In this document: positions 1 through 27,167 of the stretch, piece after piece
Layout: each line of letters starts with the position of its first letter
Numbering within the stretch: position 1 is the first letter of the stretch
Origin: a virus
Strand: one strand, 5' to 3'
Virus record (IMG/VR): IMGVR_UViG_3300032241_000892
Location: 1-27,167 of that record
Length of the DNA: 27,167 bases
Program-made: the position numbers and the translations under genes
Notes under the pieces: model-generated
Database searches by the model: none
What the model was told of the DNA's origin: nothing
The model's input: only the letters and a program-made list of their open reading frames with translations

Positions 1-312
1 AAAAACAAGTTCAAAGAAAAAGACTACGCAGAAGCCGAAAAATACGCAACCCGCAAAAGAGGCAACAAAGACAAACTTAAACAAGTTCCCACTCAAGAAG
101 CGCCAAAAGAAAGTCGCCCAGGCGATGCAGCGATCTGGGGCGGGGGAATGAAGGGAATGAATATGCAATCCATTCTTGCGGGTCAATTTGCTAAACCTGT
201 AAGAGATGAGCAAGTGGGCTTGACACCTAATCAAGCTGGCATTATAAAAGGACCTACAACGCTTGCTGGCGGTACAATGAGAGATCCCGATAACTTGCAA
301 ATCAAAAAATGA
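1..312 (+). CDS. C-terminal end of an unidentified phage protein (partial)
   Basis: Frame 1 is open from the window edge to a TGA at 310-312, giving the last 103 residues of a protein whose start lies outside the window. The visible part is hydrophilic. It begins with a Lys/Glu-rich, probably helical stretch (EKDYAEAEKYATRKRG) and continues with a Gly/Pro-containing tail ending in NLQIKK. I see no catalytic motif or membrane segment and do not recognise the family. Its stop overlaps the portal start as ATGA, so the two are probably translationally coupled. Its position just before the portal is often taken by terminase or a packaging helper, but nothing in the visible residues supports a terminase, so the function stays unknown. 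The promoter at 220-248 lies within its coding sequence. Confidence 0.75.
   Translation, partial: KNKFKEKDYAEAEKYATRKRGNKDKLKQVPTQEAPKESRPGDAAIWGGGMKGMNMQSILAGQFAKPVRDEQVGLTPNQAGIIKGPTTLAGGTMRDPDNLQIKK
220..248 (+). promoter_or_regulatory. Near-consensus sigma70-type promoter upstream of the portal gene
   Basis: TTGACA at 220-225 is a perfect -35 box. A spacer of exactly 17 bases is followed by TATAAA at 243-248, five of six matches to the -10 consensus. Transcription would start near 255, about 55 bases before the portal ATG, inside the end of the preceding gene. This would let the host RNA polymerase start the structural operon independently of upstream transcription. It is inferred from sequence only. 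Confidence 0.6.
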
Positions 313-1934
313 AAATTCCGTCATCCCCTGAAGCTAGAGAAGATTTTTATTTAGACATCATCAACAAGTGTATGGTGTCCAAGGATGCAAGAAGGGGTGA
401 CTACACAACACTAAGAGCATATTATTTATTTGGCGCAGGTCCAGAACAACCACCAGCGTACTTTAATAAAATCCATCCGCACTTAGATCAGTTAACGTCA
501 TTTTTATATTCAGCAGAAACAACACGTTTCTCTATTGCACTAGGCGCATCAGTTCATAAAAACGAACATCACAAAGCACCAATTTTAACTCAAGCCTTAA
601 ATGATGAATGGCTTAACTCTAATGCAGACCAAGTATTTTCTACTGCATTAACTTGGGCGCTTGTGTACAACACCACGTTTATTAAATTGGTGTACAACAA
701 AGGTATTCAACCTTTTATGATTGAGCCATCAGCAATGGGTGTGTTGCGTGAAGATACTCCTTATACGGCTAGGCAAGAAGCATTAACACAAACTTACTAC
801 ATTACTAAGTCCGAGCTATATTCTCGTTTGTATTCTCATCCTAAGCGTGAACAAATTGTTTCTCGCATCACTACAGGTACAAAAGTATCTGATTCAGAAA
901 TACCTGATGCGGTAAACCGTATTGTGATGAGCCAAACCAATCCAACCATTTACGGTAACGTAAACCTAGATTTGTACGGCATCAATCGCTATAAGGCTCA
1001 GGTGGCTGAAGATACAGTAGAGATGACTGAGCTGTGGGTGTGGAATGATGAAACCGAAGATTACCAAGTAGTCACAATGGCTGCGCCTGACATTATTATT
1101 TATGACCGACCTGGTGCAAGCCTATTTTTAAAAGGTGAATGTCCGTTTATTCAGATTACTCCTAACCCATTGCCTGATTACTATTGGGGTGCTTCAGAAG
1201 CCCAACAATTGATTTTGCTACAAGAGTTACGTAATACTCGTATGACAGAGATTTTGGATCTTTTGTCTAAACAAGTAGCGCCACCAACAGCATTTAGTGG
1301 CTTTAGCGGTATTACTGATGAAAAATACTTTGCTATGCAACGTGCTGGATCATTGATTGCCTCAGATATGCCTGGCGGTAAGGTAGATCGCCTATCGCCT
1401 GAAATGCCACCTGATTTGTTTGAGGTATTGCACGAAATTGACAATATGTTTGCTGAAGTATCAGGTATCAGTAACGTATTAAGTGGTAAAGGTGAATCAG
1501 GCGTAAGAAGTCAAGGTCATGCAAGCCAATTAGCCCGTCTTGGTAGTTCAAGAGCTAAAAAACGGGCTTTGATTGTGGAAGATAGCTTGGAAAAAGTAGC
1601 AACTTTGTATTTAAAAATAATTCAAGCCTATGATGACACGCACTTTATGGATGACAATGACAAACCATTTATTGCCGAGCAATTTACTAAGGATTATGTA
1701 GTTAAAGTAGATGCTCACTCAAATAGCCCAATCTTTACTGAAGATTTAAAACAATTGGCGTTTAATTTGTTTAAAGCTAAAGCAATTGATGCTGAATCAT
1801 TGCTTGACTTAACAGAACCACCAATGAAACAATTACTTAAAGATAAATTAAAACGCAGAGAGAAGTTGGAAGCCTCACAACCTAAACAACAAGCTCCTGC
1901 GCCCAAAGGAAAAAAAGAACCAGAGGTCGGATAA
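309..1934 (+). CDS. Portal protein (head-tail connector)
   Basis: The 541-residue product fits the size of podovirus portal proteins, which form the dodecameric ring at one capsid vertex through which DNA is packaged and ejected. The N-terminal half has an aromatic-rich alpha/beta region (FNKIHPHLDQL, SAETTRFSI). A later segment near residues 385-420 (SGISNVLSGKGESGVRSQG) resembles the portal stem region, and a long helix and a polar C-terminal tail (PKQQAPAPKGKK) follow. Its place directly before scaffold and capsid genes is standard. The start ATG overlaps the previous stop (ATGA) and the stop overlaps the next start (TAATG), so translation is probably coupled on both sides. Assignment is from family resemblance plus gene order; no enzymatic motif is expected. 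Confidence 0.85.
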   Translation: MKIPSSPEAREDFYLDIINKCMVSKDARRGDYTTLRAYYLFGAGPEQPPAYFNKIHPHLDQLTSFLYSAETTRFSIALGASVHKNEHHKAPILTQALNDEWLNSNADQVFSTALTWALVYNTTFIKLVYNKGIQPFMIEPSAMGVLREDTPYTARQEALTQTYYITKSELYSRLYSHPKREQIVSRITTGTKVSDSEIPDAVNRIVMSQTNPTIYGNVNLDLYGINRYKAQVAEDTVEMTELWVWNDETEDYQVVTMAAPDIIIYDRPGASLFLKGECPFIQITPNPLPDYYWGASEAQQLILLQELRNTRMTEILDLLSKQVAPPTAFSGFSGITDEKYFAMQRAGSLIASDMPGGKVDRLSPEMPPDLFEVLHEIDNMFAEVSGISNVLSGKGESGVRSQGHASQLARLGSSRAKKRALIVEDSLEKVATLYLKIIQAYDDTHFMDDNDKPFIAEQFTKDYVVKVDAHSNSPIFTEDLKQLAFNLFKAKAIDAESLLDLTEPPMKQLLKDKLKRREKLEASQPKQQAPAPKGKKEPEVG

Positions 1935-2098
1935 TGGCACAAGGAAACATACAACCTAAAGCAGATCAACCTAGGGTAACTACTGAATCTTTGAAAAGAG
2001 ATGCAAAGCCAACAAATTTGCAGTATCGTGTACAAGGCGTAAAAAGTTTTGATAGATCTTCTAAAACAAGAGATCTAGGTCGTTCAGTTAGGGGATAG
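1934..2098 (+). CDS. Small basic protein downstream of the portal (54 aa)
   Basis: An ATG overlapping the portal stop (TAATG) opens a 54-codon frame ending in TAG at 2096-2098. The product is polar and basic, starting MAQGNIQPKADQ and ending GRSVRG, with several Arg/Lys-Asp pairs and no hydrophobic segment, so it is soluble and possibly disordered. The tight coupling to the portal suggests co-expression with head assembly genes. I do not recognise a family. The frame could be fortuitous given its length, but the overlap geometry matches that used throughout this operon. Confidence 0.6.
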   Translation: MAQGNIQPKADQPRVTTESLKRDAKPTNLQYRVQGVKSFDRSSKTRDLGRSVRG

Positions 2099-2116
2099 CT
2101 TAATTGGAGATTTCAA

Positions 2117-2158
2117 ATGCGTAAGTCATACAAAAAATCACGTAAATCTAGACGTTAA
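2117..2158 (+). CDS. Polybasic micro-ORF 1 (13 aa, MRKSYKKSRKSRR)
   Basis: Fourteen codons from ATG to TAA encode MRKSYKKSRKSRR, nine of 13 residues being Lys or Arg. A GGAG ribosome-binding site at 2105-2108 lies eight bases upstream, which is why I call it a gene rather than noise. Such a peptide could bind nucleic acid electrostatically, as the small J/VP8 DNA-binding peptides of microviruses do; that comparison is an analogy, not homology. Its C terminus is like that of the 50-residue protein ending at 22176 (ARKSRR). Very short ORFs are easily spurious, so confidence is moderate. Confidence 0.45.
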   Translation: MRKSYKKSRKSRR

Positions 2159-2236
2159 TCGGTTTCCTTCACGGGAGAAAAGGGTGTGGCTGCCTTCCCT
2201 TTGAAATAGGTGACCGCTCTAAGAGGAGTCATTAAC

Positions 2237-2278
2237 ATGGCACGTTCTAAGCGTAAAGGTCGTAAAGGTCGTAAGTAA
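2237..2278 (+). CDS. Polybasic micro-ORF 2 (13 aa, MARSKRKGRKGRK)
   Basis: A second 13-residue frame, 78 bases after the first, encodes MARSKRKGRKGRK, with eight of 13 residues basic and an internal RKG repeat. An AGGAG motif lies at 2224-2228, eight bases before the ATG. Two successive basic peptides of the same length, each with its own ribosome-binding site, argue for function, perhaps neutralising charge on packaged DNA or acting on RNA. An alternative is that these are leader peptides controlling the structured region downstream. No family is recognised. Confidence 0.45.
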   Translation: MARSKRKGRKGRK

Positions 2279-2311
2279 TCCGTAAGGATTATTTCGGACT
2301 GACCGAATAAA

Positions 2312-2349
2312 CCTCCCTTGGGGGGAGGGAATCAAAAATAATACCCCCC
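2312..2349 (+). promoter_or_regulatory. GC-rich leader with two competing hairpins
   Basis: CCTCCC (2312-2317) pairs with GGGAGG (2323-2328) around a five-base loop. The G run at 2320-2325 can instead pair with CCCCCC at 2344-2349 across an 18-base loop. The two structures exclude each other. No T tract follows on the plus strand, so it is not a classical intrinsic terminator; it could affect mRNA stability or elongation. On the minus strand the first hairpin is followed only by TTTATT. A further weak hairpin, AAAGGG (2179-2184) with CCCTTT (2197-2202), lies between the micro-ORFs. Confidence 0.4.
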
Positions 2350-2351
2350 AC

Positions 2352-2379
2352 TTGACTTTTAGTAGTTTAAGATTACAGT
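2352..2379 (+). promoter_or_regulatory. Possible sigma70-type promoter in the 2.1-2.4 kb leader
   Basis: TTGACT (2352-2357) is a five-of-six -35 box. It is followed after 16 bases by TACAGT (2374-2379), a four-of-six -10 box, in an AT-rich stretch just after the hairpins and 25 bases before the next gene. It could give extra transcription of the scaffold and capsid genes. The -10 match is weak, so this is a candidate only. Confidence 0.3.
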
Positions 2380-2403
2380 AATTGTAAATTCATAGGAAAA
2401 TGT

Positions 2404-2931
2404 ATGGGCGTACCGTCAGACCAACTAATGCAAATGATTAAGTCCCAAAAAGATGGGGCTACACCTGCTGGTATTCCTCCAGCTCCAGAAGGCGCTGGTA
2501 ATATCTCTGACAGTTCTGCTCCCCCAATGGGATCACCAATGTCCACCCCTGAACCTAAGATGGGTAATCGGGAAGCCTCAATGATTAACATTTCGATGGC
2601 AATGGACTTACTCGAACAAGCACTTCCTGCCTTGGGAAGCGAATCTCCTGAAGGACAAAAGCTCCTAGCAGCCATTCGCACCATGACAGGAATCATCGGT
2701 CCTAAGAAGTCTAAAGTAAATGAACTTCAACCAACCGAAATTATGCAAATGCTTCAAACATTACCTCAAGCTGGTGGCGCAACGGCTGAAGGAAAAGCAA
2801 TGCAACAAGCGCCACAAATCCCAGGTATGTCACCTGGCGGTATGCCTCCTCCAATGCCTTCTGGCGGTGGTGGTATGCCTCCTCCTGGCGGTATGCCAGG
2901 TGGTATGCCTTCTGCAACTCAACAAATGTAA
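2404..2931 (+). CDS. Pro/Gly/Met-rich protein before the scaffold (175 aa)
   Basis: ATG at 2404 follows AGGAAAATGT, a usable ribosome-binding site. The product has a disordered Pro/Ser/Ala-rich first third, a central helical stretch at about residues 58-120 (MINISMAMDLLEQALPALG and MQMLQTLPQAGG) and a low-complexity C terminus built of GGMPPP-type repeats rich in Gly, Met and Pro. There is no signal peptide or membrane segment. Placement between portal and scaffold genes suggests a head assembly or minor virion role, but no family function is recognised. Overlapping frames in the same interval, including one read from 2720, are shadows caused by the repetitive codons. Confidence 0.7.
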   Translation: MGVPSDQLMQMIKSQKDGATPAGIPPAPEGAGNISDSSAPPMGSPMSTPEPKMGNREASMINISMAMDLLEQALPALGSESPEGQKLLAAIRTMTGIIGPKKSKVNELQPTEIMQMLQTLPQAGGATAEGKAMQQAPQIPGMSPGGMPPPMPSGGGGMPPPGGMPGGMPSATQQM

Positions 2932-2940
2932 GGAATTACT

Positions 2941-3126
2941 ATGGAACTCTTTAAACCACGTGGCTCTGCATTACCACGCAGACCAACCGATAACAACCAA
3001 AAGAACGGTCAAGTTATCAACACACCACGTTTCTCACAGTTCGGTGGCTTAACATCTGCTTCTAAAGCAGGTTTTAAGAACATGATGACTATGAGCCATC
3101 CTGGTGACACCAAAAAAGTTATCTAA
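2941..3126 (+). CDS. Small basic unidentified protein (61 aa)
   Basis: A 61-residue frame preceded by AAGGAATTACT, a good ribosome-binding site, nine bases after the previous stop. The product starts MELFKPRGSALPRRP and has a C-terminal half with FGGLTSASKAGFKNMM. It is basic, polar and without a membrane segment. It sits in the head gene cluster between the Pro-rich protein and the putative scaffold, so it may be a minor head component, but I do not recognise a family. Confidence 0.65.
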   Translation: MELFKPRGSALPRRPTDNNQKNGQVINTPRFSQFGGLTSASKAGFKNMMTMSHPGDTKKVI

Positions 3127-3144
3127 AGAAAAAGGGGATAAATC

Positions 3145-3666
3145 ATGTCTTTAGAAGATCTGTCATTAGAACAACGTGATGAGTTGGCATTGTTAGCCAA
3201 GCAATTGTCTGACAACCCAAACACACGTAAAGAATTTTTGCGTATGACAAAGAAAGTTCGACCAGAGCTTTCTGTGCCTGAACTTGACATCGAGGACTAT
3301 ACCCACAGTAAAGTCACCGCTGCTGAAGAACGGGTAATGGCTTTAGAATCTAAATTACGTGAGCGTGATGCAGTTGAAGAACTAAACAAACGCAGAGCAA
3401 GATTAGGTCGTAGTGAAGAAGAAGTTGCTGAGATTGAAAAGTTAATGCTTGAAAAAGGCATGACTAATCACGAAACAGCATCTGAATATTTCGATTGGAT
3501 GAAGCAAGCAGCAACGCCTACTCCAATGGGATACAGCTCTAGCCCAATGAATAAATTTGACCTTTCTAAGTATTGGAAAAATCCTCAGATGGGTGCGAGA
3601 GATGAAGCACAAAAAGCGCTGATGGAATTGAAAAATCAAAATTCAAGACCTATCGGTTTTAAATAA
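3145..3666 (+). CDS. Probable capsid scaffolding protein (173 aa)
   Basis: The 173-residue product is highly charged and mostly helical. Residues about 55-105 form a likely coiled coil (VTAAEERVMALESKLRERD followed by VEELNKRRARLGRS), and a more variable C-terminal part ends in Lys/Arg-containing residues (SRPIGFK). Phage scaffolds typically have a helical core and a basic C terminus that contacts the capsid protein, and they are encoded directly upstream of the major capsid gene, exactly as here. The strong site AAGGGGATAAATC precedes the ATG. Sequence alone cannot show scaffold activity; this rests on position and helical character. Confidence 0.65.
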   Translation: MSLEDLSLEQRDELALLAKQLSDNPNTRKEFLRMTKKVRPELSVPELDIEDYTHSKVTAAEERVMALESKLRERDAVEELNKRRARLGRSEEEVAEIEKLMLEKGMTNHETASEYFDWMKQAATPTPMGYSSSPMNKFDLSKYWKNPQMGARDEAQKALMELKNQNSRPIGFK

Positions 3667-3668
3667 GT

Positions 3669-3689
3669 AGTAAATAGGGGATATTTACT
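3669..3689 (+). promoter_or_regulatory. Perfect 8-bp hairpin before the capsid ribosome-binding site
   Basis: The arm AGTAAATA (3669-3676) pairs perfectly with TATTTACT (3682-3689) around a GGGGA loop. The AGGAG ribosome-binding site of the capsid gene begins three bases later at 3692. A 5' stem-loop at this point could protect or direct processing of the capsid mRNA, or tune its translation. No T tract follows, so it is not a classical terminator. Confidence 0.5.
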
Positions 3690-3702
3690 TTAGGAGTTTA
3701 TT

Positions 3703-4713
3703 ATGCCAATAGGCGGAGGAATAGTTCCAGCCTCGGGTTCATCGCAATATAATGAGTTAACTTACGTAACTCGTAGAGCGTTTATCCCCAAGCTGGTCGT
3801 ACAGCTTTACAACAGTACACCTTTGATGGCTGCTTTGATTGCAAATAGTCAACAGGCTTCAGGCGGTGTGTCCCAAGTAACCGTGCCAGTTCAAGGCGCT
3901 CAGTTTGTTAACGCACAGTGGTCTGACTACTCTGGTTCATTTAACCAGCCAGCAGTTCAGCAAGGTGCATTTAACGCTGAATTTAACTTAAAGTTAATGA
4001 TTGCTCCAGTACCTTTCCTAGGTATGGAAGGTGCAGTTCAGCAAGATTACGCCATTATTCCATTGATCGAAGCTCGTATGAACGATGCGACCAACGTAAT
4101 GATGGATGCAATGGCTACTGCGCTTTATAACAACTACACCAACACTCAACAGTTTATTGGCTTGCCAGGCGCTATTGATGATGGTACAAACTTAGCCACT
4201 TACGGTAACATTAACCGTTCTACTTACGCTTGGTGGAAATCCACTCGTTATGCTGCTGGATCTGTAAACCCAACACGTCAAAACGTATTGCAATACATTT
4301 CTGGTACTGTAAAGAAAGGTGCTGAAGTTCCTACCTTTGCCGTTTGCGGTTTTGGTACATGGACTTTGTTAGCACAAGACTACGTAGGTCAAGAGCAATA
4401 TGTTATTACCCCAGGAAACGCTTTTGATGGCGATTCCAATGGTCCTCAAGCAGCTTTCCGTGCTTTGATGGTCGCTGGCGTTCCTGTTTACCCAGATCCA
4501 TACTGTCCTGAAGGTACTATGTACTTCATTAACAGTAATTACTTAAACCTTTATATTCACGATCAAGGTTCTTTTGTATTTACTGGTTTTGAATCCACAT
4601 TACCAAACTGGCAGATCGGTTACGTTGGCGCTGTCTTGATGATTGCTGAATTAGTAAGCACCAAGCCTAAGTCAATGACTGTGGTGACAGGTTATAACTC
4701 TATTTCACTATAA
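3703..4713 (+). CDS. Major capsid protein
   Basis: The 336-residue product has the character of an HK97-fold major capsid protein: an N-terminal arm (YVTRRAFIPKLVVQLYNSTPL), a beta-rich segment with aromatic residues (AQFVNAQWSDYSGSF), a long helix region (EARMNDATNVMMDAMATAL) and a C-terminal beta domain ending near SKPKSMTVVTGY-like residues. It follows the putative scaffold and has the strongest ribosome-binding site in the region (AGGAG), consistent with the most abundant virion protein. The perfect hairpin at 3669-3689 precedes it. Assignment rests on length, order and family resemblance. Confidence 0.85.
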   Translation: MPIGGGIVPASGSSQYNELTYVTRRAFIPKLVVQLYNSTPLMAALIANSQQASGGVSQVTVPVQGAQFVNAQWSDYSGSFNQPAVQQGAFNAEFNLKLMIAPVPFLGMEGAVQQDYAIIPLIEARMNDATNVMMDAMATALYNNYTNTQQFIGLPGAIDDGTNLATYGNINRSTYAWWKSTRYAAGSVNPTRQNVLQYISGTVKKGAEVPTFAVCGFGTWTLLAQDYVGQEQYVITPGNAFDGDSNGPQAAFRALMVAGVPVYPDPYCPEGTMYFINSNYLNLYIHDQGSFVFTGFESTLPNWQIGYVGAVLMIAELVSTKPKSMTVVTGYNSISL

Positions 4714-4725
4714 GGAGCTGATAAC

Positions 4726-5076
4726 ATGGCACTCGGTTTAAATAAAATCCTCATTTCTGGTACTTATGAAAATACGCCTGGTGCGTATTGGCAAGCTGCC
4801 ACAAACATTTCCGTTACTACTGCGGGTAACGTAATTCCTGCTGGTACTTACCTTGCTTTTGCTACTTCAAACGTAGTAATTCAAGCCGTTTCAAACTACA
4901 ACACTTCAACTAACGTAGCTACATATTCAAACGTATATGTTGCTAACTCTGGTGGCGTTGTTATTTCTGACGGTGTAAACGTACAGGCTAACGTGATTGT
5001 TGGCGGTTCTAATACAACTTTGCAGTTAATTACTGTAAACGGTGGTATTCCTGTAACTGGCACATTTAACAGTTAA
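4726..5076 (+). CDS. Beta-rich small virion protein, possible capsid decoration (116 aa)
   Basis: The 116-residue product is almost all beta-prone residues (Val, Thr, Asn, Gly, Ser, Tyr), with very few charges and no membrane segment. The middle repeats short strands such as VVIQAVSNYN and VANSGGVVISDGVNVQ. It begins 12 bases after the capsid stop with AAGGAGCTGATAAC as its ribosome-binding site. A small beta-rich protein immediately after the capsid gene is typical of capsid cement or decoration proteins. I do not recognise the exact family, so the role is inferred from position and composition. Confidence 0.6.
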   Translation: MALGLNKILISGTYENTPGAYWQAATNISVTTAGNVIPAGTYLAFATSNVVIQAVSNYNTSTNVATYSNVYVANSGGVVISDGVNVQANVIVGGSNTTLQLITVNGGIPVTGTFNS

Positions 5077-5086
5077 GGGGTAATAA

Positions 5087-5557
5087 ATGTCTAATGCAAA
5101 CAGAGTAGCATCGTTATTGCAAGACAGTTTTGGATATACTCGACTAGCAGTTGTCAAATCTACCGCTTTAAACACAACAACAAGTAATGCAGCAACAACC
5201 ATTACTATTCCGTTGTTAGGTGGTGGTTTGACAAATGCAAACGCAACCGTTGGATCTGGCGCTATAATTCTTCGCAGAGTTACAGTAAACGGATCTAGCG
5301 GTAACGTATCTCTTGCAAATATTTCCATTACTACTAGCAACGACCAAAACATTTCTAATGCCGTTGTAGCAAACGTAGTGTTGACAAATATTACTGCTGG
5401 TAATACTTATCAAGACCTCAACATTGCTGCGCCTTATAACGCCAATACAACTGTTACTGGTTTTCTAACCCAAGCTCTATACATTAACGTAGTTACAGCA
5501 TCAGGTAATGCTAATACTGTAAACTTTTCTGTATATGGCGATGTAGTCAATTTTTAA
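5087..5557 (+). CDS. Second beta-rich virion protein after the capsid gene (156 aa)
   Basis: Preceded by AAGGGGTAATAA, this encodes a 156-residue protein that, after a short N-terminal helix (ANRVASLLQDSFGYTR), is dominated by Thr/Asn/Val-rich strands (NAATTITIPLLGGG, FLTQALYINVVTASG). The fold appears to be an all-beta sandwich. It is next to another beta-rich gene and may be a second head-decoration or head-fibre component. Its stop overlaps the next start as TAATG. No active site is visible and the assignment is by context. Confidence 0.6.
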   Translation: MSNANRVASLLQDSFGYTRLAVVKSTALNTTTSNAATTITIPLLGGGLTNANATVGSGAIILRRVTVNGSSGNVSLANISITTSNDQNISNAVVANVVLTNITAGNTYQDLNIAAPYNANTTVTGFLTQALYINVVTASGNANTVNFSVYGDVVNF

Positions 5558-5892
5558 TGTCCAATATATTTGTAACCAACCACACTGACAAAACCCATAA
5601 AGATGGATATGGAGGTGTGTTTTATGTGTTTGAACCTAACAAAACAGTAGAAATACCTGTTGAAGTTGCTCGTCACATATTTGGTTATGAAGTGGATAAT
5701 AAAGAGCCTTACTTGGCAAGGTTAGGATGGATGATTACTTCCAATGATTTGGACAAAGCCTTAGAGCATTTGTCTAAGTGGGAGTTATCCACCGAATCAC
5801 CAAAAAAGAACCAATCGTTATCCCCGTTGGTGGAGAGAGTACCCTTGCCCGTTAAAAAGGCAGGGGGAAAAGTCCTTCAAGCGGTAGCATGA
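5557..5892 (+). CDS. Head-proximal conserved-type phage protein (111 aa)
   Basis: The ATG overlaps the preceding stop (TAATG). The 111-residue product has an N-terminal beta region (NIFVTNHTDKTHKDGYGG, VFYVFEPNKTVEIPVEVA) that reads like a small barrel. A helix with an Asp/Trp motif follows (GWMITSNDLDKALEHLSKW), then a basic Pro/Lys-rich tail. It lies between the beta-rich head proteins and the adaptor, a place often held by a head-completion or connector-associated protein. I cannot name the family with certainty and assign no activity. Confidence 0.6.
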   Translation: MSNIFVTNHTDKTHKDGYGGVFYVFEPNKTVEIPVEVARHIFGYEVDNKEPYLARLGWMITSNDLDKALEHLSKWELSTESPKKNQSLSPLVERVPLPVKKAGGKVLQAVA

Positions 5893-5909
5893 ACTATGAA
5901 AGGTAATAA

Positions 5910-6827
5910 GTGGCAACGCTCAATACATACCTTACGCAAGTTCAAAGGTTACTTCACGATGCAAACAACAATTTTTACAGTCAAACTCAGTTAACCGATT
6001 ACATCAATGATGCTCGGTCAAGAACAGTCCGAGATACGGGTGCGTTAAGAGAAGTTGTTGTAACTCAAACTCCATGTCAAGTTGCTCCTTCTGCAACTGT
6101 TAATGGAGCATCGCCAGCCTACCCTACTGCTTGGGTAGCTAACACCGCAGTCAGCGCAAACACCTTTGTGTTTAGCAATATTTTTATTTATCAGTACGTT
6201 ACTGGTGGAACATCGGGTTCTACTGCTCCAGCATACCCATCAAACAGCACCAATAACTACACAAATTACCCACCAAGCTCTCCTTTTGCAGATGGCACGG
6301 CTACCCTTCAGTATGTCGGCAATTGTGAAAACATTAGCTATGCAGCGCTTACTAACTTAATGGGTTCAGCGCCTTTATCGCCATCAACAGGCAATACAGT
6401 GCTTGATATTGTAAATATAAACTTGTACTGGGGAAATACCCGAGTACCTTTGGATTACTTGTCTTGGAGTGACTTTAATGCTCGTTTGCGTTTTTGGCAA
6501 AACTATATTGGCAGACCACTAGCCTTTAGCATTTATGGTCAACAACAAATTTATATTGGACCCGTACCAGATCAAGTTTATCAATTAGAGATTGATTGCG
6601 TAGTGTTGCCTAATCCTTTGTCATTAACAACGTTAACTGCAACCGATGTCATCAATGATCCTTATACCAATTGCGTACAGTTTTACGCAGCGTATTTGGC
6701 TAAATATTACGAACAAAGTTTTGGCGAAGCTGAGATATTTAAACAAGAATATCTTAAACACGTCAGCTCCGTACTTAACAGCGTTTATACACGCAGAATA
6801 CCAACCGCTTATAGCAGCCCAGGTTAA
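5910..6827 (+). CDS. Head-tail adaptor (P22 gp4 / gp6-like connector)
   Basis: I chose the GTG at 5910 because the product then begins MATLNTYLTQVQRLLHDANNNFYS, a start typical of adaptor proteins, and AGGTAATAA lies just upstream. The N-terminal helices (SQTQLTDYINDARSRTVRDTG) and C-terminal helices (YAAYLAKYYEQSFGEAEIFKQ) are the parts that pack onto the portal ring in this family. The middle, about residues 60-150, carries a Thr/Ser/Asn/Pro-rich insertion that is probably a surface loop or small beta domain. At 305 residues it is longer than many adaptors because of this insertion. It ends two bases before the tail hub gene. Confidence 0.65.
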   Translation: MATLNTYLTQVQRLLHDANNNFYSQTQLTDYINDARSRTVRDTGALREVVVTQTPCQVAPSATVNGASPAYPTAWVANTAVSANTFVFSNIFIYQYVTGGTSGSTAPAYPSNSTNNYTNYPPSSPFADGTATLQYVGNCENISYAALTNLMGSAPLSPSTGNTVLDIVNINLYWGNTRVPLDYLSWSDFNARLRFWQNYIGRPLAFSIYGQQQIYIGPVPDQVYQLEIDCVVLPNPLSLTTLTATDVINDPYTNCVQFYAAYLAKYYEQSFGEAEIFKQEYLKHVSSVLNSVYTRRIPTAYSSPG

Positions 6828-6829
6828 TC

Positions 6830-8818
6830 ATGGCTGCTGCTGAACAAAAAAAATCGTATCAAGTTGTTAAGCAATTTAAGGGTATTAACACCCAGTCTAA
6901 CCGCACGGCTATTGATACGGAAGAATTTTATTGGTTAGAAAACGCACAACCAATTGGTTTTGGCAATTTAAAGATTACGCCAACATATTCAAATGTTACT
7001 AGCGCTAGTGGAAATGCGGTAGTTCAATCAAATAACATTGTGTATTTTTCATCGGTAAACTTAGCTACTTATGATTATTTGACGTTTTTCTTAACAGACG
7101 GTTCTGCCACTTATTATTGCATCCAAGATAAGACTACGGGAAATATCGCTCCTGCTGGTACTTTTAGCGGTAACGCCAGCATGAACATTACACAATGGTA
7201 TAACAGCGAATGTTTGATTCTTGATCCTTCTTATGGGTATTTTGCTTGGAATGGAAACAATACCGTTACCGTAGGATCAGTTGGCGTTATAGCAATTACC
7301 AATAAAGGTAGCGGATACACTACTGCGCCAACCGTAACCATTAGTGGACCAGATCAAACAGGTGGAGTACAAGCCAATGCGGTAGCTTCCTTAGTATCAG
7401 GAGGCAACACCGTAGGATCAATTACTTTGATTGCTGGCGGTACAGGCTACACCAATTCTGCCAATTTAACGGTAACATTGAACGGTGGTGGCGGTACAGG
7501 AGCTACGGCAATTGCTGGAATATCTACATTTGCCGTTGGTACTGTTCAAGTATCAGTCATCAATGGCGGTTCTGGATACTCTGGAAACACCACTCCAGTC
7601 ACCATTACGGGTGGTGGAGGTACTGGCGCTGCTGGCACGGCAATTATTTCAGGTAACACCATAACGCAAGTAATTATGACCAATCCTGGGTCTGGTTACA
7701 CCAATTCAGCCAATATCGTGGCTACCGTATCAGGAAATGCAACGCTACAAGCAATTGTTAATACTAATTACAATACTGGTATAGCGACATTCTCAGGGCG
7801 TGTTTGGATTGCCTCAGGGCGTACTGTCACCTACTCTGCTGCGGGTCAATATAGCGACTTTACAAGCGTTTCAGCGGGGTCTTTACAGATTACCGACTCC
7901 ACTTTGCATGGAAACATCCAGCAATTGCTGTCTGCTAACGACTTTTTGTATATTTTTGGCGATTCTTCGATTAACGTATTTTCCAATATACAAGTATCAA
8001 GCACAGGACAGACTTTATTTACCAACACTAACGTAAGTGCTTCTGTTGGTACTAAATTGCCATACGCCATTATTCCTTATTTCCGTTCCGTATTATTTAT
8101 GAATAATTACGGGGTTTATGCGTTAGTTGGATCTACAACCACTAAATTATCTGCTCCACTTGACGGAATTTTCCAAAATATTGACTTTAATAGCCCAGTT
8201 TATGCTGGACAAGTGATTATCAATAACATTTTGTGTGCTGCATTTAATTTTACATATTACGATGCGGTGTTCACAAAAAGCTATCGCTATGTACAAGCGG
8301 TGTTTTTTGATAAAAAATGGTTTATAACAAGCCAAGGAAATAGCCTTAAATACATTACTACCGTACCTGTAAATGGTGCGGATACTTTGTTTGGGGCAGA
8401 TAGTACCAAGTTGTATCAATTGTATGCAGACAGTGCTAATTTAATTTCAAGCATTGTGCAAACCGCTTTAATGCCAATGACTGATCCCATTAGGACTAAA
8501 CAGGCTTTAAAATTTGGTATTGAAGCTACTTTAAGCAATGCTGCTGCTTTAAATGTAACCGTAGATAGTGAGCAAGGATCAAGCCCTGTTTACAGCCTAG
8601 GAAACGCAGTTACTTGGTACAACAATTCTAGCGTAACTGTAAATTGGATTAACAATTCATTGCAAACTGTTAATTGGATTGGCGGTTCTGGTTATATTTT
8701 GTACAAATCTGACGCTTCCCAGTATGGTAAATATTTGGGTTTAACGATAACATCAACGGGTGCTAATTTTACTTATAACGGCTTTGAGTTTGAACATGAA
8801 TTGAGAGTGAGGTTCTAA
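6830..8818 (+). CDS. Tail hub / DNA stabilisation protein (P22 gp10-like), with repeat insertion
   Basis: The 662-residue product opens with YQVVKQFKGINTQSNRTAID and WLENAQPIGFGNL, a pattern I associate with podovirus tail-hub proteins that cap the connector and hold packaged DNA. The body after about residue 310 has beta-propeller-like strands (FSGRVWIASGRTVTY, NDFLYIFGDSSINVF, YFRSVLFMNNYGVYAL). Residues about 150-303 are a separate low-complexity insertion of four GSGY-type repeats, described as its own feature. The gene lies just after the adaptor and one base before the tail fibre gene. The gp10-like label is from position and general resemblance and is not certain. Confidence 0.6.
   Translation: MAAAEQKKSYQVVKQFKGINTQSNRTAIDTEEFYWLENAQPIGFGNLKITPTYSNVTSASGNAVVQSNNIVYFSSVNLATYDYLTFFLTDGSATYYCIQDKTTGNIAPAGTFSGNASMNITQWYNSECLILDPSYGYFAWNGNNTVTVGSVGVIAITNKGSGYTTAPTVTISGPDQTGGVQANAVASLVSGGNTVGSITLIAGGTGYTNSANLTVTLNGGGGTGATAIAGISTFAVGTVQVSVINGGSGYSGNTTPVTITGGGGTGAAGTAIISGNTITQVIMTNPGSGYTNSANIVATVSGNATLQAIVNTNYNTGIATFSGRVWIASGRTVTYSAAGQYSDFTSVSAGSLQITDSTLHGNIQQLLSANDFLYIFGDSSINVFSNIQVSSTGQTLFTNTNVSASVGTKLPYAIIPYFRSVLFMNNYGVYALVGSTTTKLSAPLDGIFQNIDFNSPVYAGQVIINNILCAAFNFTYYDAVFTKSYRYVQAVFFDKKWFITSQGNSLKYITTVPVNGADTLFGADSTKLYQLYADSANLISSIVQTALMPMTDPIRTKQALKFGIEATLSNAAALNVTVDSEQGSSPVYSLGNAVTWYNNSSVTVNWINNSLQTVNWIGGSGYILYKSDASQYGKYLGLTITSTGANFTYNGFEFEHELRVRF
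7290..7738 (+). repeat. Four GSGYT-type glycine-rich repeats inside the tail hub gene
   Basis: Four related units begin near residues 154, 200, 243 and 282 of the tail hub: NKGSGYTTAPTVTISG, AGGTGYTNSANLTVTLNGGG, NGGSGYSGNTTPVTITGGGG and NPGSGYTNSANIVATVSG. Units two and four share nearly identical DNA around TACACCAATTC. Each unit looks like a beta-hairpin with a Gly turn. Such repeats are known in phage tail proteins and may serve as an adhesive or spacer. Confidence 0.7.
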
Positions 8819-8819
8819 A

Positions 8820-10244
8820 ATGACAGTTCCCTATACCTTTGCAACGGCAATTACATCGTTGCCATTAAATCAACTAGATACTAACTTTGCTACTCCTATA
8901 ACACTTGGAAATGTAGCGTGTTATTTAGGAAATACAGTACCTTTTATTGGCAATCTAAATTTAGGTAACGCTACTATTTCAAGTGGTAATGCAACAGTTA
9001 CTAATTTAACGGCTTCTAATGTAACGCTTACAGGCGGTACTATTTCTAATATTACTTTTTCTTCAATTAACAACACTCCCATTGGAAATGTTACTCCCAG
9101 TACGGGATCTTTTACTACATTAAATTTAGGACTTTCTACTCAAAGCGTAGCAATTGGGCAAGGAAATAGCTCAACATTGAAGAACCGCATTATCAATGGT
9201 GCAATGGTTATTGACCAAAGAAATGCTGGTGCTAGTGTAACACCTACAGACAATCAATATTTATTAGATAGATGGTCGGCAGGGGCAAGTGCCGCATCTA
9301 AATATACTGTTCAACAAAATGCAGGTTCTGTAACACCACCTGTAGGGTTTTCTAACTATTTAGGCGTTACTTCATCCTCTGCTTACTCTATATCTAATTC
9401 AGATTATTTTTATGTTGTTCAAAAAATAGAAGGCTACAATTTTGCTGATTTAGGTTGGGGAACTGCTAATGCAAAAACAGTAACCTTATCTTTTCAGGTG
9501 TATTCAAGCCTAACAGGAACTTTTGGCGGTGCATTCCGAAATTCTGCGGCAAATCGTTCATATCCGTTCAGTTATTCAATTTCTGTTGCAAATACTTGGA
9601 CCACTATTTCTGTAACTGTTGCTGGTGATACAACTGGCACTTGGGTAGGAGCAACAAACGGAATTGGAGTATATGTTGATTTTGGATTAGGGGTTGGTTC
9701 AACATACAGCGCAACTGCTGGGACTTGGGCGACTGGTAACTATGTATCAGCCACAGGAGAAACATCTGTAGTAGGAACAAGCGGAGCAACCTTCTACATT
9801 ACTGGTGTTCAACTAGAAGTAGGAAGTAGTGCTACTGGATATGAGTATAGACAGTATGGTCAAGAGTTGGCTTTGTGTCAGCGGTATTTTGAAACAAACT
9901 TTTTTAATACTGCTGTTCCAACAAACAATTATGCACAACCAATAAATTTAACTGTTGGTTCAAATACTTATGGTGGTGGTGCTGGTGCAAATCAACAACA
10001 GCTTGGACAAGTTTTTTACAAAGTTACAAAAAGGGCAAATCCAACTTTGTCTATTTATAGCGTTACATCATCAACTTTAACTGCTGTTAGCAATGGTTAT
10101 TCTCTAGCAGATTTTGCTGCAAATTCTGGAAAAATAAATTTTTCTGATGCCAATGGGTTTTCTATTTATAACAATACTGGTTCTAATATAACCACTGGCG
10201 GTTTTGCGGTTAGTTTTAATTTTGGTGCTTCTGCGGAGTTATAA
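8820..10244 (+). CDS. Tail fibre / receptor-binding protein (474 aa)
   Basis: The N-terminal 110 residues are Asn/Thr/Gly-rich with repeating strand motifs (LNLGNATISSGNATV, GNVTPSTGSFTTLNLG), as in trimeric fibre shafts. From about residue 122 the motif KNRIINGAMVIDQRNAG begins a beta-sandwich domain common in phage receptor-binding tips. That domain closes near residues 330-360 with GVQLEVGSSATGYEYRQYGQ and LCQRYFE. The last 110 residues form a further beta domain (LSIYSVTSS, GFAVSFNFGASAEL). It probably binds host surface glycan. It is followed immediately by a 48-residue protein of the kind found next to tail fibres. Confidence 0.8.
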   Translation: MTVPYTFATAITSLPLNQLDTNFATPITLGNVACYLGNTVPFIGNLNLGNATISSGNATVTNLTASNVTLTGGTISNITFSSINNTPIGNVTPSTGSFTTLNLGLSTQSVAIGQGNSSTLKNRIINGAMVIDQRNAGASVTPTDNQYLLDRWSAGASAASKYTVQQNAGSVTPPVGFSNYLGVTSSSAYSISNSDYFYVVQKIEGYNFADLGWGTANAKTVTLSFQVYSSLTGTFGGAFRNSAANRSYPFSYSISVANTWTTISVTVAGDTTGTWVGATNGIGVYVDFGLGVGSTYSATAGTWATGNYVSATGETSVVGTSGATFYITGVQLEVGSSATGYEYRQYGQELALCQRYFETNFFNTAVPTNNYAQPINLTVGSNTYGGGAGANQQQLGQVFYKVTKRANPTLSIYSVTSSTLTAVSNGYSLADFAANSGKINFSDANGFSIYNNTGSNITTGGFAVSFNFGASAEL

Positions 10245-10391
10245 ATGTATAAATTAACAGAACGAAATAATGGGGTTTACAAAGATGGTGCTTTCATCCC
10301 ATTCGACCCAGCCAACACAGACTACCAAGCCTATCTTGCATGGGTAGCGCAAGGCAATACACCATTACCAGCAGATGAGGTCACTCAATAA
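10245..10391 (+). CDS. Tail-fibre-associated small protein (48 aa)
   Basis: ATG at 10245 directly follows the fibre stop and the frame ends at TAA 10389-10391. The product MYKLTERNNGVYKDG continues with IPFDPANTDYQAYLAWVAQG and ends NTPLPADEVTQ. The D-x-x-YxxYLAWVAxGNTP pattern is a widespread short module found at or beside phage tail-fibre genes, often with a fibre-assembly helper; its exact job is not established. The stop overlaps the next start (TAATG). Confidence 0.75.
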   Translation: MYKLTERNNGVYKDGAFIPFDPANTDYQAYLAWVAQGNTPLPADEVTQ

Positions 10392-10612
10392 TGGATTTTC
10401 AATTACTTTTTAATGTCGCTTGCTCAATTGTAGGAACAATTGCTGGATGGCTATTTAAAGTCCTTTGGGATGCTATTTCTGATCTCAAAGAGGACATTAA
10501 AGACATTGAAAAAGGTTATGTTCAAAAAGATGATTACCGCATTGATATTGCTGAAATTAAAGGTATGTTAGCGAGAATATTTGATCGACTTGACACAAAG
10601 GCTGACAAGTAA
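10391..10612 (+). CDS. Small membrane-anchored protein with helical tail (73 aa)
   Basis: Residues about 5-26 (LLFNVACSIVGTIAGWLFKVLW) form one transmembrane helix. A charged helix follows (ISDLKEDIKDIEKGYVQKDD) and the end DRLDTKADK is probably coiled coil. This architecture, one N-terminal membrane anchor then a cytoplasmic helix, is common in small phage proteins found among tail genes and has sometimes been annotated as holin-like. A single membrane span with no lysis neighbour makes a holin role unproven. Its start and stop both overlap neighbours as TAATG. Confidence 0.65.
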   Translation: MDFQLLFNVACSIVGTIAGWLFKVLWDAISDLKEDIKDIEKGYVQKDDYRIDIAEIKGMLARIFDRLDTKADK

Positions 10613-10953
10613 TGAACTTTGATATTCTTTCTATTGTCAAATTTGGGGATATAGAGTCCTTAAATGACTTTTTGTTTGAAAATGGCATTCAACATCAGCT
10701 ATTTTGGAATACTTTAGCTCAAAAGAACCTTACATTTAGTAAATTCCCAATTATTGACGCAGATCCAGCCAATTTGGATGACTGGTTATTGGCTCATCAA
10801 GTGGAGCATCAAGCCCTTGCAGAGTTAACTGGACAAGAAAATCCATTCAATATGCTTGACGTGGATTTTAATAATGAAGAACAATTTTACGATTGGATTG
10901 GTACGCATTTAACAATTCATCAAAACATTGCTGCTGTCTTAGGAGTAAATTAA
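10612..10953 (+). CDS. Protein with three His-Gln repeats (113 aa)
   Basis: This 113-residue protein carries three copies of a helix motif with a conserved His-Gln pair. They are NDFLFENGIQHQLFW (H28), DDWLLAHQVEHQALAEL (H66) and YDWIGTHLTIHQNIAAVL (H103), spaced 37-38 residues apart. The second and third copies add a His four residues earlier (H62, H99). The repeats read as three short amphipathic helices that could pack together or bind metal. There is no membrane segment. It is coupled to the previous gene and ends one base before the next start. I do not know the family function; its position between fibre and ejection genes suggests a virion or assembly role. Confidence 0.6.
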   Translation: MNFDILSIVKFGDIESLNDFLFENGIQHQLFWNTLAQKNLTFSKFPIIDADPANLDDWLLAHQVEHQALAELTGQENPFNMLDVDFNNEEQFYDWIGTHLTIHQNIAAVLGVN

Positions 10954-11334
10954 ATGGAAAATATTTCAACTTCCCCGCCCCAAAAAAATTTGCAAAATCC
11001 AAATACTGCACAGCAACAAATGAATCCAGAAGTGATGAATTTATTGAAAAATAAAGGAAAGCCTAAGCAACCTGCTGCCGTTGAAAAAGCCAAAGAGCAA
11101 ATTCGTCAGTACATTATTCAGTACAAACTCAATCCTCAAACTCTTATTGGTGCTGGTCAAATGGCACAAAAAGGATTGCGTGATCCAGTTGCTTACAAAA
11201 TGGCAATGGAAATGGCTATAAAGTACAAATTAACAACTCCTCAAGAAGTTGGACAAGGTATCAATTACAAGATTTTAGGTTATGCAATTACGATAGGAAA
11301 ATTAACGGAGCAACTTGTTCAAGAAGGCATTTAA
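10954..11334 (+). CDS. Helical unidentified protein (126 aa)
   Basis: The first 45 residues are Asn/Gln/Pro-rich and probably disordered (STSPPQKNLQNPNTAQQQ). The rest is helical and basic, with KEQIRQYIIQYKLNPQTLIGA, a Met-rich stretch (AYKMAMEMAIKYKL) and an end rich in Gln/Glu. It may be an early part of the internal virion or ejection set. The ATG directly follows the previous stop and the gene's stop overlaps the next ATG (TAATG). No signal or membrane segment is evident and no family is recognised. Confidence 0.6.
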   Translation: MENISTSPPQKNLQNPNTAQQQMNPEVMNLLKNKGKPKQPAAVEKAKEQIRQYIIQYKLNPQTLIGAGQMAQKGLRDPVAYKMAMEMAIKYKLTTPQEVGQGINYKILGYAITIGKLTEQLVQEGI

Positions 11335-11738
11335 TGGAGGCGTATTGCGTTCCTGTTGAAGCTGTTGACTATGTATGGTCACAAGTAGAGCCTTATTTTA
11401 AAAAGGCTTTAGACAGGCACGATGCTGAATTTGAGCTTGAAGATTTAAAACTGTATGTAATTAAAGGCAATTGGAAATTGTTTGCCTTTGTTGAAGATGA
11501 TGTGGTAATTGGTGGGGCTGTAGTTTCTTTTGTAGTGTATCCACGATCTCATGTTGCTTTTGTCACTTGTATTGGTGGAAAAGGGTTAATAAAACCCAGT
11601 AATTATGCAAAGTTTATGCAGCTACTAAAAGAGTATGGTGCTGATAGGGTTCAAGGATATGTGACGGATTCCGTTGCAAGACTGTATGAAAAAGTTGGCG
11701 TTTTGCGTAAAACGACAATGATGGAGATTATTTTATGA
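11334..11738 (+). CDS. GNAT-like fold protein (134 aa), related in style to phage gp13 proteins
   Basis: The 134 residues show the order of a GNAT acetyltransferase core. A helix comes first (VWSQVEPYFKKALDRHD), then strands LFAFVEDDVVIGGAVVSFVV and VAFVTCIGGKGL, then the helix FMQLLKEYGADRVQGYV, then SVARLYEKVGVLRKTT, which resembles the C-terminal GNAT 'y.k.GF' element. The usual Q/RxxGxG/A acetyl-CoA loop is not clear (only CIGGKGLIK is present), so catalysis may be lost. Podovirus genomes, including T7-type gp13 near the internal core genes, encode similar GNAT-like proteins. The same position here suggests an ejection-assembly role. Confidence 0.55.
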   Translation: MEAYCVPVEAVDYVWSQVEPYFKKALDRHDAEFELEDLKLYVIKGNWKLFAFVEDDVVIGGAVVSFVVYPRSHVAFVTCIGGKGLIKPSNYAKFMQLLKEYGADRVQGYVTDSVARLYEKVGVLRKTTMMEIIL

Positions 11739-13096
11739 GCTTAATTAAAAGTCTTAAATGGTTTTTTGTTGACCAGTATATGTTTTATGGCGGTGGAGGA
11801 GGTGGTGGTAAAGGCGGAGGTGGTGGGAAAACACCAATTCAAACCGTTGTTGCCGTTGCCACTCCTGTTATAGCTGTTGCTGCATCCGTTGTTGCTGGTC
11901 CTGAAGTTGGTGCTGCAATTATGGAAACCGCTGGAGTTACAGACGCTTCTGCTGCTGCTACTGCTGCGGTAGGCGCTGCTGCCGTAGGTGCTTCTGAAAA
12001 CGCAGTAATAACTGCTGCCAATGGTGGAAACGCAGATCAAATTGCTACCGCTGCTGCTGAAGGCGCTGCTGCTGGCGCTGTTGGAGCATCTGCCTCTACT
12101 GTTGCTAGTGCTATTGCTCCTGCTGTTGGCGGTGATGCTGCTAGTATTGTTGCTAATGCTGCTACTGGAGCTGCTAAATCTGCCATTACTGGAGGTAATC
12201 CTGTAGCTGGAGCTGTTGGTGCTGCTGTAGGCACTGGAGCAGTTGAAGCTGGCGCTCCTACTTCCGTTGGTGGCGCTGTTGGTGGTGCTGCACAAGCTGC
12301 TGTTGGTGGACAAAATGTAGGGGAATCTGCTGCTTTATCAGGATTAACCAATTTAACGCAAAGCGCTCTTTCAAATACCCCAAACACTTCAAGCACTAGC
12401 CAAAGTAATCAAGCAACTGCTCAAAATTTAGCTACGCAGCTTAACAATGGACAAATTACTTTAAGTCAATACTACAATGCAATGAATGAATTGACTCCTA
12501 CAACGACTTATGCTCCCACAGCATCAAACGTCAGTAGTGATGTTCCGCAATCATCTGTTACTGTAACAGGAGTTAACTCTGAATCTGGTGGAGCTACTGC
12601 AATACCATCATCTGCTGAGTTGCAACCTGACGGAACATATTTAGATTCTGCAACGGGAACTGTATATAAAATTGATCCTACTACTGGTGACGTTACAACA
12701 AGCAATTCAAGCAACATAACTTCATCACCAAGCATTGTTGATCCTATTACTGGTAAATCAAATTCATCAAAAAGCGGTTCTGCAACAAACATTGGCACAG
12801 GTGGTGGATCTAAAGTATCTGGAACAGGTGGCGGTGGCACAGGATCAGGCGGTGGCACAGAAGATAACGCCTATACACCAGCCCCAGGAATTAGCACTGT
12901 TAGTAATCCATTTGGCTTAGGCGGTTTTGGCGGTTCTAGTGGCTCTAGTTCAGCCAGTCCTTTAGCATCTGCATTATTAGGAAGTACACAAGCAGTTAAT
13001 CCGTCACAAGCTACAGGTTCTCCCGACACATTGGGGTACGGAGAACGGAAAAATGTTTGGAATGAAGCATCATTACGGGGAGCATTAGGAATATAA
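11735..13096 (+). CDS. Ala/Gly-rich probable internal virion (ejection) protein (453 aa)
   Basis: A Gly run with interspersed Lys follows the first 18 residues, and residues about 35-200 are strongly Ala/Val/Gly-rich (AVATPVIAVAASVVAGPEV, AVGAAVGTGAVEAGAP). These read as several small hydrophobic helices able to enter a membrane. The remaining half is Ser/Thr/Gly-rich and disordered, with one short helical motif (NGQITLSQYYNAMNEL). Podoviruses store such proteins inside the capsid and inject them to form a DNA channel through the cell envelope. Its start overlaps the previous gene (ATGA). The repetitive Ala codons create long shadow frames on both strands. Function is inferred from position and composition. 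Confidence 0.65.
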   Translation: MSLIKSLKWFFVDQYMFYGGGGGGGKGGGGGKTPIQTVVAVATPVIAVAASVVAGPEVGAAIMETAGVTDASAAATAAVGAAAVGASENAVITAANGGNADQIATAAAEGAAAGAVGASASTVASAIAPAVGGDAASIVANAATGAAKSAITGGNPVAGAVGAAVGTGAVEAGAPTSVGGAVGGAAQAAVGGQNVGESAALSGLTNLTQSALSNTPNTSSTSQSNQATAQNLATQLNNGQITLSQYYNAMNELTPTTTYAPTASNVSSDVPQSSVTVTGVNSESGGATAIPSSAELQPDGTYLDSATGTVYKIDPTTGDVTTSNSSNITSSPSIVDPITGKSNSSKSGSATNIGTGGGSKVSGTGGGGTGSGGGTEDNAYTPAPGISTVSNPFGLGGFGGSSGSSSASPLASALLGSTQAVNPSQATGSPDTLGYGERKNVWNEASLRGALGI

Positions 13097-13097
13097 A

Positions 13098-14171
13098 ATG
13101 GCTAAAATTGAAAAAACACTTGGCATTGATTTGCCAGCATTAGCAGAAATGCTACGCTCAAAAGGGCGTGGCAGAGATACGATGCTTGCCCACATTACCC
13201 CTAAAGAAGCTGCTCTTTTAAAGCGTAGAGGCGGTAGAGGCAGTATAAACCCTGCTACAGGATTGCCTGAGTTCGATGATGGCTTTGACTTTACTCCTGT
13301 AGAGCAAGCGCCTGTTGAACAAGCGCCTGTTGAACAAGCTCCCGCACCAGCTCCCGCTGAAGCTGCTCCTGCACCTACAAGCTCTGATACAGGCGGTGGT
13401 AACTTTGGCATTTCTACTGGCGCACCTGCACAAAGCGCAACTCCTAACCTTACTGGCGCTCCTAATGTTGGTCAGACTGCTGATTATTTAAATCAGGCTT
13501 ACGGTCAATTTACTCCTAGCACTTTTGGTCAATTGCAACCTGGAATAACTACTCCTGTTGGACAACAAATTGCCGATACAACAGGTCCTGCTGGTGCTAC
13601 TGGTTTAGGCGGTACTTCTGCAAATTCACAAGCCACAATCCCTCAATCTGGATTCTTCGGTAATGTGGTCAATCAATTAACCAATCCGAATACATTGGCT
13701 AAATTAGGTTTAGCAGGTGGATTAGGTTTATTTGGTGCTTCACAAGCTCGTAAAGGTGCTGGACAAACTCAAGCTGCTACACAACAGCAACAAACTATTG
13801 CAAGTCCTTATCAATCTCAAGGTCAGCAATTGGTTTCTCAAGCACAAGCTGGTCAATTAACTCCTGAAAGCCAACAGGCTTATCAAGCAGCTCAAGCGCA
13901 AATTAACCAAGGAATTGCTAATCGTGGCGGTGTAGGAACACAACAAGCAGCTAATCAATTGGCTAATGTGTATCAAACATTGCTTAATAATCAGTACACC
14001 TACGGATTGCAAGTCATGCAGATTGGTGACAATATTAGTCTTGGCGCTATCAAATCAGGATTGCAATTGGATCAACAACTTAACACTGCAACCACCAATT
14101 TTTATGGTCAATTGGCTAGTATTGTGGGTGGCACTGGCGGTGGCGTTCCTTACACACAACCTAAAGGTTAA
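13098..14171 (+). CDS. Gln/Ala-rich probable ejection protein (357 aa)
   Basis: The N terminus is an ordered basic helix region (MAKIEKTLGIDLPALAEMLR, KEAALLKRRGGRGS). A triple VEQAP repeat follows at residues about 67-81, then a Pro/Ala linker. The centre contains a short hydrophobic helix (LGLAGGLGLFGASQARKG), and the last 120 residues are Gln/Ala-rich helices (QQAYQAAQAQINQGIA, NVYQTLLNNQYTYGLQ). This is a typical injected-protein style: soluble helices plus a short membrane-active segment. It sits between two other probable ejection genes, with its stop overlapping the next start (TAATG). No enzyme motif is visible. Confidence 0.65.
   Translation: MAKIEKTLGIDLPALAEMLRSKGRGRDTMLAHITPKEAALLKRRGGRGSINPATGLPEFDDGFDFTPVEQAPVEQAPVEQAPAPAPAEAAPAPTSSDTGGGNFGISTGAPAQSATPNLTGAPNVGQTADYLNQAYGQFTPSTFGQLQPGITTPVGQQIADTTGPAGATGLGGTSANSQATIPQSGFFGNVVNQLTNPNTLAKLGLAGGLGLFGASQARKGAGQTQAATQQQQTIASPYQSQGQQLVSQAQAGQLTPESQQAYQAAQAQINQGIANRGGVGTQQAANQLANVYQTLLNNQYTYGLQVMQIGDNISLGAIKSGLQLDQQLNTATTNFYGQLASIVGGTGGGVPYTQPKG
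13296..13340 (+). repeat. Three 15-bp tandem repeats encoding PVEQA
   Basis: Three units of the type CCTGTTGAACAAGCG occupy 13296-13310, 13311-13325 and 13326-13340. They are in frame and differ at only a few third-position bases. They encode consecutive PVEQA units in the flexible N-terminal third of the 357-residue protein, so copy number may vary by slippage without breaking the frame. Confidence 0.8.
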
Positions 14172-15412
14172 TGATGGCTGAAACTAACACTCCAGAATTG
14201 GCTAATGCCGTTGGTACGGATTTAAAACAATTTCCATTTTTAAAAGCTGAACAAGCAGCCAAAGAAAAAGCCGTTGAATCCAAGATTAAAGCTGAAACAG
14301 GTAAAGAAGCTGAAATTCTTAAAGAAAAAGGATTGGCACTAGAGAAAATTGGTGCTGAGGACAAAGCTAAATACGAAGAAAACAAGAGCTTGATGCAACC
14401 TGCTCCTGAGTTTAAACCTACCCAAGACAATATGATGGATCTTGGTGGTTTATTTAGCCTTGTAGCGACTATGGGTGTTGCCCTTGGGGGTAGCGGAAAA
14501 CTATCTTCAATCAATGCTTTAAATGCTATGGGCGGTATGCTCAAAGGCTATCAAGCGGGTCGTAAAGACTTGTTTTCTAAAGAACAAGCTATTTTTGACA
14601 AAGAAACGGCTCGCATCAAGGAGGTCAATGACCGATTAACAAAAGATTTAGAGCAATATCAAAAGTTAAGAGTTACTGACAAAGAAGCAGCTTTAATAAA
14701 AGCACAAGAAATTGCTACTCAAAACCCTGGTGTAATTGCTCAATTAGTTGAATCAGGTCGTGACGATGTTGCTGCTGAAGTTGCTAAACGCAATAGCGAT
14801 ATGTTGATAAAAATGAAAGAATTGGCAACAAAGCACAGTGTTACTGGAGTTGTGCTTCCTAAAGATAAAGAGGCAATCAAACAATATACTTCTCGATTCC
14901 AGATAATTAAAAACATTGATGACATTGAATCTTTAATGCAAGATCCTAAATATCGCCAGTTAATCAATTTATCTACTGGATATATGCCAGATGTATTGCT
15001 TAATTTAAGAGAAAATTTCCCTGAGCTTTCTCAAAAACTAGCTCGTATTCAAGCAATGGAGTTTGAAGTTGGTGGTAAAGCACTTACCGCTAGTGAACAA
15101 AAGATTCTTGGTCCAATCTATAACTGGCGTGGTTTAACTGCAAAAGCGCTTGAAGAAAGATTAAAAGGCGTAAAAGAAACGCTCAATGATAATCTAGCAA
15201 TTAGCGAAGAAGTGTATCCAGGGTTTAAACAATTAAGACCAAGACTTGAATCTGTTTATGAAAAAACAGGTCGTGTTGCTGAAGTGCCTCAGGGAGATGG
15301 TGAAATTGACATTGATTCTGAGCGCAGCCGTGCCAAAGCAGCAATTGCAAAAGGTGCGCCAGAGGATAAAATTAAAGCTATGTTTAAGGAAAAGACTGGT
15401 AAGGATCTGTAA
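14171..15412 (+). CDS. Helical probable internal virion protein (413 aa)
   Basis: A 413-residue soluble protein, almost all helix. It has Lys/Glu-rich coiled-coil segments (AEQAAKEKAVESKIKAETG, EILKEKGLALEKIGAEDK), one short Gly/Leu-rich patch at about residues 92-130 (MDLGGLFSLVATMGVALGGS) that could touch a membrane, and further long helices (VNDRLTKDLEQYQKLRVTD). The C-terminal part includes YNWRGLTAKALEERLKGVKE. An ATG at 14174 is an alternative start and would drop one Met. Coupling by TAATG on both sides and its place between other ejection-type genes support an internal virion role. No catalytic residues are recognised. Confidence 0.6.
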   Translation: MMAETNTPELANAVGTDLKQFPFLKAEQAAKEKAVESKIKAETGKEAEILKEKGLALEKIGAEDKAKYEENKSLMQPAPEFKPTQDNMMDLGGLFSLVATMGVALGGSGKLSSINALNAMGGMLKGYQAGRKDLFSKEQAIFDKETARIKEVNDRLTKDLEQYQKLRVTDKEAALIKAQEIATQNPGVIAQLVESGRDDVAAEVAKRNSDMLIKMKELATKHSVTGVVLPKDKEAIKQYTSRFQIIKNIDDIESLMQDPKYRQLINLSTGYMPDVLLNLRENFPELSQKLARIQAMEFEVGGKALTASEQKILGPIYNWRGLTAKALEERLKGVKETLNDNLAISEEVYPGFKQLRPRLESVYEKTGRVAEVPQGDGEIDIDSERSRAKAAIAKGAPEDKIKAMFKEKTGKDL

Positions 15413-17244
15413 TGGATGATTACGAATCACTAATCCCACAAAAAAGTAGCGGTGGATCAGATCCATACGCTGCCCTTATTCCTGAACAAAAAGTAACTGA
15501 AAACGAAGGTAAGGCAGCGTTTACATCACCCGCCATGCTTCCTAAAAGGGAAAAGGGATATGTTTCAGGCGTTATTAGCGGATTGACTGGCGAAAAAGGT
15601 CCGTCTGTTATGCAACAAACACCTGCTGCAATGCAATTTGAAAAAGGTAAGCAAGTAGGAGAACCTTTAGGTATTGCTGCTGACGTTGCAATGACTGCTT
15701 TTCCCGCTTACAAAGCTGGAGAATCTTTATACAAAGGTGGTAAAGCTCTTGCTCAAAATTTACGCCTTGGAAAGACTGCTAAAGAATTAGCCGAAGATTT
15801 ACGTTTAAGTGGAGAAAAAAGAGCTGGTCAAATTGCCAAAAACACTGGCGAAGAAATGACCGCTGCCGAACAACGTGCTGCTATCGCTGGTAAAGCAGAA
15901 GAAAAAGCGCAAACTGGTGGTGAATATGCACTAAAACCATTGCCAGGCGTAGGCGTTGTTGAAGAAGCAGGTAGATTTAAACCAGTAGCTCAAACATTTC
16001 AAGAAATTGGAAACAGAGTAAAAGAATCTGCCAACAAGGTCATGGAAACCCTTAAATCCAGACGTGCAGCAAACGCTGAAACAAACAAACAAGCTGCATT
16101 TGGTGATGCTTTTCAAAAAGAATCAAAAGGTATTCAGCCTATACATAAATTGGATGCTTCTGGCAAAGCTGTGTTAGATGCTAAGGGTAAACCAGTAGAA
16201 TCTGATTCTTATAAAGCAGCAGAAAAAGAAATTAAAACAATGATTAGAAACCCAGCAACGGGTTTGACAGACGTTCCTAATCAGCAATCTAGAGATGTTT
16301 TAAACAAGTTTTTAAGTGATATTAACCCACGTCAAGTTGATCCTACTACTGGTATTGTTACTGGCAGACCTGCTAGTTTTGAAGGTTTAGAGAACGTCAG
16401 ACGTAGATTATCAGATAGAGCGTTTGGCTTTCCTGAAACTGGTTTTGATGCCATCAATCAACAACAGGCTGGTAGATTGGCTGAATTAGTAGGAAACATT
16501 CAAAAAGAGTTTTCTCCTGGATTTGACAAGTTTTTAAAGCAATATGCCAAAGATTCTGAACCACTAAGAGTATTTCAAAGCAAAGTTGGTAAAGCGCTTA
16601 CAGACGTGCAATTGCCAGGCAAGGGTGAAAACTTTGCTAGTGTATCTGCACAAGACATTCCTGGCAGAGTGTTTAAATCAAGAGAAAACTTTGACGCTTT
16701 AGTTGCTGCTTTTGGCAATGATCGTAAATTGGCTGAATCTGAGGCAAAACGCTATTTTGCAAGCCAATTAGAAGGTAAAGCATCCGCCAAGGAAGTAGAA
16801 ACATTTATTCGTCAAAACCGATCCATGCTAAAAGAAACTAATTCTTTACCAATGGCTGAAAAGTACGCTATTGATCTTAGAAAGTATGAACAACGTTCTG
16901 GAGCAGCAGAAAAAGTAGCAAAAACTGAACAACAAATTGCTAAAGAAAAACGACAGTTAACTGAAAATTATCAAACATTTGAATCTGATCTTGCTGTAGC
17001 TGCTAATGACCCTGCCAAGATTACAGCCGTAAGTAACAATATGGCAAAACGTATGCTTGCTCATGGTCAAATAAATCAAGCGCAATACCGTGAATTACAA
17101 CGTCAAATTGAACAAGTAAGGCTAACGGTAAGGGATGCTAACGAAATGAAAGACAAGATTAAGCTCTTTACGTATAGAGCATTAGGATATGGCGCTGCTG
17201 CCACTGTAGGCAGTAGTTTGGCAACTAAGGCTTTTGGACAATAA
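15412..17244 (+). CDS. Large helical probable internal virion protein (610 aa)
   Basis: The 610-residue product begins with an acidic stretch (MDDYESLIPQKSSGG). A hydrophobic helix follows at about residues 85-105 (AADVAMTAFPAYKAGESLY), then extended charged helices (AEQRAAIAGKAEEKAQTGG). The middle domain (NVRRRLSDRAFGFPETGF, AELVGNIQKEFSPGFDKFL) and a C-terminal coiled coil (KTEQQIAKEKRQLTENY) lead into a final hydrophobic segment (YGAAATVGSSLATKAFGQ). It is the largest of four adjacent ejection-type genes and may be the main channel or lytic-associated component, but I see no lysozyme or transglycosylase active site. Its start overlaps the previous stop (TAATG). Confidence 0.6.
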   Translation: MDDYESLIPQKSSGGSDPYAALIPEQKVTENEGKAAFTSPAMLPKREKGYVSGVISGLTGEKGPSVMQQTPAAMQFEKGKQVGEPLGIAADVAMTAFPAYKAGESLYKGGKALAQNLRLGKTAKELAEDLRLSGEKRAGQIAKNTGEEMTAAEQRAAIAGKAEEKAQTGGEYALKPLPGVGVVEEAGRFKPVAQTFQEIGNRVKESANKVMETLKSRRAANAETNKQAAFGDAFQKESKGIQPIHKLDASGKAVLDAKGKPVESDSYKAAEKEIKTMIRNPATGLTDVPNQQSRDVLNKFLSDINPRQVDPTTGIVTGRPASFEGLENVRRRLSDRAFGFPETGFDAINQQQAGRLAELVGNIQKEFSPGFDKFLKQYAKDSEPLRVFQSKVGKALTDVQLPGKGENFASVSAQDIPGRVFKSRENFDALVAAFGNDRKLAESEAKRYFASQLEGKASAKEVETFIRQNRSMLKETNSLPMAEKYAIDLRKYEQRSGAAEKVAKTEQQIAKEKRQLTENYQTFESDLAVAANDPAKITAVSNNMAKRMLAHGQINQAQYRELQRQIEQVRLTVRDANEMKDKIKLFTYRALGYGAAATVGSSLATKAFGQ

Positions 17245-17451
17245 ATGAGCAAAAAAACTAAAGGATTAAACCCCGATCTTGAAGATGCTGTAGCCAAGCT
17301 ATTGCGTGAAGTAATGGCTGACGAAGGCGCTTCCTTGACTGATAAATGCAAAGTTATTGACCGTATGGTGAATATTGAAAAACTGAAGCAGAAGATTAGT
17401 GATGATGAATGGGGTAGCGGATTTATTGCAGTAGATGATGATGAAGGTTAA
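17245..17451 (+). CDS. Small acidic helical protein (68 aa)
   Basis: The ATG directly follows the preceding stop. The 68-residue product has two likely helices (DLEDAVAKLLREVMADEG and SLTDKCKVIDRMVNIEKLKQ) and an acidic C terminus (SDDEWGSGFIAVDDDEG). A short charged protein of this form could be a virion assembly or packaging accessory. I do not recognise the family well enough to name a function. The next gene lies 34 bases further on and has its own strong ribosome-binding site. Confidence 0.65.
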   Translation: MSKKTKGLNPDLEDAVAKLLREVMADEGASLTDKCKVIDRMVNIEKLKQKISDDEWGSGFIAVDDDEG

Positions 17452-17469
17452 ACTATGTTTTTGTTTAAC

Positions 17470-17491
17470 TTTAAGGGGATATTAAATGGAA
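17470..17491 (+). repeat. 22-base translation-start repeat, plus-strand copy
   Basis: These 22 bases include an AAGGGG ribosome-binding site, an ATATTAA spacer and the ATG of the holin-like gene. They are identical to the minus-strand sequence at 25786-25807, which starts the winged-helix gene. The encoded proteins are unrelated, so the identity is restricted to the initiation region. Confidence 0.8.
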
Positions 17492-17704
17492 GCTGTAGCA
17501 CTTGTTCGCCTAGCGTTAGAAATCATCTCAGACCGTTTATTAGTGATATTGTCACTCGGTCTGTCGTTTGGTCTAGCGTGTTGGGCAATGTACGACCCAC
17601 GTTGGGAAAGGCTTGCAACAATGGCTTTTTTCAGCATTTTCAGTTATCTTGTCATTAACACTAAGGACAGGCTGAAAGCTAAAACTGAACTTAACACTGA
17701 ATAG
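17486..17704 (+). CDS. Holin-like small membrane protein (72 aa)
   Basis: The 72-residue product has two hydrophobic spans, about residues 17-35 (RLLVILSLGLSFGLACWAM) and 43-58 (LATMAFFSIFSYLVIN), joined by a short polar loop (YDPRWER). It ends in a charged tail (TKDRLKAKTELNTE). Two membrane helices with a charged C terminus fit a class II holin, which makes holes or pinholes in the inner membrane at lysis. The lysozyme is about 3.2 kb downstream in the same operon, and no better holin candidate is visible. A strong AAGGGG site precedes this ATG, which is why I reject the overlapping frame from 17455. It could instead be a structural membrane protein. Confidence 0.55.
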   Translation: MEAVALVRLALEIISDRLLVILSLGLSFGLACWAMYDPRWERLATMAFFSIFSYLVINTKDRLKAKTELNTE

Positions 17705-17712
17705 GAAATAAT

Positions 17713-20304
17713 ATGCCAGATAGCATACAAATCATACCGCAGCCAGCACAAACCGATCCCGTTGCCAAATACAGGGTTTCAACACCTCAATCGCTTATTG
17801 ATACTGACTTTGAATATGGTCAACAATCTACTAAATGGGAACAATTAGCGTTAGAGAACAACCGACAATCTGTTTATTACTTTACCAACAATCCTTTGAA
17901 TATCAGCAACATAGCTGGTAACGGTACAACAACAATTGTCATTTCTTCCACTTCAAACATTGGTGCTAATCAGCCAATTTTCTTGGAAGAATGTTTAGAT
18001 CCTAATGCTAACGGATGGTGGTGGACACAATCATCAAATGCTACGGCAATTATTGCTACAACAACTGCTAACACTGCTTCTGGCACTTTATACAACCCTA
18101 CCGCTACTTACGGATACCAAGGCTATTTTTATACCAATGCTGGTATTGCAGTAGCCCCTTCTAGCACTATTGCCATTATTCTTACTGGTAGTTTAATTGT
18201 AGTAAACACCACTTACGCACATGGATTGTCTGTTGGTTCTTTAGTTTATATTACCAATACTACAGGTGTAGCAGGTTTGAATGGACCTTGGGTAGTATCA
18301 ACCATATCATCAGCAAATCAATTTCAAATTGTATCTACATTAACAGGCACAGTAACAACTGGTACAGCTCAAGGTACTGTTTATGCAAGACCTTCTGGAT
18401 ATGTTGAAACCCGTGCTTACAACGGTTCAGTAAATTTTACTGCGGGTTCTACTGTACCTAACCAGCAAATGATTCGTCAAACAAGACGTTATTTCCGCTA
18501 TCAGTCTGGTAAAGGAATTCAATTTTCAACTGGTTCAGTGTTAAAACCTAAATTATTGACTACAAGCGTTACTGCAAACGGATCAGTAATTACTGTTGTT
18601 ACACGTACCCCACACAACTTGACTACCAATGCAACGGTTCAAGTTTCTGGTGCAACATCCAACGTATATAACGGTATTTTTAAGATTCAAAGTATTCCTA
18701 ACGCCAATACGCTTACTTACACAACTGTAAACAACGTAACTCCTGCAAGCAACGTAGCGGTAACTGCTACAGGATTGCCACCAACTGTTAATCCATATTC
18801 TTGGTATGGATCATCTAACAAAATTGGTTTCTTTGATAGCCAAAATGGTATGTTTTTTCAGTTTGATGGACAAACTTTGTATGCGGTTTATCGAAACAGT
18901 ATTAACCAAATTGGTGGTACTGTAGCCGTCACTCAAGGTAATGCAACTGTTACTGGTACTGGTACGGCATTTACAAGTCAAATCAATCCTGGCGATTTCA
19001 TTGTTATACGTGGTCAAAGCTATCGTGTAACCAATATTTTTAGCGATACCAGCATCAATATTAACCCTGAGTATCGTGGGGCAAACGTAACCAACGCTTT
19101 AGTATCAAAAACAATTGATTTAAAAATTCCTAGTTCGCAATGGTTAGATCCTTGTGACGGAACAGGACCATCTGGTTACACTCTTGATTTAACCAAGAAT
19201 CAAATGTGGTACATGGATTATTCTTGGTATGGCGCTGGTGTTGTTCGTTGGGGTTTAAGAACCACTAATGGAACAATTAACTACGTTTATCAATTGCAAA
19301 GCAACAACATACAATCTGGTGCTTATTTACGTTCTGGTAATTTGCCTAGTCGTTATGAATCTAATGGTCAGGGTCAAGTAACCACTTTGTATTCAAGCAT
19401 TACCAATACTGCTAACGTCATTCCAATTGTTTCTGCTGTAGGATTTAACCCATTAGGCGGTACAGTTAAAATTACTGGATCTGCTGTAAATGCTGCAATT
19501 GAGTATGCAAACTACACAGGTATTATTGCCAATAGCGCTTCAGGATTAGGTTACGATCAATTAACAGGAGTAACACGTGGTGTGACAGGCGGTGCTGCTG
19601 CAACAGCGTTTACTGCTGCATATCCATCAACCAATGCTATTCCTCCAGTTTCCGTAGAATACTCTCCACCTGATTCTGTATCAGTGATTTCACATTGGGG
19701 ATCATCTGTAGTTATGGATGGAGGATTTAATAATGACGTTTCACTGCTGTTTAACTACGGAACAACCTCAAACGTCAGCGTTGCAAACGGTGGTGTAGTA
19801 CCAATCCTTGCCATTCGTGTAGCTCCATCTGTTGACAATGGAACAACTAGCACATTAGGAAATAAAGAAATTATTAACCGTTTGCAATTGCAATTACAAG
19901 AATTGGGAGTAGTTACTTCAGGTACATTCCTTATCCAATTGATTCTTAACGGTGTTTCTACAGGATTTACAGGATCATTTGCTTCACCAACTCAAAACAA
20001 TACATACACATCATCTATTTGTCAAGTGGCTGCAAACTCCAATGCTACTGCAACCATTACTGGTGGTGAGTCAATTGGTGCTGCTTTTACCAATAGCTCT
20101 GGTCAAACTACTTTGGCTTTAAGTTCTATTGCTGGTATTGGTAATGCTATCTTGGGCGGTGGGTTAAACAACAACGTGCCTTCAGGAACAAATGCTGGTC
20201 AATTCCCAGATGGTCCAGATATTTTGTATGTAGTAGCAAACAACGTAAGCGGTTCGTCTGCAACCATTTTTGCCCGTTTAAGCTGGCAAGAATCACAAGC
20301 ATAA
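17713..20304 (+). CDS. Large tail/virion structural protein (863 aa)
   Basis: The 863-residue product has a conserved-looking N terminus at about residues 23-52 (STPQSLIDTDFEYGQQSTKW and LENNRQ). It also has KYFRYQSGKG-type residues near 258-270 (RRYFRYQSGKGIQFSTGS). Both patterns occur in large virion structural proteins of aquatic phages. The remainder is beta-rich with Ig-like or fibre-like segments, including VTGTGTAFTSQINPGDFIVI near residues 410-430. Trp/Tyr-rich strands (WYMDYSWYGAGVVRWGLRTT) follow in the second half. It is probably a tail-side or baseplate-type component that contacts the host, although its position after the ejection genes is unusual for a fibre. Confidence 0.7.
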   Translation: MPDSIQIIPQPAQTDPVAKYRVSTPQSLIDTDFEYGQQSTKWEQLALENNRQSVYYFTNNPLNISNIAGNGTTTIVISSTSNIGANQPIFLEECLDPNANGWWWTQSSNATAIIATTTANTASGTLYNPTATYGYQGYFYTNAGIAVAPSSTIAIILTGSLIVVNTTYAHGLSVGSLVYITNTTGVAGLNGPWVVSTISSANQFQIVSTLTGTVTTGTAQGTVYARPSGYVETRAYNGSVNFTAGSTVPNQQMIRQTRRYFRYQSGKGIQFSTGSVLKPKLLTTSVTANGSVITVVTRTPHNLTTNATVQVSGATSNVYNGIFKIQSIPNANTLTYTTVNNVTPASNVAVTATGLPPTVNPYSWYGSSNKIGFFDSQNGMFFQFDGQTLYAVYRNSINQIGGTVAVTQGNATVTGTGTAFTSQINPGDFIVIRGQSYRVTNIFSDTSININPEYRGANVTNALVSKTIDLKIPSSQWLDPCDGTGPSGYTLDLTKNQMWYMDYSWYGAGVVRWGLRTTNGTINYVYQLQSNNIQSGAYLRSGNLPSRYESNGQGQVTTLYSSITNTANVIPIVSAVGFNPLGGTVKITGSAVNAAIEYANYTGIIANSASGLGYDQLTGVTRGVTGGAAATAFTAAYPSTNAIPPVSVEYSPPDSVSVISHWGSSVVMDGGFNNDVSLLFNYGTTSNVSVANGGVVPILAIRVAPSVDNGTTSTLGNKEIINRLQLQLQELGVVTSGTFLIQLILNGVSTGFTGSFASPTQNNTYTSSICQVAANSNATATITGGESIGAAFTNSSGQTTLALSSIAGIGNAILGGGLNNNVPSGTNAGQFPDGPDILYVVANNVSGSSATIFARLSWQESQA

Positions 20305-20312
20305 GGAAAATC

Positions 20313-20528
20313 ATGAAAGAAGAAAACGGAAAGCGCAACAAAATGTTTACGGCTAAAGAATCAACAGCCGTAAGACCTGAAACTATTAGTGATACCTACG
20401 GTCATCACAAACACTATCGTTTGGGAACAATGCCAGCAGGGGGTTTTCAAGCTGTATGGCGCTTTGAAGATAACCAAGACAGCAAGAACAGTTTTAGCTC
20501 ATTCTCAGGCGGAAAGAAGGTGTACTAA
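20313..20528 (+). CDS. Small polar unidentified protein (71 aa)
   Basis: TAAGGAAAATC before the ATG is a good ribosome-binding site, overlapping the end of the large structural gene's stop. The 71-residue product is charged and polar, with a His/Tyr/Gly-rich centre (SDTYGHHKHYRLGTMPAGG) and an aromatic then Ser-rich end (FQAVWRFEDNQDSKN, SSFSGGKKVY). It has no membrane span. I do not recognise a family. The stop overlaps the next ATG (TAATG). Confidence 0.6.
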   Translation: MKEENGKRNKMFTAKESTAVRPETISDTYGHHKHYRLGTMPAGGFQAVWRFEDNQDSKNSFSSFSGGKKVY

Positions 20529-20686
20529 TGAAAGGTCATTTAAAACAAGGGCTTAATTTAAAAGCCATTGGTCAGACTATGAACCCAAAGCTCAAGCAAG
20601 GCGCACCTGAATCTTTGGCTGTCGCTGCGGGTGTTAAGTCTGCCCGTGATTCTCATAAAACTGAACCATATAAGGAAAAGAAATGA
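20528..20686 (+). CDS. Small basic unidentified protein (52 aa)
   Basis: A 52-codon frame begins within the preceding stop (TAATG) and ends at TGA 20684-20686, overlapping the next start as ATGA. The product is basic, running MKGHLKQGLNLKAIGQTMNP, then APESLAVAAGVKSARDS, and ending PYKEKK. It is probably soluble. Overlaps on both sides make it likely to be expressed. I see no recognisable motif. Confidence 0.6.
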   Translation: MKGHLKQGLNLKAIGQTMNPKLKQGAPESLAVAAGVKSARDSHKTEPYKEKK

Positions 20687-20952
20687 GTTTTACAGACAAA
20701 ATTGTTGATTTTTTAGATCATGTTGGTAAAGGTATTGGTAGTGAAACTCATACCGTTGCTTGTCAATTTGCTGCTTTCTTAGATAAATTTGAACCTCAAG
20801 CACAAGCAGAACAAATTACCCCAGAGCCTATTCCTGAGCCTGTAGTAGCTGCTCCTGAACCAGAACCTGAGCCAACTCCTGAACCAACTCCTGAGCCTAC
20901 CCCAGAAGTTCCTCCAGAAACTACTATTGAAACTCCTGTAGAGGGTCAGTAA
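20683..20952 (+). CDS. Pro/Glu-repeat protein before the lysozyme (89 aa)
   Basis: Residues 1-40 form a short helical domain (FTDKIVDFLDHVGKGIG, CQFAAFLDKFE). From about residue 47 the chain is a Pro-Glu repeat (PEPIPEP, PEPEPEPTPEPTPEPTPE) ending in TIETPVEGQ. Such rod-like acidic Pro-rich regions often act as extended spacers, as in TonB-type periplasmic linkers, but there is no signal or membrane segment here. The ATG lies in an ATGA overlap, preceded by AAGGAAAAGA. It ends at TAA, directly before the TTG start of the lysozyme. Function unknown; its place in the lysis region may be incidental. Confidence 0.65.
   Translation: MSFTDKIVDFLDHVGKGIGSETHTVACQFAAFLDKFEPQAQAEQITPEPIPEPVVAAPEPEPEPTPEPTPEPTPEVPPETTIETPVEGQ
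20821..20907 (+). repeat. Pro-Glu coding repeat
   Basis: A run of CCT/GAG/CCA/ACT-type codons encodes repeated PEP and PEPT units. The 12-base unit CCAACTCCTGAA-type recurs with third-position changes. The frame is preserved throughout. Confidence 0.7.
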
Positions 20953-21411
20953 TTGGATAGAAAGCCCGTAGCTGCGCTAGTTGTAAGCGCTGCTGCGCTT
21001 GTTGGCATTGCTGTCAACGAAGGCTACAAGAGTACCGCTTATCAAGACGTGGTAGGCGTTTATACCGTTGGTTTTGGACAAGCTGACGGTACTAAAAAAG
21101 GTGACACTACAAACCCTGTAAGAGCTTTAGTAAAACTACAAAATACAGTAGATCAAACTGCAAAAGAAATGGCTGCCTGTATTCATGTGCCTATTTCACA
21201 AGGAGAATATGATGCTTATTTGGATTTTTCCTATAATGTTGGGGTGTCTGCTTTCTGTCATTCAACCCTTAATAAAAAGCTCAATAGCATGGACTATGCA
21301 GGGGCTTGCAAAGAGCTTTTAAAATGGGATACAGCAGGGGGTAAAGTAGTAGAAGGGCTTTTGAAACGTAGAACAGAGGAATATGAAAAGTGTTCGAATC
21401 AATCCAATTGA
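20953..21411 (+). CDS. Endolysin: GH24 (T4-type) lysozyme with SAR-like N-terminal anchor
   Basis: This 152-residue enzyme cuts the glycan strands of peptidoglycan. The lysozyme triad spacing is present: E23 (NEGYKSTAYQD), D32 and T38 (VVGVYTVGFG), matching the E-x8-D-x5-T arrangement of T4 and R21 lysozymes. Residues about 5-21 (PVAALVVSAAALVGIAV) form a weakly hydrophobic Ala/Gly-rich helix just before the catalytic Glu. This is typical of signal-anchor-release endolysins, which are exported by the host Sec system and activated on leaving the membrane. The start is a TTG with GAGGGTCAGTAA upstream; the previous stop ends directly before it. The end overlaps the Rz start by 22 bases. Confidence 0.88.
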   Translation: MDRKPVAALVVSAAALVGIAVNEGYKSTAYQDVVGVYTVGFGQADGTKKGDTTNPVRALVKLQNTVDQTAKEMAACIHVPISQGEYDAYLDFSYNVGVSAFCHSTLNKKLNSMDYAGACKELLKWDTAGGKVVEGLLKRRTEEYEKCSNQSN

Positions 21412-21803
21412 AATTGATTGCTTACTTAGTTGCTGTCACTTTGATTTTCACTGCTGGCTGGACCATCAACGGATGGCGTTACGAAAAGAGAATTGCAAAC
21501 GAGAGGATTGCTCAGGAGAAAGTCATTCAACAGAAAGAGGCTGCGAATCAACTTGCTGCCGATCAAATAAGGAAAGATAAAGATGCTCAAATCAATGCTA
21601 TTAACGATCAGCTTGCTAATGCTCTTGTGCAGTTGCGCTCCCGCCCCAGTCGTAGTCAATACAGCACCCACGTTGGACAAGACGGCACTGGGAGATCCCT
21701 TTCTGCCGAGGATGCAGAATTTCTTATCAGGGAAGCTACCAGAGCAGACAAAATAAGGACTGCACTAGATGCTTGTTACAAACAATATGATGAGGTCAAG
21801 TAA
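21390..21803 (+). CDS. Rz: Inner-membrane spanin (Rz-like)
   Basis: The 137-residue product has one N-terminal membrane helix (residues about 8-27, KLIAYLVAVTLIFTAGWTI) followed by a long charged helix (RYEKRIANERIAQEKVIQQK, KDKDAQINAINDQLANALV), as in the inner-membrane subunit of two-component spanins that fuse inner and outer membranes at the last step of Gram-negative lysis. I chose the GTG at 21390 because GAGGAA lies at a good distance upstream; an ATG at 21383 is too close to that site and out of frame. The outer-membrane partner Rz1 is wholly nested in the +1 frame at 21583-21756. Its stop overlaps the next ATG (TAATG). Confidence 0.85.
   Translation: MFESIQLKLIAYLVAVTLIFTAGWTINGWRYEKRIANERIAQEKVIQQKEAANQLAADQIRKDKDAQINAINDQLANALVQLRSRPSRSQYSTHVGQDGTGRSLSAEDAEFLIREATRADKIRTALDACYKQYDEVK
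21583..21756 (+). CDS. Rz1: Outer-membrane lipoprotein spanin Rz1, nested inside Rz
   Basis: A 57-residue frame in the +1 phase inside Rz encodes a short lipoprotein: MLKSMLLTISLLMLLCSC, then a Pro-rich mature part (APAPVVVNTAPTLDKT) and the end KLPEQTK. The signal peptide ends in the lipobox LCSC, with Cys18 as the lipid-modified residue and Ser17 before it. Its own ribosome-binding site AAGGAA (21569-21574) lies eight bases before the ATG. Small size, lipobox, proline content and complete nesting inside Rz are the hallmarks of lambda-type Rz1. Rz and Rz1 would bridge the periplasm. This strongly implies a Gram-negative host with an outer membrane. Confidence 0.88.
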   Translation: MLKSMLLTISLLMLLCSCAPAPVVVNTAPTLDKTALGDPFLPRMQNFLSGKLPEQTK

Positions 21804-22027
21804 TGGCTAAAGACACTAATCTATCTGTTGGTCGTGGTGAAAAGTTATCTGTTTCAAGAGGCGGTGGATTGACTGCTAAAGGTAGACGTAAATACAATAG
21901 AGCAACAGGTAGCAAACTGAAAGCTCCAACAAAATCAGGTCCTAGGCACAAGTCTTTTTGCGCTAGATCTAAAAGTTGGAAAGGTGAACGAGGTAAAGCA
22001 GCTAGAAGAAGGTGGGGTTGTAGATGA
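21803..22027 (+). CDS. Small highly basic protein of the GGLTxKGRrkY type (74 aa)
   Basis: The 74-residue protein carries many Lys/Arg residues throughout, with the motifs GGGLTAKGRRKYNRATGSKL and HKSFCARSKSWKGE and an end RRRWGCR. Similar basic proteins with GGLTxKGRxxYxxxTGSxLK and a later Cys/Arg-rich part occur widely in aquatic phage genomes (the DUF6321-like group, as I recall it). Their role is unknown; charge suggests nucleic acid binding. Two Cys residues at about 53 and 73 could bind metal or form a disulphide. Start overlaps the Rz stop (TAATG) and its end overlaps the next gene (TGATGA area, 22024). Confidence 0.6.
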   Translation: MAKDTNLSVGRGEKLSVSRGGGLTAKGRRKYNRATGSKLKAPTKSGPRHKSFCARSKSWKGERGKAARRRWGCR

Positions 22028-22176
22028 AGCCAGGACTTTATGCCAATATCCATAAAAAGAGAGAACGTATCCGTAAAGGATCAGGCGAGAGAATGAGAAC
22101 GCCTGGTTCAAAAGGCGCTCCCACCGAATCTGCTTTTAGAAAATCTAAAAAGACAGCAAGAAAATCAAGACGTTAA
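22024..22176 (+). CDS. Small polybasic protein at the end of the late arm (50 aa)
   Basis: ATG at 22024 overlaps the stop of the preceding basic gene. Fifty residues run from MKPGLYANIHKKRERIRKGS, through GERMRTPGSKGAPTESAFRK, to SKKTARKSRR. Lys and Arg make up about a third of the protein, and there are no hydrophobic segments. The RKSRR C terminus resembles that of the 13-residue micro-ORF at 2117. It is probably nucleic-acid-binding, but its role is unknown. Its TAA stop (22174-22176) overlaps the minus-strand stop of the glycosyltransferase in a TTAA palindrome. Confidence 0.65.
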   Translation: MKPGLYANIHKKRERIRKGSGERMRTPGSKGAPTESAFRKSKKTARKSRR

Positions 22177-22973
22177 GGCGCAGCTATAAGTTGACCTTCA
22201 AAGGCATACGTTCCAACGTGAGCTAATCTTACCCAAGGCGCTGCCCACACTTTACCGCCAATCAAACGCCATTGACGGCAAAAGTGATAGTCCTCAGACA
22301 ACAAACGATTGGTTTCAGGTTCAATTGAAGTAGTGAAATACTCTGCAATAGCTTCACCTTGTACCATAGTCTTGTTTAGATCCATAACATCATTGGAATA
22401 AGACGGAACATGAGGTCTTAATTTATCAAGCACTTCCCGTTTAATCATCATAAATCCTGTACCGCCATTAAAAATCTCTACTGGCTCATTCATAGGTACT
22501 GTGACCTCACCAGCGTAGTTGACTAAGTTAACTACAAAGCTACCTGTATGAAATTTAAGTTGATCCTCAGGCACACCCGCATCCATTGCTCGTTTTACGC
22601 TATTCCAGTTGATTTCTTTCTTAGGATAAATACCGCAAATAATGTCTTTATCCGCTTGTAGCATAGTCACAATATCTTTTGGATCAAACAAGATGTCTGA
22701 ATCAATAAACATTAAATGAGTGCAATTGGTCTTTAAAAAAGTCTGTGCTAAAGAGTTTCTTGCACGGGTAATTAAGCTCTCGTTAAACATAAAGCTAAAT
22801 GACAATTGAACTCCGTTGTCTGCACATATTTTAGTCAATTGCAAAATAGATTGAGTGTAAAAACCAGCACACATACCCCCATACATCGGGGTAGCCACAA
22901 ATACATTAGGTGGCACACGTTTTTGTTTTTCTTCAAACTGCTTTACGTCAAATTTTTTCTTTTTGGTAGCCAT
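22173..22973 (-). CDS. GT-A-fold glycosyltransferase (266 aa)
   Basis: This probably transfers a sugar from a nucleotide sugar to an unknown acceptor. It has an N-terminal Rossmann-like start (PPNVFVATPMYGGMCAGFY), the metal/nucleotide-binding DxD motif D91-S92-D93 in HLMFIDSDILFDP, and a GG-type acceptor-side loop (FNGGTGFMMIKREV, about residues 169-181). Towards the end lies SEDYHFCRQWRLIGGKVW, with E227-D228 as the likely catalytic acidic pair, and a terminal His (AHVGTYAFEG, H252). It is last in the minus-strand cassette, nine bases after the radical SAM gene, with AAGGAAAAATA as ribosome-binding site. Phages use such enzymes to alter their DNA, virion proteins or the host surface; which applies here is not shown. 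Confidence 0.8.
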   Translation of the reverse strand: MATKKKKFDVKQFEEKQKRVPPNVFVATPMYGGMCAGFYTQSILQLTKICADNGVQLSFSFMFNESLITRARNSLAQTFLKTNCTHLMFIDSDILFDPKDIVTMLQADKDIICGIYPKKEINWNSVKRAMDAGVPEDQLKFHTGSFVVNLVNYAGEVTVPMNEPVEIFNGGTGFMMIKREVLDKLRPHVPSYSNDVMDLNKTMVQGEAIAEYFTTSIEPETNRLLSEDYHFCRQWRLIGGKVWAAPWVRLAHVGTYAFEGQLIAAP

Positions 22974-22982
22974 TATTTTTCC

Positions 22983-24077
22983 TTAAATAAAGTTATCGGT
23001 ACTAGCGTTTACATAATCGTTAATTAATATGTTCTTGCCATCGTTAGAACATTCGTGCATACAAGTGGTTTTGGCATTGAACTTCTCAAAATACTCTTTG
23101 GTTTCTTTGCTAAACCATAGGTCTAGAAAGCGTTTGCCATTGATAGAGCCTATGCAACCAGTGCTATCGTAGGCTTTGTTGTGACACGCATACACATTGA
23201 GATCCGCCCCGATGACTGGCACGGTTTGCATGATGTAACATCTTTTATAGCTTCGTACACTAGAATGACTGCTCCCAGGAGTAATGTTATAAGTGCTATT
23301 GACACTAAAATTTTCAGAAGTAATAGTTTGGATTTTTGCAAGCTGCTCATTGACTTCATCGGCTATTTCCTTGTGATAATCATAAAAATCAGGCACGTAC
23401 ATCGGGCTGTAACGCACATTCTCAACCCCTGCCTCTTTTAATAATTGACTAAACCCCCATAAATTTTTGTAATTGTTGCGGTGCACAATATAATTTACCC
23501 CTAAATCACACGTTTTATCTTTGATGGCTGCAAAATTGTTAATGTTTTTGATAACAGAATCAAAGCTCTTTTCAGGCACGTTCCTAAAACGCTTCATTTC
23601 AGCGCCATCGGTGTAGTCCATACTGACCCTTACCCACTTGGCTTTTGACAGCACCTGGGCACGTTCCTTGGCTAAATTTTGACCATTGGTGATGATGGAT
23701 AGATCTAATTCCAACTCTAATGTTCTACGCATGATTGGCACAATGTCTGGGTGCATCAATGGCTCACCCCCACCAGAGTAAGTGACTGCTTTAGTGCCTA
23801 TACGGTGCAAGTCATACAAAATTTCCATCATCTTTTCGGTAGGTATGACATCATCCTCTTTCATATCTTCGTGCATACCGCTAATGATGTGTTCTTCTTC
23901 TCCTCCGTCTTTCACCCTGAAACCAGTGCTATACACGCAAAAGAAGCATCCATGATTACAAATGTTGATTGGCTTGATACGCACATATAGCGGTGCTAAA
24001 ACCTCCCCCGCCCCAAAAGATTTCAGTTTTTCTGGAAAATGGAATATCTTGAAATTGCTGTATTTGTTACTTTTCAC
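22983..24077 (-). CDS. Radical SAM protein with SPASM-like C-terminal cysteines (364 aa)
   Basis: The CxxxCxxC motif C40-NHG-C44-FF-C47 should bind a [4Fe-4S] cluster that cleaves S-adenosylmethionine to a radical. YSGGGEPLMHPD (G102-P106) is the SAM-binding GGE motif. The C-terminal third has further cysteines (C280, C298, C308, C339, C343; segments VYACHNKAYDSTGC and TTCMHECSNDGKN), resembling a SPASM or twitch domain that binds a second cluster and is typical of enzymes acting on peptides or sugars. It starts at a GTG in a GTGA overlap with the E1-beta stop, so is translationally coupled to it. The substrate is unknown. It sits between the thiamine-diphosphate enzyme and the glycosyltransferase. 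Confidence 0.85.
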   Translation of the reverse strand: MKSNKYSNFKIFHFPEKLKSFGAGEVLAPLYVRIKPINICNHGCFFCVYSTGFRVKDGGEEEHIISGMHEDMKEDDVIPTEKMMEILYDLHRIGTKAVTYSGGGEPLMHPDIVPIMRRTLELELDLSIITNGQNLAKERAQVLSKAKWVRVSMDYTDGAEMKRFRNVPEKSFDSVIKNINNFAAIKDKTCDLGVNYIVHRNNYKNLWGFSQLLKEAGVENVRYSPMYVPDFYDYHKEIADEVNEQLAKIQTITSENFSVNSTYNITPGSSHSSVRSYKRCYIMQTVPVIGADLNVYACHNKAYDSTGCIGSINGKRFLDLWFSKETKEYFEKFNAKTTCMHECSNDGKNILINDYVNASTDNFI

Positions 24078-24589
24078 ATTAAATCCTTGTATTCAACAAT
24101 GATGCAAGATTTATTTCTTGTCATTGCCAGCTTATACGCTGTTTTGGCAAATTCCTCATTTAACACGCTATAAACAGGTATATCGGTCATTTTTTGTAAT
24201 GCAATAGTAAAGTCTTGCACGTGTGTAGCACCTGTATATAGCGGTTTTGTAATGTTTCCTACAATGCAACGGATAATCACTTTAGGATCAAACTCATCCT
24301 TGCTAATCTCTTTGATTTTGTCTAAATGGTTCACTATTGCATCCATTGCGTTCATCAAAAAGTCCATTCTTTCGATAAAAACAACGGGTTTTAGCCCTGT
24401 TATCGCCATTCCAATAGCTACGCCCATCATCAAGTTCTCTGCAACAGGCATTTCTAAAATTTGATTGTCTGGCACGTTTTTTAAAGTGCCTAATGCACGA
24501 CCTTTTTGCAGACCATAGCCTATAAACCGTGTTTTAGGATCTTTTGCAAGCTCAGTATTTGAGCTAGTAATCTGCTCTTTGTAAGTCAT
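24074..24589 (-). CDS. Thiamine-diphosphate enzyme, Pyr-domain subunit (E1-beta-like, 171 aa)
   Basis: This matches the pyrimidine-binding domain of 2-oxoacid dehydrogenase E1-beta and transketolases. The catalytic Glu that activates the thiamine aminopyrimidine is E51 in LEMPVAENLMMGVAIGMA. VVFIERMDFLMNAMDAIVNH and YTGATHVQDFTIAL match the conserved dimer-interface segments (compare HSQ in E1-beta). Usual E1-beta proteins have about 325 residues with a C-terminal domain; here the protein stops after the Pyr domain, at VEYKDLM. Together with the adjacent E1-alpha-like subunit it should form the active site. The start overlaps the E1-alpha stop as ATGA and its stop overlaps the radical SAM start. 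Confidence 0.8.
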   Translation of the reverse strand: MTYKEQITSSNTELAKDPKTRFIGYGLQKGRALGTLKNVPDNQILEMPVAENLMMGVAIGMAITGLKPVVFIERMDFLMNAMDAIVNHLDKIKEISKDEFDPKVIIRCIVGNITKPLYTGATHVQDFTIALQKMTDIPVYSVLNEEFAKTAYKLAMTRNKSCIIVEYKDLM

Positions 24590-25203
24590 TTTTTGTCTTT
24601 AAAAATAATGTGTTTTTTAGTGCCGTTGCCAGCATGAGGATAAGTAGCCTTGTATTCATTGCGAATGACGCAAGATGGCATCTCAAATCTAAATTTATTA
24701 GGATTGCGTTCACTCAAGTTGGTGTCAACGGATCTGTTGTTATCTTCAATAATGAACATACAAGGCAAATCTTGACCTTCTACAAACATTACCGCTTCGT
24801 AAAAGTGACCTTGATCTTCAGCACCATCACCTAAAAAGCAATACACCCAATTATCGCTACCAGCTTCTTTTAATGAATACGCTACACCCGCTGCAATACA
24901 ACAAGTACTAGCCAAAATGCTTGAAGTAAAAAAATGACGATTCCTGTCGAACACAAACATAGAATCGCCACGCAAAATGCGTTCCATAAGCTCAGATTGG
25001 GGTAATCCAGCCAATAAAGCGTGATGATGATTCCGATGAGTGCTGAAAATCCAATCTCCATCTTTCATGTCCTTAAAAAAATCAATTAAGAAATTTTCGT
25101 TACCACCAGATAAGTGAATGAGGTAGGGCAGATCACCTTCTTCCCAATGATGAGCAACCTTTTGCTCAAATGCAATCAGTTGCTCTTTAGTGCAGTATTC
25201 CAT
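24586..25203 (-). CDS. Thiamine-diphosphate enzyme, PP-domain subunit (E1-alpha-like, 205 aa)
   Basis: This is the cofactor-diphosphate-binding subunit. The thiamine-diphosphate/Mg motif is clear: G125-D126-G127 in FLGDGAEDQGHFYEAVMF, closing with N155-N156 in FIIEDNN, about 29 residues apart. STHRNHHHALLAG (residues about 54-66) matches the E1-alpha YRDHG-type loop. I chose M at 25203 (MEYCTKEQ) rather than the longer frame from 25278, because this start overlaps the stop of the upstream membrane gene as TAATG. The extra 25 residues of the longer frame read out of a coding region. Full E1-alpha proteins have about 320-360 residues, so this is a shortened form, paired with the Pyr subunit immediately downstream. 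Confidence 0.82.
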   Translation of the reverse strand: MEYCTKEQLIAFEQKVAHHWEEGDLPYLIHLSGGNENFLIDFFKDMKDGDWIFSTHRNHHHALLAGLPQSELMERILRGDSMFVFDRNRHFFTSSILASTCCIAAGVAYSLKEAGSDNWVYCFLGDGAEDQGHFYEAVMFVEGQDLPCMFIIEDNNRSVDTNLSERNPNKFRFEMPSCVIRNEYKATYPHAGNGTKKHIIFKDKK

Positions 25204-25394
25204 TAATAACGCCCAATAGTTAGCCAAAAGCAATACGCAAAGATAGCAACAAACGCTAACACGCCCATAAACGCCCAAAAACCATCGTAATCAATCGTTG
25301 TTGGTCTTTGTATAGCACTTGCATAGTCAGCATCACGAAAAGCCTCTGAAGCGCTTTTATAGGTCTTGCCTAAACCATAATTAAATTTGCTCAT
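25203..25394 (-). CDS. Small single-span membrane protein coupled to the ThDP genes (63 aa)
   Basis: The 63-residue product has a polar N-terminal part (SKFNYGLGKTYKSASEAFRD, then a Tyr/Ser-rich stretch) and one hydrophobic span at about residues 39-58 (FWAFMGVLAFVAIFAYCFWL), ending TIGRY. It could anchor a partner at the membrane. It starts in an ATGA overlap with the upstream gene and its stop overlaps the E1-alpha start (TAATG), so it is probably co-expressed with the metabolic cassette. No family recognised. If the cassette makes a lipid- or envelope-linked product, a membrane tether would fit, but that is inference. Confidence 0.6.
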   Translation of the reverse strand: MSKFNYGLGKTYKSASEAFRDADYASAIQRPTTIDYDGFWAFMGVLAFVAIFAYCFWLTIGRY

Positions 25395-25594
25395 TTCTTT
25401 TCTTTAATTTCATAATCTATAGGCAATTTGACAACAATTTTTGAACAAATTTCTTCCCATTGAGAATCATTGATCCATTTTGGTTGTTGCAAAAAAGCCA
25501 ATGGCTTATTTATTTTTCCATCAGAAACAAGAATGGTGTACTGTTTGGAAAGTCCAGCAATAGGTCTAACAACGCTAAAGTTTTTAACTTTCAT
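25391..25594 (-). CDS. Small unidentified protein (67 aa)
   Basis: I choose the ATG at 25594 (MKVKNFSVVRPIAG), giving 67 residues, rather than the longer frame from 25645, because it follows the previous stop by only a few bases. AGGATAAAGCAA provides the ribosome-binding site; the longer form would overlap the winged-helix gene by about 46 bases. The product shows beta/alpha character (QYTILVSDGKINKPLAF, NDSQWEEICSKIVVKL) and ends in a Lys/Glu tail. No motif is recognised. Its stop overlaps the membrane gene start as ATGA. Confidence 0.6.
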   Translation of the reverse strand: MKVKNFSVVRPIAGLSKQYTILVSDGKINKPLAFLQQPKWINDSQWEEICSKIVVKLPIDYEIKEKK

Positions 25595-25599
25595 TTGCT

Positions 25600-25791
25600 T
25601 TATCCTACTAACTTGTAAAGTTTGTATTTTTTGGATGGATGCCACTTATCCAAAATGAGATAACCTTGTCTTTTGAGTTCACCAACTCTGGTAGATAACT
25701 TCATCGTGCCAGCTTCTTTCAAAGCATCAATTGGTGATTTCCAACCTTTTCTAAGGCATTTGATAATTTCTTGCTTTTGACTTAATTCCAT
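25600..25791 (-). CDS. Winged-helix DNA-binding protein (HTH_39-like, 63 aa)
   Basis: The 63 residues fit a small phage helix-turn-helix family: a helix (LSQKQEIIKCLRKGWK), a turn plus SPIDALKEAGTMKLSTRVGEL, then a basic wing (KRQGYLILDKWHPSKKYKL). The arrangement of Ala/Leu positions and RVxELxxxGY is characteristic of the HTH_39 domain, as I recall it. It may regulate the operon, though neither target nor activity is visible. The strong AAGGGGATATTAA ribosome-binding site lies in the 22-base segment shared with the holin-like gene on the other strand, and a hairpin at 25810-25840 lies just upstream. Confidence 0.7.
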   Translation of the reverse strand: MELSQKQEIIKCLRKGWKSPIDALKEAGTMKLSTRVGELKRQGYLILDKWHPSKKYKLYKLVG

Positions 25792-25807
25792 TTAATATCC
25801 CCTTAAA
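25786..25807 (-). repeat. 22-base translation-start repeat, minus-strand copy
   Basis: This is the exact inverted copy of 17470-17491. It contains the AAGGGG ribosome-binding site and the ATG of the winged-helix gene. Identity ends abruptly after the fourth base beyond the ATG. Confidence 0.8.
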
Positions 25808-25809
25808 TA

Positions 25810-25840
25810 GTGCCAGCTTGCCCAAGTAGTTGGCTGGCGC
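25810..25840 (-). promoter_or_regulatory. Hairpin upstream of the winged-helix gene
   Basis: GTGCCAGC (25810-25817) pairs with GCTGGCGC (25833-25840), eight pairs including one G-T, around a 15-base loop. It lies in the only non-coding gap of the minus operon (25792-25857), immediately before the ribosome-binding site of the winged-helix gene. No T tract follows on the minus strand, so it is more likely a processing or regulatory stem than a terminator. Confidence 0.4.
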
Positions 25841-25857
25841 AACCCCTAACTACCTAC

Positions 25858-26241
25858 CTAATTAACGGCAGATTCCCCTTGAGCTGGTGATTGATCCATT
25901 ACATCTAACATGACCACGCAACCACCGCCCTTTTTTGTAGCGCCTCTTGTAATTGACACTCGTTGCACCTGGCAATCATCGTCAAATACTCCCGCATCCT
26001 GTAACGCATCCAATATGGGTTTGATGCAATTATCAATATCCATCAATTTTTTAGATCTTGGATGTAAAACAATTTCAACCCACATGGGAGCATCCCCAAA
26101 CTTAGGAATACGCCACTCCACTACATAATCTGCAACAAACGCCTTAAAATCCCTACCTCGTTGACTGATAAACCTACGATGCCCACTAGCTATCCAATAA
26201 TTATTGATTGATGGCGGGTAAGGTAGGTTCATGTAAATCAT
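25858..26241 (-). CDS. rusA: RusA-family Holliday junction resolvase (127 aa)
   Basis: A 127-residue endodeoxyribonuclease that cuts four-way junctions in DNA. The N terminus LPYPPSINNYW is the typical RusA start. The catalytic acidic set and Lys lie in KLMDIDNCIKPILDALQDAG (D68, D70, N71, K74, D78) and FDDDCQVQ (D87-D89), matching the DxDN..K..D...DD pattern of RusA. It follows the small secreted-peptide gene with a one-base TGATG overlap; an in-frame ATG at 26232 is an alternative start. In phages it resolves recombination intermediates before packaging, consistent with the RecT-like and SSB-like genes upstream. Confidence 0.88.
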   Translation of the reverse strand: MIYMNLPYPPSINNYWIASGHRRFISQRGRDFKAFVADYVVEWRIPKFGDAPMWVEIVLHPRSKKLMDIDNCIKPILDALQDAGVFDDDCQVQRVSITRGATKKGGGCVVMLDVMDQSPAQGESAVN

Positions 26242-26381
26242 CAGCAGTTAATCGGTCTAAAAGGTCCTTCTGTGTTGGTATCCCAACAACAAATGCCACC
26301 AGAGTTATCTCTTTCGCATTTAGTTGCTGCATAAGACAAAGAAAATACCATAACCAAAATGAGAGTGAGTAATGTTTTCAT
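26241..26381 (-). CDS. Small secreted cysteine-containing peptide (46 aa)
   Basis: A 46-codon frame lies between two TGATG overlaps, one with the SSB-like gene stop and the other with the RusA start. The product has a clear signal peptide, MKTLLTLILVMVFSLSYA, with a likely cleavage after SYA. The mature part is 28 residues with four Cys (ATKCERDNSGGICCWDT and NC at the end), so it is probably stabilised by disulphides in the periplasm. No family is recognised. It could be a superinfection-exclusion or host-effector peptide, which is speculation. The codon overlaps and signal peptide make a chance frame unlikely. Confidence 0.7.
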   Translation of the reverse strand: MKTLLTLILVMVFSLSYAATKCERDNSGGICCWDTNTEGPFRPINC

Positions 26382-26641
26382 CAGAAGGGCACTTCCCCGT
26401 CATTGACCCGACCTACTTCTTTTGGATAAGTACCGCCATCAGGCTTCCAGTTATCCTCAGACAAACTAATTAAGCTACCTTTAGGGGTTTGCTTAGTCCA
26501 TCCCGCAATCTTCAGTGTTTGCCCCGCCTTATAGTCCTCAGAAAGCAATAACGTGCCTTTCCAATCAGGTGAGCGTTCATGTTTCTTTTCGTTTTGAAAT
26601 AAAACGCCTTTGCCCATTTGGGCGATATGTCCATTAGCCAT
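26381..26641 (-). CDS. Small protein with SSB-like acidic C-terminal tail (86 aa)
   Basis: I choose the ATG at 26641 (MANGHIAQMGKGVLFQN) because AAAGGAAATTAATA forms a ribosome-binding site. This gives 86 residues instead of a longer frame overlapping the RecT-like gene. The body (SPDWKGTLLLSEDYKAG, LKIAGWTKQTPKGSLISLS) has a beta-strand pattern resembling small OB-like or DUF736-like proteins. It ends VNDGEVPF, close to the DDDIPF tail by which single-strand DNA-binding proteins recruit partners. Together with the neighbouring RecT-like and RusA genes this suggests a role with single-stranded DNA, but no SSB fold can be proven by eye. The stop overlaps the next ATG (TGATG). Confidence 0.6.
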   Translation of the reverse strand: MANGHIAQMGKGVLFQNEKKHERSPDWKGTLLLSEDYKAGQTLKIAGWTKQTPKGSLISLSEDNWKPDGGTYPKEVGRVNDGEVPF

Positions 26642-27167
26642 TATTAATTTCCTTTCTAATTGCTTGGAGTTTTGATAAGAACTTCGCTGTTGTATTGCCA
26701 TCAAATGTTTTTGTATATGCTTCATTGACTTCCCTAAACGCTTTTATCTTGGCAAACTTCTCCTCTGCCGTGAACTTTGTAGATTCATGGATCTTGGCAT
26801 GGATCTCTGCAAACCCTTCAATCCAGTCATTTTGGCAAACATAACGAGCGTATGGCTCATCTTGCCCTGGCACAAACATAGGCAAAGCCATATCAGGAAT
26901 ATCATCAGGAATAGCGGATAGATCAACAACATTAGGGATGACTGATCCCATTTCTTTTATTTCTCTAGGCTTGGAGGTCTGGCTCTCAAAGTTTTCGACT
27001 TCATCGGGTGAGTAGAAGCCCGTAACAGATCCTGGGAAAACTGATCTAATCCCCTCTGAAATACAACGGCTTCTAAGCATCGCTCTTGGGAATTTTTGCC
27101 ATCCACTCCCAGGCTTAACAAGACCGATTTTGGTAGCTTGTCCGATAGTCCATGTAACCGCAAGGTT
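26634..27167 (-). CDS. RecT-like single-strand annealing protein, C-terminal part (partial)
   Basis: The frame is open to the window edge, so 177 residues are visible and the start lies outside. The segment WQKFPRAMLRSRCISEGIRS continues with VFPGSVTGFYSPDEVE. I associate this pattern (WxxxPRxMLRxRxxSEGxR...P...GxYxPxEVE) with phage recombinases of the RecT/Bet kind that anneal single-stranded DNA. The rest is acidic then helical (FTAEEKFAKIKAFREVNE) and ends AIRKEINNG. Downstream are SSB-like and RusA genes, a classic recombination set. The stop (26634-26636) lies seven bases inside the SSB-like gene. RecT assignment is by family resemblance and context, not proven. Confidence 0.55.
   Translation of the reverse strand, partial: NLAVTWTIGQATKIGLVKPGSGWQKFPRAMLRSRCISEGIRSVFPGSVTGFYSPDEVENFESQTSKPREIKEMGSVIPNVVDLSAIPDDIPDMALPMFVPGQDEPYARYVCQNDWIEGFAEIHAKIHESTKFTAEEKFAKIKAFREVNEAYTKTFDGNTTAKFLSKLQAIRKEINNG

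What the first reader, a model, noticed from the sequence alone, without database searches (positions are those of the whole stretch)
22173..25203. Phage metabolic cassette: split ThDP enzyme, radical SAM protein and glycosyltransferase
Seen: four consecutive minus-strand genes, three of them joined by 4-base overlaps, encode an E1-alpha-like subunit with a GDG...NN motif, an E1-beta-like subunit with catalytic Glu, a radical SAM protein with CxxxCxxC and SPASM-like cysteines, and a GT-A glycosyltransferase with DxD. Known: ThDP enzymes move two-carbon or acyl units, radical SAM/SPASM enzymes modify peptides or sugars, and glycosyltransferases attach sugars. Inferred: this is a dedicated pathway that makes and attaches an unusual group to phage DNA, a virion protein, or a host glycan. 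I know of no described system with exactly this set, but cannot search.
Basis: partly seen in the sequence, partly recalled or inferred. Interest (0 to 1): 0.8.

Follow-up and report, generated by a model that had tools for sequence, protein, structure and literature searches.

The report
Phage sugar-altering enzyme trio
Hundreds of aquatic phages carry a compact carbon-joining enzyme that almost always sits next to one of two unrelated "make a ketone" enzymes, which suggests that they build an unusual sugar during infection rather than feed central metabolism.

Summary
In detail: E1-alpha-like, E1-beta-like, radical SAM and GT-A genes lie on the minus strand at 22173-25203, the first three joined by 4-base overlaps. 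The conserved unit is those three; a related phage carries the glycosyltransferase alone at the same site. The E1 pair belongs to a mostly viral family of minimal two-domain ThDP enzymes with no third domain and no lipoyl partner. Across 194 distinct loci (five from cellular genomes) the pair stands beside either this radical SAM protein (102) or an unrelated zinc alcohol dehydrogenase (84). With 3 kb of flank on both sides it is 61 against 63, none with both or neither. In one lineage the dehydrogenase sits in exactly the radical SAM gene's slot (GT9-E1b-X-E1a), so the two probably do the same job: alcohol to ketone. The radical SAM model best matches sugar-acting DesII and BlsE and has four auxiliary cysteines, as BtrN does. 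Most dehydrogenase-type loci sit beside heptose-type kinase, epimerase and nucleotidyltransferase genes. Most likely the oxidised sugar receives an acyl unit from the ThDP enzyme, as proposed for AviB1/AviB2, giving a branched or extended sugar for a glycan. The product is unknown. DNA modification is not supported.

The parts
24586..25203 (-). E1-alpha-like ThDP subunit (pyrophosphate-binding domain only, 205 aa): GDG at 125-127, DNN at 154-156, H56/H61, C-terminal P189-H190
24074..24589 (-). E1-beta-like ThDP subunit (pyrimidine-binding domain only, 171 aa): putative catalytic Glu51 in PVAEN, H123; lacks the C-terminal transketolase domain
22983..24077 (-). Radical SAM protein with one probable auxiliary-cluster (twitch-like) domain: C40/C44/C47 and C280/C298/C339/C343; predicted fold closest to DesII, SkfB and BlsE
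22173..22973 (-). GT-A type glycosyltransferase-like protein (phrog_1574, Anp1/GT2-like, DSD); neighbour of the trio but separable from it
25203..25394 (-). Small ORF (63 aa, hydrophobic C-terminus) whose stop overlaps the E1a start; matched only in the closest relatives

Best explanation
E1a+E1b form a minimal ThDP carboligase and the radical SAM protein is its dedicated dehydrogenase. Proposed order: the radical SAM enzyme takes a hydrogen atom from a carbinol carbon of a sugar (free, nucleotide-bound or already in a glycan) and oxidises it to a ketone, its four-Cys auxiliary cluster accepting the electron. The E1 pair decarboxylates a 2-oxo acid, probably pyruvate, and adds the acyl unit to that ketone, giving a branched or extended sugar. 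A nearby glycosyltransferase (GT-A in this phage, GT9-like in others) puts the sugar on a glycan of the host surface or virion. Shown: gene presence, motif conservation, fold assignment, either/or partnership of the E1 pair with rSAM or Zn-ADH, positional replacement of one by the other, absence of E2/lipoyl partners in the records searched, heptose/polysaccharide gene context of relatives. Inferred: that rSAM and ADH catalyse the same oxidation, the identity of donor and acceptor, the order of steps, and the final target.
For: (1) Partner rule: of 194 distinct E1a loci 102 have the rSAM, 84 a Zn-ADH, 8 (contig ends) neither; with at least 3 kb on both sides 61 rSAM, 63 ADH, 0 both, 0 neither; partner median gap 0-1.5 bases, same strand in 185 of 186. 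(2) Exact positional swap: GT9-E1b-rSAM-E1a (49 loci) against GT9-E1b-ADH-E1a (L121/L122); the E1a tree needs two label changes in the bootstraps. (3) rSAM/twitch enzymes and Zn-ADHs share alcohol-to-ketone oxidation; BtrN is a twitch rSAM alcohol oxidase with a four-Cys auxiliary cluster (PMC9012708); four auxiliary Cys are invariant here. (4) Fold: DesII Z 25.7 over 332 of 364 residues, BlsE Z 24.7 over 297; DesII oxidises TDP-quinovose at C3' (PMC11434129). (5) E1-alpha/beta-like pairs are proposed to attach an acetyl branch from pyruvate to a 4-ketosugar in avilamycin and paulomycin biosynthesis, followed by a ketoreductase (PMC4425429, PMC4753412); here an SDR accompanies 33 of 84 ADH-type loci. 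(6) No lipoyl domain in any of 18 records. (7) Heptose-type kinase near 69 of 84 ADH-type loci, often with EPI, NT and HAD genes (families); archaeal genome G480 has fused E1ab, rSAM, SDR and a heptosyltransferase-like gene next to HldE/GmhA/GmhB-type genes.
Against: No product, substrate or activity is known. DXS and transketolase are structurally almost as close as E1, so the donor may be a ketose phosphate. A single ADH clade is not strictly rejected (p-AU 0.059). The small window-type phages have no PF01370 nucleotide-sugar gene, so the acceptor would have to be a host sugar. Two divergent archaeal copies (second copy in G716, and G501, whose reading frame contains two TGA) have neither partner beside them. 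Loci were picked by similarity to a few queries and many come from related phages; the swap is counted two to three times, not dozens.
Confidence: 0.45

Rival explanations
1. Chain extension at the sugar-phosphate level: the E1 pair acts like DXS/transketolase, joining a two-carbon unit to an aldose (phosphate) to make a new ketose or heptose-like sugar, which the neighbouring kinase, phosphatase, nucleotidyltransferase and epimerase turn into an NDP-sugar; ADH or rSAM makes the carbonyl acceptor or adjusts the product.
For: ADH-E1ab-KIN-EPI-NT-HAD is the commonest ADH-type order (31 loci with or without SDR); KIN and NT resemble RfaE domains I and II; DXS and transketolase match by profile and by fold, transketolase Z 20.7 over 349 residues.
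Against: Sequence is closest to E1-alpha/E1-beta of 2-oxo acid dehydrogenases; rSAM-type loci lack the kinase set; the rSAM resembles enzymes of nucleotide-bound sugars.
Confidence: 0.25
2. The rSAM is a sugar epimerase, and ADH plus SDR achieve the same net inversion by oxidation and reduction; the ThDP pair then acts on the epimerised sugar.
For: An SDR accompanies 33 of 84 ADH-type loci but 1 of 108 rSAM-type loci.
Against: More than half of the ADH-type loci have no SDR of this family near by, and an archaeal rSAM-type genome has the SDR as well; a four-Cys auxiliary cluster fits an electron acceptor.
Confidence: 0.1
3. Auxiliary central-carbon enzymes: the E1 pair boosts host pyruvate dehydrogenase, acetoin or pentose phosphate metabolism.
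For: Cyanophage homologues are annotated 'transketolase central region-containing protein'; E1-alpha/beta are the nearest families.
Against: Both subunits lack the E1 C-terminal parts, no lipoyl/E2 gene, tight partnership with rSAM or ADH, location of relatives in polysaccharide clusters.
Confidence: 0.06
4. Hypermodification of phage DNA: the trio makes a group that the glycosyltransferase attaches to a modified base.
For: The genes share the early (RecT/RusA) strand and some relatives carry DNA methyltransferases between E1a and E1b.
Against: No thymidylate synthase/hydroxymethylase homologue in the window or 14 other viral contigs, several of them fragments; homologous modules occur in archaeal and bacterial polysaccharide clusters; the GT occurs without the trio.
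Confidence: 0.05

Closest known systems
AviB1/AviB2 (avilamycin) and Pau11/Pau12 (paulomycin)
   Same: E1-alpha/E1-beta-like pair among sugar-modifying genes; proposed to add a two-carbon acyl unit from pyruvate to a keto-sugar, followed by ketoreduction (PMC4425429, PMC4753412)
   Different: Pau11/Pau12 are 325/345 aa, here 205/171 aa or one 390-400 aa fusion; no strict rSAM/ADH pairing described in the papers read; actinobacterial antibiotics, not viruses. Sequences not compared here.
YerE (yersiniose)
   Same: ThDP enzyme that attaches a two-carbon branch to a keto-sugar of a surface polysaccharide
   Different: A single TPP-dependent flavoprotein (PMC4753412), recalled to be of the acetolactate-synthase type; no rSAM partner
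BtrN / DesII / BlsE radical SAM enzymes
   Same: rSAM core with C-terminal extension acting on a cyclitol or sugar; BtrN and DesII can oxidise an alcohol to a ketone; the BtrN auxiliary cluster has four Cys; DesII and BlsE are among the best fold matches
   Different: About 15-23% identity; substrate here unknown; I know of no ThDP partner in those pathways
Pyruvate dehydrogenase / 2-oxo acid dehydrogenase E1
   Same: Fold and ThDP motifs (GDG...NN, catalytic Glu, conserved His)
   Different: Lacks the C-terminal domain of E1-beta and the C-terminal part of E1-alpha; no lipoyl protein
PHROG 34187 and cyanophage 'transketolase central region-containing protein'
   Same: Same family, fused form
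   Different: Listed with unknown function; neither the split form nor the rSAM/ADH partnership is recorded in the entries seen here

Membership tests
2-oxo acid dehydrogenase E1 (PDH/BCKDH) | ThDP-binding GDG-X(24-27)-N motif and catalytic Glu | tested here: met
   194/194 and 176/183
2-oxo acid dehydrogenase E1 (PDH/BCKDH) | full-length alpha (about 325-365 aa) and beta with C-terminal transketolase domain | tested here: not met
   205 and 171 aa; model of the fusion aligns to E1-beta residues 1-177 only
2-oxo acid dehydrogenase E1 (PDH/BCKDH) | lipoyl-bearing E2 partner encoded by the same phage | tested here: not met
   no PF00364 in 18 records; several are fragments, and a host E2 cannot be excluded
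Transketolase / DXS | three-domain architecture and family-level score | tested here: not met
   third domain missing; TIGR00204 far below cut-off (28 vs 466 bits)
AviB1/AviB2-type sugar acylation pair | E1-alpha/beta-like pair in a sugar-modification cluster without E2 | tested here: met
   met for relatives; in the window the only sugar-type neighbour is the GT
AviB1/AviB2-type sugar acylation pair | sequence kinship to AviB1/AviB2 | not tested
AviB1/AviB2-type sugar acylation pair | transfer of C2 to a keto-sugar | not testable with these tools
   needs biochemistry
Radical SAM superfamily | CxxxCxxC and radical SAM core fold | tested here: met
   PF04055 1e-19; 32/32 conserved; AF2 pLDDT 89, DesII Z 25.7
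BtrN-like twitch rSAM dehydrogenase | single auxiliary cluster with four Cys ligands | tested here: inconclusive
   exactly four further (nearly) invariant Cys (C280, C298, C339, C343), but ligation not shown; BtrN fold Z 17.4 over 224 residues
BtrN-like twitch rSAM dehydrogenase | oxidation of a secondary alcohol | not testable with these tools
   inferred from one-for-one exchange with Zn-ADH
Glycosyltransferase GT-A | family-level profile hit and DxD | tested here: inconclusive
   DSD present; Anp1 27.8 bits under cut-off 28.8; phrog_34859 glycosyltransferase 1.8e-7

The most novel reading that the evidence does not exclude
A virus-dominated ThDP enzyme family with two interchangeable, chemically unrelated oxidising partners (radical SAM or zinc dehydrogenase) makes a previously undescribed branched or extended heptose-type sugar that phages put on the host surface or their own virions during infection.
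Probability: 0.35. Interest if true: 0.8.

Novelty: new variant of a known kind. Interest (0 to 1): 0.62.

Why it matters
Homologues in cyanophage genomes carry the name 'transketolase', so they may be read as central-carbon auxiliary genes; the context found here says that they belong to sugar/glycan synthesis. The either/or exchange of radical SAM and zinc dehydrogenase points to one likely reaction (alcohol to ketone) and makes an otherwise opaque viral pathway testable. If right, phages build sugars that no known host pathway makes, a possible route to superinfection exclusion or virion camouflage.

Tried and rejected
DNA hypermodification: searched for thymidylate synthase-type genes, none in the small phages. 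PDH-type AMG: no lipoyl domain. GT as obligate fourth member: same GT found without the trio at the same site. Plasmid origin: no match to the family in PLSDB. Solved relatives of the GT by sequence: only spurious PPR matches. Literature: no paper found on this set in the library held; the marine AMG survey PMC4053976 lists 'tkt' in an algal virus, not this cyanophage protein, so it is not evidence that this gene was counted there. The GmhA annotation of a cyanophage gene was not confirmed by Pfam or NCBIfam; I call that gene HAD-like only from its sequence. My 'fused' flag was wrong (profile contaminated by fused proteins) and was redone with domain-specific profiles.
Full report
What is there. 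The four minus-strand genes are real and at the stated place. The first three are joined by 4-base overlaps, the GT follows after 9 bases, and the set is the downstream end of the strand that carries RecT- and RusA-like genes; it ends tail to tail against the lysis genes on the plus strand. The rest of the window is a tailed phage: portal, major head protein, tail fibre, virion structural protein, endolysin, spanin. The window is a virus record of 27167 bases, probably a fragment.

Families. E1a matches PF00676 and TIGR03182; E1b matches PF02779 and PRK09212; both score far below the equivalog cut-offs. PHROG 34187 (unknown function) is the fused form: E1a matches its first half and E1b its second half. 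The subunits are minimal, 205 and 171 aa. A model of the natural fusion from L099 (pLDDT 88) matches E1-beta only over residues 1-177 (Z 21.5) and transketolase over two domains (Z 20.7, 349 residues), so the third domain of both families is missing. ThDP motifs are kept in nearly all homologues checked.

Recurrence. The cassette at the same genome position recurs in about 60 viral contigs. Order and spacing vary: the gap between E1a and E1b may hold DNA methyltransferases or small ORFs.

The partner rule. I fetched more than 300 loci with several differently centred queries, removed those with an identical E1a core, and scored neighbours with profiles built here. Of 194 loci 102 have the rSAM family member, 84 a zinc MDR dehydrogenase, 8 neither; the 8 lie near contig ends. 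With 3 kb on both sides: 61, 63, 0 both, 0 neither. The rSAM type is always split (102 of 102), the ADH type almost always fused (80 of 84). The dehydrogenases keep zinc-ligand-type residues (C45, H68, C150) and a GxGGxG motif. Over whole contigs, ADH_N is found only in ADH-type records. The E1a tree needs at least two changes of partner (one ADH clade gives p-AU 0.059, so a single origin is disfavoured but not strictly rejected). L121 and L122 have GT9-E1b-ADH-E1a where 49 relatives have GT9-E1b-rSAM-E1a: a one-for-one replacement in place. The ADHs of these split loci form one starred clade of their own.

What the partners have in common. A zinc dehydrogenase and a twitch-type rSAM share one reaction, oxidation of an alcohol to a ketone. 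BtrN is the documented rSAM case, with a four-Cys auxiliary cluster (PMC9012708); that NAD-dependent enzymes do the same step in other aminoglycoside pathways is from my own knowledge. The window rSAM family has, besides CxxxCxxC, exactly four further (nearly) invariant cysteines. Its model (pLDDT 89) matches DesII (Z 25.7, 332 residues), SkfB (24.8) and BlsE (24.7, 297 residues, 23% identity), and BtrN less well (17.4). DesII and BlsE act on sugars carried by a nucleotide or base, and DesII oxidises TDP-quinovose to a ketone (PMC11434129). A shared fold does not prove a shared substrate.

Sugar context. In cyanophages the fusion lies in a sugar operon. Near 69 of 84 ADH-type loci there is a PfkB kinase resembling heptose-7-phosphate kinase, often followed by epimerase, adenylyltransferase-like and HAD-like genes. 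In archaeal genome G480 the fused E1ab, an rSAM of the viral type and the SDR lie beside a heptosyltransferase-II-like gene and HldE/GmhA/GmhB-type genes. Bacterial and archaeal MAG loci look like polysaccharide clusters. The window-type phages carry no PF01370 nucleotide-sugar gene and would have to draw on host sugars.

Mechanism. [quoted passage not shown]). The modules here have the parts for that scheme: ketone maker (rSAM or ADH), carboligase (E1), often an SDR, and a glycosyltransferase. I commit to this at about 0.45; the main rival is chain extension at the sugar-phosphate level, which the kinase set would fit. All chemical steps are inferred.

The glycosyltransferase. Its homologues occur in 63 phage records. 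In the related complete phage MW202753 it stands alone after RusA, and that record has no E1 match. It may use the trio's product here, but it is not part of the conserved unit.

Limits. The sample is not random; many loci come from related phages. The name 'GT9-like' for the viral neighbour is by similarity of its profile and context; the L093 member itself has no Pfam hit. Two divergent archaeal copies break the partner rule. Donor, acceptor, product and target are unknown.

Noticed in passing
L097:5157-7280: The rSAM homologue of a 199-kb viral contig is interrupted by an intein exactly inside the CxxxCxxC motif (CNHDCFFC|LVAGTRV...VVHN|C).
   Followed up: no
L051:6392-7492, L050:6935-7492, L018:3011-3708, L016:2233-2780: The gap between E1a and E1b in relatives is an insertion hot spot: DNA methyltransferase-like ORFs, or one or two small ORFs that mostly begin MNNEPVAW and end LRKAQEK, apparently duplicated.
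   Followed up: partly
L351:8872-10039 and L352:9244-9828: Divergent archaeal E1 copies with neither rSAM nor ADH beside them; the G501 copy has two in-frame TGA.
   Followed up: partly
L002:15474-15812: Cyanophage P-TIM68 gene annotated 'phosphoheptose isomerase' has no Pfam or NCBIfam support; it looks HAD-like.
   Followed up: partly
L334:5508-6741: Complete phage MW202753, related to the window by head genes, carries RusA followed directly by the GT: the site without the trio.
   Followed up: yes
L098:5875-7998, L103:7547-10935, L106:8696-10880: Second, more distant rSAM paralogues (HKLMYHPERV type) stand beside the E1 pair in cellular genomes and one viral contig, so one pathway may use two rSAM steps.
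   Followed up: no
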